Below are positions 1 to 59,930 of a DNA stretch of 59,930 bases, in pieces. The notes beneath the pieces were generated by a model that ran no database searches, was not told the origin of the DNA, and worked only from the letters and a program-made list of their open reading frames with translations. The stretch is taken from contig NZ_SAUZ01000026.1 of assembly GCF_004022215.1 (NCBI RefSeq), positions 1-59,930 on the forward strand. The letters run 5' to 3'. Positions within the stretch are counted from its first letter, which is position 1. Each line of letters starts with the position of its first letter. Both the position numbers and the translations under genes were made by a program. The stretch comes from Paenirhodobacter populi. Its GTDB lineage: Bacteria > Pseudomonadota > Alphaproteobacteria > Rhodobacterales > Rhodobacteraceae.

Positions 1-75
1 GGGGGGGGGGCGCTGGGGGCCAGCCCCCTCTTGGCCTGCGGCCAATTCACCCCCGGGATATTTTTGGAAAGATGA
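1..75 (+). repeat. Intergenic structured repeat, copy 1 of 4
   Basis: Member of a four-copy intergenic family in this window (others near 8531, 47115 and 51911). It has a G/C hairpin (GGGGGC 15-20 with GCCCCC 23-28), a second hairpin (TTGGCC 31-36, loop TGC, GGCCAA 40-45) and a conserved tail starting TTCACCCCCGGGATATTT at 46. The first ten bases are all G and may be partly a sequence-end effect. The gene upstream lies outside the window. From 76 to 235 I see no gene; the stretch is AT-richer and probably holds the dgt promoter, which I could not place. Confidence 0.7.
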
Positions 76-235
76 TGGGAAAGATGTTGTTTCATGTGAC
101 GATGTTGGCCGCTGATTTCATGATTAAAGCGGTTTCATGCAAATAATGCGGTATTTATGCTGAATATCGTCATCCGCACGAGACAGGGATTGAGATGTTC
201 CCCCGCAACGGATTACCTGTGCCGGACAAGCGGGG

Positions 236-1636
236 ATGAGCATCATGGCGCGGATGAACTGGAACGATCTTCTGACGGCGCGGCGCGAGAAGGGGAAAGC
301 CGTCGACGAAGGCGGCGCCGCGCGGCCCTTCTATGACCGGAACTACGACCGGATCCTGTTCTCGGCCTCGTTCCGGCGGCTGGCGAACAAGACGCAGGTG
401 CATCCGCTGTATCAGAACGACAACCTGCACCATCGGCTGATCCATAGTGTCGAGGTTGGCTCGGTCGCGCAGACACTGGGCTATGACGTGGGGCTGAAGC
501 TGGCGAAGGCGGGCGAGATCCCGTCGGATCAGGTGGCGAGGATGGCGGGGATCACGCGCGCGGCGGCGCTGGCGCATGATATCGGCAATCCGCCCTTCGG
601 CCATTCGGGCGAAGAGGCGATCGGCGAATGGTTCGCTGTGAAATCGGCGCGTGCGGCGATCCTGTGGGATGGTCTGACCCCGGCGCAGCAGGCGGAATTT
701 CTGGCCTTCGAGGGTAATGCGCAAGGCTTCCGCATCCTGACCCGGAACGAGATCTACCACCCCGATCTGTATGAGAACGGCGAGGGGATGGGGCTGTCGG
801 GCTCCGTCCTTGCGGCCTTCACCAAATATCCGGCGCGGGCGGAGGTGAGCCGCGCGGCGATCGACGCGCTCGGCCCGGATCAGGTCTATTGCGGGCTGAA
901 GAAATACGGGTTGTTCGAGAGTTCATGGCCGTATTTTCAACAGATCGCCGAAACGGTCGGCCTGCAGCGACAAAGCGCTGGCTGGGGGGATTATTACTGC
1001 CGCCATCCGCTGGTGTTCCTTGTCGAGGCGGCGGATGACATCTGTTACAACATCATGGATCTGGAGGATGCGCATACGGCGGGTGACCTGCCCTTCGACC
1101 GGGTGCGGCATCTGCTGGTACAGGTGGCGGGCGAGGGCAATGATGTCGCCCGGCTGGAGGGGCGCCCGGCGCGGCTCGTCTCGGCGCTGCGGGCGAAGGC
1201 GATCGGCAGGGCGGTGCAGGCCTGCGTCGAGGCCTTCTTGACCCATTACGACGCGATCATGGAGGGGCGCTTTTCCGGCGATCTGATCGGCCAGAGCGCC
1301 TATGCCGGCGCCTTCGCGGAAATGAAGGAGGTGGCGCGGCGCGAGGTCTTCACCGTGCAGCGCAAGACCGAGCTGGAAATCTACGGGCGCAACCTGATCC
1401 ACGAAATCCTGAACCAGCTGAGCGATTGCCTGACCGCGCTGGCGCGCTGCGGCTATGACCCGCAGCTTTTCGAGGAAAAGGAACGCTATTCCGCCCGGCT
1501 GCTGCGGACGGTGAGCTTCGACCTGCTGGGCGTGCGCGACGCCTATACCGCCTTGCAGGCGATGACGGATTTCGTTTCCGGCATGACCGACCGCTATGCG
1601 GTGCATTTCGTGAAGATGACGAAAGGCGGGCTGTGA
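236..1636 (+). CDS. dgt: Deoxyguanosinetriphosphate triphosphohydrolase (dGTPase)
   Basis: HD-superfamily enzyme that splits dNTPs, classically dGTP, into deoxynucleoside and tripolyphosphate, so it acts on the cytoplasmic dNTP pool. The N-terminal signature FRRLANKTQV (residues 46-55) is typical of bacterial Dgt. Metal-binding HD residues are visible as H70 in RLIHS and H114-D115 in LAHDIGNPPFGHSG. The length of 466 residues fits the family. Three in-frame ATGs lie close together (236, 245, 254). The first is given here; 245 has a GGGGA purine stretch at reasonable spacing and is just as likely. It ends 12 bases from the convergent carB stop, and a G/C hairpin spans the stop codon. Confidence 0.93.
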   Translation: MSIMARMNWNDLLTARREKGKAVDEGGAARPFYDRNYDRILFSASFRRLANKTQVHPLYQNDNLHHRLIHSVEVGSVAQTLGYDVGLKLAKAGEIPSDQVARMAGITRAAALAHDIGNPPFGHSGEEAIGEWFAVKSARAAILWDGLTPAQQAEFLAFEGNAQGFRILTRNEIYHPDLYENGEGMGLSGSVLAAFTKYPARAEVSRAAIDALGPDQVYCGLKKYGLFESSWPYFQQIAETVGLQRQSAGWGDYYCRHPLVFLVEAADDICYNIMDLEDAHTAGDLPFDRVRHLLVQVAGEGNDVARLEGRPARLVSALRAKAIGRAVQACVEAFLTHYDAIMEGRFSGDLIGQSAYAGAFAEMKEVARREVFTVQRKTELEIYGRNLIHEILNQLSDCLTALARCGYDPQLFEEKERYSARLLRTVSFDLLGVRDAYTALQAMTDFVSGMTDRYAVHFVKMTKGGL

Positions 1637-1643
1637 GCCCGCC
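1625..1643. terminator. Bidirectional terminator-like hairpin between dgt and carB
   Basis: GGCGGGC (1625-1631), five-base loop, GCCCGCC (1637-1643). It includes the dgt stop codon. On the minus strand it is followed by a short T-containing tail, so it may end carB transcription as well. Confidence 0.5.
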
Positions 1644-1648
1644 CCACT

Positions 1649-4981
<3,333 letters not shown>

Positions 4982-5058
4982 GACGGATCCCTTGATTCTG
5001 GCAGGCGATATGGCAGCGTGCGGCACAGGGCCGGCAGGCCCTGCGCAAATTGATGGGG

Positions 5059-5086
5059 GTTATAATCAGGAAGCGCCCTAGCGCAA
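5059..5086 (-). promoter_or_regulatory. Candidate sigma-70 promoter of carB
   Basis: On the minus strand: -35 TTGCGC (5086-5081), 16-base spacer, -10 TATAAC (5064-5059), about 80 bases before the carB ATG. This is the best promoter-like match in the carB-cfa gap. Prediction by eye only. Confidence 0.5.
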
Positions 5087-5102
5087 GGGCGAAAGCTGGG
5101 CC

Positions 5103-5118
5103 GCGGCTCGAAAGCCGC
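5103..5118 (-). terminator. Hairpin downstream of cfa
   Basis: On the minus strand GCGGCT-TTCG-AGCCGC, a stable UUCG-type tetraloop hairpin, five bases after the cfa stop. There is no good T-run, so it may act as a transcript 3' stabiliser or weak terminator. Confidence 0.4.
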
Positions 5119-5123
5119 AGCAC

Positions 5124-6362
5124 CTATTCCGCGGCAAGCCGCGGCTTGCTCTGATCCTGCGACAGGTAAAGATAGTCGCGGGTCAGGGGGACATCCTCGA
5201 CCTCGTGGCAGAGCTGATACTGGAACACCACCTGCCCGGCATGGCGGAACGCCATTTCCGAGGCGACCAGATAAAAGCGCCACATCCGGGTGAACCGCGC
5301 GTCATACAGGGTCAGCGCCTCGTCCAGATGTTTCTCGAACCGCAGGCGCCAGTGGCGCAGGGTTTCCGCGTAATGGATGCGCCAGACCTCCAGATCCGCG
5401 ACGACCAGCTTTTCATGCTCCACCGCCGCCGAGGTTTCCGACATCGAGGGGCAGTAGCCGCCCGGGAAGATGTATTTGCGGATCCAGTCCGAGGTGACGC
5501 CCGGCGGATCGGCCCTGCCGATGAAATGGATCAGCGCGATGCCCTTGGGCGCCAGCATCTGCCGCACATGGCGGAAATACTGGCGGAAATGCGGCGCGCC
5601 GACATGCTCGAACATGCCGACGGACACGATCCGGTCGAAGGTCTCGGTGACCGAGCGGTAATCGCACAGGCGGATGTCGATCCGGTCCTCCAGCCCCGCC
5701 GCCCGCACGCGCTCGCGCGCGAGGCTGTGCTGTTCCTTCGACAGCGTCACCCCCACGACCTGCGCGCCGTAATCGCGCGCCAGCGTCAGCGCCATGCCGC
5801 CCCAGCCGCAGCCGATGTCCAGCACCCGCATCCCCGGCTTGATCAGCAGCTTGCGGGCGATGTGCTGTTTCTTCGCCTCCTGCGCCTGTTCCAGCGTCAT
5901 GTCCGGATGCGGGAAGTAGGCGCAGCTGTATTGCCGGTCGGCATCGAGGAACAGATCGTAGAGCTTCCCCGACAGGTCGTAGTGATGCGCGACATTGGCC
6001 TGCGCGCGCCCCTTCGGATTGAACTGCGCAAGGCCGCGGCCCAGGTATTTCAGCACGGCCATCGGACGCTCGAACCAGGGCATCCGGTTATGCGCGCTGT
6101 TGTCAAGGATCAGCGCCAGAAACCCCGGCAGATCATCGTCGCGCAGGGTATAGGCCTCGTCCATATAGCCCTCGCCGACGCCCAGATCGGGGTTGCGGAT
6201 GATCTTCCTGGTGATCTCCCTGTCATGGATGATCATCCCGACGGGCTTTCCGGTGCCGTCGCCATAGCGGCGCAACGTCCCGTCGGCATAAGTGATTTCG
6301 AAGTTGCCATGTCGCACGATCTTGCGTGCGAGCCGGTCCACAAGCTGATCCCAGACGTTCAT
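5124..6362 (-). CDS. cfa: Cyclopropane-fatty-acyl-phospholipid synthase (class I SAM methyltransferase)
   Basis: Methylenates cis double bonds of membrane phospholipid acyl chains with S-adenosylmethionine, a membrane-modifying reaction tied to stationary phase and stress. The SAM motif VLDIGCGWGGMAL sits near residue 180. Upstream are the family signatures NVAHHYDLSGKLYDLFLD and QYSCAYF, and downstream are VGMFEHVG and the KYIFPGGYCPS segment. Its 412 residues match the family. It ends with SKPRLAAE. It is divergent from aspS across a 375-base gap. A start at 6362 (MNVWDQ) is used; the sequence before it shows no coding character in this frame. Confidence 0.95.
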   Translation of the reverse strand: MNVWDQLVDRLARKIVRHGNFEITYADGTLRRYGDGTGKPVGMIIHDREITRKIIRNPDLGVGEGYMDEAYTLRDDDLPGFLALILDNSAHNRMPWFERPMAVLKYLGRGLAQFNPKGRAQANVAHHYDLSGKLYDLFLDADRQYSCAYFPHPDMTLEQAQEAKKQHIARKLLIKPGMRVLDIGCGWGGMALTLARDYGAQVVGVTLSKEQHSLARERVRAAGLEDRIDIRLCDYRSVTETFDRIVSVGMFEHVGAPHFRQYFRHVRQMLAPKGIALIHFIGRADPPGVTSDWIRKYIFPGGYCPSMSETSAAVEHEKLVVADLEVWRIHYAETLRHWRLRFEKHLDEALTLYDARFTRMWRFYLVASEMAFRHAGQVVFQYQLCHEVEDVPLTRDYLYLSQDQSKPRLAAE

Positions 6363-6667
6363 CGCATCTATCCCCTTTTGCGTCGCCGCAGCGATGCGGG
6401 CACGCTCTGCGGCATCTGGCGATGCACCGGGGCGGAGTGGCGGCTACGAAGCGGCAACGGAATTGTCGCACGTTAACAAAGCTGTGTAGCTTGACCAGCC
6501 CTTCGTGAACGGATGCCCGCAAGAGAGCCGCGCAGCCCGCCCGGAAAGGCGATGATGGGCAATTTTCCGCCGATTTCATGGGCATTTTCGCGTTGCAGCA
6601 AACCACGCAGGTGATTCCCCCGCCTTCCGCGACATCGCCGGTGCGGCGCGGGACGGGCGTTCCGGCC
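6363..6667. other. Divergent cfa/aspS intergenic region
   Basis: A stretch without a gene. It contains an AT-richer patch around 6460-6500 (including GTTAACAAAG) that could hold the cfa promoter, but I found no convincing -35/-10 pair or alternative-sigma motif there. No repeat or RNA gene was recognised. The aspS promoter is annotated separately. Confidence 0.5.
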
Positions 6668-6696
6668 TTGACTTTCATCCCCCATGCGGGTGTATC
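6668..6696 (+). promoter_or_regulatory. Candidate sigma-70 promoter of aspS
   Basis: -35 TTGACT (6668-6673), spacer exactly 17 bases, -10 TGTATC (6691-6696), about 40 bases before the aspS ATG. This is one of the best promoter matches in the window. Confidence 0.65.
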
Positions 6697-6737
6697 GGCG
6701 CGAACGGGATCGACCCCAGGAACCCAGGGATACAGCC

Positions 6738-8516
6738 ATGAACGCCTACCGCAGCCATACCTGCGCCGCGCTTTCCGCCCGGAATGCCGGTGAGACCGTC
6801 CGCCTTTCGGGATGGGTGCATCGGGTGCGAGATCATGGCGGCGTGCTGTTCATCGACCTGCGCGACCATTACGGCATCACGCAGATCATCTGCGACGCCG
6901 ACAGCCCGGCCTTCGCCGCGCTGGAAAAGGTGCGCGCCGAATGGGTGATCCGCATCGACGGCACGGTGAAGCTGCGCGACGAAAGCCTGATCAACCCCAA
7001 ACTCTCCACCGGCGAGATCGAGGTCTATGTCCGCGAGGTCGAGGTTCTGGGCGCGGTCGAGGGCGAACTGCCCCTGCCGGTCTTCGGCGAACAGGACTAC
7101 CCCGAGGAAACCCGCCTGACCTACCGCTTCCTCGATCTGCGCCGCGAGGGGCTGCACAACAACATGATGCTGCGCTCGAACGTGGTGCGCAGCCTGCGCA
7201 ACCGGATGTGGGACGCGGGTTTCAACGAATACCAGACGCCGATCATCACCGCGTCGAGCCCCGAGGGCGCGCGCGACTTTCTGGTGCCGTCGCGGCTGCA
7301 TCCGGGCAAGTTCTACGCCCTGCCGCAGGCGCCGCAGCAGTTCAAACAGCTGATCATGGTGGCGGGCTTCGACCGCTATTTCCAGATCGCGCCCTGCTTC
7401 CGCGACGAGGATCCGCGCGCCGACCGCAGCCCGACCGACTTCTACCAGCTCGACGTCGAGATGTCCTTCGTCGAGCAGGAAGACGTCTTCGCCGCCGTTC
7501 AGCCGGTGATTCAGGGCCTGTTCGAGGAATTCGGCAAGGGCCGCAAGGTCGATCACGACTGGCCGAAGATCGCCTATCGCGACGCGCTGAAGTGGTATGG
7601 CTCGGACAAGCCCGACCTGCGCAACCCGATCCGCATGGCCGATGTGTCTGAACATTTCCGCGGCTCGGGCTTCGGCATCTTTGCGAAGCTTCTGGAAAAC
7701 GAGGGCACCGAGGTCCGCGCCATTCCCGCGCCCACGGGCGGCTCGCGCAAGTTCTGCGACCGGATGAACGCCTTCGCGCAGGCACAGGGCCTGCCGGGGA
7801 TGGGCTATATCTTCTGGCGCGCGGGCGAGGCCGGGATGGAAGCCGCCGGACCGATCGCCAAGGCGCTCGGCCCCGAGCGGACCGAGGCGATCCGGGCGCA
7901 GCTTGACCTGAACGAAGGCGATGCGGTCTTCTTCCTCGGCGGCAAGCCCGAGCAGTTCGAGGCCGTCGCCGGCAAGGCCCGCAACGAAATCGGCCGCGAG
8001 CTGAAGCTGACCGAGGAAGACTCGTTCCGCTTCTGCTGGATCGTCGATTTCCCGATGTATGAGAAGACCGACGAGGGCAAGATCGACTTCTCACACAACC
8101 CGTTCTCGATGCCGCAAGGCGGGCTTGCGGCGCTGGACGGCGATCCGCTGCATATCCTCGGTTATCAATACGATCTGGCCTGCAATGGCTACGAGCTGAT
8201 CTCGGGCGCGATCCGCAACCATGAACCGGCGATCATGTATCGCGCTTTCGAGATCGCGGGCTATCCGCATTCCGAGGTCGACAAGCGTTTCGGCGGCATG
8301 GTCAAGGCGTTCAAATACGGCGCGCCGCCCCACGGCGGCTGTGCGATGGGGATCGACCGGGCGGTGATGCTGCTGGCGGATGAGATGAACATCCGCGAGG
8401 TCATCATGTTCCCGATGAACCAGCGCGCCGAAGACCTGATGATGAACGCGCCGTCCGAGCCGACGAACGAGCAGCTGCGCGAGTTGCATCTGCGGGTTCT
8501 GCCGAAGGACGCCTGA
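6738..8516 (+). CDS. aspS: Aspartyl-tRNA synthetase
   Basis: Class IIb aminoacyl-tRNA synthetase charging tRNA-Asp, possibly also tRNA-Asn as a non-discriminating enzyme, as is common where asparagine is made on the tRNA. It has an N-terminal OB-fold ([26 protein letters not shown]), class II motif 2 in [10 protein letters not shown], the bacterial GAD insert domain in the middle, and motif 3 [19 protein letters not shown] near the C-terminus. Its 592 residues match bacterial AspRS. The ATG at 6738 ([13 protein letters not shown]) is the natural N-terminus. It is followed by repeat copy 2, which carries a strong terminator. Confidence 0.96.
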
Positions 8517-8530
8517 TCGCCTGTCTCGCA

Positions 8531-8673
8531 CGCAGGGGGGGCAGCCCCCCTCTTTGCGCTTACGGCCCCGGCGCGGCCACGGGCCGCGCGTTCGCCGGTG
8601 CGGCCTTCCACCGGAAGGCCGCTTTTTCCCGGCTCACCCCCCGGGATATTTATGGAAAGCCGAAGAAGGAAGG
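8531..8673 (+). repeat. Intergenic structured repeat, copy 2 of 4 (expanded), with aspS terminator
   Basis: Starts with a G/C hairpin (GGGGGG 8536-8541, CCCCCC 8545-8550) and ends with the family tail CTCACCCCCCGGGATATTT (from 8633). Where other copies have a short second hairpin, this one has a longer G/C-rich insertion. That insertion includes a textbook rho-independent terminator: GCGGCCTTCC (8600-8609), three-base loop, GGAAGGCCGC (8613-8622), TTTTT (8623-8627). It lies in sense orientation downstream of aspS. Confidence 0.75.
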
Positions 8674-8696
8674 CGCGCGGTTTTGGCGCGCCTTTT
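8672..8696. terminator. Bidirectional rho-independent terminator
   Basis: GGCGCGC (8672-8678), loop with TTTT, GCGCGCC (8686-8692), TTTT (8693-8696). It sits between aspS and the convergent small membrane-peptide gene that ends at 8716. Confidence 0.65.
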
Positions 8697-8715
8697 GCAT
8701 GTCCGGGGGCGTGGT

Positions 8716-8853
8716 TCAGTCCAGCGCCAGCGACCACAGCACGGCGCTGCTCCACAGACAGAAGAACAGTGTCCCGATGATATAGAGCGATCCCCGCGTG
8801 CCGCGAATCGCTATGGGATTGCGGGACAGGCGGATGAAGAAGCGGCGCGTCAT
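8716..8853 (-). CDS. Small single-pass membrane peptide (45 residues), unknown function
   Basis: A basic N-terminus (MTRRFFIRLSRNPIAIRGTRG) precedes one hydrophobic helix (YIIGTLFFCLWSSAVLWSLAL) that reaches the C-terminus, so a bitopic inner-membrane peptide is expected. A good Shine-Dalgarno sequence, AGGAAGG, lies about eight bases before the ATG at 8853, and a terminator follows the stop; these are the main arguments that it is real. I do not recognise a family. No partner gene is obvious, as the neighbour transcribed away from it is an acetyltransferase. Confidence 0.65.
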   Translation of the reverse strand: MTRRFFIRLSRNPIAIRGTRGSLYIIGTLFFCLWSSAVLWSLALD

Positions 8854-8997
8854 GGCTGCCTTCCTGATTGTGGCGACGGTGTGAACATCGGCGCCGATCG
8901 TGGCGGATTGCGGAACATTCCGGCGGCGGTTTCGGGGCGATTGCGCGCGATTGCGTGGCAAGCTAGCGTGGGATGACTGGTGCAAGGAAAACCGCCG

Positions 8998-9717
8998 ATG
9001 ATCGAGAAACGCTTCGGAGATCCCGTTCCCGATTGGGTCGCCCCGCCGCGTCCCGATGGGGCGGCGCTGCAGGGACGCTATGTGCGGCTTGAACGGCTGA
9101 CGGAGAGCCATGCCCATATGCTCTTCAGGGCCAATGCCGGGGAGGATGCGATCTGGGATTACCTGCCCTACGGGCCCTTCGCCTCCGAAGTGGGTTACAT
9201 GCGGTGGGTCAAGGATATGGCCGCGCTGTCGGATCCGTTCTTCTATACGGTGATCGACCGGGAAACCGGCCAGCCCGGCGGGGTGATGTCCTATCTGCGG
9301 ATCACGCCCGAGGTCGGGGTGATCGAGCTTGGCCATATCTGCCTGTCGCCACTGTTGCAGCGCAGCCGGGCCGCGACCGAGGCGATGGTCCTGATGATCG
9401 GCTGGGCCTTCGGCGCGGGATACCGTCGGTTCGAATGGAAATGCGACGCCTTCAACCTGCCGTCGCGGCGCGCGGCGCAGCGGCTTGGGCTGAGCTACGA
9501 GGGCACCTTCCGTCAGGCGACGATCGTCAAGGGCCGGAACCGGGACACCGCGTGGTTCGCCGCGACCGACAAGGATTGGCCCGGTTTGCAGGCGGCCTAC
9601 GAGGCATGGCTCTCGCCCGCGAATTTCGGGGCGGACGGGCAGCAGAACGAACGGCTGTCCGATCTCACCCGGCTGGTGCGGGTCAGTTCGGATCCCATCC
9701 CGGTCGCCGGCGCCTGA
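8998..9717 (+). CDS. GNAT-family N-acetyltransferase
   Basis: Gcn5-related acetyltransferase of the RimJ/RimL-like type (acetyltransferase fold 3). It starts MIEKRFGDPVPDWVAP and has GRYVRLERLTESHAHMLF at the first beta-strand/helix region, the IELGHICLSPLLQRSRAATEAM acetyl-CoA segment, and the late ECDAFNLPSRRAAQRLGLSYEG-type strand-helix (here KCDAFN). Substrate unknown; relatives acetylate protein N-termini or small molecules. The start at 8998 is supported by AAGGAAA eight bases upstream; an upstream in-frame GTG at 8980 lacks this. It is convergent with the response regulator, with one base between the stop codons. Confidence 0.85.
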   Translation: MIEKRFGDPVPDWVAPPRPDGAALQGRYVRLERLTESHAHMLFRANAGEDAIWDYLPYGPFASEVGYMRWVKDMAALSDPFFYTVIDRETGQPGGVMSYLRITPEVGVIELGHICLSPLLQRSRAATEAMVLMIGWAFGAGYRRFEWKCDAFNLPSRRAAQRLGLSYEGTFRQATIVKGRNRDTAWFAATDKDWPGLQAAYEAWLSPANFGADGQQNERLSDLTRLVRVSSDPIPVAGA

Positions 9718-9718
9718 C

Positions 9719-10423
9719 CTAGAAGGACGATCCCGCGGCAAGGCGGGACTGCACCAGATGCGCCGCATGTGTGAGCGCCGCCGGGTTTGGCAGTCCTTCG
9801 CGCAAAGCCTGCGCGGCGTGTTCGAGCGGTTCATCCCGCGACAGCCGCGCCACCCCGGACAGGAACTGCGACAGATAGCCTGTCGACGCCGCGTCGGGAC
9901 GCAGGGCCAGCAGCCGCGCGGCCTCGTTCAGGTCATCGCGCAGGGCGATCGGGTCGGGGTTCAGCGCCTCTTCCGGCAACAGGCGCGGCGGCGGACGGAT
10001 GGCGGTGGGCATCGCGGCCAGAAGCGCCTGCTGGAACCGCACGAGGCTTTCGAGCGGTTTGGCCAGGAAGCCGTCGGCCCCGGCCTCCATCGCCTCCTCC
10101 CTGCGCGACGGATCCCCCGACAGGCCGAGAACAACCGGCGCCTGCCCGTTCGCACCGCGGATCGCCCGGATCAGATCGGCGCCGTCGCCGTCGGGCAGCC
10201 CCATGTCCACGATCACCGCGCCGGGCCGGTAGGTTTGCAGATGGCGCTGCGCCGCGCGCAGGCAATCGGCCCGTCGCATCCTTGCGCCGGATCGCTGCGT
10301 CATCAGGCGCAGCGCCTCGGACGCGAAACGGCTGTCCTCCACCACAAGCACCGTCAGGCCGAGCAGGGGCCGGTCGGCGGTGGGGGAGCGCTGAATGAAA
10401 AGGTCTTCGAGTTTGTCGGTCAT
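9719..10423 (-). CDS. Response-regulator receiver-domain protein, no recognised output domain
   Basis: The N-terminal REC domain has the acidic pocket E29-D30 (VVEDS), phospho-acceptor D73 (VIVDMGLPDGDG) and lysine K122 (FLAKPLES), so it should be phosphorylatable. The remaining ~100 residues (from about LLPEEAL) contain no DNA-binding, GGDEF or HisKA signature. The helical C-terminus (LEHAAQALREGLPNPAALTHAAHLV) faintly resembles an Hpt-like bundle, but no clear phospho-acceptor histidine motif is visible. It is an orphan, since no histidine kinase is nearby. A possible CtrA-type site lies upstream. Role unknown; signalling is inferred. Confidence 0.85.
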   Translation of the reverse strand: MTDKLEDLFIQRSPTADRPLLGLTVLVVEDSRFASEALRLMTQRSGARMRRADCLRAAQRHLQTYRPGAVIVDMGLPDGDGADLIRAIRGANGQAPVVLGLSGDPSRREEAMEAGADGFLAKPLESLVRFQQALLAAMPTAIRPPPRLLPEEALNPDPIALRDDLNEAARLLALRPDAASTGYLSQFLSGVARLSRDEPLEHAAQALREGLPNPAALTHAAHLVQSRLAAGSSF

Positions 10424-10475
10424 GGCATCACCCTGGCAGAGGATTCGCGGATGCCTTCATTAACCGCCGGATTGG

Positions 10476-10490
10476 CTAACAGGCTCTTAA
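10476..10490 (-). promoter_or_regulatory. Possible CtrA-type site upstream of the response regulator
   Basis: On the minus strand TTAA-N7-TTAG (10490-10476), one mismatch from the alphaproteobacterial CtrA consensus TTAA-N7-TTAA, about 55 bases before the response-regulator ATG. A chance match is possible. Confidence 0.25.
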
Positions 10491-10607
10491 TGACGGTGGC
10501 TTTTCGTCGGCGGATGGTGGTGCGTATCGCCCCGGCTCCGGTGCGGAAACCCTTTGCGTCGGGGGAAGTCCCTGCTATGCCTTGGAAAAACCTGTCCGGA
10601 GTTGGTG

Positions 10608-10958
10608 ATGAACCGTCTTGCCGCGCTGCTGCTTCCTGCAGCACTTCTGCTGTCCGCCTGCACGCTCGAAGGGTTTCCGTCCTCCGCGCCCCGGGGGCCG
10701 GACACCACCACCGCGGGCACCTGCTTCGCCGTGGTCTCGAAGGCCGAGGATGGCAGCTATGCGATTGCCGCCGGGGTGGGGGATGGTTCGCCGCAGCCTT
10801 CGGCCGTGTACACGCGCGGGCTGACGGCGCAGCAGGTCGACGCGGCGGTGGAAAAGGAAAAGCAGATCATGACGATCAATCCCGAATGCCTGACCACCTA
10901 TGTCCATGACCGTGCCGCCGCCGATCCGCAATCCGTGGCCGCCGCGGCGCAGGGCTGA
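10608..10958 (+). CDS. Small lipoprotein, unknown function
   Basis: The 116-residue protein has a classical lipoprotein signal: MNRLAALLLPAALLLSAC, with the lipobox LLSAC and lipidated Cys18. The mature part is small, contains two further cysteines (GTCFAVV and NPECLTTY) that could form a disulfide, and ends in an Ala-rich tail. ATG 10608 has GGAG about ten bases upstream. An upstream in-frame ATG at 10554 would bury the signal peptide and is rejected. It lies 8 bases before the YjbQ gene and is likely co-transcribed. I do not recognise a family. Confidence 0.8.
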   Translation: MNRLAALLLPAALLLSACTLEGFPSSAPRGPDTTTAGTCFAVVSKAEDGSYAIAAGVGDGSPQPSAVYTRGLTAQQVDAAVEKEKQIMTINPECLTTYVHDRAAADPQSVAAAAQG

Positions 10959-10966
10959 TCCGGCGG

Positions 10967-11383
10967 ATGCACCGGCTGTTCACCATCGCGACGCGCGGCC
11001 CGGGGCTTTACGAATTCACCGACGCGCTGCGCGACTGGATTGCCGGGGCGCCGGCCGAAGAGGCGGTGCTGACGCTGTTCATCCGCCACACCTCGGCCAG
11101 CCTGCTGATCCAGGAGAACGCCGATCCCGATGTCCGCCGTGATCTGACCGAGTTCCTGCATCGTCTGGTGCCGCCTTCCGACAGGCCCGAAATGCGCTGG
11201 ATGACCCATACATACGAAGGTCCGGACGATATGCCGGCCCATGCCAAGGCCGCGATCCTGCCGGTGAGCTTGCAGATTCCCGTCATTTCCGGGCGTATGG
11301 TGCTTGGAACATGGCAGGGAGTTTACCTTTTCGAACATCGGCAGGCTCCGCACCGGCGCGAGGTGATGGCACTGCTGCGCTGA
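10967..11383 (+). CDS. YjbQ/UPF0047-family protein (secondary thiamine-phosphate synthase-like)
   Basis: A compact 138-residue member of the YjbQ family, defined by the metal-site segments LFIRHTSASLLIQENADPDVRRDL and HAKAAILPVSLQIPVISGRMVLGTWQGVYLFEHR. Members show weak thiamine-phosphate synthase activity in vitro and can rescue thiE mutants, but their physiological role is unsettled. The histidine in RHTSAS and the E-N-x-D-P element are present, so the site looks intact. It follows the small lipoprotein by 8 bases. No thiamine genes are nearby, so the thiamine link is family knowledge only. Confidence 0.85.
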   Translation: MHRLFTIATRGPGLYEFTDALRDWIAGAPAEEAVLTLFIRHTSASLLIQENADPDVRRDLTEFLHRLVPPSDRPEMRWMTHTYEGPDDMPAHAKAAILPVSLQIPVISGRMVLGTWQGVYLFEHRQAPHRREVMALLR

Positions 11384-11525
11384 GTCCCGCGCGCCACACT
11401 CCGCTGGCCGCTATCTGGTGGCCGCACAAAGATTCTACCCAAGCGGTCGGGGGGGGCCTATAGTCTGGTGGCAAAAGGGGCGCGAGACCCCAGATGAGGC
11501 GGAATAACCAGAGAAGGGGGACGGG

Positions 11526-11993
11526 ATGCGCTGTCCGTTTTGCGGCAATGTCGATACGCAGGTGAAGGACAGCCGGCCGGCCGAGGATCACGTTGCCATC
11601 AGGCGCCGGCGGTTCTGTCCGGCCTGCGGCGGCCGTTTCACCACCTATGAGCGGGTGCAGTTGCGCGATCTGGTCGTGGTCAAATCCTCGGGCAAGCGGG
11701 AGGATTTCGACCGCGACAAGCTGGAACGCTCGATCCGCATCGCCATGCAGAAACGCCCGATCGAGCCGGAGCGCATCGACCAGATGATCTCGGGCATCGT
11801 GCGGCGGCTGGAATCGATGGGGGAAACCGACATTCCCTCGCGCACCATCGGCGAGATCGTGATGGAGACGCTGGCCCGGATCGATACCGTCTCCTACGTG
11901 CGTTTCGCCAGCGTTTACAAGAACTTCCAGGCGGCGGACGATTTCGACAAATTCGTCTCGGAACTGCGCCCGCAAGCAGGCGAGGCCGAGTGA
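11526..11993 (+). CDS. nrdR: Transcriptional repressor NrdR
   Basis: Nucleotide-sensing repressor of ribonucleotide-reductase genes. It has an N-terminal zinc ribbon with C3, C6, C31 and C34 (MRCPFC ... FCPAC), then an ATP-cone domain (about residues 49-139, beginning [21 protein letters not shown]). Its 155 residues are the family norm. The stop overlaps the ribD start (GTGA), implying translational coupling. nrdR next to riboflavin genes and nusB is a common alphaproteobacterial arrangement. Upstream there is no clear NrdR box; two copies of TCTGGTGGC (11414 and 11464) flank a TATAGT -10-like element. Confidence 0.95.
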
Positions 11994-13087
11994 GCGAGGC
12001 CGACCGCCGCTTCATGGCGCTGGCGCTTTCGCTGGCGTCGCGGGGGCTGGGGAATGTCTGGCCGAACCCGGCGGTGGGCTGCGTCATCGTGAACGAAGGC
12101 CGGATCGTCGGGCGCGGCTGGACGCAGCCGGGCGGGCGGCCGCATGCGGAACGGCGCGCGCTGGATCAGGCGGGCGGCGCGGCGCGGGGCGCGACGGCCT
12201 ATGTCTCGCTGGAGCCCTGCGCGCATACCGGCCACACGCCCCCCTGCGCCGCGGGCCTGATCGAGGCCGGTGTCAATCGCGTCGTCAGCGCCTTCGAGGA
12301 TCCCGATCCCCGCGTGGCGGGCAAGGGTCACGCGATGCTGCGCGCGGCGGGCGTGACGGTCGATGTCGGGGTGATGGAGGCCGAGGCGCGGGCGTTGCAG
12401 GCCGGATTTCTCAGTCGGCTCCGTGGACGGCCCTGGGTCGCGCTGAAGCTGGCGACCAGCTTCGACGGCCGGATCGCGTTGGCGAATGGCGAAAGCCAGT
12501 GGATCACCTCGGGCCCGGCGCGGGCGCGGGTGCATGCGCTGCGGGCGCGGTTCGATGCGGTTCTGGTGGGCGGCGGCACGGCGCGGGCCGATGATCCGCT
12601 GCTGACGGTGCGCAATTTCCGCCCGCTGCGGCAGCCGGTGCGGATCGTCGCCTCGACGCGGCTGGATTTGCCGCGCGGGCGGCTGGCGGCCTCGGTGGGC
12701 GAGGCGCCGCTGTGGCTGCTGCACGGCCCCGAGGCGGCGGCGGAGGCGCGCGACTGGTGGCGCGGGACCGGGGCCGAGACGGTCGCGCTGCCGGTGCAGG
12801 ACGGCGGAATCGCGGTCGCGGCGGCGATGGAGGCCCTTGCCGCGCGCGGGCTGACGCGGGTGTTCTGCGAAGGTGGCGGTGCGTTCGCGGCGGCGCTGAT
12901 GCGGGCGGGCGTGGTCGATGAGCTGATCGGCTTCACGGCGGGTGCGGTGCTGGGCGGTGACGCGCGGGCGGCGCTCGGGCCGCTTGGACTCACGCAGTTG
13001 GCGCAGGCGCCGCGCTACGATCTGCATGACGTGCAGGTGATCGGCGGTGACGTGCTTCACCGCTGGCGGCGCCAGATCCAGGCATAG
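11990..13087 (+). CDS. ribD: Bifunctional riboflavin deaminase/reductase
   Basis: Performs the second and third steps of riboflavin synthesis: deamination of the pyrimidine, then NADPH reduction of the ribosyl chain. The N-terminal zinc deaminase has H52-A-E54 (PHAERRAL), C77 and C86 ([11 protein letters not shown]). The C-terminal RibD_C reductase domain starts around residue 145 with [13 protein letters not shown] and carries [16 protein letters not shown]. Its 365 residues are normal. It starts at GTG 11990, overlapping the nrdR stop by four bases. Its 3' end overlaps the convergent kpsC gene by about 31 bases. Confidence 0.95.
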
Positions 13088-15066
13088 GCGGCGAAAAGCC
13101 CCTGAAGTTTCGCCAGCATCCGGTTGGCGATGCCGGGATGCGGCACGGTGCCCTGCGCCAGACGTTCCACCACCACCTCGGGTGGGCAGGGGCGGCGTGA
13201 AACCGGGTCGTAATAGCGCGGACAGGCGATCAGCGCCGCATGGGCCAGTGCCATCAGGTCGGGCCGCGCCTGTCGCCGTTCCGGGACCGGGCCGAGGTCA
13301 CGGGTCAGCCCCCAGCCCGCGTAGAACGGCGCGCCGGTCACGGTGACGGGCTTGCCGCGCAAAAGCGCCTCGAACCCGATTAGGGAGGTCATCGTCCAGA
13401 CCTCGTCCACCGCCTCGATCAGCGCGATCGGGTCGGCGTGATTGGCGATGTGGTCGGCGTAACGCAGGGCTTCGCCCGGGGGGAGCCGGCCGGGACGCAA
13501 ACCGGCCTCAACATCTGGGTGAGGTTTGAAAATGATAATGGAATGCGGATTTTCCGCCCGAACCAGCGTCAATAATGCAAGGTTTGTGCAAGTCCTTCCC
13601 GCGCCCAGACGGATCGAGGCATCGTCTTCCACCTGTCCGGGCACCAGAATCCGGTGCCCCCGGGGCAGGTCGGGCAGCGCGCCGCCGAGGTTGTATTTCG
13701 ACAGCCCCGCAGCGCGGATCGCGGTGACCAGCCGTTCCGTCCGCGCCCGGCCTCCGGGCGGCGGTTCCTGCGCGATCAGGGTTTCGAGGTCCGACGGTCG
13801 CGCCGGATCGTAATAGATCCCGCGCGCATCGGCGATCAGCGACAGGGGCGGCACCAGATCGGCCCCCAGCCCGCGCGACCGCAGGAAGCCATCCTCGACC
13901 CGCAGGACTGGCGCATCCACCGCCAGATCGCCCCAGACCAGCAGCGACCGGCCCGAGGCCCGGGCGGCGGCCACCGCGCGGGCCGCAGGCTCGACGAAGC
14001 GCAGGGGGTGTTCGCGGCCGAAGACCTGTTGCAGGGGGCGGCGTTTCCACAGGCGGATGCCGGTGGCGATGTGTCCGGCGCGATCCATGCGGAAGGCGCG
14101 GGTTTCGGCTTCGAGCTGATCGACCGCTTCCTCAAAGCTGCACAGACGGTTGCGGCAGGGATCGAACCATGTGGGCGCGAGGATATGGCTGACGGCGAAA
14201 AGCTGCGCGGGGGTCAGGCGCCGGCCACGACGGGGCAGGGGGGCGATGTCGTGGCTGAGGCCCCAGCCCGCATAGAAGGGCTGGCCGAAAAGAACGGGGC
14301 GATGACCGGCGAGGATCGCCTCATACCCCATTTGCGAGGTGACGGCATAGACGGCGCTGGCGCCGTCGAGCAGCCGCCAGGGCGAGATCGGATCGGTGCA
14401 AAGCACCGTCCGGGCATCGGCGTCATCCGGGCCGAAATGGCCGGGGCGCAGGCCCGCGCGGGTCTCGGGATGGGCGCGGATGACGATGCGCGCGTCCGGA
14501 TGGTCGCGCCGCGCGGCGGCGAGCATCTGGCGGAAGCTGTCCGCGTTCGCCCCGCCGTGGCGGATCGAGGCATCGCCCCGTGTCTGATCCACCACCAGAA
14601 CGTAGCCCGGCTCGGGGGCGGGCAGGCGCTCGTCGAAATCGTTGTATTTCGACAGGTCCAGTGCGCGGAGCCGGGCGATCCCCTCTTCCGCGCGGGCAAG
14701 CAGCGCGGGATCGTCCAGATCCGCGGTCGCCAGCAGATGTTCCAGAGCCGAGGGGGCCGAGGCATCGTAATGCACGCCGACCGGATCGATGAAGAGGCCA
14801 AGCGGGCTGCCGGCGCGACGCGCCCGGCCGGGATGGACCGAGCGGAGGAAGGCATCCTCGATCCGCACGATCCCCACGCCGCGCCAGCGGGCGACCGCCT
14901 CGCCCCGCCGGGCATAGGGCGAACGGCCCCAGACCACGATGCGATCCTGCGGGCCGGGCAGGCCGAAATGCAGCGACCAGCCCGCCGCCGCGAGGATCCG
15001 GCGCAGCCCCGGATCGCGCAGGAAACCGGCGGTGTAACAGAACAGCCGCCCGCCGGGCGCCTGCAT
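13057..15066 (-). CDS. kpsC: Capsular polysaccharide beta-Kdo transferase KpsC-like
   Basis: 669 residues with two tandem Capsule_synth modules. The first holds GRSPYARRG and RIEDAFLRSV, then DQTRGDASIRHGGAN and YAVTSQMGYEAILAGHRPVLFGQPFYAGWGL. The second repeats the pattern with VLRVEDGFLRSRGLGA, VEDDASIRLG and IGFEALLRGKPVTVTGAPFYAGWGL. In the family the two modules are distinct Kdo transferases that build the poly-beta-Kdo linker on a lyso-phosphatidylglycerol anchor for ABC-exported capsules. The ATG at 15066 overlaps the TGA of the exporter gene by one base, so the two are coupled. A longer reading from 15144 would overlap that gene further and is rejected. Confidence 0.88.
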   Translation of the reverse strand: MQAPGGRLFCYTAGFLRDPGLRRILAAAGWSLHFGLPGPQDRIVVWGRSPYARRGEAVARWRGVGIVRIEDAFLRSVHPGRARRAGSPLGLFIDPVGVHYDASAPSALEHLLATADLDDPALLARAEEGIARLRALDLSKYNDFDERLPAPEPGYVLVVDQTRGDASIRHGGANADSFRQMLAAARRDHPDARIVIRAHPETRAGLRPGHFGPDDADARTVLCTDPISPWRLLDGASAVYAVTSQMGYEAILAGHRPVLFGQPFYAGWGLSHDIAPLPRRGRRLTPAQLFAVSHILAPTWFDPCRNRLCSFEEAVDQLEAETRAFRMDRAGHIATGIRLWKRRPLQQVFGREHPLRFVEPAARAVAAARASGRSLLVWGDLAVDAPVLRVEDGFLRSRGLGADLVPPLSLIADARGIYYDPARPSDLETLIAQEPPPGGRARTERLVTAIRAAGLSKYNLGGALPDLPRGHRILVPGQVEDDASIRLGAGRTCTNLALLTLVRAENPHSIIIFKPHPDVEAGLRPGRLPPGEALRYADHIANHADPIALIEAVDEVWTMTSLIGFEALLRGKPVTVTGAPFYAGWGLTRDLGPVPERRQARPDLMALAHAALIACPRYYDPVSRRPCPPEVVVERLAQGTVPHPGIANRMLAKLQGLFAAYAWIWRRQR

Positions 15067-16196
15067 CAGTTGCCGGAGGCCAGACTGTCGATCGAATTGG
15101 CCGAGGTGACGGGGCCGGTCAGCGCCGCCAGCGTCTTCATCCAACGGACGTAGGGCGCCTCGGTCACATAGATGGTGTCGCCGTCGCGGATCATGAATTC
15201 GCGGGCGACGAACATCCCGTTCGGCTCGGTCAGGTTCAGCACATAGGCGATGCGCTGTGGCCCGGCGATGTCGGCGCGGCCCAGCACCGTCCGCGCGACA
15301 GCCGGAGTTTCATCGCGGAAGATGAAGATCCCCTTCGGATCGGCGATATTCGTCTGCAACCCGCCCACCGTCGCCAGCGCCTCGAGCGCGGTCAGCGACT
15401 GCGCCTCGAACGGGACGCGGGACTGATGCCCGGTCGCGCCGAGCGCGGTGTAGCTGCGGGTGTCCTTTTCCACCAGAATCACGTCGCCGGGGCGCAGCGC
15501 GATATCCATTCGCGGATTGGCATACAGCTCCTTGAGCCAGACGGTGCCGCTGCTCGATCCACGGGTGACGGTGATCTTGGCGACATCCGGCTTGATCGAG
15601 ACGCCGCCCGCGCGCGCGATCATCGCCGACAGGGTGCGCGTCGGCCGTTCGATCGCATAGACGCCTTGCTGCGCGATGTCGCCCATGACCGAAACCGTCG
15701 CGCCATCGCCCGCCGCGCGCGCGACCGCGACCTGCGGGTCCGGGGTCTGGGCGGCCAGACGTTCGGTGATGATGTTGCGCAGCGCCTCGGGCGAATGGCC
15801 GGCGGCCTTCAGGCGGCCCGCATAGGGGATGAAGATGTCGCCGTCACCATCCACCTGCACCTCTTGCAACTGCGTCGGCGCCCCGCGCGAGGTGAGTACA
15901 CCCTGATCGACGTTTTCCCAGATCGAAACGGTCAACGTGTCGCCCGCGCTGATCGTGTCCGATCCGACCCTGCCCGCGCCGGTGAAGGCCGGCCCGAAGC
16001 CCAGTCCCGGCCGGATGTTCGTCGCCTGCGCGATGCGGCCATCGACATCGACGACGAAGGTGTTGCTGTTCTCGAAATTGCTGCCGGCGAAGATTTCGCC
16101 CCGGCTCGGACCGGAACGGGGGAGGCCGCAGGCGCTGCTCAGCAAGGTCGCGGAGAGCCCGAGGCAGAGCATCCGGCGGTTGGCATTGAAGGTCAC
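15066..16196 (-). CDS. Outer-membrane polysaccharide export (OPX/Wza-KpsD) lipoprotein
   Basis: A lipoprotein signal (MTFNANRRMLCLGLSATLLSSAC, lipobox SSAC) leads into a periplasmic Poly_export domain (ISAGDTLTVSIWE, GDGDIFIPYAGRLKAAGHSPEALRNII) and SLBB/soluble ligand-binding repeats (VSVMGDIAQQGVYAI, LRPGDVILVEKDTRSY, DGDTIYVTEAPYVRW). Members form the outer-membrane channel for capsule or exopolysaccharide export. Its 376 residues are typical. It lies between kpsS and kpsC, which supports a capsule role. An AT-rich patch with inverted repeats precedes it. kpsE, kpsM and kpsT are not in the window. Confidence 0.9.
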   Translation of the reverse strand: MTFNANRRMLCLGLSATLLSSACGLPRSGPSRGEIFAGSNFENSNTFVVDVDGRIAQATNIRPGLGFGPAFTGAGRVGSDTISAGDTLTVSIWENVDQGVLTSRGAPTQLQEVQVDGDGDIFIPYAGRLKAAGHSPEALRNIITERLAAQTPDPQVAVARAAGDGATVSVMGDIAQQGVYAIERPTRTLSAMIARAGGVSIKPDVAKITVTRGSSSGTVWLKELYANPRMDIALRPGDVILVEKDTRSYTALGATGHQSRVPFEAQSLTALEALATVGGLQTNIADPKGIFIFRDETPAVARTVLGRADIAGPQRIAYVLNLTEPNGMFVAREFMIRDGDTIYVTEAPYVRWMKTLAALTGPVTSANSIDSLASGN

Positions 16197-16269
16197 GGAT
16201 AGGCTCCTTTGTGGGTGGACCGGGGCGGAAGGACCGTGTGCAGCACGCTAGGGGAAGGGAAAAGCAAAT

Positions 16270-16320
16270 TACAATCGCGTTACGACGCCGCGATACAATT
16301 TCTGCGTTAGTGTAACCTTA
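16270..16320. promoter_or_regulatory. AT-rich regulatory island between kpsS and the OPX gene
   Basis: A short AT-rich patch in GC-rich surroundings. It contains two perfect inverted repeats, ATCGCG-N9-CGCGAT (16274-16294) and GTTA-GTG-TAAC (16306-16316). It lies in the right place to hold the promoter and operator of the OPX-kpsC pair. The regulator is unknown. Confidence 0.35.
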
Positions 16321-16325
16321 ACAAT

Positions 16326-17603
16326 TCACCTCGCCACGCGAAGCTGTTGACGCGGGGTCGCGTTGCCGATGCTCAGGGCGTCGTAGGGATCCTCGGGGGA
16401 CAGCATCATGTCGACGACCTGGCGCAGCAGGATGCGCCGGCCCTTGGTGGAATAGTAGCCGCCGGGCACCTGACTGGTTTCCAGCAGGTAGTGGCGATAG
16501 TCGCGATAGGCGCGGGTATCGGGCCGGCGGGGCGCGGCGAAGAAATCCGCGATCGATTGGGGCGAGACGAATTCCGGCTTGCTGTAGACCGCGCGGCCAA
16601 AGGCCTTCAGCGGCAGGCCGCGCCACAGCACCTGTTGCGCGGCGGTGGAATTCACCGTCACCGCCGAACGCGCCTGCGCCAGAAGACCCGCAAGCTTGCC
16701 GCCGCGGATGTAATGGACCCGGTCCTGAAGCCCGTGGATGCGCGTCGCCCGCTCGATCGCGCGGGTGATGGGGGCGCGGCCATCCTCCAGCGGATGGGCC
16801 TTGAACACCAGATGGTGGTGCCGCGGCGCGCCGCGGGCAAAGCCGGCCATCACCCGGTCGATGAATTCCGTCTGCGAGGCGAAGTCGGAATGCGCGCGAA
16901 AGCTGGAATCATGTTCGAGCTGCATCAGCACCAGATGGACCGGACAGCCGCTGCTGCGCACCCTGTGCGTGGCGATCGCGCGTTGCAGCCGGTTCCACGG
17001 CATCGTCAGAAGCTGATGCAGATAAAGGCGAAATTCCTGTCGCACGGTCAGTTCGCGATGCGGGCGGAAGTTCGGATAGGCGCCGTTGTTCGCCATGACG
17101 AGGAAATGATAGAGCGCGCCGTAGAACATGTGATGGCGCATGTCGCCCCAACGCGGCGGGGCATCGGGAAACTCGATCTGGCTGCGGGCGAGGGCGGCGC
17201 GCATCTGCGGCACGGTCAGCGACATCAGCCGCGAATTGCCGTTCGATCCGCCGCGTTCATAGGTGATCCAGTAGGGGCGGAGATAGCCCTCCTCGAAGAC
17301 ATGGACCGTCAGGCCCATCTGTCTGGCGACGGCGATGGCCTCGGCATGGATGGGGCGGGTGTCGCCATAGAGGACCAGATCGGTGATCCCGCGCGCGGCG
17401 ATCAGTTCGGCGATCACTTCGGGCCAATGTTCGGGCTTGTTGGCGTAGGGAATGTAGCTGTCACGGTCGGGCCAGAAGACCTCATCGCCGCGATTGAAGC
17501 CGACGCGCAGGATGCCCTGCCCTGCCAGTCGCAGCATCTGTGCGAGCCTGTGGAAAAACGGCCCGTGAGGGCCTTGCAGGAACAGAAATGTTTTTTGATC
17601 CAA
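16326..17603 (-). CDS. kpsS: Capsular polysaccharide biosynthesis protein KpsS-like
   Basis: Single-module relative of KpsC that adds an early beta-Kdo residue to the lipid anchor of ABC-dependent capsules. Family features include KTFLFLQGPHGPFFHRLAQML near the start, VFEEGYLRPYWITYERGG, HLVLMQLEHDSSFRAHSDF, HHLVFKAHPLEDGR and SAVTVNSTAAQQVLWRGLPLKAFG. There is no ATG close to the conserved start. The TTG at 17603 (LDQKTFLFLQ) places it as in relatives (425 residues), but an in-frame ATG at 17696 is possible, so the N-terminus is uncertain. It is the first gene of a leftward capsule group with the OPX gene and kpsC. Confidence 0.87.
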   Translation of the reverse strand: MDQKTFLFLQGPHGPFFHRLAQMLRLAGQGILRVGFNRGDEVFWPDRDSYIPYANKPEHWPEVIAELIAARGITDLVLYGDTRPIHAEAIAVARQMGLTVHVFEEGYLRPYWITYERGGSNGNSRLMSLTVPQMRAALARSQIEFPDAPPRWGDMRHHMFYGALYHFLVMANNGAYPNFRPHRELTVRQEFRLYLHQLLTMPWNRLQRAIATHRVRSSGCPVHLVLMQLEHDSSFRAHSDFASQTEFIDRVMAGFARGAPRHHHLVFKAHPLEDGRAPITRAIERATRIHGLQDRVHYIRGGKLAGLLAQARSAVTVNSTAAQQVLWRGLPLKAFGRAVYSKPEFVSPQSIADFFAAPRRPDTRAYRDYRHYLLETSQVPGGYYSTKGRRILLRQVVDMMLSPEDPYDALSIGNATPRQQLRVAR

Positions 17604-17738
17604 GAATCTGCGCCATTCAAATGAGCAATTCCTTGTGTTCAGGAATGCGGCGGTTGTCACGCCCGGAGTGGGATCGCGCGCATATTGCGCGGGCATTGTG
17701 ACGGAATCGGTGCAGTCTCCGGCGAGATGGGTGAAATT

Positions 17739-17772
17739 CCCGCATGACGTGAATGATTTTACCCGCATGACG
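17739..17772. promoter_or_regulatory. Two 11-base direct repeats (possible operator)
   Basis: CCCGCATGACG occurs twice, at 17739-17749 and 17762-17772, with a start-to-start distance of 23 bases, close to two helical turns. It lies in the kpsS/ribE divergent region. The same-face tandem arrangement resembles binding sites of OmpR-type response regulators, but no regulator is known. Confidence 0.4.
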
Positions 17773-17825
17773 GGAAAAGTGCGCCGATGCAGGGCGGCTG
17801 TGCTGCCGGCGGGGGCAAGGCGGCC

Positions 17826-17854
17826 TTGCACGTGCGGGGCGGGGCGGCTAACTG
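17826..17854 (+). promoter_or_regulatory. Candidate promoter of the ribE operon
   Basis: -35 TTGCAC (17826-17831), 17-base spacer, -10 TAACTG (17849-17854), 26 bases before the ribE ATG. No FMN riboswitch is present between it and the gene. Confidence 0.4.
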
Positions 17855-17879
17855 AATAAATCAGTAGAAGGGGATGCCC

Positions 17880-18476
17880 ATGTTCACTGGAATCGTCACC
17901 GATGTCGGAGAGGTCCGCAGCCTGACGCAGGCGGGGGATCTGCGGGCGCGGATCGGCTGCCATTACGACATGGCGGGGGTGGATATCGGTGCCTCGATCG
18001 CCTGCGAGGGGGTGTGTCTGACCGTCGTCGCCAAGGGCGAGGACTGGTTCGATGCCGAAATCTCGGCCGAGACGGTATCCAAGACCAGTATCGGGCGGAA
18101 TTCCTGGGCGCCCGGGCGGCGGCTGAACCTCGAACGCGCGCTGAAGGTGGGGGATGAACTGGGCGGCCATATCGTATCCGGCCATGTCGACGGCGTGGCC
18201 GAGATCATCGCCATGCACGACGAGGGCGACAGCACCCGCTTCACCTTTCGCGCGCCAGAGGCGCTTGCGCGCTATATCGCGCCCAAGGGTTCGGTCGCGC
18301 TGAACGGCACCTCGCTGACGGTCAATGAGGTCGAGGGCAGCACCTTCGGCGTCAACATCATTCCCCATACCAAGGCTGTCACGACTTGGGGCGATGCCCG
18401 CCCGGGCGATGCGGTCAATCTCGAAATCGATACGCTCGCGCGCTATGTCGCGCGGTTGCAGGAGTGGCAGCCATGA
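17880..18476 (+). CDS. ribE: Riboflavin synthase, alpha subunit
   Basis: Dismutates two 6,7-dimethyl-8-ribityllumazines into riboflavin and the pyrimidine precursor. It begins MFTGIVTDVGEV, the near-invariant family start, and has two lumazine-binding repeats: ACEGVCLTVV in the first half and LNGTSLTVNEV in the second, with GHIVSGHVDGV between. Length is 198 residues. ATG 17880 has AAGGGG nine bases upstream; the in-frame ATG at 17874 is too close to that sequence. Its stop overlaps the ribBX start (ATGA), so it is the first gene of a ribE-ribBX-ribH-nusB operon. Confidence 0.96.
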   Translation: MFTGIVTDVGEVRSLTQAGDLRARIGCHYDMAGVDIGASIACEGVCLTVVAKGEDWFDAEISAETVSKTSIGRNSWAPGRRLNLERALKVGDELGGHIVSGHVDGVAEIIAMHDEGDSTRFTFRAPEALARYIAPKGSVALNGTSLTVNEVEGSTFGVNIIPHTKAVTTWGDARPGDAVNLEIDTLARYVARLQEWQP

Positions 18477-19621
18477 CCAACCAGACCATGCCGAAGCCGG
18501 TCGACAAATCCGTCCCCGCCGACAAGCCCGGCCCCGTCGAGCAGACCTTCCGCGATGCGATTTCCTCGATCGAGGAAATCATCGAGGATGCGCGCAACGG
18601 CAAGATGTTCATCCTCGTCGATCACGAGGACCGCGAGAACGAAGGCGATCTGGTGATCCCGGCGCAGATGGCGACGCCGAATGCGGTGAACTTCATGGCG
18701 ACGCACGGGCGCGGGCTGATCTGTCTTGCGCTGACCGGGGATCGGGTCGACGCGCTCGGTCTGCCGCTGATGTCGGCGCATAATTCCTCGCGGCACGAAA
18801 CCAATTTCACCGTCTCGATCGAGGCGCGCGAAGGCGTTTCCACCGGTATTTCCGCCCATGACCGGGCGCGGACGATTTCGGTGGCGATCGACCCGACGAA
18901 AAGCCGGCACGATCTGGCGACGCCGGGCCATGTGTTCCCGCTCCGCGCGCGCGAAGGCGGCGTGCTGGTCCGCGCCGGCCATACCGAGGCCGCGGTCGAT
19001 GTCGCCCGCCTTGCCGGGCTGACCCCGGCGGGCGTGATCTGCGAGATCATGAACGAGGACGGCACGATGGCGCGCCTGCCCGATCTGGTCGCCATCGCGC
19101 AAAAGCACGGGCTGAAGATCGGCACGATTTCCGATCTGATCGCCTATCGCCGCCGCTATGACAATCTGGTGCGCGAAACGGCGCAGAAGCCGGTGACCTC
19201 GATTTACGGCGGCGACTGGTCGATGCGGATCTTCACCGACCAGACCGAGGGCGAGGAACATATCGTCCTCACCAAGGGCGACCTGACCACGGATGAGCCG
19301 GTGCTGGTGCGCATCCACGTTCTGGAACCGATGAGCGACGTTCTGGGCCTGAACCCGGAACGCTCGGGCGATCTGGGCCGCGCGATGGAGGCGATTGCCG
19401 CCAAGGGACGCGGGGCCGTGGTGCTGCTGCGCGACACGTCGATGAAGATGATCGTGCCGGGGCAGGCCTCGCCGCAGACGCTGCGCCAATACGGGCTGGG
19501 CGCGCAGATCCTGTCGGCGCTCGGGCTGAAACGACTGGTGTTGCTGAGCAATTCGGCAACGCCGAAGGTGATCGGGATCGAGGGCTACGGGCTCGAGATC
19601 GAAGGCTCGCAGGCTTATTGA
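18473..19621 (+). CDS. ribB: 3,4-dihydroxy-2-butanone-4-phosphate synthase fused to a degenerate GTP cyclohydrolase II domain (RibBX type)
   Basis: The N-terminal half (to about residue 235) is an intact DHBP synthase that turns ribulose-5-phosphate into the four-carbon riboflavin precursor. It shows VDHEDRENEGDLV, HGRGLICLAL, TGISAHDRA, RAREGGVLVRAGHTEAAVD and CEIMNEDGTMAR. The C-terminal half has the fold-length of GTP cyclohydrolase II, but the segment that normally carries the three zinc cysteines (HSECLTGDVFGSLRCDCG in active enzymes) reads HVLEPMSDVLGLNPERSG, and the catalytic QEGRGIGL is replaced. So RibA activity is very unlikely. Such inactive hybrids are known in alphaproteobacteria as RibBX. 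A separate ribA must exist elsewhere. Confidence 0.92.
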   Translation: MTNQTMPKPVDKSVPADKPGPVEQTFRDAISSIEEIIEDARNGKMFILVDHEDRENEGDLVIPAQMATPNAVNFMATHGRGLICLALTGDRVDALGLPLMSAHNSSRHETNFTVSIEAREGVSTGISAHDRARTISVAIDPTKSRHDLATPGHVFPLRAREGGVLVRAGHTEAAVDVARLAGLTPAGVICEIMNEDGTMARLPDLVAIAQKHGLKIGTISDLIAYRRRYDNLVRETAQKPVTSIYGGDWSMRIFTDQTEGEEHIVLTKGDLTTDEPVLVRIHVLEPMSDVLGLNPERSGDLGRAMEAIAAKGRGAVVLLRDTSMKMIVPGQASPQTLRQYGLGAQILSALGLKRLVLLSNSATPKVIGIEGYGLEIEGSQAY

Positions 19622-19630
19622 GGACGGATC

Positions 19631-20182
19631 ATGGCGGGAAACGAACTGCATTACACGCTGCCGCTGCCGGTGTTCGACAAGCCGGTGCGGCTCCTGATCG
19701 TGGTGGCGCCCTATTACCGGGACATCGCGGACAACCTGATCGCCGGGGCGCAGGCCGTGGCGGCAAAGGCCGGGGCCATCGCCGATGTGATCGAGGTGCC
19801 CGGCGCGCTGGAGGTGCCGACGGCGATCGGCATGGCCTCGCGCATGGCGGATTACGACGGGTTCGTGGCGCTTGGCTGCGTGATCCGGGGCGAGACGACG
19901 CATTACGATACCGTGTGCAATGACAGCTCGCGCGGGCTGACGCTGCTGGGATTGCAGGGCATCTGCATCGGCAACGGCATCCTGACGGTGGAAAACCGCA
20001 CTCAGGCCGAGGTGCGCGCCGACCCGGCCGATCAGAACAAAGGTGGCGGAGCGGCGGCTGCGGCCTTGCATCTTGTCGCGCTCTCGCGCAAATGGGCGGG
20101 CCGGACGAAGGGGATCGGTTTCCGCCCGCAGGGTGAGTCGATCCGCCTGGCCGGAGAGCCCGAAGGAAACCGCCAAGCATGA
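19631..20182 (+). CDS. ribH: 6,7-dimethyl-8-ribityllumazine synthase
   Basis: Condenses the ribitylamino-pyrimidine with the four-carbon DHBP unit, the penultimate riboflavin step. Signatures are VPGALEVP (residues 57-63), GCVIRGETTHYD (82-93, with the catalytic His91) and ICIGNGILTVEN. Its 183 residues include a C-terminal extension after the core. It starts 9 bases after ribBX and its stop overlaps the nusB start (ATGA). The order ribE-ribBX-ribH matches substrate flow, so co-expression in one operon is expected. Confidence 0.96.
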   Translation: MAGNELHYTLPLPVFDKPVRLLIVVAPYYRDIADNLIAGAQAVAAKAGAIADVIEVPGALEVPTAIGMASRMADYDGFVALGCVIRGETTHYDTVCNDSSRGLTLLGLQGICIGNGILTVENRTQAEVRADPADQNKGGGAAAAALHLVALSRKWAGRTKGIGFRPQGESIRLAGEPEGNRQA

Positions 20183-20682
20183 CCGAAGCCACCGCCCCCG
20201 AAAAGCCGCACAAGCCCACGGCAGAGGAAAAGCGCCGGATGAAATCCGCCGCGCGCCTGTATGCCGTGCAGGCGCTGTTCCAGATGGAGGCCTCCGGTCA
20301 GGGGGTGGATCGGATCGTGCGGGAATTCGAAGTCCATCGCTTTGGCCTCGCGCAGGACGAAGAGGGGACCGAACTGGCCGAGGGCGATGCGAACCTGTTC
20401 CGCCGTCTGCTGGACGATGCGGTGACCTGGCAGGCCAAGATCGACCAGGCGACGGACCGGGCGCTGGCGGCCAACTGGCCGATCGACCGGATCGACCCGG
20501 TGCTGCGCGCGGTCTTCCGCGCGGCCGGTGCGGAACTGGTCAACCCGGACACGCCGCCGAAGGTGGTCATCAACGAATTCGTCGAGGTTGCGCGGGCCTT
20601 CTTCCCCGAGGGACGCGAAGTGAAATTCGTCAACGCCGTGCTGGATCACATGGCACGGGCGCTGCGCCCGGATGGATTCTGA
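20179..20682 (+). CDS. nusB: Transcription antitermination factor NusB
   Basis: All-helical RNA-binding factor that, with NusE (S10), binds boxA in rRNA leaders and prevents premature termination. It has the family elements RLYAVQALFQMEASGQ, IDQATDRALAANWPIDRIDPVLRAVFRAA and INEFVEVARAFFPEGREVKFVNAVLD. Length is 167 residues with a charged N-terminal extension (TEATAPEKPHKPTAEEKRR). Coupling to ribH by ATGA overlap is the widespread ribH-nusB pairing. A likely rRNA operon leader with a boxA-like motif lies at the far end of this window. Confidence 0.95.
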   Translation: MTEATAPEKPHKPTAEEKRRMKSAARLYAVQALFQMEASGQGVDRIVREFEVHRFGLAQDEEGTELAEGDANLFRRLLDDAVTWQAKIDQATDRALAANWPIDRIDPVLRAVFRAAGAELVNPDTPPKVVINEFVEVARAFFPEGREVKFVNAVLDHMARALRPDGF

Positions 20683-20804
20683 TCTTTTTCACCGCATTTG
20701 GTGTTTTTACCCGCCCGCGGCGCAGTTTTTTGCCGATAACGGGCATTTCCCGGTTTGAATCCCCGAAAGCCGCATTACATTGAACGGAGAATAGGGGAGT
20801 TGCC

Positions 20805-20996
20805 ATGACCGGTTTCATTCGTTTTCCGTTGCGCAAGATCGCTTCGACCGGGCTTTCGGGTCTGCGTCGGCTTATGGGGCAGGCGGGGCTTGCCTTGCGG
20901 AAAGCGGATGCGCTGCTGACCTTCGCCCCCGCGCCCGAGATGATCCCGATCCGCCTGCGGGTCGAGCCTTCGCGCGATCGGCGCCATCGCCGCTGA
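20805..20996 (+). CDS. Small basic protein (63 residues), unknown function
   Basis: The sequence is rich in Arg and hydrophobics (MTGFIRFPLRKIASTGLSG ... RLRVEPSRDRRHRR), with an amphipathic centre and a strongly basic C-terminal tail. It has a Shine-Dalgarno GGGGAG nine bases before the ATG and a very strong terminator 25 bases after the stop, so it looks like a complete monocistronic gene. I do not recognise a family. Small Arg-rich proteins of this size in Rhodobacterales are often stress-induced, but nothing here proves that. Confidence 0.6.
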   Translation: MTGFIRFPLRKIASTGLSGLRRLMGQAGLALRKADALLTFAPAPEMIPIRLRVEPSRDRRHRR

Positions 20997-21017
20997 TCCA
21001 TTGATGGGAATCATGAC

Positions 21018-21046
21018 AAAGGCCCTCCGTTTCCGGAGGGCCTTTT
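21018..21046 (+). terminator. Strong rho-independent terminator
   Basis: A-rich lead, GGCCCTCCG (21021-21029), TTTC loop, CGGAGGGCC (21034-21042), TTTT (21043-21046). It ends the transcript of the small basic protein gene. Confidence 0.85.
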
Positions 21047-21049
21047 GCT

Positions 21050-21240
21050 TGGGTGGCGGAAACCGCAGCGACCGTGTGGGCGTGAATTTCCCGAGAGCCT
21101 GATGTAATCAGGTGGGAGCCAGGTAACGAGGCCAGGACCCCGACAGAGCCAGCCCCCTCAGGAATGGTTATCGGCCACTGGAAAAGGGCCCTGCACGAGA
21201 AGAGCAGAATCCGCCGTCTCTACAGATAGGGCCTGCGCGG
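21050..21240. other. Structured-looking non-coding stretch, unassigned
   Basis: Between the terminator and the mmcB promoter lies ~190 bases with no credible reading frame but several hairpin elements: GCGG-AAA-CCGC (21056-21066), CCTGAT-GTA-ATCAGG (21098-21112), repeated GCCAGG (21118 and 21131) and complementary GGGCC/GGCCC elements further on. A GTGTG (21074) precedes them, reminiscent of the GUGYG 5' end of bacterial group II introns, but no intron domain V or reverse transcriptase follows. It fits neither tmRNA, RNase P, SRP RNA nor a riboswitch I know. A decayed intron 5' part or a new RNA are both open. Confidence 0.35.
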
Positions 21241-21272
21241 GGTCTCGGCAAGAGGGGAGGCGCTGGACAGTC

Positions 21273-21287
21273 GTTCCCTTTTCGTTC
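21273..21287 (+). promoter_or_regulatory. LexA/SOS box upstream of mmcB
   Basis: Exact match to the alphaproteobacterial LexA consensus GTTC-N7-GTTC (GTTC at 21273-21276 and 21284-21287), ending 11 bases before the mmcB ATG. This fits the damage-inducible role of mmcB. Confidence 0.75.
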
Positions 21288-21298
21288 ATGTTTGCGCC

Positions 21299-21772
21299 AT
21301 GCTCCGTCCTTCGTCCCTCACCCCCGGTCAGTGGATCGCGCGCGGCACCTGCCGTTGCCTGACCGATCACGGTTTCGCCTGCGTGACGGAACTGGTGCCG
21401 CGGGCGGGGCTGCGGGTCGATGTGATGGCACTTGGCCGCAAGGGCGAGATCTGGGTGGTGGAATGCAAGTCCAGCCGGCAGGATTTCACCTCGGACCGGA
21501 AATGGCGGGGTTATCTGGACTATGCCGATCGGTTCTTCTGGGCGGTCGATGCGGATTTCCCGGTCGACCTTCTGCCGGAGGAAACCGGCCTGATCCTCGC
21601 CGATGGGCATGGCGGAGAAATCCTGCGGTGGGGGGAGGAGCAGAAGCTCGCCCCCGCCCGGCGCAAGGCGGTGACGCAGGGATTCGCGCGCACCGCCGCC
21701 TGGCGGCTTCAGGGATGGACCGATCCGGGGCCGGCGGCGGTGGCGGATCCGGCGATCACTTTTTTCCCTTAG
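21299..21772 (+). CDS. mmcB: DNA-repair putative endonuclease MmcB
   Basis: PD-(D/E)XK-type nuclease of the MmcB (formerly DUF) family, conserved in alphaproteobacteria; Caulobacter mmcB mutants are mitomycin C sensitive. The catalytic signature is visible as D41 (RVDVMAL) and E55-x-K57 (WVVECKSSRQDF), followed by the conserved KWRGYLDYADRFFWAVD. Length is 157 residues. The start ATG lies just downstream of a perfect SOS box, arguing for LexA control. The 3' end overlaps the convergent small gene by 17 bases. Confidence 0.9.
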   Translation: MLRPSSLTPGQWIARGTCRCLTDHGFACVTELVPRAGLRVDVMALGRKGEIWVVECKSSRQDFTSDRKWRGYLDYADRFFWAVDADFPVDLLPEETGLILADGHGGEILRWGEEQKLAPARRKAVTQGFARTAAWRLQGWTDPGPAAVADPAITFFP

Positions 21773-22010
21773 GATGCTTGTCCTGACCGCCGCGATGCGG
21801 TTTCGCGGGTTTCCCGGCCGCGCGGTCGGCGATCTCGCGCGCGGCTTCGGCGGCGGCAAGAAGTTCCTCGGCGATATCCTCGGCCTCTTCGGGTTCAAAG
21901 TCGAAGGGCAGCTCGAACCCGTCCCCCACGACATAGATGCGGACCATGCCAAGGGTGGTCGGCCCGATCTGCAGATCGCCCGTGACTTCGCTTTCCTTGT
22001 CGATGCTCAT
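21756..22010 (-). CDS. Small conserved alphaproteobacterial protein (DUF6324-like)
   Basis: 84 residues: a short beta-rich N-terminal part (MSIDKESEVTGDLQIG, MVRIYVVGDGFELPFDF), an acidic helix (EPEEAEDIAEELLAAAEAAREI) and a Lys/His/Gly-rich tail (KPHRGGQDKHPKGKK). The compact layout resembles a small conserved Rhodobacterales family that I believe is DUF6324; this is from memory. ATG 22010 has GGAGAC six bases upstream. Convergent with mmcB, overlapping by 17 bases. It lies at the 3' end of the tad locus but 74 bases from cpaA, so a tad role is not implied. Confidence 0.7.
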   Translation of the reverse strand: MSIDKESEVTGDLQIGPTTLGMVRIYVVGDGFELPFDFEPEEAEDIAEELLAAAEAAREIADRAAGKPAKPHRGGQDKHPKGKK

Positions 22011-22084
22011 GGCGTGTCTCCGATGATGACGAGCAGATTGGCTAAACGCTCCGCGCCGGCGTGGCAATCGAAAACCCGCATCGT

Positions 22085-22591
22085 TCAGCCGGCGAGTGCG
22101 GAAAGCGCCAGCGAAAACCACAGCGTCGCGGCCAAGGGGATGCCAAAGGGAAAGTCGGCGCGGCGCCAGCTGACCCAATCCGGGGCGCAGTCGCGCAGCG
22201 CGGGCAGGGCGCGCGCGGCCCGATGGGTCAGCAGTGCCGCGACGGTCAGCACCGGCAGCAGCAGGAAGATCAGTTGCAGTCCGGGCAGCGATGTGTCGAG
22301 GAACGGCGCCGCGGCGGCGGCGAATTTGACGTCCCCCGCGCCGAACCCCGCCCGCAGGTGGAGAAACACCCCGATCGCCAGCACGACCGCGGCATTCATC
22401 CAGCGCCAGAGCCAAAGCTCGACCGGCAGGACGACGGGGCCGATCAGGGCGAACACCGCCAGCAATGCCAGAACCGCGGCATTGCGGATCTTCATGTATT
22501 TCAGATCGGTGAAGATGACCCAGGCGCAGATCGGCGTGACGGCGATCAGGAACACCAGCGCCTGTCCGGCGGAAGGAAGCGGTGCCATCAT
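22085..22591 (-). CDS. cpaA: Prepilin peptidase, A24 family (TadV/CpaA)
   Basis: Inner-membrane aspartyl protease that removes the leader of Flp prepilins. Both active-site aspartates are visible: one in IFTDLKYMKIRN (about residue 29) and one in the GxGD motif GFGAGDVKFAAA (about residue 87). Most of the ~168 residues are membrane helices. It is the short CpaA type without the cytoplasmic methyltransferase domain of PilD. Its start codons (ATG 22591 or 22588) overlap the stop of the preceding TPR gene, so it is the last, coupled gene of the leftward tad operon. Confidence 0.9.
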   Translation of the reverse strand: MMAPLPSAGQALVFLIAVTPICAWVIFTDLKYMKIRNAAVLALLAVFALIGPVVLPVELWLWRWMNAAVVLAIGVFLHLRAGFGAGDVKFAAAAAPFLDTSLPGLQLIFLLLPVLTVAALLTHRAARALPALRDCAPDWVSWRRADFPFGIPLAATLWFSLALSALAG

Positions 22592-23427
22592 CACCCCTGC
22601 CGCGCCTCGCCAAGGGCGGCGAGCGCGCGGGCCGCTTCTTCAAAATAGGTGGGCGAGGTGTCGACGGCATCCTGCAGCAGGCTTTGCCCCGTCGCCGTAT
22701 CGCCCTGCTTGATCGCCGAAAGTCCGGCGGTATAGAGCAGTTGCGCCCGTTCGGTCTGCGTCATCTCGATCACCGGCATGTCGTATTTGCGCTGTGCGGC
22801 GCGGGCGAGGACCAGATTGTTCTTGCTGGTAAAGGCGGTGGGATCATAGGTGATCGCTTCGGCGAACAGCTTTTCCGCGCCCTGCGCATCGCCCCGGCTG
22901 AGCTTGGAAAAGCCCCAGTTGTTCAGGATGCCCGCAGGGCGCGTGGTCAGGCCCGCCGCCGTATCGTAAAAGGAATCCGCCTTTTTCCAGTTCTTTTCGC
23001 TGTCGGCCACCATCGCCTCGATCCGGTAACGATCATAGCTTTCGAAGGTCGGGGGGATCGTGTTCAGCGTGGCGCGCGCGCCCTTCCAGTCGCCGGTGCG
23101 CATCTGCGCTTCGGCGCGCGCAACGCGGTCATCGTTCGAGGCATCGGGCGAGGCGGTGACCTTGTCCCAGACCTTCAGCCCCTCGCTCGCCTGTCCGTTG
23201 CGGACCAGCGATTTCGCAAGGCCCCGTTGCAGATCGATCCGGTCCGGGTGTTCGGCGCTGGTGCGGGCGAAGTAATTCACCGCCTCCTGCGGTTCGCCGA
23301 CCGTCAGCATGATTTCCGACATGGTCGCCTGATCGACGGCGTTCATCGACTTCACCGCCCGGTCGGCGCTGGTCTCCGCGCAGGCGGCGATGAGAAATGG
23401 CAGAAACATGAGCAGGTTGCGCGTCAT
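22591..23427 (-). CDS. tadD: TPR lipoprotein, TadD-like (second copy)
   Basis: A lipoprotein signal (MTRNLLMFLPFLIAAC, lipobox IAAC) precedes tetratricopeptide repeats, including EIMLTVGEPQEAVNYFARTSAEHPDRIDLQRGLAKSL and GILNNWGFSKLSRGDAQGAEKLFAEAITYDPTAF. TadD-type proteins are outer-membrane-anchored pilotin or assembly factors for the Tad secretin. Length is 278 residues. ATG 23427 has the strong AAGGAGG sequence. It follows the first TPR lipoprotein by 10 bases. The two adjacent TPR lipoproteins suggest duplication followed by divergence or a division of labour. Confidence 0.85.
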   Translation of the reverse strand: MTRNLLMFLPFLIAACAETSADRAVKSMNAVDQATMSEIMLTVGEPQEAVNYFARTSAEHPDRIDLQRGLAKSLVRNGQASEGLKVWDKVTASPDASNDDRVARAEAQMRTGDWKGARATLNTIPPTFESYDRYRIEAMVADSEKNWKKADSFYDTAAGLTTRPAGILNNWGFSKLSRGDAQGAEKLFAEAITYDPTAFTSKNNLVLARAAQRKYDMPVIEMTQTERAQLLYTAGLSAIKQGDTATGQSLLQDAVDTSPTYFEEAARALAALGEARQG

Positions 23428-23437
23428 ACGGCCTCCT

Positions 23438-23983
23438 TCAGGATTGCGTGAGCAGCAGGTAATCGCCCGCACCGCGCCGGATCAGGCGGAACGGCTGGCC
23501 CCCGTCGCCAGAGGACTCGGGCTGCGCCATGCGCGCGCGGGCGAGTTTGAGGTTGTCGCGGATCAGGTCGGATCGGCCGTTGTCGAGCGCATAGGCGGTT
23601 TCGAAAACCCGCGCCGCCTCGCCCGTCTTGCCGCGTTCGAACAACACGACGCCGAGGTTGTTCCACGCCGGGACCGAGGTCTGATCCGCCTCGACCGCGC
23701 GGCGCAGGACATGCTCGGCCTGATTCAGGCGGCCAAGTTTCAGATTGGCCGAACCGATCGCCGAGAGCACATCGGCGGTCGCACCATGTTCCGCCGCGCC
23801 CCGGTAGAAGGCGCGCAGGGCCAGGTCGTATTCGCCCGAGGCCATCAGCCGGTGACCGACGACCAGCCCGTCGACCCCGTCCCCGCGCGACGATCCGGGG
23901 GCGAAGGCGTTGGAACGATCCGGCGCGAGCACCGGCGAACAGGCCGCAAGCAGCGCGGTCAGGACAATCAGGCGCAGCATCAT
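23438..23983 (-). CDS. TPR lipoprotein, TadD-like (first copy)
   Basis: 181 residues with a lipobox very near the start (MMLRLIVLTALLAAC), a flexible spacer, then TPR motifs: GLVVGHRLMASGEYDLALRAFYRGA, VLSAIGSANLKLGRLNQAEHVLRRAVEAD and AWNNLGVVLFERGKTGEAARVFETAYALD. It is likely an outer-membrane lipoprotein helping secretin assembly in the Tad machine, as TadD does. The start overlaps the tadC stop by four bases (two adjacent ATGs, 23983 and 23980). It is shorter than the next gene, and the two share architecture rather than close sequence. Confidence 0.82.
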   Translation of the reverse strand: MMLRLIVLTALLAACSPVLAPDRSNAFAPGSSRGDGVDGLVVGHRLMASGEYDLALRAFYRGAAEHGATADVLSAIGSANLKLGRLNQAEHVLRRAVEADQTSVPAWNNLGVVLFERGKTGEAARVFETAYALDNGRSDLIRDNLKLARARMAQPESSGDGGQPFRLIRRGAGDYLLLTQS

Positions 23984-24933
23984 GGCCCGCCCATCTGCGC
24001 GAAGCTTTCCATCATGCCGTGGACCGAGGGACCGATGAGAATGATCAGCAACGGCGGCACGGTGAACAGCATGGTGCCGAGCGTCATCTTGGTCGGGATC
24101 TTGTTCGCGGCTTCCTCGGCGCGCATCACCCGCTTGTCGCGCATGTCGGCGGAATAGAGGCGCAGCGCCTCGGCGATCGAGGTGCCGAATTGCTGGCTCT
24201 GGATCATCACGGTGACGAAGGACATCACATCGGGGACGCCGGTGCGGCTGCCGAAGGCGCGCAGGACCACCGCCTTGTCGAGACCGGCCTTGATTTCATT
24301 GGCGACGGTATCGAGTTCCTCGGCCAGAACCGGCCCGGAGTCGCGCATCTCGCGCGAGACGCGCAGGATCCCCTGATCCAGCGACTGCCCTGCCTCGACG
24401 CAGACCAGAAGCATGTCGAGCGCGTCGGGGAAGCTGTCCTGAATTTCCTGCGTGCGCGCGGCGACGCGGCCATCGACCCAGCGGCGCGGGGCGTAATAGC
24501 CCAGCAGGCCCGGCAGAAGCACGGCGAGAATCGTCACGATTTCGGACGGGGGCGCGTCGTCGGAGGCGTTGCGCAGGGCGATGAAGCCGAGCCCCAGCAG
24601 CAGGCAGCCGATCCCGCCGATGAATTGCGTGGCGTGGAAATTGCGCACGGCACTCGGGCTGCGATAACCGGCGCGATGCAGCCATTCGCGGGTTTTCGAC
24701 ATTTCCTCCTTGTTCTTCGGTTCCAGAAATCCGGCATAGCGGTCCAGCCGGTCGGACCCGGCCTGCTGGCGCAGGGTCTTTTTCCGCTCGGGCTGCGCGG
24801 CGGTCTTGCGCGGTTTGAGTCGGTCCAGAGGATCGCGTTTCGGACGCAAAAGCAGAAACAGGGCCATCCCGGCCAAGGCGACCCCCGCCGAGGCCAGAAC
24901 GAAGATCAACGCCATGGGAGACAGGATCGGCAT
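23980..24933 (-). CDS. tadC: Tad pilus platform protein TadC (GspF family)
   Basis: An integral inner-membrane platform protein of the type IVc pilus. It has an N-terminal membrane helix (MALIFVLASAGVALAGMALFLLL), a GspF domain around residues 170-295 with SFPDALDMLLVCVEAGQSLDQGI, the TadC family's EELDTVANEIKAGLDKAVVLRAFG and VTVMIQSQQFGTSIAEALRLYS, and a C-terminal hydrophobic helix (LGTMLFTVPPLLIILIGPSV). Length is 317 residues. It works with TadB as partner and is energised by TadA. It starts 5 bases after tadB. Confidence 0.93.
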   Translation of the reverse strand: MPILSPMALIFVLASAGVALAGMALFLLLRPKRDPLDRLKPRKTAAQPERKKTLRQQAGSDRLDRYAGFLEPKNKEEMSKTREWLHRAGYRSPSAVRNFHATQFIGGIGCLLLGLGFIALRNASDDAPPSEIVTILAVLLPGLLGYYAPRRWVDGRVAARTQEIQDSFPDALDMLLVCVEAGQSLDQGILRVSREMRDSGPVLAEELDTVANEIKAGLDKAVVLRAFGSRTGVPDVMSFVTVMIQSQQFGTSIAEALRLYSADMRDKRVMRAEEAANKIPTKMTLGTMLFTVPPLLIILIGPSVHGMMESFAQMGGP

Positions 24934-24938
24934 GCGTA

Positions 24939-25904
24939 TCAGACCTTGATCGTCGTCATGATCTTCATGAACAGGACATTCGCCCCCAGAAGCACAAAGA
25001 CGACCAGAGCCGTCGGCATGAAGGCCGGGGTGCCCTTGACCCCGTCATAGAAATCCGGTGCGACGATCTGGATGATCAGCAGCACCACCAGCGGGAAGGC
25101 GGAAAGAAAGATACCGGACCAGCGCGGCTCGGCAGTGATGGCGGACACGCGGCGCAGCAGGCGGAAGCGGGCGCGGATCACCTTGGACAGGCCTTCCAGA
25201 ACCTCGGCCAGATTGCCGCCGGAACTTTGCTGGATCGACACGGCGACGGCGAGAAAGCGCAGGTCCTGCATGTCCAGCCGGTCCGCCAGATCCCGCAGGC
25301 TTTCGGAGATATTGCGGCCATAGGAGGCCTCATCCGCGACGATGCCGAATTCCGATCCCAGCGGGTCCGACATTTCCCGCGCCACGCTTTGTATCGCGGA
25401 AACAAAGGGATGGCCCACGCGCAGCGCGCGCACGATCAGTTCGACCGCATCGGGAAGCTGTTCCTCGGCCAGTGCGATGCGCTTGGCGGCGCGGCGCGAG
25501 ATCCAGAACCAGACGCCGCCCACCCCCATGCCGAGCGCCAGCACGATCCGCAGCAGAAGCCCCGTCCTTGTGCCGAAGGTCAGCCCGGCAAAGGCGAACA
25601 GGCAGGCCAGTCCCATCACCGCGATCAGCGCCTTGGGGGAATAGGCGATATTGGCCTTCTGCGCCTTGTCAGCCAGCAGCGCATAGAGCGGGATACCGCT
25701 TGCGCTGCGATGTCGGGTCGTTTCCTTGCGAAGCTGTTCCAGCACCTCTTCCCGCCGGCCGCCGCGCGACAGCAGCTCCAGCCGCCGGTTCATCTTGCGG
25801 TCGAGCGAGATCGACCGGCCGAAAACCAGCAGATAAAGCACGTTCAGCAGCAGCAGCACCGCCGCGAATATCGCCGGATAGATGAGAGGCGCAAGCGAGG
25901 CCAT
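24939..25904 (-). CDS. tadB: Tad pilus platform protein TadB (GspF family)
   Basis: Partner of TadC in the inner-membrane platform. Starts MASLAPLIYPAIFAAVLLLLNVLYLLVFG (membrane helix), then a cytosolic linker, two helices (IAVMGLACLFAFAGLTFGT, IVLALGMGVGGVWFWI), the GspF domain with LPDAVELIVRALRVGHPFVSAIQSVAREMSDPLG and VAVSIQQSSGGNLAEVLEGLSKVIR, and a C-terminal helix. Length is 321 residues from ATG 25904. The gene lies 4 bases after tadA. A longer reading from 26048 overlaps tadA with no coding character. Confidence 0.93.
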   Translation of the reverse strand: MASLAPLIYPAIFAAVLLLLNVLYLLVFGRSISLDRKMNRRLELLSRGGRREEVLEQLRKETTRHRSASGIPLYALLADKAQKANIAYSPKALIAVMGLACLFAFAGLTFGTRTGLLLRIVLALGMGVGGVWFWISRRAAKRIALAEEQLPDAVELIVRALRVGHPFVSAIQSVAREMSDPLGSEFGIVADEASYGRNISESLRDLADRLDMQDLRFLAVAVSIQQSSGGNLAEVLEGLSKVIRARFRLLRRVSAITAEPRWSGIFLSAFPLVVLLIIQIVAPDFYDGVKGTPAFMPTALVVFVLLGANVLFMKIMTTIKV

Positions 25905-25908
25905 CAGG

Positions 25909-27285
25909 TCAGCCCCCCGCCGGTTCGTAGATGGCCGAGGGCAGATCGTAGCCCCATTGCCGGAACCTGTCGGCGTAATGCGACCGCACCCCCGTTCCGG
26001 TGAAACGCCCGATGATCTTGCCGTCCGGGCCGATGCCGAGCCGTTCATAGCGGAACAGTTCCTGCATCGAGATCACTTCGCCCTCCATCCCGGTGATCTC
26101 GGTGATCGAAACCATCCGCCGCGAGCCGTCCTGCAACCGGCTGACCTGCACGATCAGGTTGACCGCCGAGGCGATCTGTTGCCTCATCGCCTTGAGCGGC
26201 ATTTCGATCCCCGCCATCGCCACCATGTTTTCAAGGCGCGAGATCCCGTCGCGCGCCGAATTGGCGTGGATCGTCGTCATCGAGCCGTCGTGGCCGGTGT
26301 TCATCGCCTGCAACATGTCGATCACCTCCTCGCCGCGGGTTTCGCCGACGATGATCCGGTCGGGCCGCATCCGCAGCGCGTTGCGCAGACAGTCCCGCTG
26401 GGTCACCGCACCGCGCCCCTCGACATTGGCGGGGCGGCTTTCCATCCGGCCCACATGGGTCTGCTGCAATTGCAGTTCCGCCGTATCCTCGATGGTCAGG
26501 ATGCGCTCGGAATCGTCGATAAAGGATGAAAGGGCATTCAGCGTCGTGGTTTTTCCCGATCCCGTGCCGCCCGAAACGATCACGTTGAGGCGGGTGGCGA
26601 CGGCGGCCTGCAGATAGGCGCCCATGTCCTCGGAAAAGGCGCCGAACCGGATCAGGTCGGTGATGTTCAGCTTGTCCTTCTTGAACTTGCGGATCGAAAC
26701 GAGCGCCCCGTCCACCGCAACGGGCGGCACCATGGCGTTGAACCGCGACCCGTCCGCGAGCCGGGCGTCCACATAGGGGGTGGCCTCGTCCACCCGGCGC
26801 CCGACCGCCGAGACGATCTTGTCGATGATTCGCAGCAGGTGCTTGTCGTCCTTGAAGGTCGTCTCGCTCAGGCTCAGCTTGCCGTTGCGTTCGATGAAGA
26901 CCTGATGCGGGCCGTTCACGAGGATGTCGGAAATCGTTTCATCCTTCAGCAGCGGTTCGAGCGGGCCGAGCCCCATCACCTCGTCGTAAAGTTCCTGCAC
27001 CAGGGATTGCCGCTCCGCCCCGTTCAGCGCGACCGCCATTTCTGCCATCGCCTCGTTCGAGATCGAGGTGATTTCCGCCTTCAGATCGGCTTCGGCCGCA
27101 TGTTCGAGCGCCGCGAGGTTGAGGTTTTCCAGCAGCCGCCTGTGCAGTTGCAGCTTCAGATCCCCAAGGCGTTCCCGCCGCTTGCGATCCTTGTCGTTCT
27201 GCGCAGGCTCCATCTTCGGCGTGGCGGGCAGGGGAAGCGTGGGCGCTGGCGGTTGCGGGCCGGTCTTGCGGTAGCGTGAAAACAT
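25909..27285 (-). CDS. tadA: Tad pilus motor ATPase TadA/CpaF
   Basis: Hexameric secretion ATPase that powers both extension and retraction of Flp pili. Walker A is GGTGSGKTT (239-247), the Walker B region is RIIVGETRG (310-318), the histidine box is TTIHAN (337-342), and the Asp-box region includes ILTIEDTAELQL. Before the core sits a three-helix N-terminal domain (about residues 40-105) typical of CpaF. Its 458 residues fit. It is immediately upstream of tadB, in the universal order tadZ-tadA-tadB-tadC. Confidence 0.96.
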   Translation of the reverse strand: MFSRYRKTGPQPPAPTLPLPATPKMEPAQNDKDRKRRERLGDLKLQLHRRLLENLNLAALEHAAEADLKAEITSISNEAMAEMAVALNGAERQSLVQELYDEVMGLGPLEPLLKDETISDILVNGPHQVFIERNGKLSLSETTFKDDKHLLRIIDKIVSAVGRRVDEATPYVDARLADGSRFNAMVPPVAVDGALVSIRKFKKDKLNITDLIRFGAFSEDMGAYLQAAVATRLNVIVSGGTGSGKTTTLNALSSFIDDSERILTIEDTAELQLQQTHVGRMESRPANVEGRGAVTQRDCLRNALRMRPDRIIVGETRGEEVIDMLQAMNTGHDGSMTTIHANSARDGISRLENMVAMAGIEMPLKAMRQQIASAVNLIVQVSRLQDGSRRMVSITEITGMEGEVISMQELFRYERLGIGPDGKIIGRFTGTGVRSHYADRFRQWGYDLPSAIYEPAGG

Positions 27286-27294
27286 GGCCGTTCC

Positions 27295-28590
27295 TCACTG
27301 CTGAAGCGGGACGCGCGCGCGTTCCTGATCGACGAGCGAGGCCGCCAGCTTGCGGATTTCCCGGCGCAGCGCTGCGCGCGGCATGGTCCGCGCCAGCGGC
27401 AACGCCTGATCATTGGAGACGGTGACCGGATGGCCGCCATCGGGCAGCAGGATGTCGATCGAGATCCCCAGACTTTCGGCCAGCCGCTTCACCCGCGACC
27501 GGCCAGTCAACTCGGTCAGGCCCGGCGCCCGGTTGAGCACAAAGCGGAACCGTTCCACCGGCAGGTTTTCCGCCCGCAACGCGCGCAGGAGCGTCTGGGT
27601 ATTCTGCGCACTGCGCAGTTCGAGTTCCAGCACCGCGAAATGGATATGCGCGCGGTTCAGGACCGCCTCGCTCCAGCCAGGGACGGCTTTGGGCATGTCG
27701 ATCAGCACGAAATCGAACCGCGACCGCGCCATGTCGATCAGCCGGCCGACATCCTCCGAGGTGATGAAATCCAGCGGCAGCAGATCGGGCGGCGAGGTCA
27801 GGACATGCAGGCGTTCATTGCAGATCTGCAGGGCGGCGCCGAAACTTTCGGCATCCATGTTCGCCGTATCGGACAGAAGTTCGAACACCGCTTCGCGGCG
27901 GGGCAGGTCGAGATAGGTCGAGACCGCGCCGAATTGCAGGTCCAGATCGAGCAGGCAGACCCGGGGCGGCTGTTGCAGCATGTCCTTGCGCGAGGTCGCC
28001 GGATTGGCCAGTTCCCATGCGAGGTTGACGGCAAGCGTGGTGGCACCGACGCCGCCCGCAAGCCCCTGCACCGCGAGGATCGCGGCATCGCGTTGCGGTG
28101 CCGTGCCGAAACGTGGCTGTGGCGCATGGGGAATGGTGTCCCCCGGGGCGGCCAGATCGGCCAGAAGCGGCGGCGCGAGCGGGGCTTCGGGCCGGGGGGC
28201 ACGCAGCCGGGCGATGGCATCGTGCAGGGCGTTCTCCGGCGGCGGATAGGGGAGGAAATCATCGGCGCCGGCGCGGAGCAGCCGATGCAGGATGGCGGGG
28301 CGCACATCCTCGGCGATCAGCAGGACATGTACGCCGCGTGCCTTTGCGACCGAGATGATCCCCGTCGTATCGGCCAGACGGTCTTCGTCCTCATCCGTGG
28401 CATCGAGGGTCAGCGCGATGAATTCGAGTGTTTCCGCTTCGGGCTGACGCAGATAGGCGAGGGCGTCCGCGACCCGCAGATGCCCCCAGTTTTCGCCCAG
28501 TTCGGTTTCCATATCCTCGACGAGCAGGGCAAAGTCCATCAGGTCATGCGAAACCGTGCAGGCCAGAATGCGGCCCGTTTCGGCGGTCAT
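27295..28590 (-). CDS. cpaE: Tad pilus localisation ATPase TadZ/CpaE
   Basis: An N-terminal receiver-like domain (about residues 1-125, atypical, without an obvious full acidic triad) is followed by a MinD/ParA-type ATPase domain. The deviant Walker region reads VQGLAGGVGATTLAVNLAWELA, with LLDLDLQFGAVSTYLDLP as the Walker A' / switch region and FDFVLIDMPKAVPGWSEAVL later. CpaE/TadZ positions the pilus machine, often at a pole. Length is 431 residues. It lies 9 bases before tadA. The Walker motif has GGVGATT instead of KGGxGKT, as in other TadZ proteins. Confidence 0.92.
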   Translation of the reverse strand: MTAETGRILACTVSHDLMDFALLVEDMETELGENWGHLRVADALAYLRQPEAETLEFIALTLDATDEDEDRLADTTGIISVAKARGVHVLLIAEDVRPAILHRLLRAGADDFLPYPPPENALHDAIARLRAPRPEAPLAPPLLADLAAPGDTIPHAPQPRFGTAPQRDAAILAVQGLAGGVGATTLAVNLAWELANPATSRKDMLQQPPRVCLLDLDLQFGAVSTYLDLPRREAVFELLSDTANMDAESFGAALQICNERLHVLTSPPDLLPLDFITSEDVGRLIDMARSRFDFVLIDMPKAVPGWSEAVLNRAHIHFAVLELELRSAQNTQTLLRALRAENLPVERFRFVLNRAPGLTELTGRSRVKRLAESLGISIDILLPDGGHPVTVSNDQALPLARTMPRAALRREIRKLAASLVDQERARVPLQQ

Positions 28591-28693
28591 GCTCGTATCC
28601 TTTCCTGCCGGACCCCGACCAAGAGCGGGCGCCGATGCCTGCCTGAAGGCTGCGAACTCGCGGTTCTGGGAGGCGTGATCTTCGCGCGACGCA

Positions 28694-29344
28694 TCAGTTC
28701 CCCGGCGATATGGCGATGCCCGCCGACGATTGATTCGCGACGGTGTTCATCGGCTCGGGCGCGGCGCTGTCGAGATAGCCCTGATACACCCGTTGCGCAT
28801 ATTTCCCGTCGAGTTGCGCAGGCGCGCGACGCAGCACGCCGATCACCTCCGTCACCGTGCGGCGGTTCTGTGCGTTCGGCGCCTGGGTAAAAACCAGAGG
28901 CTGGGTCTTGCCTTCGGACACCACGGCGTCAATCTGCGCCCGCGACACACCTTGGGCGGTCAGAAACGCAACGACCGCTTGTGCCCGGCGCATCCCCAAA
29001 GCCTTGTTGTAGGCGGCCGATCCCACCAGATCGGTATGGCCGTAGACCCGGAAGCGCACCTGCGGATAGTTCCGGATCCAGGCTGCCTGTCGCAGCAGCG
29101 CCTGCTGCGCCAGCCCGTCGAGTGCCGAGGAATTGAAGGCGAAATGGACGGTATTCGGCGCCTCCGAGGCGAATTTCTGCGTCAGGTTGATGGCGAAGTC
29201 CCGTTCCCCGGTCATCAGTTGGGTATTTTCGGTGATCGACGTGCCGAAGCTGCTGATTTCGGGGTCGCTGCCGACCTCACCCGTGCCGCAACCGGACAGC
29301 AACAGGGCCAATGCAAGCCACCGGGATGTCTTCGTGAGGGTCAT
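28694..29344 (-). CDS. OmpA-family lipoprotein in the CpaD position of the tad locus
   Basis: The lipobox LLLSGC lies at the end of a short signal (MTLTKTSRWLALALLLSGC). The OmpA-like peptidoglycan-binding domain is marked by VHFAFNSSALDGLAQQALLRQAAWIRN, RVYGHTDLVGSAAYNKALGMRRAQAVVAFL and NAQNRRTVTEVIG. It occupies the place between secretin (rcpA) and tadZ where many tad loci have CpaD/RcpB, so it likely anchors the secretin complex to peptidoglycan. Length is 216 residues. It starts 3 bases after rcpA. A 103-base gap without recognisable signals separates it from cpaE. Confidence 0.87.
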   Translation of the reverse strand: MTLTKTSRWLALALLLSGCGTGEVGSDPEISSFGTSITENTQLMTGERDFAINLTQKFASEAPNTVHFAFNSSALDGLAQQALLRQAAWIRNYPQVRFRVYGHTDLVGSAAYNKALGMRRAQAVVAFLTAQGVSRAQIDAVVSEGKTQPLVFTQAPNAQNRRTVTEVIGVLRRAPAQLDGKYAQRVYQGYLDSAAPEPMNTVANQSSAGIAISPGN

Positions 29345-29347
29345 GGC

Positions 29348-30742
29348 TTACTCCATCACATAGCCGTAAGAGCCGCTGAAGCCCTGCTTCGCCACTTCCG
29401 CCGCGGGCCCCTTCAGCGTCTTGCCCGTGGTTTTGCCATACAGGAACAGCTCGGTTTCCGAGGGCAGACGCACCCGATCCGTCGGCAGGGCCAGCGCCTC
29501 GCCCCGCGTCGGGGAAACAAGATGGGGGGTGACGATGATGACGAGTTCGGACTGTCTCCGTTCGTAGGAACTGGACCGGAACAGCGCGCCCAGAACCGGG
29601 ATATCGCCAAGCCACGGCACCTGACTGTTGAGATCGTTGAAATCGTCCTGAAGCAGACCCGCGATGGCGAAGCTTTCGCCGTCGCGCATCTCCACCGTGG
29701 TGGAGGTGTCGCGCCGCTTGAACGCATTGACCGTGAAGCCGCCATTCGTCATCGTCACTGTCGTGTCGATGGCCGAAACCGATGCGGCGATTTCGAGGTT
29801 TATCAGGTTGCCGTCGACCACCCGCGGCGTGAAGGCCATTTCCACACCGAAGGGCTTGTATTGCACCGTCACGCCGCTGTCTTCGCCGTTGTAGACGGGG
29901 ATCGGATATTCGCCGCCGGCAAGGAATTTCGCCTGCTGTCCCGACAGCGCGGTCAGGTTCGGCTCGGCCAGGGTCCGCACCACCCCTTTTGATTCCAGCG
30001 CCTCCAGCAGGACGTTGAGCTGCAGATTGCCGGCGGTGAAGCCGATTCCCATGGCCCCGGTCGCCGCTGTGGTCACCGTATTGCCGTTCGACCAGTTGTT
30101 GATCTGGTTGATGTTGCCGGTCGCCCCGGCGCTGCGCCAGTTGCCCCCCGCCGTACCGAAGCCGAAAGAGGAAGACAGGCTTTTCGACACCGACCGCTGC
30201 ATCTCAGCGAAGCGGATCTTCAGCATCACCTGCTGCGTGCCGCCGACGGACATCAGGTTCGAGACCCTTTCCCCGGCGTAGCGCCGCGCCAGATCCAGTG
30301 CGCGGTCGAGCTTCGCCGCCGAGGAAATGGTGCCCGACAGCACGATTCCGTCATTGGCCGTCCGCACTTCGATCGTTTCGCCGGGCAGGATCTGGCGCAG
30401 GCGTTCCTTGAACTCGGCGATGTCGGGCGTCACCTGCACCTCGACGTTGGAGATCAGCCTGCCATCCTCCCCAAGGATGGTCATCGTCGTGCGGCCCGGC
30501 AGCTTGCCCAGCACGTAGATCGTCCGCTCGGTCAGCGTGGTGATGTCGGCGATGCCGGGATTGGCGATCGACACTTCGGTGAAGACCGCATCGCTTTCGA
30601 CGACCACGGCGCGGTTCATCGGCACGGCCAGCGGGGTGCCCGAGGATCCGGACATCACCCGCAGCGTGTCCGCCTGTGCGGCGGAAATGCCGGTCAGCAG
30701 CAGGGCAACCCCCAGCGTGATCCAGCTTCTGATCCTGCTCAT
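29348..30742 (-). CDS. cpaC: Tad pilus secretin RcpA/CpaC
   Basis: Outer-membrane channel through which Flp pili pass. A signal peptide (MSRIRSWITLGVALLLTGISAAQA) is followed by the pilus-specific N0-type domain (VMSGSSGTPLAVPMNRAVVVES, IADITTLTERTIYVLGKLPGRTTMTI), a BON domain (VRTANDGIVLSGTISSAAKLDRALDLARRY), and the secretin core ending in LLQDDFNDLNSQVPWLGDIPVLGALFRS and LVIIVTPHLVSP. Length is 464 residues from ATG 30742. Just upstream a perfect hairpin carries the Shine-Dalgarno AGAGG in its loop, suggesting control of translation. Confidence 0.94.
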   Translation of the reverse strand: MSRIRSWITLGVALLLTGISAAQADTLRVMSGSSGTPLAVPMNRAVVVESDAVFTEVSIANPGIADITTLTERTIYVLGKLPGRTTMTILGEDGRLISNVEVQVTPDIAEFKERLRQILPGETIEVRTANDGIVLSGTISSAAKLDRALDLARRYAGERVSNLMSVGGTQQVMLKIRFAEMQRSVSKSLSSSFGFGTAGGNWRSAGATGNINQINNWSNGNTVTTAATGAMGIGFTAGNLQLNVLLEALESKGVVRTLAEPNLTALSGQQAKFLAGGEYPIPVYNGEDSGVTVQYKPFGVEMAFTPRVVDGNLINLEIAASVSAIDTTVTMTNGGFTVNAFKRRDTSTTVEMRDGESFAIAGLLQDDFNDLNSQVPWLGDIPVLGALFRSSSYERRQSELVIIVTPHLVSPTRGEALALPTDRVRLPSETELFLYGKTTGKTLKGPAAEVAKQGFSGSYGYVME

Positions 30743-30745
30743 GTG

Positions 30746-30762
30746 AACCAGCCTCTCTGGTT
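30746..30762 (-). promoter_or_regulatory. Hairpin displaying the rcpA ribosome-binding site in its loop
   Basis: On the minus strand AACCAG (30762-30757), loop AGAGG (30756-30752), CTGGTT (30751-30746): a perfect 6-bp stem. The loop is the only Shine-Dalgarno-like sequence at proper spacing (9 bases) before the rcpA ATG at 30742. It could tune secretin translation relative to the other tad genes. Confidence 0.5.
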
Positions 30763-30879
30763 TCCGTCGGCGGAGGGAATCTCGTCCCGTTCCGGCAGAG
30801 ACTGGGGCAATTCCCTTCCCAATTCGTGAACAGGCGAGGGGCCCGCGACGTTTTTCGGTGCAGCGGCGCATGGGTATCG

Positions 30880-31749
30880 TCACGGTTGCGGCGGGCAGGG
30901 GATGGTGGTTTCCTGCAATTCGGTGCCCTTTCTGGTCCTGATCGTGCAGGTCTGCGGCCCCGCGGCGGCCGGGCGGGCGGCTTGCAGGCCAAGGAACTGG
31001 TTCCGGTCGATTTCGACCTCCCCCGGTTCGGCCGTGTCGTTCTGGCCGACCAGCGACAGCGTCAGCTTGCCCGTCGACTGTGCCAGCGTCAGCGCCGCGA
31101 CCTGCTCGGGCGTGACCTCGGCCGTGACCGTCCGGGCGTTGACGGTTTCGGCGCTGCGATCGGCGTCGGCGCTCTGGTCCACGGCGATTAGCCGCAGACT
31201 GTCGATGAGCCGGGTGACCGGTTGGTCGCGGACCGTGCCGGACCAGTAGACATCCACCCGGTCGCCCGGCCGCAGGAATCCCGACACGCCCGATACCCGG
31301 TCGACCTGAATGGTGAAGGCGCGCATGTTCGGCTGGAGCGCGGCCATGATCCCGGCATCCATGCCCGGAGAGGTGACCTTGCCCGACAGAAGCACCTCGT
31401 TCGCCTCAAAGGACCGGCGCGCGGCGCGGGGGCGGGTTTCGCCTTCGGGGAAGACGGCCTGCCCGGCGGTTTCGCTGTCGGCCTTGGCGGTGATCCTGCG
31501 GAAGGTGCCGTCCGGCAGGCGATCCGCCTGAATGCGGATCGTGTCCAGATCGGCGGCGGTGAAGCGTTCGCCATATTTCAGCGCGCGCTTGACGATGACG
31601 ACGGTGGTCATCGGCGGCAGCCTGGCCTGTTCGACCAGCAGCCTGTCGCGTTCGGCCTCGTATTGGCCGATCTGGCTTTGCGCCATATGGACGGCACCTG
31701 CGGCAAGGGCGATGCCGAGGAGAAGGCTAACAACGATGATCAGACGCAT
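30880..31749 (-). CDS. cpaB: Flp pilus assembly protein RcpC/CpaB
   Basis: Periplasmic SAF-domain protein anchored by an N-terminal helix (MRLIIVVSLLLGIALAAGAVHMA). The SAF region includes VVIVKRALKYGERFTAADLDTIRIQADRLP and RRSFEANEVLLSGKV. The RcpC-type C-terminal half has MRAFTIQVDRVSGVSGFLRPGDRVDVYWSG and LIAVDQSAD. It is thought to modulate the secretin and pilus biogenesis. Length is 289 residues. Two cysteines near the C-terminus (TCTIRTRKG, TIPCPPQP) could form a disulfide. It follows the second pilin gene by 20 bases. Confidence 0.93.
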   Translation of the reverse strand: MRLIIVVSLLLGIALAAGAVHMAQSQIGQYEAERDRLLVEQARLPPMTTVVIVKRALKYGERFTAADLDTIRIQADRLPDGTFRRITAKADSETAGQAVFPEGETRPRAARRSFEANEVLLSGKVTSPGMDAGIMAALQPNMRAFTIQVDRVSGVSGFLRPGDRVDVYWSGTVRDQPVTRLIDSLRLIAVDQSADADRSAETVNARTVTAEVTPEQVAALTLAQSTGKLTLSLVGQNDTAEPGEVEIDRNQFLGLQAARPAAAGPQTCTIRTRKGTELQETTIPCPPQP

Positions 31750-31769
31750 CCGGGGCTCCGTGAAGGGGA

Positions 31770-31973
31770 TCAGGGCTGGTCGTTGACGGTCCGCGACCCG
31801 ACATACTGGCCGACGCGATCAGCGACGGTTTCGGTTTTGCCCCAGATCATCGTGCCGGTAACGAAACCGAGTGAGACGAGAAGGGCAGTCAGCACCACCC
31901 AGTCGACGGTAATTGCGCCCTCTTCGGATCGGACTCCGGCGAGGCGCAGTGAAAATCTGTGTCTTTGGGGCAT
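31770..31973 (-). CDS. Flp-type pilin-like protein (second copy)
   Basis: 67 residues with a short basic leader (MPQRHRFSLRLAGVRSEEG) followed by the hydrophobic segment AITVDWVVLTALLVSLGFVTGTM. It shares the core D/E-G-A-x-TVDWVVLTA with the first pilin gene; processing by CpaA would be expected after the Gly of EEG or DG. It could be a minor pilin, because the sequence after the helix (IWGKTETVADRVGQYVGSRTV) differs from the first. ATG 31973 has GGAGAAAC upstream. Confidence 0.85.
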   Translation of the reverse strand: MPQRHRFSLRLAGVRSEEGAITVDWVVLTALLVSLGFVTGTMIWGKTETVADRVGQYVGSRTVNDQP

Positions 31974-32091
31974 GCGTTTCTCCAGTTGGCCGGAGCGAGG
32001 GAACTCTTCTTCGAGATTGGAGGTGACACGAATTGGTGGCGGAAATGGGGCGCGAACGGGACATGATCCGGGTTGTGTTCGGCGAGATAAA

Positions 32092-32117
32092 AGTAAAGGC
32101 CGCACCGAAGTGCGGCC
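32092..32117 (-). terminator. Attenuator/terminator between the two pilin genes
   Basis: On the minus strand GGCCGCAC (32117-32110), TTCG loop, GTGCGGCC (32105-32098), then a T-rich tail (TTTACTTTT). It lies between the first pilin gene and the rest of the tad operon. It would let most transcripts stop after the major pilin, giving the high pilin-to-machine ratio such systems need. Confidence 0.7.
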
Positions 32118-32144
32118 CTGCGGTATTCGTGAGTCGTGATGAGA

Positions 32145-32360
32145 TCAGTCGGTCGTGGTCGTGGATTCGTCCACTTTGACCTTCTCGAGATAGCCACCGA
32201 TGGTTTCGGAAGCCTTCATCGTTTGCCCACGGATCAGGATCAGTGCGGCGGCGCCGAGGCCGACGACGGCGGCGGTCAGCACGACCCAGTCGACGGTGAC
32301 GGCGCCGTCTTCTGCGCGGCGGAGGTTGCGGAGCCGGTTGGCGATTCTGAAAAACTTCAT
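32145..32360 (-). CDS. flp: Flp-type major pilin candidate (first copy)
   Basis: 71 residues: a basic leader (MKFFRIANRLRNLRRAEDG), then the hydrophobic pilin helix AVTVDWVVLTAAVVGLGAAALILI and a short hydrophilic end (TIGGYLEKVKVDESTTTTD). Cleavage by CpaA is expected after the Gly of EDG. As first gene of the leftward tad operon, with a good RBS (GGAGAT) and followed by an attenuator, it is the likely major pilin. The 266-base gap to the divergent transglycosylase gene must hold its promoter, which I could not place. Confidence 0.88.
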   Translation of the reverse strand: MKFFRIANRLRNLRRAEDGAVTVDWVVLTAAVVGLGAAALILIRGQTMKASETIGGYLEKVKVDESTTTTD

Positions 32361-32626
32361 GATTATCTCCTGAGTTTGGTTTCCTCCGCGTCGCAGGCGA
32401 ACTGCCTTGCCATCACGGGATGGGGGCATATGGCCTGCGGAAGGTGGCAGGATTCGGGCGTGCCTTGGGCATTTTCACGATATGTAAACCTGTGGACCGC
32501 GACGGTTTTCGCCCGGCCGCATGCCCTATTGCCGCCCGAATCGTCATTTACCGAAATCCTCCGGGGGAATGACGCGGCGGCACTGGAAATCCGGTGCGCG
32601 GGCGGCATAAGCTCCGGAGCATTTCG

Positions 32627-33547
32627 GTGAAGCGGAAGGGATGGATGCGGGGCTCGGTCTGGTTGGGATGTCTGGTTTCCGGTGCGCTGACGCTTGGGCT
32701 TTGCCCGGGCGCGCGGGCGGAGATCATGGACGCCACCGAGGAGATCGCGCCGCAGCCCGTCGTCCTGAACCTGTCCCCCAAGCGCGTCGCGCCGCCGGCG
32801 GCCGGGGCGAAACGGCTGACGATCCAGATCGACCCCGAGGAACAGCGCCGCGGTCTGGCCGCCGCCGATGCCCTTCGGGCGCCAACGGGGGTGATCCGGG
32901 GGGGCGTGATCCACGGCGGCGTCATCCGCGGGCCGGCGTCGGCGGTGCCGGGCGCGGCGCCCTCGGCCTCCTACGCCTGGTTCTGGCAACTGGTGTCGCC
33001 GGCGCTTGCCGAACGGGACGGACGATTCGAGCGGGCGGTCGAGGCGCTTGCCGGCAGTCCGCAGGCGCGCGCCCCACGCCTCTCGCATCTGCAGGAAATC
33101 GCGCGTCGGCACGGGCGGGATATCCTGAGCGCCTCGATCGGGACGCGGGTGTCGCCGGCGCTGGTGCTGGCGGTGATCTCGACCGAATCGGCGGGGCGGG
33201 CGGATGCCGTGTCGCGGGCCGGTGCGGTCGGGCTGATGCAGCTCATCCCCGCGACGGCGACGCGATTCTCCGTGGACGACAGCACCGATCCCGCGAAGAA
33301 CATCCGGGGCGGAGTCGCCTATCTGGACTGGCTGATGCGCGAATTCGACGGCGATCCGCTGATGGTGATCGCCGCCTACAACGCGGGCGAAAATGCCGTA
33401 CGGCGGAATGGCGGCGTGCCGCCCTATGCCGAAACCCGCGATTACGTGCCCAAGGTTCTGGCCGCGTGGCAGGTGGCGCGGGGGCTGTGCGCGACGCCGC
33501 CGGAGCTGGTGTCCGACGCCTGCGTCTTCGTCGCCGATGCGTTGTGA
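32627..33547 (+). CDS. Exported lytic transglycosylase (SLT domain)
   Basis: Cleaves peptidoglycan glycan strands between MurNAc and GlcNAc, forming anhydro-MurNAc. A signal peptide (WMRGSVWLGCLVSGALTLG ... ARA) precedes a Pro/Ala-rich linker and a C-terminal SLT domain. Catalytic Glu is in VISTESAGRADAVSRAGAVGLMQLIPATA, followed by DPAKNIRGGVAYLDWL and MVIAAYNAGENAV. The start is uncertain: GTG 32627 has CGGAG at good spacing; ATG 32645 with GGAAGGG is also in frame. It is divergent from the pilin operon, and such enzymes often open the wall for envelope-spanning machines. Confidence 0.9.
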   Translation: MKRKGWMRGSVWLGCLVSGALTLGLCPGARAEIMDATEEIAPQPVVLNLSPKRVAPPAAGAKRLTIQIDPEEQRRGLAAADALRAPTGVIRGGVIHGGVIRGPASAVPGAAPSASYAWFWQLVSPALAERDGRFERAVEALAGSPQARAPRLSHLQEIARRHGRDILSASIGTRVSPALVLAVISTESAGRADAVSRAGAVGLMQLIPATATRFSVDDSTDPAKNIRGGVAYLDWLMREFDGDPLMVIAAYNAGENAVRRNGGVPPYAETRDYVPKVLAAWQVARGLCATPPELVSDACVFVADAL

Positions 33548-33550
33548 ACA

Positions 33551-33570
33551 GGGCCGGGATGCCCCGGCCC
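33551..33570. terminator. Bidirectional hairpin between transglycosylase and scoB
   Basis: GGGCCGGG (33551-33558), four-base loop, CCCGGCCC (33563-33570), between two convergent stops. No T-run on either side, so termination may be rho-assisted. Confidence 0.45.
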
Positions 33571-33576
33571 GTCCGT

Positions 33577-34206
33577 TCAGTCGATGATCGCGGCCTCGGT
33601 CGCGGCGCGCAGGTCAGCCTCGGTCACGCCATCGGCGATCTCGACGATCTTCAGCCCGCCGGGCACCACGTCCAGCACGCCGAGGTTGGTGATGATCCGG
33701 TCCACCACGCCCTTGCCGGTCAGCGGCAGGGTGCAGGCCTTCAGCACCTTGGACTCGCCGTGCTTGTTGGTGTGATCCATCACGACCACGACCCGCTTCA
33801 CCCCGGCGACAAGGTCCATCGCCCCGCCCATGCCCTTCACCAGCTTGCCGGGAATCATCCAGTTCGCCAGATCGCCGTTTTCGGCCACTTCCATCGCGCC
33901 AAGGATCGCCATCGCGATCTTGCCGCCGCGAATCATCCCGAAGGAGGTCGCGCTGTCGAAATAGGCGGTGTTCGGCACCTCGGTGATGGTCTGCTTGCCG
34001 GCGTTGATCAGGTCCGGGTCTTCCTCGCCCTCATAGGGGAAGGGACCCATGCCCAGCATGCCGTTTTCCGATTGCAGTGTGACCGTCACCCCCTCGGGGA
34101 TGAAGTTCGGCACCAAGGTCGGAATACCGATGCCGAGGTTCACATAGGTGCCGTTTTCCAGCTCCTGCGCGGCGCGGGCCGCCATCTGGTTCCTGTCCCA
34201 GGGCAT
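33577..34206 (-). CDS. scoB: 3-oxoacid CoA-transferase, subunit B
   Basis: Catalytic beta subunit of a class I CoA-transferase, moving CoA from succinyl-CoA to acetoacetate or a related acid. The active-site glutamate lies in QSENGMLGMGP. Other family segments are NLGIGIPTLVPNFIP and GGAMDLVAGVKRVVVVMDH. Length is 209 residues. Its start overlaps the scoA stop by one base (TGATG), so the two subunits are co-translated. Role: use of ketone bodies or polyhydroxybutyrate-derived acetoacetate, common in this order. Confidence 0.94.
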   Translation of the reverse strand: MPWDRNQMAARAAQELENGTYVNLGIGIPTLVPNFIPEGVTVTLQSENGMLGMGPFPYEGEEDPDLINAGKQTITEVPNTAYFDSATSFGMIRGGKIAMAILGAMEVAENGDLANWMIPGKLVKGMGGAMDLVAGVKRVVVVMDHTNKHGESKVLKACTLPLTGKGVVDRIITNLGVLDVVPGGLKIVEIADGVTEADLRAATEAAIID

Positions 34207-34931
34207 CAGAGTTCCTCCCCTTTCCCGGCCGTCGCGGCGCGCGGCCGCACGGTGCGCTGTTCGATCCGCTTTTCATGCGGACCCTGGATCAGCCGATGCA
34301 CATAGATACCGGGCAGATGGATGTGGTCGGGGTCCAGCGATCCGACAGGAACGATCTCCTCGACCTCCATGACGCAGACGCGGCCGCTTTGCGCGGCGGG
34401 CGGGTTGAAGTTGCGCGCCGTCTTGCGGAAGATCGCATTGCCGGTCTCGTCCGCCTTCCACGCCTTGACGATTGCAAGGTCGGCAAAGATCCCGCGTTCG
34501 AGCAAATAGGTCTCGCCGTCGAAATCCTTCAGCTCCTTGCCCTCGGCGACCACGGTGCCGACGCCGGTTTTCGTGTAAAAGCCCGGGATGCCCGCGCCGC
34601 CCGCCCGCATCCGTTCGGCCAGCGTGCCCTGCGGGGTGAATTCAAGCTCAAGTTCCCCCGCCAGATACTGGCGCATGAACTCGGCGTTCTCGCCCACGTA
34701 GGAGGAGATCATCTTCTTCACCTGCCGGGTGTTGAGCAGCTTGCCCAGCCCGAAGCCGTCCACACCGGCGTTGTTGGACGCGATGGTCAGATCCTTCACG
34801 CCGCTTTCGACCAGACCGTCGATCAGCAGTTCGGGGATCCCGCACAGGCCGAAACCGCCCGCCGAGATCGTCATGCCGTCGAACAGGAGCCCCTCCAGGG
34901 CCTCGCTCGCCGAGCCATAGATTTTCGTCAT
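34206..34931 (-). CDS. scoA: 3-oxoacid CoA-transferase, subunit A
   Basis: CoA-binding alpha subunit of the same enzyme. Family motifs are [40 protein letters not shown] and GYVGENAEF-like [45 protein letters not shown]. Length is 241 residues, normal for this subunit. It starts at ATG 34931 and is preceded by a very good sigma-70 promoter, so scoAB form a two-gene operon. There is no regulator gene beside it; the 3' neighbour is the convergent transglycosylase. Confidence 0.94.
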
Positions 34932-34954
34932 TGAACCCTCCCGGTTGCTGCCCG

Positions 34955-34983
34955 AATTTGGGTAAAACCGAGGGAACTGTCAA
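34955..34983 (-). promoter_or_regulatory. Candidate sigma-70 promoter of scoAB
   Basis: On the minus strand: -35 TTGACA (34983-34978), exactly 17-base spacer, -10 CAAATT (34960-34955), 24 bases before the scoA ATG. The -35 is a perfect consensus. Confidence 0.65.
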
Positions 34984-35044
34984 TTGCATGCGATGGTGTT
35001 CCGCAAAATGCGGGGGCGGTGAACGTTACGTCAGGCGCGGCGGA

Positions 35045-37651
35045 TCATTCCGCCGCATCCGTCTTGGGCGCAGCCCTTTTCGTGGCGGGTTTCTTTGCGG
35101 GCTTCTTCGCCGCCGCCTTATTTTTCGCGGGTGCCGCCGCCTTCTTCGCCGCCGGTTTCTTCGCGGCCGGGGCCTTCTTCTTGCCGCCCTTCGAGGCCTT
35201 CGCCTCGATCAGCGGCAGGGCGATTTCCAGCGTGACATCCTCGGGTTCGACATCCTTCGGCAGGGTCGCGTTGACCTTGCCCCATTTCACATAAGGCCCG
35301 TAGCGGCCGGGCATGACCTGAATCGGGCCGCCGTCCGGATGTTCGCCCAGCTCCTTGATTGGCTTCGCCGCAGCACCACGCCCCGGTCCGCGCGCCGCCT
35401 TCTGCGCCAGAACCTCGATCGCGCGGTTCATGCCGACGGTGAAGACCTCCTCGACATCGGGCAGATTCGCATAGGTTGAGCCGTGCTTCACATAGGGGCC
35501 AAAGCGGCCGATCCCGGCCTCGACCGCCACGCCATCCTCGGGGTGCAGGCCGATCTCGCGCGGCAGCGACAACAGCGCCAGCGCCTTTTCCAGATCCATC
35601 GCTTCGGGCGCCCAGCCCTTGGGCAAGGAGGCGCGCGGCGGCTTCGGCTGTTCCGCCGTCGCCTCGCCCTTCTGCACATAGGGGCCGAAGCGGCCGACGC
35701 GGAGCGTGATGTCCAGCCCTTCGTCCACGCCCAGAACCTTGCCGTCGAGCGCCGCCGTCCCCTCGCCGTCCGGGGCCGAAATCGGGCGCGTGTAGCGGCA
35801 TTCGGGATAGTTGCCGCACCCTACGAAGGCCCCGCCGGAGCGCGCCGTCTTCAGATGCAGGCGGCCCTGATGGCAGACCGGGCAGATGCGCGGATCGGAC
35901 CCGTCCGGGCGCGGCGGGTAAAGATGAGGCGACAACACCTCGTCGATCTTGTCGAGCACCTCGGTGATCCGCAATTCCGACGTCTCGCCGATCGCGGCGG
36001 AAAAGTCGCGCCAGAACCGGGCCAGCACGTCCTTGTAATCGCGGTCGCCCGCCGAGATATCGTCGAGCTGTTCCTCCATATCCGCGGTGAAGTCGTATTC
36101 GACATAGCGGCGGAAATAATTGGTCAGGAAGACCGTCACCAGCCGCCCGGTATCCTCGGGGATCAGCCGGTTCTTGTCCTTGCGGACATAGCCGCGGTCG
36201 ACGATCGTTGTCAGGATCGAGGCATAGGTGGACGGCCGCCCGATGCCCAGTTCCTCCATCCGCTTGACCAGCGTCGCCTCGGTGTAGCGGGGCGGGGGCT
36301 GGGTGAAGTGCTGCTCGGGCGTGATCTGGTTCTTCTTCGCCGGTTCGCCCTGCATGATCTGCGGCAGACGGGCGCTGTCATCGTCATCCTCGTCGTCGCG
36401 GCCCTGATCGTAGATCTTGAGGAAGCCGTCGAAGGTCAGCACCTGCCCGGTGGCGCGCAGCTCGACCTGACCATCGGCCGAGGCGACATCGACGGTCGTG
36501 CGTTCCATCTGCGCGGCGGCCATCTGGCTGGCCAGAGTGCGTTTCCAGATCAGGTCGTAGAGCTTGGCCTGATCGTCGGCGAGCTTCAGCTTCGCCGGAT
36601 CGGCGCTCATATCCGTCGGGCGGATACATTCGTGCGCTTCCTGCGCGTTCTTGGCCTTGTTCTTGTACATGCGGGGGCTCGACGGCACGTAGCGGTCCCC
36701 GAAGCGGCGCTTGATTTCGTCGCGCGCGGCCATGACCGCCTCGGGCGCCATGTCGATGCCGTCGGTCCGCATATAGGTGATGTAGCCCGCCTCATACAGC
36801 CGCTGCGCCGCCTGCATCGTCGCCTTGGCGCCCATGCCGTATTTGCGCGACGCCTCCTGCTGCAGGGTCGAGGTCATGAAGGGCGGGTAGGGATTGCGGG
36901 TCGCGGGCTTCGCCTCGACCGATTTCACCGTCAGATCGCGGGAAGTGATGGCCTGCACCGCCAGTTCCGCATCGGTTTCCGTGGCAAGGTCGAACTTGTC
37001 GAGCTTCTTGCCCCCCAGAACCGTCAGCCGCGCGGTGAATTCCTGCCCGCGCGGCGTTTCCAGAACCGCCGTCACCGTCCAGTATTCGCGGGCTCGGAAG
37101 GCCTCGATCTCCATCTCCCGCTCGACGATCAGGCGCAGGCAGACCGATTGCACCCGGCCCGCGGACCGCGCGCCCGGCAGCTTGCGCCACAGCACCGGCG
37201 AGAGGTTGAACCCCACGAGGTAGTCCAGCGCGCGGCGCGCCAGATAGGCCTCGACCAGCGCCTGATCGATCTGACGGGGGGATTTCATCGCCTCGGTGAT
37301 TGCCGATTTGGTGATCGCGTTGAAGGTCACGCGGGAGACCTTCTTCGATTTCAGCTTCGACGCCAGCGCCTGTTCGAGGTGCCAGGAAATCGCCTCCCCC
37401 TCGCGGTCGGGGTCGGTGGCGAGGATCAGTTCGTCATCGCCCGCCAGCGCATCGGTGATCGCCTTGATGTGTTTTTTCGAATCGGGAGAAACTTCCCATT
37501 TCATCGCGAAATCATGGTCGGTATCGACCGAGCCGTCCTTGGGCGGCAGGTCGCGGACATGCCCGAAAGACGCCAGAACCGTATAGCTGGGACCCAGATA
37601 TTTGTTGATTGTCTTGGCCTTGGCGGGAGATTCGACGACGACGACGGCCAT
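35045..37651 (-). CDS. topA: DNA topoisomerase I
   Basis: Type IA enzyme that relaxes negative supercoils. The Toprim domain starts AVVVVESPAKAKTINKYLG, with acidic residues in ILATDPDREGEAISWH. The catalytic tyrosine is in GYITYMRTDG. One four-cysteine zinc ribbon is present (CPVCHQGRLHL ... GCGNYPEC), followed by three Toprim C-terminal repeats of the form GRFGPYVxxG without cysteines. The last ~50 residues are an Ala/Lys-rich tail (KAAAPAKNKAAAKKPAKK) that likely binds DNA or RNA polymerase nonspecifically. Length is 868 residues. It lies 95 bases downstream of dprA, as often seen. Confidence 0.96.
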   Translation of the reverse strand: MAVVVVESPAKAKTINKYLGPSYTVLASFGHVRDLPPKDGSVDTDHDFAMKWEVSPDSKKHIKAITDALAGDDELILATDPDREGEAISWHLEQALASKLKSKKVSRVTFNAITKSAITEAMKSPRQIDQALVEAYLARRALDYLVGFNLSPVLWRKLPGARSAGRVQSVCLRLIVEREMEIEAFRAREYWTVTAVLETPRGQEFTARLTVLGGKKLDKFDLATETDAELAVQAITSRDLTVKSVEAKPATRNPYPPFMTSTLQQEASRKYGMGAKATMQAAQRLYEAGYITYMRTDGIDMAPEAVMAARDEIKRRFGDRYVPSSPRMYKNKAKNAQEAHECIRPTDMSADPAKLKLADDQAKLYDLIWKRTLASQMAAAQMERTTVDVASADGQVELRATGQVLTFDGFLKIYDQGRDDEDDDDSARLPQIMQGEPAKKNQITPEQHFTQPPPRYTEATLVKRMEELGIGRPSTYASILTTIVDRGYVRKDKNRLIPEDTGRLVTVFLTNYFRRYVEYDFTADMEEQLDDISAGDRDYKDVLARFWRDFSAAIGETSELRITEVLDKIDEVLSPHLYPPRPDGSDPRICPVCHQGRLHLKTARSGGAFVGCGNYPECRYTRPISAPDGEGTAALDGKVLGVDEGLDITLRVGRFGPYVQKGEATAEQPKPPRASLPKGWAPEAMDLEKALALLSLPREIGLHPEDGVAVEAGIGRFGPYVKHGSTYANLPDVEEVFTVGMNRAIEVLAQKAARGPGRGAAAKPIKELGEHPDGGPIQVMPGRYGPYVKWGKVNATLPKDVEPEDVTLEIALPLIEAKASKGGKKKAPAAKKPAAKKAAAPAKNKAAAKKPAKKPATKRAAPKTDAAE

Positions 37652-37746
37652 GACTTCCTCATATTCATACGCGGTGCGTTACTGGGCGGGCAAGATGTGG
37701 GTGTCACGGCGGGAATGTCAATGCGGCGCGAAACACCGCGATGGGT

Positions 37747-38862
37747 TCAGGTGCGGCTCAGCAGGGCCCCGGGCAGGCGCCGCACCCGGCCGTCGAGTTC
37801 CAGCAGGAAGACATGCCGGGTGAAGGTCGCGGCGTCGATCGACAGGTCGCGCAGCACCAGATCCTCGGGTGTCGGGCTCGGTCCAAGCGCGGCGAGGATG
37901 CGCGCCGCGATATCCTGCGCGGCGGGCTCCGGCGGCGGGGAAGGGGACGGCGCGGCGGGGGCAGGCGCGGCCGCGGGCCCCGGCGCGCCGATCAGTGCGA
38001 TGACATCCGCCGCGTCGCGGATCAGCACGGCGCCATCGCGGATCAGCATGTTGCAGCCCGTCGCCCGTCCGTCGAGCGGATGCCCCGGCACGGCCATCAC
38101 CTCGCGCCCGTAGTCCAGCGCCATCCGCGCCGTCAGCAGGCTGCCCGAACGCGCGGCCGCCTCGATCACCAGCGTGGCCTGCGCCATCCCGGCGATGATC
38201 CGGTTTCGCTGCGGAAAATGCCGGGCGACCGGCTCCGCCCCCGGCGGCAATTCCGCGAGCCGGAGTCCCTTTTCCGCCATGTTCCGGTAAAGCGCCGCGT
38301 TTTCCGCCGGATAGACGACATCTATCCCCCCCGCCTGCACCCCCGCCGTGCCGAGCGGCAGCGCCGCCTCATGCGCGGCGGCGTCGATGCCGCGGGCAAG
38401 ACCCGACACGATCAGGAAGCCCGCCTCGGACAGCTCCCCCGCCAGCCTGCGCGCCATGCGCAGCCCGAGCGAGGAGGCGTTCCGCGCCCCGATGAGCGCG
38501 ACCGACGGCCGCGCGGCCAGCGCCGGATCCCCGATCGACCACAGGAAGGGCGGCGCATCGGCAAGGCCCAGAAGCCCCGGCGGATAGTCCTTGCGGCCAT
38601 ACAGCAAGGGCCGCGCGCCAAGCCGCCTGCCGGCCACAAGCTCCTTTAGCGCGACGGCGGCGGGACAGGATTCGTAGCGCTCCATCCCCGAGGCCCGCGC
38701 CACCTCGGGCAAGGCGGCAAGGGCCGCTGGGGCGGAGCCATGTTCCGCCATCAGCCGGTGAAAGGTTGTCGGCCCGACCCGGCGGGAGCGAACGAGACGC
38801 AGGAAGGACAGTTCATCTTCCTCCGTGGTGGGTGGGGTGTAGGGGGTTTGGCAAGAAAACAA
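37747..38862 (-). CDS. dprA: DNA-processing protein DprA
   Basis: Loads RecA on incoming single-stranded DNA during transformation or gene-transfer-agent uptake. The Rossmann-like core shows SVALIGARNASSLGLRMARRLAGEL, VSGLARGIDAAAHEAAL, GGIDVVYPAENAALYRNM and FPQRNRIIAGMAQATLVIEAAARSGSLLTA. A C-terminal winged-helix-like part begins near AAQDIAARILAALG. No ATG fits the N-terminus. TTG 38862 (read as Met-FSCQTPYTPPTTEE) has AAGGAGA eight bases upstream and gives 371 residues, matching relatives; the longer reading to 39093 is rejected. A CtrA-like site lies about 50 bases upstream. Confidence 0.92.
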   Translation of the reverse strand: MFSCQTPYTPPTTEEDELSFLRLVRSRRVGPTTFHRLMAEHGSAPAALAALPEVARASGMERYESCPAAVALKELVAGRRLGARPLLYGRKDYPPGLLGLADAPPFLWSIGDPALAARPSVALIGARNASSLGLRMARRLAGELSEAGFLIVSGLARGIDAAAHEAALPLGTAGVQAGGIDVVYPAENAALYRNMAEKGLRLAELPPGAEPVARHFPQRNRIIAGMAQATLVIEAAARSGSLLTARMALDYGREVMAVPGHPLDGRATGCNMLIRDGAVLIRDAADVIALIGAPGPAAAPAPAAPSPSPPPEPAAQDIAARILAALGPSPTPEDLVLRDLSIDAATFTRHVFLLELDGRVRRLPGALLSRT

Positions 38863-39203
38863 CCTGCATTCTCCTTCCCGGTCCCGCTCGCCTTTTCGTT
38901 GTGGCACGGCATTGTTAACAGTTGGTTTATTTTGTGGCGCGATTGCGGCGAAGATGTGGCGTGGAGAGGCCAATGAGGCCCGGCCGTCCGCTTTTCGGGC
39001 AGCCTCTCCGGGTGGCGCCTCATTTCGCGCCGGGGCGGCGTCACTGGCGTCATTCCGGCATGGCGGCGCGCCGCGGCCGGGTTTTTTGCGCAACAGTCGG
39101 GAACCGAAAAACCCCGCAACCCCTTGACCAACCGGGGCTGCATTGGACTTCTGTGCATCGGAACCGGGCAGACCGGACAGAATTCAAACGGACAGGTGAC
39201 ACA
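38863..39203. other. dprA/L,D-transpeptidase divergent gap, with possible CtrA site
   Basis: A gene-free stretch of about 340 bases. Near the dprA side, TTAA-N7-TTTA (38915-38929) is one mismatch from the CtrA consensus, and CtrA is known to control dprA in Rhodobacter capsulatus. Near the other side, TTGACC (39124) is a possible -35 without a good -10. The middle is GC-rich and shows no RNA gene or repeat that I can recognise. Confidence 0.35.
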
Positions 39204-40064
39204 TTGACGATCATTCCGATGCCGCGACGGGCGATGATTCTCACGGGATTGTCTCTTGTGGCTCTGGCCGGATGCGGTGGCAGCCGGGCGCCGTCGCAGG
39301 CGACTCCGGGCCTTATGGTGCCGGCGGTCTACCGGGCGCGGAAGGACGGCGAGCGGACCATCCCGGCCGTCAATCCCGCCTATCTGAACGAACGCAACCG
39401 CCGCACCTGGGTTGATTACACCGGGCCGGAAGAGCCCGGCTCGATCGTCGTCGATCCCTATGCGCGGGTGCTGTATCACGTGGTCGAGCCGGGGCGGGCG
39501 ATGCGCTTTGGCGTGGCCGTGGGCAAGGCCGGGCGCGGCTTTTCCGGCGATGCGGTGGTGCGGCGCAAGGAGGAATATCCCTACTGGGCGCCGACCAAGA
39601 ACATGATTCGCACCGAACCCGACCTGTATGGGCCGCTGGCGGCGGGGCTGCCGGGCGGGCTCGACAATCCGCTGGGGGCGCGGGCGCTGTATCTCTATCG
39701 CAACGGCAGGGACACCTATTACCGCATTCACGGCACCATGGACCCGAGTTCGATCGGCAAGGCGACCTCGGCGGGCTGCATCCGGTTGTTCAACCAAGAC
39801 ATCATCGACCTGTTCGACGAGGCCGAGCTGGGCACCAAGGTGCATGTGCGTTCGCGCAGCGAAAGCCTTGATCTGGAGGGACCGATGGTCGAGCTGCACA
39901 CCGGCTATGTCGTGCCCGAAAGCGATACCGCCGCGATCGAGGCCGACCGCCGCGCCTGGGAAGCGGGGGAGATCCCCGACCTGTCGGAAGTCGAGGCGGA
40001 GCAGTATCAGGCCGCCGTGCAATCCGCCGAGGAACGCGAACGCGAGCTGCGCGGCCTGAACTGA
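39204..40064 (+). CDS. L,D-transpeptidase lipoprotein (YkuD/ErfK family)
   Basis: Cross-links peptidoglycan 3-3 or attaches proteins to it from the periplasm. The lipobox ALAGC ends a short signal (MPRRAMILTGLSLVALAGC). The YkuD catalytic motif is complete: HGTMDPSSIGKATSAGCIRLFNQDIIDL, with the nucleophile in SAGCIR. The N-terminal part of the domain has VDPYARVLYHVVEPGRAMRFGVAVGKAG. Length is about 286 residues. The TTG at 39204 has AGGTGA six bases upstream and is preferred; ATG 39219 is in frame but lacks a Shine-Dalgarno sequence. Confidence 0.9.
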   Translation: MTIIPMPRRAMILTGLSLVALAGCGGSRAPSQATPGLMVPAVYRARKDGERTIPAVNPAYLNERNRRTWVDYTGPEEPGSIVVDPYARVLYHVVEPGRAMRFGVAVGKAGRGFSGDAVVRRKEEYPYWAPTKNMIRTEPDLYGPLAAGLPGGLDNPLGARALYLYRNGRDTYYRIHGTMDPSSIGKATSAGCIRLFNQDIIDLFDEAELGTKVHVRSRSESLDLEGPMVELHTGYVVPESDTAAIEADRRAWEAGEIPDLSEVEAEQYQAAVQSAEERERELRGLN

Positions 40065-40085
40065 CCGCGCCGCCCGTTCGTCGGG

Positions 40086-41552
40086 TCATTCCGCCCAGTA
40101 GACCCCGGTCAGGTCGTTCGCCGGGGTGGGCGCGTTTTCCCACAGACCTTCGAGCTTCGCCTTCGCCACGCCGGTCTTCGCCAGCTGGAACAGGAAGGCG
40201 TTGACGTAATCATGGGCGATCATCTCTTCGGCCTGTTTCGTCAGGGCGGAGCGATCCGCCGGATCCACGGCGCGGTCGAGTTCGGCCATCAGCGTGATGA
40301 ATTCCGGCTTGTCGTAGCCGAAATAATAGTCCGGCCGGGCGTAGATGTTCATGTCGGCGGGCTCGACATGGCTGATGATCGTCAGGTCGAAGTCATGGTT
40401 GCCGAACACCTGTTCCAGCCACTGCGCCCATTCGACATTGGTGATCTGCGTGCGGATGCCCACGGCGGCCAGCTGCGCGGCGACGATCTCGCCGCCGCGG
40501 CGGGCGTAGGAGGGCGGCGGCAGCGCCAGCCGCAGCGTCAGGTCGGACGCGCCAGCCTCGGCAAGCAGAGCACGGGACTTGTCCGGGTCGTAGGCGGAAA
40601 GATCCGTCAGATCGACGTAATCGGGGTTGTGCGGCGGGAAATGCGTGCCGATCGGCGTGCCATAGCCGAACATCGCGCCGTCGATGATTTCCTGCCGGTT
40701 GATCGCATGGGCGATGGCCTCGCGCACCCGCACGTCGTTCAGCGGCGGGTTGCGGTTGTTCATGGCGAGGATCGTTTCGCCCTCGGTGGTGCCGACGACG
40801 ACCTTGAAGCGGGGATCGGCCTCGAACTGGCTCAGGGTTTCGGGGGCGGGATAATTCGGGAAGGCGTCGATATCGCCCGACATCATCGCCGCGAAGGCCG
40901 CCGTCGGGTCCGAGATGAAGCGGAAGGTGGCGCGGTTCAGCGCCGGCTTTTCCCCCCAGTAGTCCGGATAGGCGGTCAGGGTGACGCGGTCGCCCTGCAC
41001 CCATTCCCCGAACTGAAAGGGGCCGGTGCCGACAGGCTTCGTCGCATCGGTCGCGATCGATTCGGGGGCGACGATCACCGCATCCCCCCAGGCCATCTTG
41101 AACGGAAAGGCGCCATCGGGCGCCGCAAGCGTGACCTTCACCGTCGCCGGGTCCAGCACCTCGACCGAGGAGATCCCGGTGAACAGCGCCTTCTGCGCGT
41201 TGGTGCTGTCCTCGGCCCGCGCACGGTCGAGGCTGAACTTCACGTCCTCGGCGTCGAAGGTGGTGCCGTCGTGGAAGGTCGCGCCGGTGACCAGATGGAA
41301 GGTGTAGACGGTGCCGTCCTCGGACACGTCCCAGCTTTGCGCGAGCGCGGGCAGGATCGAACCGTCGGGGGCAAAGCGCGTCAGCCCCTCGAAGACATTG
41401 GCGTAGACGACCTCATCGATCGCCGCCGCCGCGCCCGCGGTCGGATCGAGATTGGGCGGCTCCAGCACCATGCCGAGCGTCACCGCATCGGGCGCGGCCA
41501 GCGCGGTTGTGGCCCAGAACGTCAGGGCCGCGGCAACAAGCGTCCGTTTCAT
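40086..41552 (-). CDS. ABC transporter substrate-binding protein, peptide/opine family 5
   Basis: Periplasmic binding protein for oligopeptides or similar solutes. A signal peptide (MKRTLVAAALTFWATTALAA) is followed by the SBP_bac_5 fold: LEPPNLDPTAGAAAAIDEVVYANVFEGLTRF, WDVSEDGTVYTFHLVTGATFHDGTTFDAEDVKFSLDRA and VREAIAHAINRQEIIDGAMFGYGTPIGTHFPP. Length is 488 residues. ATG 41552 has GGAGG upstream. No permease or ATPase genes are adjacent; the upstream gene is an M20 peptidase 67 bases away on the same strand, so imported peptides may be its substrates, but this is only inference. Confidence 0.92.
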   Translation of the reverse strand: MKRTLVAAALTFWATTALAAPDAVTLGMVLEPPNLDPTAGAAAAIDEVVYANVFEGLTRFAPDGSILPALAQSWDVSEDGTVYTFHLVTGATFHDGTTFDAEDVKFSLDRARAEDSTNAQKALFTGISSVEVLDPATVKVTLAAPDGAFPFKMAWGDAVIVAPESIATDATKPVGTGPFQFGEWVQGDRVTLTAYPDYWGEKPALNRATFRFISDPTAAFAAMMSGDIDAFPNYPAPETLSQFEADPRFKVVVGTTEGETILAMNNRNPPLNDVRVREAIAHAINRQEIIDGAMFGYGTPIGTHFPPHNPDYVDLTDLSAYDPDKSRALLAEAGASDLTLRLALPPPSYARRGGEIVAAQLAAVGIRTQITNVEWAQWLEQVFGNHDFDLTIISHVEPADMNIYARPDYYFGYDKPEFITLMAELDRAVDPADRSALTKQAEEMIAHDYVNAFLFQLAKTGVAKAKLEGLWENAPTPANDLTGVYWAE

Positions 41553-41619
41553 CAATCCTCCCCCGGGATTTGAATGGTTGCGGGCATCTTTGGCGCGATG
41601 CGCGCGGCGATCAAGGGGT

Positions 41620-42909
41620 TTACGCCGACCGGGGCGCCAGAAGTTCCGCAAGGACAAGCGCCATGACCCGCGCACTGTCCGCCATGTCGGTGATGCCGAT
41701 CCATTCATCGGGCTGATGCGCCTGCGCCAATTGACCCGGCCCGTAGGCGATGCAGTTCTTCAGCCGGCCGATGCGGTCGATGTGCTTCTGGTCGTAGGTG
41801 CCGGGGGAGACGACATAGCCCGCCTCGCGGCCGAGCACCGCCTCGATCGCCGCGGCGGTGGAGCGCACGACCGGCGCGTCACGGTCGGTCATCGTCGGCT
41901 GCACCTCGAAAAGCGTGCGGATCTCGTAGCGGAAGCCGGGGCGGCGGGCGCGGATGCGCTCCATCAGGCGGGTGACCTCGGCCTTCACCTCGGCGGGGTC
42001 CTCCTCGATCAGGAAGCGGCGGTCGATGGTGATGCGGCAGCGGTCGGCGACGCAGGGCGCGGGCAGGCCGGTGAAGCCGGGGCCACGGTCCGGCTCGCCC
42101 CCGTGAATGGAGTTGACGTTGAGGGTCGAGGCCCGCGCGCCTTCGGGGATCACCGGCATCGCGGTGCGCTTGCCCGCCAGCAGGGGGTAGAGCGTCGCCT
42201 CCATTTCCTCAAGCACCGCGCCCATGTGGCGGATCGCGCTGTCGCCAAGGAAGGGCATCGAGCCATGGGCGATGCGACCATGCGTCTCGATTTCCGCCCA
42301 CCAGACGCCACGATGGCCAAGGCAGATCTGATCCTTGTGCAGGGGTTCCGGGATGATGACATGCTGCACCCTTTCGGGCGAGAACCAGCCGCGTTCCGCG
42401 AGCCAGGCGACCCCGCCATAGCCGCCCGATTCCTCATCCGCCGTCGCCGAGATCTCGATCGCGCCGCGATGGTCGGGGCAGGCGGCGATGAAGGCTTCGG
42501 CCGCGATGACCGAGGCGGCAAGCCCGCCCTTCATGTCGCTCGCCCCCCGGCCGTAAAGGCGGTCGCCCTCGACCGCGCCGCCGAACGGATCGCGGGTCCA
42601 GCCCTGTCCGACCTCGACCACGTCGTGATGCGAATTGAAATGCACGCAATCGCCGGGCAGGGCGCCCGCACGCCGCGCGACAAGGTTCCAGCGCGGCCAT
42701 TCCTCGCAATCGCCGGGGGTGCCGGTGGCGCGCAGCAGCTCGACCGTGAAGCCCGAGGCTGACAGGCGTGCGCCAAGCGCCTCGCACAGGTCGCGGTAGC
42801 ACTGGCCGGGCGGGTTCAGCGTGGGGATGCGGATCAGATCGCGGGCCAGCGCCACGAGCGCGTCGCGGCGGGCATCCACCTCGGTTCGGATACGGCGGGC
42901 CAGGTCCAT
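41620..42909 (-). CDS. M20-family metallopeptidase (ArgE/DapE/ACY1/CPG2 type)
   Basis: Dinuclear zinc deacylase or carboxypeptidase. Metal ligands are visible in NSHHDVVEVG (first His-x-Asp), GRGASDMKGGLAASVIAAEAF, the catalytic Glu pair in ATADEESGGYGG, and IIPEPLHKD; a late His is in YDQKHIDRIG. A dimerisation domain covers about residues 200-320. Length is 429 residues. Family members cleave N-acyl amino acids or peptides; the exact substrate cannot be told. The annotation of acetylornithine deacetylase would be over-specific. It pairs with a peptide-binding protein downstream. Confidence 0.88.
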   Translation of the reverse strand: MDLARRIRTEVDARRDALVALARDLIRIPTLNPPGQCYRDLCEALGARLSASGFTVELLRATGTPGDCEEWPRWNLVARRAGALPGDCVHFNSHHDVVEVGQGWTRDPFGGAVEGDRLYGRGASDMKGGLAASVIAAEAFIAACPDHRGAIEISATADEESGGYGGVAWLAERGWFSPERVQHVIIPEPLHKDQICLGHRGVWWAEIETHGRIAHGSMPFLGDSAIRHMGAVLEEMEATLYPLLAGKRTAMPVIPEGARASTLNVNSIHGGEPDRGPGFTGLPAPCVADRCRITIDRRFLIEEDPAEVKAEVTRLMERIRARRPGFRYEIRTLFEVQPTMTDRDAPVVRSTAAAIEAVLGREAGYVVSPGTYDQKHIDRIGRLKNCIAYGPGQLAQAHQPDEWIGITDMADSARVMALVLAELLAPRSA

Positions 42910-42984
42910 GCGGTCACGCTAATCCCGCCCGTGTCGCAGGTCAAATGCCGCCGCGACCGCGCGGCCCCTTCCCTTGCACCATCA

Positions 42985-43018
42985 CAAGCAGTTAAGTGGG
43001 CGCAAGCGGTTAAGTGGG
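42985..43018. repeat. Tandem 18-base duplication upstream of a small membrane-protein gene
   Basis: CAAGCAGTTAAGTGGG (42985-43000) and CAAGCGGTTAAGTGGG (43003-43018) differ at one base and repeat with an 18-base period. They lie in the short divergent region before the gene starting at 43041. It may be an operator with two half-sites or a simple tandem duplication. Confidence 0.6.
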
Positions 43019-43040
43019 GCAAAACCGGCAGGAGATTGCG

Positions 43041-43331
43041 GTGCTGGCATTCTGGAAACTGATCTTCCTTGGGCTGTTCACGCTCACGCTGATCTACTGG
43101 CTGCTGCTGGCCTATTGCCGGTCGCTGCAACGCGAGCGGCTGGAAAACCGCTGGGACGCGACGACAGGCAAGGATGGGGCGGGCAAGGATCTGGGTCCGC
43201 GCGACAGCTTTGTCAAAGAGGGCATGGCGCGCTATGAAAAAAGCCTGCGGCGCAAGCTCTTGTGGCTGGTCTATGTGGTGCCGGTCTGCGTCATGACGGC
43301 GCTGATCGTCGTGATGAACATGCAATGGTGA
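43041..43331 (+). CDS. Small two-helix membrane protein, unknown function
   Basis: 96 residues with an N-terminal membrane helix (MLAFWKLIFLGLFTLTLIYWLLLAYC), a charged loop (LQRERLENRWDATTGKDGAGKDLGPRDSFVKEGMARYEKSLRRKL) and a C-terminal helix (LWLVYVVPVCVMTALIVVMNM). Start is GTG 43041, seven bases after AGGAGA; an upstream GTG at 43014 is less well placed. Seven bases separate it from the DUF1523 gene, so the two are surely one operon and perhaps one complex. No known function. Confidence 0.82.
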   Translation: MLAFWKLIFLGLFTLTLIYWLLLAYCRSLQRERLENRWDATTGKDGAGKDLGPRDSFVKEGMARYEKSLRRKLLWLVYVVPVCVMTALIVVMNMQW

Positions 43332-43338
43332 GGGTGCG

Positions 43339-44001
43339 ATGCGCTATGTGAAACCTACATTCTGGACGCTCGTGCTGCTGTTCGTCGCGGGCTTCCTGTA
43401 TTACACGCTGCCGCAGCATGACGTGGTGCGGATCGTTGGCACCTATCAGCAGCGGGTGGATCTGACCGGATGGACGCGGGTCTTCTGGTCCGGGTCGAGC
43501 AAGACGCAGGTCAATCAGGTGAACCGCGACGTGCAGTTCATCGCCGCGGTCAAGGCGAACGGCAAGGCCATCGTCTATCGCAACGAGGATACCGGCTGGG
43601 GCTGGCCGCCCTATTTCAAGTTCGATACCGCTACCCTGCAGGCAAAGGCCGAGGATCTGAAATCCACGCCGGAAACGCCGAAATGGGCGGTGATCACCCG
43701 CTATGGCTGGCGGCAGGAGCTGCTGTCCACCTTCCCGAACGCGATCTCGGTGCGGGCCGTTTCCGGGCCGGATGTGCGCATCATCCCTTGGGCCAGCATC
43801 GTCATCCTGCTTTTGCTGGCGGCGGTCGCGCTGCTGATCCGGGCGATGTGGCGGCAGTTCCGGCAACGCTCGCTCGACCCGCTGTTCGGCAATGCGGCGA
43901 GCCGGATCGACGAGGTGGGCTACCGCGCCGAGGCGGCTGGCGAACGCGCCAAGGGCCGGTGGGCGCTGTTCAAGCAAAGGCTGTTCGGCCGGACGAAATG
44001 A
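43339..44001 (+). CDS. DUF1523 family membrane protein
   Basis: 220 residues recognisable as DUF1523, found mainly in Rhodobacterales. It has an N-terminal helix (FWTLVLLFVAGFLYYTLP), a periplasmic domain (HDVVRIVGTYQQRVD, FWSGSSKTQVNQVNRDVQFIAAV, YRNEDTGWGWPPYFKFDTATLQAKA, WAVITRYGWRQELLSTFPNAISV), a second helix (IVILLLLAAVALLIRAMW) and a basic cytoplasmic tail. Function unknown. It is the second gene of a two-gene operon that ends in a strong terminator. Confidence 0.9.
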   Translation: MRYVKPTFWTLVLLFVAGFLYYTLPQHDVVRIVGTYQQRVDLTGWTRVFWSGSSKTQVNQVNRDVQFIAAVKANGKAIVYRNEDTGWGWPPYFKFDTATLQAKAEDLKSTPETPKWAVITRYGWRQELLSTFPNAISVRAVSGPDVRIIPWASIVILLLLAAVALLIRAMWRQFRQRSLDPLFGNAASRIDEVGYRAEAAGERAKGRWALFKQRLFGRTK

Positions 44002-44002
44002 C

Positions 44003-44029
44003 AAAGGCCCGGCATCGCGCCGGGCCTTT
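44003..44029. terminator. Strong bidirectional terminator
   Basis: AAAGGCCCGGC (44003-44013), five-base loop, GCCGGGCCTTT (44019-44029). It serves the DUF1523 gene on the plus strand and, by symmetry, grxD on the minus strand. Confidence 0.8.
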
Positions 44030-44054
44030 CCATTTTCGCTGACGGCCGGGGGAA

Positions 44055-44414
44055 TCAGGCGTTGGCGGCGCGGATCTGCTCCGCCTTCGCCTTGTCGAAG
44101 GCGATGCCCTTGTCCTCGAACAGCTTGTCGAGTTCGCCCGACAGCGTCATTTCCGTCACGATATCGCAGCCGCCGACGAATTCGCCCTTAACGTAAAGCT
44201 GCGGGATCGTCGGCCATTCGGAGAAATCCTTGATCCCCTGCCGGATGTCCGCATCCGCGAGGACGTCGATATCCTTGTAGTCGACGCCCATGAAATTCAG
44301 CACCCCGGCCACACGGCTGGAAAAACCGCAGCGCGGCATTTCCTTGGTGCCCTTCATGTAAAGCACCACGTCATTGGTGCCGATGTCGTTCTGGATCTGA
44401 TCGAGCGCGCTCAT
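44055..44414 (-). CDS. grxD: Monothiol glutaredoxin, CGFS type (Grx4/GrxD)
   Basis: Carries and transfers [2Fe-2S] clusters rather than reducing disulfides. The active site is MPRCGFSSRV with C29, the bacterial CGFS signature. Glutathione-binding residues are in WPTIPQLYVKGEFVGGCDIVTEM. Length is 119 residues. It is directly downstream of bolA on the same strand, 41 bases apart. CGFS glutaredoxins and BolA form a heterodimer that holds a bridging [2Fe-2S] cluster, so the pairing has functional meaning. Confidence 0.96.
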   Translation of the reverse strand: MSALDQIQNDIGTNDVVLYMKGTKEMPRCGFSSRVAGVLNFMGVDYKDIDVLADADIRQGIKDFSEWPTIPQLYVKGEFVGGCDIVTEMTLSGELDKLFEDKGIAFDKAKAEQIRAANA

Positions 44415-44455
44415 CCTGTTCGTCCTTTCCGCGCCTTCCGGCGCCTGCATCCTGA

Positions 44456-44698
44456 TTATTCCGGGGCCTTGGTGGTCAGCGCGAGCGCATGGAGCGGCGC
44501 GTTCGGCCCGTCCATCGCACCTTTGAGCGCGGCGAAGACCGCGCGCTGCTGCTGCACCCGGTTGAGCCCCTTGAACGAGGCGTCGATCACCTCTGCCGCC
44601 CAGTGATTCCCGTCTCCTGCCAGATCGGTGATGGTGATCACAGCATCGGGGAAGGTTTCGCGGATCAGGGCTTCGATGTCCTGGGCTTCCATAGGCAT
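44456..44698 (-). CDS. bolA: BolA-family protein
   Basis: 80 residues of the BolA/IbaG type: MEAQDIEALIRETFPDAVITITDLAGDGNHWAAEVIDASFKG, then the helix NRVQQQRAVFAAL and the end HALALTTKAPE. The conserved His in HALAL and the region after GDGNHW are the expected cluster ligands in the complex with the monothiol glutaredoxin coded next. GAGGAG lies seven bases before ATG 44698. Family role: iron-sulfur cluster delivery and iron sensing. Confidence 0.94.
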   Translation of the reverse strand: MPMEAQDIEALIRETFPDAVITITDLAGDGNHWAAEVIDASFKGLNRVQQQRAVFAALKGAMDGPNAPLHALALTTKAPE

Positions 44699-44793
44699 GG
44701 GGAACTCCTCGTCTTTGGAATCAATCTAGGCGCGGAGCGAAGGAGCGGCAAGGGGGCGGCGCATGGCGCGTGCCCGGCATGCCGCTTCTGACG

Positions 44794-46956
<2,163 letters not shown>

Positions 46957-47114
46957 CGGATCCTCCGGGGCGGTGCGGCTTTGCGCTTCCCTTATGCCAT
47001 ATGGGGCTGCGGGGAAAGGGGGCAGGCGCCCGCGCGGCAAGGCTGGGGGCGCCGGGATGCCGTCGGGTTCCGGAACGCCGCGCAAAATCCCCGCGCGGCC
47101 TTTTCCCCGTCGTT

Positions 47115-47170
47115 TTTCCATAAATATCCCGGGGGTGAGGCGCTTGCGCCGAGGGGGCAGCGCCCCCTTG
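47115..47170 (-). repeat. Intergenic structured repeat, copy 3 of 4
   Basis: Minus-strand copy. First hairpin AGGGGGC/GCCCCCT (47152-47168), second hairpin GGCGC-TT-GCGCC in plus-strand reading (47139-47150), then the tail TCACCCCCGGGATATTTATG on the minus strand down to 47119. The second hairpin differs completely in sequence from copies 1 and 4 but keeps the pairing. It lies between the sRNA candidate and purL in the 439-base gap 46957-47395. Confidence 0.75.
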
Positions 47171-47214
47171 CCCGCGCAACACGTGGAAACCCCGCCCGTG
47201 GGAAGCGACAAGGC

Positions 47215-47242
47215 AAAAAAAAGGCCGAGACAAAGCTCGGCC
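47215..47242 (-). terminator. Rho-independent terminator of the sRNA candidate
   Basis: On the minus strand GGCCGAG (47242-47236), six-base loop, CTCGGCC (47229-47223), then eight T (47222-47215). Confidence 0.85.
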
Positions 47243-47299
47243 ATAGTCCAACAGGGAGGTAGAAGATGATGAGAGTTTCCTCAAACCATCATCTTCTAC
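47215..47299 (-). ncRNA. Candidate trans-acting small RNA (~85 nt)
   Basis: On the minus strand a 13-bp perfect stem (GTAGAAGATGATG 47299-47287, CATCATCTTCTAC 47271-47259) is capped by an inner GAG-GAAA-CTC stem-loop. Then comes a single-stranded linker containing CTCCC (able to pair with Shine-Dalgarno sequences), then a rho-independent terminator GGCCGAG-CTTTGT-CTCGGCC followed by eight T. A sigma-70-like promoter ends five bases before the hairpin, so the transcript would start at its base. No reading frame is present. The layout is that of a compact stand-alone sRNA. Rhodobacter sRNAs with C/U-rich anti-SD loops are known, but I could not match it to a named one. Confidence 0.7.
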
Positions 47300-47303
47300 G
47301 CTT

Positions 47304-47332
47304 GATTTATGTGCAGTTTATGAATCAATCAA
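47304..47332 (-). promoter_or_regulatory. Promoter of the sRNA candidate
   Basis: On the minus strand -35 TTGATT (47332-47327), 17-base spacer, -10 TAAATC (47309-47304). AT-rich compared with its surroundings. The -10 is only a partial match. Confidence 0.5.
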
Positions 47333-47395
47333 GGAGAAACGACATTACGGATTTGCATAGCGGCTATGCGTGCAATCCGGCCCGGCGCGCTGGCG

Positions 47396-48328
47396 TCACT
47401 CGACGCTGTTTTCCGACGATTGCTGGCGGCGATAGGCGGTGATCTCTTCCTGAACGAATTCCCGAAAGGCCGTCACCCGGCGCGACTGGCGCAGTTCCTC
47501 GGGATAGGCGAGGAAAACCGGCACCTCGACGGATTCGACCTCGGGCAGGACGCGCTCCAGATCGGGGAAATCGATGGTCAGGTAGTCGGGCAGGACGCCG
47601 ATGCCGATATGGCTCAGCACCGCCTGCAACACGCCGAAGTAATTGTTCACGTTGAGGGTCGAGCGCACATCCTGCGCGCGGATGCGATGCGTCAGCTGCG
47701 CACCGGCCTGCACCTGCGGGGCCAGCGTGTTCTGGCTGACAAGGCGATGGTCGCGCATATCCTCCAGCCGCTCGGGGCGGCCGGCGCGCGCCAGATATTC
47801 CTTTGTCGCATAAAGCCGCATGCGGATGTTCAGCAGCCGCTTGCGCACCAGATCGGCCTGCGACGGCTCCTTCATGCGGATCGCCACATCCGCCTCGCGC
47901 ATCGGCAGGTCGAGCACGCGCTCTTCCAGCATCAGGTCGATCTTCAGGTCGGGATAACGGTCGTAGAGCTTGGACAGCCGCGGGGTCAGCCAGAGCGAGC
48001 CGAATCCGACGGTGGTGGTGACCTTCAGCTCGCCAAAGACCTCCTCCTCGGAATCGCGGATCCGGGCGGCGGCGGTGTCGAGCTTTTTCGCCATGGTCGA
48101 GGTGGCGTCGAACAGCAATTCCCCCTGTTCGGTCAGGATCAGGCCGCGGGCGTGGCGGTGGAACAGCGTGGTGCCAAGCGCATCTTCCAGTGCGCGGATC
48201 TGCCGGCTGACCGCCGATTGCGACAGCCTGAGCGAATCTCCCGCATGGGTGAGGGATCCCGCATCCGCGACCGCGTGAAAGATCCGCAGTTTGTCCCAAT
48301 CCATTCCCGCCATATGCGTCTGACTCAT
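47396..48328 (-). CDS. LysR-family transcriptional regulator
   Basis: The N-terminal winged helix-turn-helix is complete: MDWDKLRIFHAVADAGSLTHAGDSLRLSQSAVSRQIRALEDALGTTLFHRHARGLILTEQGELLF. A linker helix and LysR substrate-binding domain follow (VTTTVGFGSLWLTPRLSKLYDRYPDLKIDLMLEERV, LVSQNTLAPQ, VLQAVLSHIGIGVLPDYLTIDFPDLERVLPE). Length is 310 residues from ATG 48328. No cognate structural gene is adjacent, and murI is transcribed away. An inverted repeat right upstream suggests autoregulation. The effector is unknown. Confidence 0.93.
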   Translation of the reverse strand: MSQTHMAGMDWDKLRIFHAVADAGSLTHAGDSLRLSQSAVSRQIRALEDALGTTLFHRHARGLILTEQGELLFDATSTMAKKLDTAAARIRDSEEEVFGELKVTTTVGFGSLWLTPRLSKLYDRYPDLKIDLMLEERVLDLPMREADVAIRMKEPSQADLVRKRLLNIRMRLYATKEYLARAGRPERLEDMRDHRLVSQNTLAPQVQAGAQLTHRIRAQDVRSTLNVNNYFGVLQAVLSHIGIGVLPDYLTIDFPDLERVLPEVESVEVPVFLAYPEELRQSRRVTAFREFVQEEITAYRRQQSSENSVE

Positions 48329-48345
48329 CCCTGCTTTGCGTTTCC

Positions 48346-48374
48346 TAACGCATATAGGGGGGAATGCGGCGTTA
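48346..48374. promoter_or_regulatory. Inverted repeat upstream of the LysR gene (possible operator)
   Basis: TAACGC (48346-48351), 17 bases, GCGTTA (48369-48374): perfect arms just before the LysR ATG at 48328, the usual place of an autoregulatory LysR site. The remaining gap to murI (48375-48625) is AT-rich and shows no other recognised element. Confidence 0.45.
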
Positions 48375-48625
48375 CAAACAGGTGTTGCCGGAAAATTCGC
48401 TACAAGTTCAGGAATTGTCGCTAATTTGCCGCGTTTCGGCGCTGTTTTTCCATGCAGCCGGGCGATATGCACGATTTCGTTTCCGGATTGGCACTTTGTG
48501 GTCATTTCTTGCGTTTTGCGGGGATGTGTGGGCCGCATCGCGTAATTTCTCCCATTTATTTCCCCCAAGGGTGGGATTAGAAGGTGCCCGCTCCGGCATG
48601 CGGGGCATGTGCAGGAGGTTTCGGC

Positions 48626-49438
48626 ATGGCAGTGGGCGTTTTCGACAGCGGGCTTGGTGGTCTGACCGTGCTCAGGGCGGTTTCGGCGCGCCTGCCGGAG
48701 GTCGCCTTCGTCTATTACGGCGACAACGCCCATGCGCCCTATGGGGTGCGCAACGCCGATGACATCTTCAACCTGACCTGCAAGGGGGTCGAACGGCTCT
48801 GGCAGGAAGGCTGCGATCTGGTGATTCTCGCCTGCAATACCGCCTCGGCGGCGGCGCTGAAGCGGATGCAGGAAACCTGGGTGCCGAAGGACAAGCGGGT
48901 GCTGGGCGTTTTCGTGCCGATGATCGAGGCGCTGACCGAACGCAAATGGGGCGACAATTCCCCGCCGCGGCAGGTCGAATTGCAGAATGTCGCCCTGTTC
49001 GCCACGCCGGCAACGGTGGCGAGCCGCGCCTTTCAGCGCGAACTGGCGTTCCGCGCGATCGGTGTGGATGTCGAGGCGCAGCCCTGCGGCGGCGTCGTCG
49101 ATGCGATCGAGGCGGGCGACGAGATCCTCGCCGAGGCGCTGGTGAAATCGCATGTCGAGGCGCTGAAACGCCGGATGCCCCATCCCGAGGCGGCGGTTCT
49201 GGGCTGCACGCATTATCCCTTCATGGAAAAGGCGTTTCAGGAGGCGCTTGGCGACGACGTCAAGGTGTTCAGTCAGGCGCGGCTGGTGGCATCGAGCCTC
49301 GAAGATTACCTGCACCGGCATCCGGACATGCTTGGGGCGGGCCGGGAGCGGAAATTCCTGACCACGGGGGATCCGGCCTCTGTCTCCGTCCATGCGACGC
49401 AATTCCTGCGCCAGCCGGTGACGTTTCAGCCCGCCTGA
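48626..49438 (+). CDS. murI: Glutamate racemase
   Basis: Supplies D-glutamate for peptidoglycan. The start [19 protein letters not shown] is the family hallmark. The two catalytic cysteines are C70 in ILACNTASA and C194 in VLGCTHYPF, and the substrate-binding [11 protein letters not shown] is present. Length is 270 residues. ATG 48626 has AGGAGG upstream. An upstream in-frame start at 48584 adds 14 residues and is rejected. It is divergent from the LysR gene. Confidence 0.95.
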
Positions 49439-49591
49439 GGGGCGCGTCACTACGCCGCTGCCCATTTGATCCGCCGCGATGAAAATGTGATCGCGGTGGG
49501 GCTTTCGCTTTTCTACGGCGCGACTATATCGCCGCAGCCGCGTGTGAGAGGTTCAGGGGCGGGTCGGGCGAAGAGCCCACAGGGTATTGTC

Positions 49592-50212
49592 ATGAAATAC
49601 AGAGTTACTACGGCTGTCGCCGCTGCGCTGGCGGCGGCGGGGTTTGCGGGTGCCGTTTCCGCCGCGACGGTCGATCTGGCCGCGACTGAAACGCAGCTCA
49701 TCACGCTGCACAACGTCAGCAGCGCGGATCTTTCCTTCGCGATTGCCGCGACGGGCAGCAGCTATACGAATTATGGCGGCTACATCAAATGGTCGACCCG
49801 TGCCGACGGGCGTCAGGATCAGGATGGCCCTTGGGGCACCTGCTACGAATGCGGCTACGCCGGCGGGTCGTGGGATCTGGCCTACAACCCGTGGAATGTC
49901 GCGGGCAGCAATACGGGTGCGGCTGTCTCGCTCGATTTCGGCGGGGTGCTTGACACCATTTATGTCTGGGTCCGGGCGACCTATGGCGCGGGCGTGCTGA
50001 GCTATGCCGAGAATGGGGCCGGGAACGAAGCCGGGCGCGGTGTCGCCGGCGGCACGTGGGACATCGCCGATGATGCGGCAGGCATCGCGGATGGTGCGGT
50101 GGGGCAGGTGGGCGAGGCCGACCTTCCCGCGGTGCCGCTGCCTGCGGCCGGGCTTTTGCTGGCCTCGGCGCTGGCCGGAATGGCGGCTCTGCGCCGCCGC
50201 AAGGCCGCTTGA
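49592..50212 (+). CDS. VPLPA-CTERM sorting-domain surface protein
   Basis: 206 residues: a signal peptide ([25 protein letters not shown]), a mature beta-rich domain with aromatic and Gly/Ser residues ([23 protein letters not shown], two close cysteines in [11 protein letters not shown]), and a C-terminal tripartite sorting signal: motif VPLPAAG, hydrophobic helix [13 protein letters not shown] and basic end RRRKAA. VPLPA-CTERM proteins are processed by a dedicated exosortase (XrtD type) and are linked to exopolysaccharide. The exosortase is not in this window. The mature domain is not recognised. Confidence 0.88.
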
Positions 50213-50266
50213 GGCGCGATTCCGCGCAAGGGCTCTTGCGTCCGGGCCCGTCTGGCCGGAAAAGAT

Positions 50267-50293
50267 GTCCGGGCCATCAGGCCCGGACGTTTT
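50267..50293 (+). terminator. Rho-independent terminator
   Basis: GTCCGGGCC (50267-50275), loop ATCA, GGCCCGGAC (50280-50288), GTTTT. It ends the VPLPA-CTERM gene before argC. Confidence 0.8.
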
Positions 50294-50318
50294 CATATCT
50301 GCTGCAAGGATGGGATCC

Positions 50319-51347
50319 ATGACCCAGACTATCGCCGTCCTCGGAGCTTCGGGTTATACCGGAGCCGAGCTTGCCCGGATCATCGCCACCCATCCGTCGA
50401 TGCGGATCACCGCCCTGTCGGGCGACCGCAAGGCGGGGATGAGCATGGGCGAGGTCTTTCCCCATCTGCGCCATCTCAACCTGCCCGATCTGGTGAAGAT
50501 CGAGGAGATCGACTTTTCCACGATCGATCTGGCGTTCTGCGCGCTGCCGCATGCGACCTCGCAGGCGGTGATCAAGGACTTGCCGCGCGATCTGAAGGTG
50601 GTGGACCTGTCGGCGGATTTCCGGCTGCGCGATCCGGCCGAATATGAAAAGTGGTATGGCAAGCCGCATATCGCGCTCGACCTGCAGCAGGAGGCGGTTT
50701 ACGGGCTGACCGAGTTCTATCGCGACGAGATCCGCGCTGCGCGGCTGGTCGCCGGAACGGGCTGCAACGCGGCCGCCGGGCAATATGCGCTGCGCCCGCT
50801 GATCGAGGCGGGGGTGATCGACCTTGACGAGATCATCATCGACCTGAAGGCGGGTGTCTCGGGCGCGGGGCGTTCGCTGAAGGAAAACCTGCTGCATGCG
50901 GAACTGTCTGGCGGCACGATGCCCTATTCGGCGGGCGGCAAGCACCGGCATCTGGGCGAGTTCGATCAGGAATTTTCCAAGATCGCCGGGCGTGAGGTGC
51001 GCGTGCAGTTCACCCCGCATCTGATGCCGTTCAATCGCGGGATTCTGGCGACGGTCTATGTGCGCGGCGACGCGCGGGAAGTCTACGACGCTCTGGCCGC
51101 GCGCTATGCCGAGGAAGTGTTCCTTGAAGTGCTGCCCTTTGGCGCTCTGCCCTCGACCCGGTCGATCGGCGGGTCCAACTTCGTCCATGTCGGTGTGGTC
51201 GGCGACCGGCGTCCGGGGCGGACGCTGGTGATGGTCGCGCTCGACAACCTGTGCAAGGGGTCGTCGGGGCAGGCGATCCAGAACGCCAATCTGATGCTGG
51301 GGAACGAGGAAACCGCGGGGCTGATGCTGGCACCCGTCTTCCCGTAA
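50319..51347 (+). CDS. argC: N-acetyl-gamma-glutamyl-phosphate reductase
   Basis: Third step of arginine synthesis, NADPH reduction of N-acetylglutamyl phosphate. The Rossmann start is [23 protein letters not shown], the catalytic cysteine C149 is in [11 protein letters not shown], and a late family segment is [17 protein letters not shown]. Length is 342 residues (the longer AGPR type). ATG 50319 has AAGGATGGG upstream. It stands alone after a terminator and is followed 10 bases later by ccmE on the same strand. Confidence 0.95.
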
Positions 51348-51357
51348 CGGAGAGCCG

Positions 51358-51801
51358 ATGCGGAGCCTGAAGAAAAAGCGGCGGATCCAGATCATCGCGT
51401 TGGCGGCGGTGGCGCTTGCCGCCTCCACCGCGATGATCGGCTATGCGATGCGCGACGGGATCAGCTTTTTCCGCTCGCCCTCGCAACTGGTCGAGATGCC
51501 GCCCGCGCCTGGCGAGACCTTCCGCCTTGGCGGTCTGGTCGAGGATGGTTCGGTGGTGCGCGACGCGGGCGAGACGGTCAGCTTCCGTGTCACGGATGGC
51601 GGCGCCTCTGTTCCCGTGCGGTTCACCGGCGTCCTGCCCGATCTGTTCGGCGAGGGGCAGGGCGTCGTCGGCACCGGCCGGATGCAGGGCGACACCTTCA
51701 TCGCCAGCGAGATCCTTGCCAAGCATGATGAAAACTACATGCCGCGCGAGGTGATCGACGCGCTGAAGGAACAGGGCGTTTACGAGGAGCCGAAGTCCTG
51801 A
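51358..51801 (+). CDS. ccmE: Cytochrome c maturation heme chaperone CcmE
   Basis: Membrane-anchored periplasmic protein that binds heme covalently and hands it to apocytochrome c. A basic N-terminus and single helix (KKKRRIQIIALAAVALAASTAMIGYAM) precede the OB-fold (FRLGGLVEDGSVV ... VPVRFTGVLPDLFGEGQGVVGTGRM). The heme-binding motif is LAKHDENYMP with H123 and Y127. Length is 147 residues. ccm partners are not in the window, and adjacency to argC (10 bases) is the only link. Repeat copy 4 follows. Confidence 0.95.
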   Translation: MRSLKKKRRIQIIALAAVALAASTAMIGYAMRDGISFFRSPSQLVEMPPAPGETFRLGGLVEDGSVVRDAGETVSFRVTDGGASVPVRFTGVLPDLFGEGQGVVGTGRMQGDTFIASEILAKHDENYMPREVIDALKEQGVYEEPKS

Positions 51802-51910
51802 GAGGCGGCACCGGGTAGGGTTCCGGGTTCGGCGTTACGGCCGGGGATCGGGAAAATCCGGATATGGCGTTCCTTTTTCCCGCCCGTTCGGCGAATCCGC
51901 CGCGTGGGAA

Positions 51911-51980
51911 AGGGGGCCTTCTGCCCCCTCTGGGCCTGCGGCCCATTCACCCCCGAGGATATTTAAGGAAAGATGAAAAG
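51911..51980 (+). repeat. Intergenic structured repeat, copy 4 of 4
   Basis: First hairpin AGGGGGC/GCCCCCT (51911-51929). Second hairpin TGGGCC-TGC-GGCCCA (51931-51945), which differs from copy 1 (TTGGCC-TGC-GGCCAA) by a paired change on both arms. Then the tail TTCACCCCCGAGGATATTT (51946-51964). It lies in sense orientation downstream of ccmE, in the 266-base convergent gap to metG. The rest of the gap shows nothing else apart from the metG hairpin. Confidence 0.75.
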
Positions 51981-52043
51981 GATTTCCGGCGCATGTCTTT
52001 TGGGTCGGGACAGCGGCCAACCGATGGATGACGGTCGCGCGAG

Positions 52044-52062
52044 GGCGGGGCAATGCCCCGCC
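52044..52062. terminator. Hairpin after the metG stop
   Basis: GGCGGGGC (52044-52051), three-base loop, GCCCCGCC (52055-52062), five bases beyond the metG stop on the minus strand. No T-run on the minus strand. Confidence 0.5.
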
Positions 52063-52067
52063 TTCGC

Positions 52068-53798
52068 TTAGCTGCGGATGCCAGAGAAGCGCTTTTGCCA
52101 TTCCTCGCGTTCCTCGTCCGCGATCTTGCGGAAGAGGACGTCCGGCGTCTCGAACGCATGGCCGGCGGGCAGGGTGGTCAGCGCGGTGCGGAGATCGTCG
52201 GGCCAGCTGCGGTCCTCGGTCTTCAGCGCGGCCAGCATCGTGGCAGAGGCATCCGGGATGAAGGGCTCCGCCAGCACGGCATAGAGCCGGGTCAGGTTCA
52301 GCGCGAGCCGCGTCTGCATCGCGGCCTGCGCGGTGTCGGTCTTGAACACCGTCCAGGGCGCGGCCGATTGCAGGTATTCGTTGCCCGCGACCCAGATCGC
52401 GCGGAGTTCGGCGGCGGCCTTGCGGACCTCCTTTTCCTCCATGAAGGCTTCGTAGGCGCGGATGCGGGTGGTCAGTTCGATGACCAGCGCCTCTTCCCGC
52501 TCGCCCCAGGTGCCGCCCTCGGGCAGGGCCTCGCCGAATTTGGAGCGGCAGAACTTGGTGATCCGGCTGACGAAATTGCCGAGCACGTCGGCCAGATCCT
52601 TGTTCACCGAGGTCTGGAAGTTTTCCCAGGTGAATTCGCTGTCCGCGCTTTCGGGGGCGTGGCTGAGCAGCCACCAGCGCCAGTAATCCGGCGGCAGGAT
52701 CGACAGCGCCTGATCCATGAACACGCCGCGGCCCTGCGAGGTCGAGAATTGCCCGCCGTCATAGTTGAGGTAGTTGAAGGACTTGATGTAGTCGACCATC
52801 TTCCACTGCGCGCCGCCCGCCCGGTTCACGCCGATCAGCGTGGCGGGGAAGGAGAGCGTGTGGAAGGGCACGTTGTCCTTGCCCATGAATTCCGTATAGG
52901 TCACGTCGTCGGCGCCCTCGTCGGTGCGCCACCAGCGTTGCCAGTCGGCATCCGTCTTGCCGTTGGCATCGGCCCATTCGGCGGTGGCGGCGATGTATTC
53001 GATCGGCGCGTCGAACCAGACGTAGAAGACCTTGCCCTCCATGCCGTGCCAGGGTGCGCCCTCGAATTGCGCCGGAACGCCCCATTTCAGGTCGCGGGTG
53101 ATGCCGCGGTCCTGCAGCCCGTCGCCGTCATCGAGCCATTTCAGCGCGATCGAGGTGGTCAGCACCGGCCAGTCGGTTTTCGAGGTGATCCAGTTGCGGA
53201 TATCGTCGCGCAGGGATTTCTGCCGCAGGTAGAGGTGTTTCGTCTCCCGCAGTTCGAGATTGGTCGAACCCGAGATGGCCGAGCGCGGATTGATCAGGTC
53301 GGTCGGGTCGAGCTGTTTGGTGCAGTTCTCGCATTGATCGCCGCGGGCGCGTTCGTAACCGCAGTTGGGGCAGGTGCCCTCGATATAGCGGTCGGGCAGG
53401 AAGCGGTTGTCGTCGATCGAGAAGAACTGCTTTTCGCTTTTCTCGGCGATCAGCCCCTGTTCGCCGAGCACGCGGGCGAAATATTGCGTCAGCACCCGGT
53501 TGCGCGCGCTGGAGGAGCGGCCGAAATGGTCGAAGGACAGCCGGAAGCCACGGGCGATGCCGGCCTGAACCTCGTGCATTTCGGCGCAGTATTCGGCCAC
53601 CGGCTTGCCCGCCTTGGCGGCGGCAAGCTCGGCCGGGGTGCCGTGTTCGTCGGTCGCGCAGATGAACATCACCTCGTGGCCGCGCGCGCGCAGGTAGCGG
53701 GCGAAAAGATCGGCGGGCAGCTGGCTGCCGACGAGGTTGCCCAGATGCTTGATGCCGTTGATATAGGGAATAGCCGAGGTGATGAGATGCCGCGCCAT
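52068..53798 (-). CDS. metG: Methionyl-tRNA synthetase
   Basis: Class I synthetase charging tRNA-Met. The HIGH-equivalent is HLGN (18-21), the zinc knuckle has C143, C146, C156 and C159 ([17 protein letters not shown]), and a connective-peptide region and anticodon-binding helical domain follow ([30 protein letters not shown]). Notably, the KMSKS loop reads FSTSQ (351-355, [13 protein letters not shown]), so the usual second lysine is a glutamine-containing variant. Length is 576 residues; there is no C-terminal dimerisation domain. It is convergent with ccmE. Confidence 0.95.
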
Positions 53799-53917
53799 GT
53801 CCGTCCTCTGGTCCGTTTCGGGCGGGTTTACAGGGGAATCGGGGCGGAGGCCAGAGCCACGGGAACCCTCGGGCGAAATCCGTGGCGGGGCCGGGGGGAA
53901 CCCCGGCCCCGTTCGTA

Positions 53918-54433
53918 TCAGTTGGTCAGCGCGCTCATCAGCCCGAGGACCGAGACGATGGCCAGCGTCGTGCGGTCGACCAGCACCAGCCGGTCATTGA
54001 CGACGCGGTATTCCTGCCCATGCGGCGGCGGCGGGAAGCGGCTGTTGCGGGCCTGCTGGAACGGACGGCCCTGACGGCCGCTGTCGCCGATGCGGGGGGC
54101 GGGGCCGTGGGCGGCGGGTCCGCCTTGCGGGCCGCGGTTGGCCTGCTGATGGCCTTGCTGCGGCGGCTGGCCCTGTTGCGGGGGGCGGCCGGCGGGGCCG
54201 GACTGTTGCGGCCGCTGGCTGGGGCCGGCGTTCGCCTGCCCGTTCGGGCCGCGATCGGGGCCGGGGCGCTGGCCCTGCTGTTGCTGCTGCGCCTGCGGGC
54301 GGCAGTTCTGCGACTGCGCGCCGGGCGGGCACTGTCCCGCGGGGGCGCCCTGCGCCATGACGGCGGGCGCGGCGGTCAGGCTGGTCGCCAGAACGCAGGC
54401 GGTGGCCAGAAGATGCTTCGTAACGGACTTCAC
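53918..54433 (-). CDS. Exported Q/P/G-rich protein, RcnB-like C-terminus
   Basis: 171 residues: a signal peptide ([28 protein letters not shown]), a long low-complexity middle (about residues 30-135, rich in Gln, Pro, Gly, Arg with repeated PQQGQ and GPQG) and a short conserved end ([32 protein letters not shown]). The end resembles the C-terminal piece of RcnB-type periplasmic proteins, here without their nickel/cobalt function being shown. The low-complexity part suggests an unstructured envelope spacer. It lies in the gap upstream of the glycolipid cluster, divergent from it. Confidence 0.75.
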
Positions 54434-54577
54434 GGGATGTCCTTTCGTGGCCGTGATGATGGTGCATCAATGAACGGGACTGCCCGATGTTCCCGTCGAG
54501 CGATCACGGATTGCTGAACCCCGCTCACGCGACCGCGATCTTTCCGCCACAGTCGGTCGCTCTGTTTACCTTCACCT

Positions 54578-54606
54578 TTGCTGTTACGGGCAAGCTGTCA
54601 CATATT
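54578..54606 (+). promoter_or_regulatory. Candidate promoter of the glycolipid cluster
   Basis: -35 TTGCTG (54578-54583), 17-base spacer, -10 CATATT (54601-54606), 70 bases before the LpxH-like ATG. A run of T follows the -10. Confidence 0.4.
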
Positions 54607-54676
54607 TTTTTCGATGTGGGAGGAAACCGCATTGCGACGGGTGCATTTCCCTACTGCGCTGCAAAAGGATGAAGAC

Positions 54677-55489
54677 ATGGATCAGCCTGCCGATGCGGAA
54701 TGCCGCAAGCGCTATCGCAGTCTTTTCGTATCGGATCTGCATCTGGGTGCCTGGGGCAGCCGGGCCGTGCGTTTCCGGGACTTCCTGCGCCATACCGATG
54801 CCCAGACGATCTATCTTGTCGGCGATATCTTCGACATCTGGCATGCCGGGCGGCTCCACTGGAGCGAGGTGCATGACGAGATCGTCGAGGATCTGCTGCA
54901 CCGGGCGCGGTCCGGGGTGCGGGTGGTCTATCTGCCGGGCAACCACGACGACCGGGTGCGGCGGCTGGAAAGTTCGCAATTCGGCGCGTTCGAGCTGTGC
55001 GAGACGGCCGTGCACAAGGCGGCGGACGGGACCAGCTGGCTGGTCCTGCATGGCGATCAGTGCGACGCGCGGATCTTCCGGTGGCATGTGATGACCCGGA
55101 TCGGCAGCCGGGCGAATGCGATCCTGCGGCTGACGGACCTGTGGCTCAAGCAGCGCCTGCATCGGACGACGGAGCGGGGCCTGTTCGAGCTGGCGATCGT
55201 CGGGGTCAATGCGCTGATGCTGGTCGGCAACAGGTTCGAGGAACGGTTGACCGCGCTGGCGCGGGACGGTGGCCATGACGGGGTGATCTGCGGCCATTTC
55301 CACAAGGCGGCGCTGCATCTGCGCGACGGGATCACCTATGCGAATTGCGGTGACTGGGTGGACAGCCAGACCGCGCTGGTCGAGACGGCGGACGGCGCGC
55401 TGCAGATGCTGGAATGGTCGGGCGAGACGCAGAGCGCCGAGGTCTGGACCCCGGCCCCCGCCCGGCACCGGATCTGGTCCCGCATATGA
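54677..55489 (+). CDS. LpxH-like calcineurin-type metallophosphatase
   Basis: Binuclear metallophosphoesterase with the full motif set: SDLHLG (D20, H22), VGDIFDIW (D50), PGNHDD (N89, H90), LHGDQ (H125) and GHFH (206-209). In homology it is close to UDP-2,3-diacylglucosamine diphosphatase, which makes lipid X for lipid A. However, most alphaproteobacteria use the unrelated LpxI for that step, and this gene sits with GT21 and GT2 glycosyltransferases, overlapping the GT21 gene by four bases. A related but different phospholipid or nucleotide-sugar step is possible. Length is 270 residues. Confidence 0.85.
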   Translation: MDQPADAECRKRYRSLFVSDLHLGAWGSRAVRFRDFLRHTDAQTIYLVGDIFDIWHAGRLHWSEVHDEIVEDLLHRARSGVRVVYLPGNHDDRVRRLESSQFGAFELCETAVHKAADGTSWLVLHGDQCDARIFRWHVMTRIGSRANAILRLTDLWLKQRLHRTTERGLFELAIVGVNALMLVGNRFEERLTALARDGGHDGVICGHFHKAALHLRDGITYANCGDWVDSQTALVETADGALQMLEWSGETQSAEVWTPAPARHRIWSRI

Positions 55490-56586
55490 TGTCCGTTCTG
55501 CTGATCGCCGCCGCGCTGGCGGCTTTCGCGGTGCATCTGGGCACCGCGGGGCTGGTGCTGTGGCGTTATCTGCGACCTGCGGGGGAGGCGGCGGGGGAGC
55601 GCCCGTTCGTGTCGATCGTGCGGCCGGTCTGCGGGCTGGACCGCTATGACGCGGAAACGCTGGCCTCGACCTTCGCGCTCGACTGGCCCGATTACGAAAT
55701 CCTGTTCTGTGCCGCGCGCGCCGAAGATGCCGCGGTGCCGCTTGTCCGCCAGTTGATCGCCGCGCATCCGGACCGGGCCGCGCGGCTGCTGATCGGCGAG
55801 GACCGGATCAGCGGCAATCCGAAGCTCAACAACGTGGTCAAGGGCTGGCGCGAAAGCCGGGGCGGGATCGTCGCGATCATCGATTCCAACGTGCTGCTGC
55901 CGCGCGATTATCTGGATCAGGTGATGGCGCGGTTCGACAGAGACACCGGCCTTGTCACCAGCCCGCCTGTCGGCATCCGCCCGGACGGGTTCGGGGGCGC
56001 GCTGGAATGCGCCTTTCTGAACGGGATGCAGGCGCGGTGGCAGCTGGCGGCGGATCAGCTTGGGCACGGCTTCGCGCAGGGCAAGAACCTTGTCTGGCGG
56101 CGCGATGTGCTGGACCGCGCGGGCGGGCCGGCGGCGCTTGGGCGTGATCTGGCCGAGGACGTCGGCTCGACCAAGGTGGTGCGGGGGCAGGGGCTGAAGG
56201 TGCGGCTGACGCGGCGCGCCTTTGCCCAGCCGATCGGCGACCGGCGGTTGCGCGCGGTCTGGGACCGGCAGCTGCGCTGGTCGCGGGTGCGGCGGGCGGG
56301 CTTTCCGGCGCTGTTCATGGGCGAGATCCTGATCGGCCCCTGGCCGCCGGTGCTGGCGTTGCTGCTGGCAGGCGCGGGGGGCTGGGCGGTGCCGATGTTG
56401 CTGCTGTGGTATGCGGCGGAGGTCGCGCTGTGCCGCGTGGCGGGCTGGCCTGCCTCGGCCCGGGACGTGGTGGCGATGATCGTACGGGATGCGCTGCTGG
56501 CGCCGCTCTGGGTTGCCACCTTCGCGCGTCGCGGGTTTGAATGGCGCGGCAATGCGATGGGCGAAACGGAGGAGACCAAGGCTTGA
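55486..56586 (+). CDS. Membrane glycosyltransferase, GT21 (ceramide glucosyltransferase-like)
   Basis: Processive-type family with D1, D2, D3 and (Q/R)xxRW elements: PFVSIVRPVCGLD at the start, IIDSNVLLP (133-138), LAEDVGSTKVV (near 222) and RQLRWSRVRR (262-265). An N-terminal helix (LLIAAALAAFAVHLGTAGLVLW) and two or three C-terminal helices (PPVLALLLAGAGGWAVPMLLLWYAAEVALC) anchor it in the inner membrane. GT21 enzymes put glucose on ceramide or similar lipids; HpnI-type relatives act on hopanoids. Length is 366 residues. Coupled at both ends (ATGA and TTGA overlaps). Confidence 0.87.
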   Translation: MMSVLLIAAALAAFAVHLGTAGLVLWRYLRPAGEAAGERPFVSIVRPVCGLDRYDAETLASTFALDWPDYEILFCAARAEDAAVPLVRQLIAAHPDRAARLLIGEDRISGNPKLNNVVKGWRESRGGIVAIIDSNVLLPRDYLDQVMARFDRDTGLVTSPPVGIRPDGFGGALECAFLNGMQARWQLAADQLGHGFAQGKNLVWRRDVLDRAGGPAALGRDLAEDVGSTKVVRGQGLKVRLTRRAFAQPIGDRRLRAVWDRQLRWSRVRRAGFPALFMGEILIGPWPPVLALLLAGAGGWAVPMLLLWYAAEVALCRVAGWPASARDVVAMIVRDALLAPLWVATFARRGFEWRGNAMGETEETKA

Positions 56587-57257
56587 TCCGTCTGAGCTGT
56601 GTGATTCCGGCCTATAACGAGGCGCCCCGGATCGCGGCGGTGCTGCGGTCGGTCATCGGTCATCCGGCGATCGACGAGGTGATCGTGGTGGATGATGGCT
56701 CCGCCGACGGCACCGCCGAGATCGTTGCCGGCATCGACGGGGTGCGGTTGATCCGCATGCCGCGCAACGGCGGCAAGAGCCGCGCCGTCGCCGCGGGGAT
56801 CGAGGCGGCGCTCGGCGATCTGCTGTTGCTGCTGGACAGCGATCTGATGGGGCTGTCGGGGACGGACCTGAACGCGCTGATCGCGCCGGTGCGCGCGGGG
56901 CAGGCCGATGTCGCGATCAGCCTGCGCGGCAATGCGCCGGGGCTGTGGCGGGCGATCGGGCTTGACTACATCTCGGGCGAAAGGGTGGTGCCGCGCGCGC
57001 TTCTGGGGTCGCCCGAGGCGCTGCGCAGCCTGCCGCGCTTCGGGCTGGAGGTCTACATGAACCGCCGGATTCTGGCGGCGGAGGCGCGGATCGCGGTGGT
57101 GCGCTGGCCGGGCGTCGCAAGCCCGTGGAAGGGTGCGAAACGCGGGCGGCTGGCCGGGGTCATGGCGGATGCGAAGATGCTGGCCGACATGTTCCGCACC
57201 ATCACCCCGGCGCAGGCGGTCTGGCAGATCATGGCGATGCGCCGGCTCAGGACGTGA
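56583..57257 (+). CDS. GT2-family glycosyltransferase
   Basis: 224 residues of GT2 type: LSCVIPAYNEAPRIAAVLRSV, DEVIVVDDGSADGTAEIV, NGGKSRAVAAGIEAALGDLLLLLDSDLMGLSGTDL, and a short end without membrane helices. It starts at TTG 56583, overlapping the GT21 stop (TTGA), with GGAGGAGA upstream; no suitable ATG is nearby. A stop of translation on the previous gene would feed ribosomes into it. It likely extends a glycan or acts as a sugar-lipid synthase in the same pathway as GT21, but the donor and acceptor are unknown. Confidence 0.85.
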   Translation: MIRLSCVIPAYNEAPRIAAVLRSVIGHPAIDEVIVVDDGSADGTAEIVAGIDGVRLIRMPRNGGKSRAVAAGIEAALGDLLLLLDSDLMGLSGTDLNALIAPVRAGQADVAISLRGNAPGLWRAIGLDYISGERVVPRALLGSPEALRSLPRFGLEVYMNRRILAAEARIAVVRWPGVASPWKGAKRGRLAGVMADAKMLADMFRTITPAQAVWQIMAMRRLRT

Positions 57258-57281
57258 AAAAGGCGCCCGGGGGCGCCTTTT
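57257..57281. terminator. Bidirectional terminator between GT2 and bfr
   Basis: AAAAA, GGCGCC (57262-57267), short loop, GGCGCC (57272-57277), TTTT. T-runs on both strands allow it to serve both convergent genes. Confidence 0.75.
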
Positions 57282-57288
57282 CCGTGGG

Positions 57289-57774
57289 TCAGTCCGCCTC
57301 GTCCATCGGAGCGGCGTTGAGCAGGGCAAACCCCTGCGCGCCGAGGCGGTCGAACAGGTCGAGCTGGGTTTCGAGGAAGTCGACGTGGCCTTCCTCGTCC
57401 TTGATCAGATCCTCGAACAGGTTCTTGGACACGTAATCGCGCACCGATTCACAATAGTCGCGCGCTTCACGATAGAGTGTCAGCGCGTCATGTTCCCCCG
57501 CCAGATCGCATTCCAGCGTCTCGCGCGGGCCTTCGCCGATGCGCAGCGGGTCGAGCTTTTGCAGATTCGGATGCCCTTCGAGGAACAGGATCCGCGCGAT
57601 CAGCTTGTCGGCGTGGTTCATCTCCTCGATGGATTCGGCACGCGACTTCTTGGCCATCTTCATCAGGCCCCAGTCTTCCTGCATGCGGAAGTGGACCCAG
57701 TATTGCGAGATGGCGGTGAGTTCGGACCGGAGAGCTGCGTTAAGGTATTCAATTACCTTTGCGTCGCCTTTCAT
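57289..57774 (-). CDS. bfr: Bacterioferritin
   Basis: 24-meric heme-containing iron store. Ferroxidase ligands are visible as E18, E51 and H54, and the heme-ligand methionine is M52 ([11 protein letters not shown]). The second ferroxidase half is [14 protein letters not shown] and [24 protein letters not shown]. Length is 161 residues. Its start overlaps the bfd reading frame by 26 bases, so the two genes are tightly coupled. Confidence 0.96.
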
Positions 57775-58018
57775 GCATGTTTCCTTTCAGATGAGCGCTT
57801 TCGCGAAGCCCGCGCAGTTCCATGGGCACTTCGAGATTAGCATTCTTGCGCATCGTGGAAAGGAAAAGAGGCATGCAGCCGCCGCAATCGGCACGTTTGC
57901 CGAGGGCATGGTAGATCTTGCCGGGGGTGATGATCGCGTGCGCGTCGGCGGCGCGCATCCAGTCGATGGCGGCGTGGATGTCGCGGTCGGTGATATGAAG
58001 ACAGTGGCAGACGATCAT
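57749..58018 (-). CDS. bfd: Bacterioferritin-associated ferredoxin
   Basis: Small [2Fe-2S] protein that reduces bacterioferritin to release iron. The cluster ligands are C4, C6 (IVCHC), C45 and C48 (ADCGGCMP), the BFD-like fold. Length is 89 residues, longer than the ~65 of enterobacterial Bfd; the extra C-terminal tail ([22 protein letters not shown]) is basic and overlaps the bfr start. It is transcribed first and preceded by a promoter with an iron-box-like sequence. Confidence 0.93.
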
Positions 58019-58042
58019 CGCGGCTTCCCCTTCGACGGGGCT

Positions 58043-58071
58043 TATTTGATAAATTTAGTCGGATAAGTCAA
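58043..58071 (-). promoter_or_regulatory. bfd-bfr promoter with iron-box-like spacer
   Basis: On the minus strand -35 TTGACT (58071-58066), 17-base spacer, -10 CAAATA (58048-58043). The spacer contains GACTAAATTTAT, similar to iron-responsive boxes (IscR-type Iron-Rhodo-box) described for Rhodobacterales. The regulator assignment is inference. Confidence 0.5.
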
Positions 58072-58166
58072 CCCGATTGTTTTACTCGGGTTAGCCGCCG
58101 ATGCAGCGTGTTTTCAACCGCGGCCAAACGCGCTACCTATCGCAAAACAACAATCCAGGGCCCGAC

Positions 58167-58865
58167 ATGTCCGTTTCGATGCTTTCCACCTTCATCAAGC
58201 CGATGCACCGCGAGGGGCGCAAGTTCGTCGCGATCTTCGCCGGCATCACCCTGATCCTGTTCCTGATCTGCACGGTGCTGGGCTGGATCGGCGTCGGGTT
58301 GACCGTGTGGTGCTATTATTTCTTCCGCGATCCCGACCGTGTCACGCCGACCCGCACGGGGCTGATGGTGTCGCCCGCCGACGGCGTGGTCTCGCTGCTG
58401 GAGCCGGCGGTGCCGCCGGTCGAGCTGGGGCTGGGCGATCGCCCGATGACGCGGGTGTCGGTCTTCATGTCGGTGTTCAACTGCCACGTGAACCGGTTGC
58501 CGCTGGCGGGCAAGATCCTGACGGTGGCTTACCGGCCGGGGAAGTTCTTCAACGCCTCGCTCGACAAGGCATCGTCCGACAACGAACGCAACGGCCTTGC
58601 GGTCGAGACCGAGGATGGCCGCCGCTATGGGGTGGTGCAGATCGCGGGCCTCGTAGCGCGGCGCATCCTGTGCGAGGTGAAGCCCGGCCAGCAACTGATG
58701 ACCGGGGAACGTTTCGGCCTGATCCGCTTCGGCTCGCGTCTCGACATCTATCTGCCCGAAGGGGTCTCGCCGCTGGTGTCGATCGGCCAGACGATGGTGG
58801 CCGGGGAAACGGTCATCGCCGATCTGACCTCGGATGAGCCCGCACGGCTTGGTGGGGTGCGCTGA
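58167..58865 (+). CDS. psd: Phosphatidylserine decarboxylase proenzyme (short type)
   Basis: Makes phosphatidylethanolamine. The autocatalytic cleavage site is the GS pair in [13 protein letters not shown] (G189-S190), creating the pyruvoyl group. The N-terminus has membrane helices ([33 protein letters not shown]) then [23 protein letters not shown]. Length is 232 residues, the short alphaproteobacterial/archaeal-like class. One base separates it from pssA, which provides its substrate. Confidence 0.95.
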
Positions 58866-58866
58866 G

Positions 58867-59598
58867 ATGGCGGAGGATGACCGCGACCGGATGCCATTCC
58901 TGCTCCTGCTGCCGAATCTGGTGACGATCGCCGGGATGTGTCTGGGGCTGACCTCGATTCGCTTCACCATGGTGGGGGAATTCCAGACCGCGGTGATTCT
59001 GGTGCTGCTGGCGGGGCTGATCGACGGAATGGACGGGTTGATCGCACGGCGGCTGCGGGCGACCTCGGAATTCGGGGCGGAGCTGGACAGTCTTTCGGAC
59101 TTCCTGTGCTTCGCGGTCGCGCCCGGCCTGCTGGTCTATCGCTTCGCGTTGGGCGAGGCGCATGCCCTTGGCTGGGTGTTCGTGCTGGTCTTCGCGGCGG
59201 CGGGCTGTTTGCGGCTGGCGCGGTTCAACGTGACACGCGGCGAGGATGGGGCGGGCAAGACCCATTTCACCGGCGTGCCGGCCCCGGCGGGGGCGATGCT
59301 GGCGCTTCTGCCGGTCTACCTGACGTTGTCGGGGATCTTCGACGTGCGGGATGCGCCGGTGCTGACCGCCGCCTGGCTGGGAATCGCCGGGGTGCTGATG
59401 ATCTCGCGCGTGCCGACGATCTCGCCCAAGGCGATGCGGGTGCCGAGATGGGGCGTGGGCGCGATGCTGATGGGGACGGTGATCGTCGTCGGTCTGGTGT
59501 TCAGCCGGTTCTGGGTGCTGATGGTGGTGCTGGATCTGATCTATGTGGCCACGCTGATCCCGGCGATCTGGAAGGGGCGGCGAAGCCTGCTGCGCTAG
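58867..59598 (+). CDS. pssA: CDP-diacylglycerol-serine O-phosphatidyltransferase
   Basis: Integral-membrane CDP-alcohol phosphotransferase. The family motif D-G-x2-A-R-x8-G-x3-D-x3-D is clear in IDGMDGLIARRLRATSEFGAELDSLSDFL. It has several membrane helices, including LVTIAGMCLGLTSIRF at the start. It uses CDP-diacylglycerol and serine to make phosphatidylserine, passed to Psd. Length is 243 residues. ATG 58867 is used; the reading upstream overlaps psd. A strong terminator follows. Confidence 0.94.
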   Translation: MAEDDRDRMPFLLLLPNLVTIAGMCLGLTSIRFTMVGEFQTAVILVLLAGLIDGMDGLIARRLRATSEFGAELDSLSDFLCFAVAPGLLVYRFALGEAHALGWVFVLVFAAAGCLRLARFNVTRGEDGAGKTHFTGVPAPAGAMLALLPVYLTLSGIFDVRDAPVLTAAWLGIAGVLMISRVPTISPKAMRVPRWGVGAMLMGTVIVVGLVFSRFWVLMVVLDLIYVATLIPAIWKGRRSLLR

Positions 59599-59621
59599 GA
59601 ATCAGGGTCACGGCGGTTTGG

Positions 59622-59647
59622 GGCCGGGTCGCAGGACCCGGCCTTTT
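59622..59647 (+). terminator. Rho-independent terminator after pssA
   Basis: GGCCGGGTC (59622-59630), loop GCAG, GACCCGGCC (59635-59643), TTTT (59644-59647). Confidence 0.8.
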
Positions 59648-59727
59648 GCATGGGCGCAGGGAACACTACCTGTAGGGGTGGCGTTCGCGCGACGCACAAG
59701 TTTTCCTCGGGGATGGCAAGTATGACC

Positions 59728-59786
59728 AAAAAAAGTGACATTTTTTTAAAATCAGGGTTGCGTGTCGTCTGCGCAGGCCCTAGATA
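59728..59786 (+). promoter_or_regulatory. Probable rRNA-operon promoter with UP-like element
   Basis: AT-rich A7-N6-T7 tract (59728-59747) just upstream of -35 TTGCGT (59758-59763), exact 17-base spacer, -10 TAGATA (59781-59786), and a GC-rich start region (GCCCCTC). This composition is typical of strong, growth-controlled rRNA promoters. The rRNA genes themselves lie beyond the window. Confidence 0.6.
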
Positions 59787-59909
59787 GCCCCTCACCGAAG
59801 CGACGCAGGTTGCTGAGGCGGGACGGCGGCGGTGACGCGGTTGGTTCTGGAGATGGTGGATGTTGGCTGGGTCGCCAAGGGATTGGCGGACTGGTTGCTT
59901 TTGTTGTCT

Positions 59910-59922
59910 TGGCTCTTTGACA
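59910..59922 (+). promoter_or_regulatory. boxA-like antitermination motif in the presumed rRNA leader
   Basis: TGGCTCTTTGACA resembles the boxA consensus TGCTCTTTAACA to which NusB-NusE bind. The position about 120 bases downstream of the promoter, and the lack of any reading frame in 59787-59930, support an rRNA leader. Confidence 0.55.
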
Positions 59923-59930
59923 TTGATGGA

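What the first reader, a model, noticed from the sequence alone, without database searches (positions are those of the whole stretch)
47215..47332. Compact new small RNA gene between purL and a LysR regulator
Sequence shows, on the minus strand: a -35/-10 pair with 17-base spacing, an RNA start predicted at the base of a perfect 13-bp hairpin with an inner GAG-GAAA-CTC cap, a CTCCC linker that could pair with Shine-Dalgarno sequences, and a terminator with eight T. No coding potential. Rhodobacter has several stress sRNAs with C/U-rich anti-SD motifs, but I cannot match this one to a named family.
Basis: partly seen in the sequence, partly recalled or inferred. Interest (0 to 1): 0.72.

Follow-up and report, generated by a model that had tools for sequence, protein, structure and literature searches.

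The report
Rhodobacter SorY-type stress small RNA
The short hairpin RNA gene looks real and is the local version of SorY, a stress small RNA known from Rhodobacter sphaeroides; it sits beside a LysR regulator that matches LsrB/VtlR, the controller of AbcR transporter-silencing RNAs in rhizobia, which suggests one old regulator-plus-RNA module shared across these bacteria.

Summary
In detail: an 84-nt minus-strand RNA unit (about 47298-47215) with stem-loop, C/U-rich linker and terminator. It folds far better than shuffles (z about -5), is present in 18 of 18 genus genomes held, and its stem shows two-sided changes. It is not new: it is the positional and sequence ortholog of R. sphaeroides SorY. 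The R. sphaeroides match coincides with the published SorY start, lies between the same LysR and purL genes, and shares the core ACCUCCCUGUUGGACU and promoter spacing. Rfam misses it because SorY's cut-off (111 bits) passes 1 of 296 family genomes.

The neighbourhood gave a link that none of my paper searches showed. The adjacent LysR is the LsrB/VtlR ortholog (best PDB match LsrB 9HH1; reciprocal best hit). A loose LsrB-type box lies upstream in 94 of 103 SorY-type sites. In other alphaproteobacterial families the ortholog, usually beside trxB, is followed by an RNA-like unit with a CCUCCCUG core (54 of 87 loci), which Rfam does not annotate. A model built from those alone ranks this RNA first in the window (E 7e-7). 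SorY thus looks like the Rhodobacterales counterpart of AbcR. Control by the LysR, and the targets, are inferred, not tested.

The parts
47215..47298 (-). SorY-type sRNA, 84 nt; 5' end carried over by alignment from the mapped SorY start of R. sphaeroides
   Evidence: fold z -5.0; SorY and SorX model matches; TSS position from PMC6238624 via L168
47259..47299 (-). 5' stem-loop: 13 bp here, 10 bp conserved, with GAG-GAAA-CTC cap
47245..47260 (-). Core linker ACCUCCCUGUUGGACU, anti-Shine-Dalgarno-like
   Evidence: invariant columns in 24 aligned sequences; exact core with GGCC in 3 of 3 Rhodobacteraceae and 0 of 237 other class genomes
47215..47242 (-). Intrinsic terminator GGCCGAG-loop-CTCGGCC plus eight T
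47305..47311 (-). -10 element CATAAAT, at -13 to -7
   Evidence: same offset as CCTAAAT of R. sphaeroides SorY
47327..47333 (-). -35 element CTTGATT, starting at -35; RpoH-like
   Evidence: CTTG-N14-21-C[CA]TANNT in 72 of 103 SorY-type sites, 0.3 in mononucleotide shuffles
47355..47369 (-). Palindrome GCATAGCCGCTATGC at -71 to -57; LsrB/VtlR-type box with CG where the published consensus has TG
   Evidence: only exact GCATAGCNGNYATGC site in the genome; loose box in 94 of 103 SorY-type sites
47396..48313 (-). LysR-type regulator, LsrB/VtlR ortholog, 305 aa, no cysteine
44794..46956 (-). purL, conserved downstream neighbour
   Evidence: NCBIfam PurL match over cut-off; synteny

Best explanation
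It is the SorY-type small RNA of this organism, probably a Rhodobacter. Shown by computation: an 84-nt unit with its own promoter-like and terminator elements, orthologous in sequence, promoter layout and gene order to SorY of R. sphaeroides, and with SorY-model matches in most Rhodobacteraceae genomes sampled. Inferred: an RpoH-type sigma factor transcribes it under stress; the LysR protein encoded just upstream, the LsrB/VtlR ortholog, binds the palindrome at -71 to -57 and activates it; with Hfq, the exposed linker ACCUCCCUGUUGGACU pairs with ribosome-binding sites, probably with a leaning to transporter solute-binding proteins, and lowers their translation and stability. In position, inputs and likely mechanism it is the Rhodobacterales counterpart of the AbcR sRNAs of rhizobia.
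For: SorY orthology: Rfam SorY 57.8 bits E 3e-11. The G076 SorY and SorX hits start at 1,632,645 and 2,598,225 against published 5' ends 1,632,642 and 2,598,224 of R. sphaeroides (PMC6238624 passages); that SorY locus has LysR (74% identical) and PurL (86%) in the same order as the window, with -35, -10 and box at the same offsets. Covariation. LsrB orthology: 9hh1 E 3.5e-73, next 1.1e-26, and 9HH1 is LsrB; reciprocal hit 3.7e-89, next 1.6e-35. Box: 94 of 103 SorY-type sites, 7.3 in dinucleotide shuffles; three-half-site form 59 against 0.5. Shared RNA core beside the ortholog in other families: 54 of 87 loci, 1.9 in mononucleotide shuffles; a model from 22 such RNA ends finds the window RNA first, E 6.6e-7, next 0.52. 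Mechanism by analogy: RpoH control, Hfq binding and transporter targets of SorY and SorX (PMC8307010 passages); AbcR control and targets (PMC8844928 passages).
Against: No expression data for this species. Rfam's own SorY cut-off is not met (57.8 of 111). The window box has CG where the published LsrB consensus has TG (strict form in 12 of 103 SorY-type sites), and it lies about 10 bp further upstream than in S. meliloti (-61 to -49). trxB is not beside the LysR here. The AbcR anti-SD motifs quoted for S. meliloti (CUCCUCCC, UUCCCCUC) differ from CCUCCCUGUU, and no named AbcR gene was aligned. Near-complementary sites in the own genome are no more frequent than the reversed control (15 against 13), and the best-pairing leader of the four folded is an aroA-like gene, not a transporter.
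Confidence: 0.75

Rival explanations
1. It is SorY driven by RpoH alone. The LysR is only a conserved neighbour, and the palindrome serves another protein.
For: The RpoH-like promoter is sufficient to explain stress induction; RpoHI/RpoHII control is reported for SorY; in S. meliloti AbcR2 is RpoH1-driven with no LsrB motif found.
Against: The palindrome is in 94 of 103 sites that have the LysR, but in 8 of 61 motif sites without it, and a similar three-half-site element lies beside the ortholog in 35 of 87 loci of other families.
Confidence: 0.25
2. The likeness of SorY to the RNAs beside lsrB elsewhere, and to AbcR, is convergence on a generic anti-Shine-Dalgarno linker plus terminator.
For: C/U-rich linkers recur in alphaproteobacterial sRNAs; model R1 has only 6 base pairs and is mainly a sequence profile; weak suhB, NsiR1 and RyhB matches also appear.
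Against: Same gene neighbour, similar upstream box and the shared 8-10 nt core; R1 finds 14 of 14 SorY/SorX-type loci offered (E 3e-11 to 1.7e-4), while the best of 18 other own-genome loci reaches 0.085.
Confidence: 0.2
3. A leader or attenuator of purL rather than a free sRNA.
For: It lies upstream of purL on the same strand.
Against: A terminator precedes purL by about 260 nt; in several relatives purL is 1 to 2.9 kb away while the RNA is kept beside the LysR; no riboswitch match at Rfam gathering level.
Confidence: 0.03

Closest known systems
SorY of Rhodobacter sphaeroides (Rfam RF02651)
   Same: Same gene order LysR-sRNA-purL, same core linker and terminator type, same promoter and box offsets; whole-model match 57.8 bits
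   Different: 5' stem sequence diverged, so the match is below the Rfam cut-off of 111; target and expression not known here
SorX (Rfam RF02784)
   Same: Core ACCUCCCUGUUGGAC and terminator; 42.1 bits against a cut-off of 46.6
   Different: SorX lies at the 3' end of an OmpR-type gene (30 of 30 best loci) and is processed by RNase E (PMC6238624 passages); the window RNA has its own promoter-like elements beside LysR
AbcR1/AbcR2 (alpha-r15) of rhizobia with LsrB/VtlR
   Same: Encoded just downstream of lsrB/vtlR; LsrB-type box upstream (AbcR1) or RpoH promoter (AbcR2); anti-SD pairing to transporter mRNAs (PMC7486931, PMC8844928 passages)
   Different: SorY combines both promoter features, has one anti-SD core of another sequence, is shorter (84 against 114-121 nt), and has no trxB neighbour
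MmgR/suhB (RF00519)
   Same: CUCCCU before a terminator; 20.4 bits
   Different: Below its cut-off of 41; locus and regulation not compared here

Membership tests
SorY, as the R. sphaeroides gene and its orthologs | Position between the same LysR and purL genes | tested here: met
   L168 at the published SorY coordinates and the window share the order
SorY, as the R. sphaeroides gene and its orthologs | Own promoter with TSS at the hairpin base | tested here: met
   -35, -10 and box at the same offsets as from the mapped SorY TSS; sequence evidence only
SorY, as the R. sphaeroides gene and its orthologs | RpoHI/RpoHII dependence, Hfq binding, takP target | not testable with these tools
   Reported for R. 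sphaeroides; no data for this species
Rfam RF02651 SorY | Score at or above the gathering cut-off of 111 bits | tested here: not met
   57.8 bits; 1 of 296 family genomes passes, so the RNA is not filed as an RF02651 member
Rfam RF02784 SorX | Score at or above 46.6 bits | tested here: not met
   42.1 bits
Rfam RF02784 SorX | 3' end of an OmpR-type gene | tested here: not met
   OmpR-type gene in 30 of 30 best SorX loci; the window RNA follows a LysR gene
AbcR (alpha-r15) | Encoded directly downstream of the lsrB/vtlR gene | tested here: met
   LysR orthology; RNA about 130 nt past its end
AbcR (alpha-r15) | LsrB box GCAT-N3-TG-N3-T upstream | tested here: inconclusive
   Window has GCAT-N3-CG-N3-T; loose form in 94 of 103 sites, strict form in 12
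AbcR (alpha-r15) | trxB-lsrB gene pair | tested here: not met
   TrxB motif in 0 of 80 named loci and not in the window, against 76 of 87 loci in other families
AbcR (alpha-r15) | Two anti-SD motifs | tested here: not met
   One linker core only
AbcR (alpha-r15) | Represses ABC transporter mRNAs | tested here: inconclusive
   Two solute-binding protein leaders among five candidate start sites, no enrichment overall

The most novel reading that the evidence does not exclude
An old LysR-plus-sRNA module runs through the Alphaproteobacteria: LsrB/VtlR activates an anti-Shine-Dalgarno sRNA encoded at its own 3' side through a GCAT-type box, often with three half-sites about 11 bp apart. AbcR of rhizobia, a so far unannotated CCUCCCUG RNA next to trxB-lsrB in many other families, and SorY (with its likely paralog SorX) of Rhodobacterales are versions of one RNA. 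LsrB is then not confined to Rhizobiales, and the Rhodobacter singlet-oxygen RNAs are relatives of the transporter-silencing AbcR RNAs.
Probability: 0.65. Interest if true: 0.7.

Novelty: new member of a known kind. Interest (0 to 1): 0.55.

Why it matters
The RNA itself is an ortholog of a known sRNA that Rfam misses because of a very strict cut-off. The wider point matters more: two separately named systems, AbcR with LsrB/VtlR in rhizobia and SorY/SorX in Rhodobacter, appear to share a regulator, a promoter layout and an RNA core. That supplies a candidate activator for SorY, gives a direct test in a harmless laboratory bacterium, and questions a published statement that LsrB is unique to Rhizobiales (PMC11975290).

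Tried and rejected
Rejected or led nowhere. MmgR/suhB, NsiR1, RyhB and other sub-threshold Rfam matches: all far below cut-off. purL leader: the distance to purL varies from about 0.13 to 2.9 kb while the RNA stays beside the LysR. A PhaR-like CTGC-N4-GCAG element upstream (note): dropped, since the window copy lacks it; not tested. A second copy in the own genome: the next SorY-model matches (29.9 and 24.3 bits) are, by eye, the terminator of an L33-like ribosomal gene and a CTCCCTGTCAGAC terminator with no LysR- or OmpR-like gene that I could see. At that loose threshold 8 of 14 control genomes also ring. Target search: CAACAGGGAG-N2-10-ATG in 18 genus genomes gives 63 rows (reversed control 0); 18 rows are the antisense of the sRNA gene itself. 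Loci came with 30 of the 63 rows and the others look scattered (alcohol dehydrogenase in 3 genomes, enoyl-CoA hydratase, a permease, solute-binding proteins); no single target shared by all was seen. CCAACAGGGAGG with one mismatch in the own genome: 15 sites against 13 for the reversed pattern, no enrichment. Rfam at gathering level on 80 of the 87 lsrB-ortholog loci: one tRNA, no sRNA. Paracoccus denitrificans sRNA table (PMC5107571 passages): coordinates could not be matched here. NCBIfam gives the LysR no match over a cut-off among the 25 families shown of 55.

Full report
What is there. On the minus strand, 47298-47215 holds an 84-nt RNA unit: a 5' stem-loop, a single-stranded linker ACCUCCCUGUUGGACU and an intrinsic terminator with eight T. 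It folds at z -5.4 (91 nt) and -5.0 (84 nt) against 200 dinucleotide shuffles, none as stable. A 134-base DNA query has one match in its own genome, and matches in 18 of 18 genus genomes held and 24 of 41 genomes in all. On 24 sequences (22 distinct; 18 of the genus, 6 from outside) the stem-loop has 7 pairs with changes on both sides; cells paired 81% against 75% shuffled; covariation score 0.186 against 0.089 shuffled, and at most 0.074 when the partner is slid. The outer three pairs of the window's 13-bp stem form in only 36% of cells, and one inner pair (columns 17-41) is unpaired in 17 of 22 sequences.

What it is. Rfam has no match at gathering level in the window. Below that level SorY (57.8 bits, E 3e-11) and SorX (42.1 bits, E 4.5e-9) cover the RNA. 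Among 296 genomes of the family the SorY model matches 280 at E<=0.001 and exceeds its cut-off in one, G076; 0 of 14 control genomes ring. SorX matches 283 and exceeds its cut-off in 236; one control, Caulobacter, rings below cut-off. G076 can be placed: its SorY and SorX hits start at 1,632,645 and 2,598,225 of one contig, and PMC6238624 (passages) gives the R. sphaeroides 2.4.1 5' ends as 1,632,642 and 2,598,224. At that SorY locus the order is LysR (74% identical to the window's), SorY, PurL (86%), as in the window. Of the 30 best SorY-family loci, 27 have a match to that LysR within 1.5 kb upstream on the same strand (16 of them also purL within 1.5 kb) and 3 have neither. Of 30 motif sites in the SorX-family loci none has either (the R. 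sphaeroides SorX locus lacks the exact motif and was not scored), while an OmpR-type gene is in 30 of 30. I take the window RNA to be the SorY ortholog. The genus is probably Rhodobacter: G010 has a contig of 3,738,958 bases, which I recall as the R. capsulatus SB1003 chromosome; that is recall, not a call.

Promoter. Carrying over the published SorY TSS puts the window start at 47298. Both species then have CTTG starting at -35, a -10 element at -13 to -7 (CATAAAT here, CCTAAAT there) and a GCAT-type box starting at -71. CTTG-N14-21-C[CA]TANNT is in 72 of 103 distinct SorY-type sites, 0.3 in mononucleotide shuffles. [quoted passage not shown] The sigma-70 scan finds 0 sites.

The neighbour. 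Its best relative among solved structures is 9hh1 (E 3.5e-73; next 1.1e-26), which PMC11975290 gives as A. tumefaciens LsrB. In the class, 141 of 240 genomes have a match at E<=1e-40, mostly one per genome; 3 of the 141 are Rhodobacteraceae. The ortholog in L292, searched back, hits the window LysR first (3.7e-89, 50%) and the next of 38 matches at 1.6e-35. PMC11975290 states that LsrB is unique to Rhizobiales, on a tree of three LsrB and nine OxyR proteins (section 31 read whole). The orthologs found here come from many family codes of the class, the window's among them. In A. tumefaciens the LsrB/VtlR ortholog activates AbcR1, encoded just downstream (PMC7486931 passages). For S. meliloti that paper reports no effect on AbcRs, whereas PMC8844928 (passages) reports that LsrB drives AbcR1 and RpoH1 drives AbcR2.

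Shared RNA and shared box. I examined 87 loci outside Rhodobacteraceae: the 27 best (L284-L310) plus the next 60 of 138 genomes with a match, so the set leans to close relatives. A TrxB motif lies upstream of the LysR in 76. CCTCCCTG occurs within 600 nt downstream in 54 (1.9 in mononucleotide shuffles) and TCTCCCAGA in 45. ATGC-N7-GCAT-N4-G near the LysR end is in 35 (0.12), the looser box in 38 (7.0), the strict published form in 16. In SorY-type sites the loose box is in 94 of 103 (dinucleotide shuffles 7.3), the three-half-site form in 59 (0.5), the exact palindrome in 51 (1.8); in 61 motif sites without that LysR the counts are 8, 6 and 5. The strict form with TG is in 12 of 103; the window has CG, while L016, the probable R. 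capsulatus locus, has TG. A covariance model (R1) built from 22 RNA ends of 20 such loci, with no Rhodobacteraceae sequence, ranks the window RNA first (E 6.6e-7; next 0.52). It also finds 14 of 14 SorY- and SorX-type loci offered, both R. sphaeroides RNAs included (E 3e-11 to 1.7e-4); the best of 18 other own-genome loci reaches 0.085. R1 has six base pairs and is mostly a sequence profile; its E-values are rough. Six of six such loci scanned at relaxed threshold match SorX below cut-off; at gathering level 80 of the 87 loci give one tRNA and no sRNA. The exact SorY core with GGCC is in 3 of 3 Rhodobacteraceae and 0 of 237 other genomes. That the RNAs beside trxB-lsrB are AbcR in the strict sense was not tested; no named AbcR gene was aligned, and the anti-SD motifs quoted for S. 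meliloti differ.

How it most likely works. Shown: the RNA unit, its conservation, its SorY orthology, the LsrB orthology of the neighbour, the conserved box. Inferred: RpoH-driven and LsrB-assisted transcription under stress; Hfq-dependent pairing of the linker with ribosome-binding sites; a leaning to transporter solute-binding proteins. In the own genome 14 sites besides the locus itself match the complement with one mismatch; with the locus, 15 against 13 for the reversed control. Five lie just before a possible start: polA-like and aroA-like (named by eye), one weak frame, and two solute-binding proteins, SBP_bac_5 and SBP_bac_8. Predicted pairing is -21.7 and -19.0 kcal/mol for the two solute-binding proteins (shuffles -10.3 each), -27.5 for aroA-like (-14.1) and -19.8 for polA-like (-12.9), so the strongest is not a transporter. 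SorY (malate transporter), SorX (spermidine transporter subunit) and AbcR (ABC transporters) are reported to target transporters; that is analogy, not proof. One difference stands out: the window LysR has no cysteine. Among 104 Rhodobacterales homologs 24 have none, 68 have one and 12 two; 18 of 27 homologs from other families also have none. Disulphide sensing as proposed for rhizobial LsrB (PMC11975290 passages) can therefore hardly be how this one works.

Literature standing. In the held library one text holds both 'AbcR' and 'SorY', an unrelated 1821 review; (42 papers, 15 listed) showed no title or abstract start joining the two systems. The original SorY and SorX papers are not held, so what they say on conservation or neighbours was not seen.

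Noticed in passing
L295 2594-3188 (G477); L287 2902-2970 (G351): In L295 three tandem RNA units follow the LsrB ortholog, one with the CCTCCCAGG hairpin form and two with a SorY-like hairpin before CCTCCCTGTTAGACT; possible intermediates between the two RNA types.
   Followed up: partly
L021/L025 (G018); L050 3777-3892: Two copies of the CTCCCTGTTGGAC core in one interval: in G018 both lie between the LysR and purL, 182 nt apart; in L050, 115 nt apart, in a locus with an OmpR-type gene.
   Followed up: no
L263 about 1507 (G014:C1:147146): A genus member has a second core, TACCTCCCTGTTGGACTGGGCCGGCGG with terminator-like repeat, away from its SorY locus and without an OmpR-type gene in the locus.
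   Followed up: partly
window 47355-47369 and class loci L284-L388: Half-sites ATGC-N7-GCAT-N7-ATGC spaced 11 bp suggest a wider LsrB/VtlR operator than the published 13-bp consensus.
   Followed up: partly
PMC5107571, sRNA table of Paracoccus denitrificans: Intergenic sRNAs of 80-85 nt with high reads (such as Intergenic 60 and 134) could be the SorY ortholog there; coordinates could not be checked.
   Followed up: no
Rfam RF02651 SorY: The gathering cut-off of 111 bits passes 1 of 296 Rhodobacteraceae genomes although 280 have a match at E<=0.001, so annotation pipelines will miss most SorY genes.
   Followed up: yes
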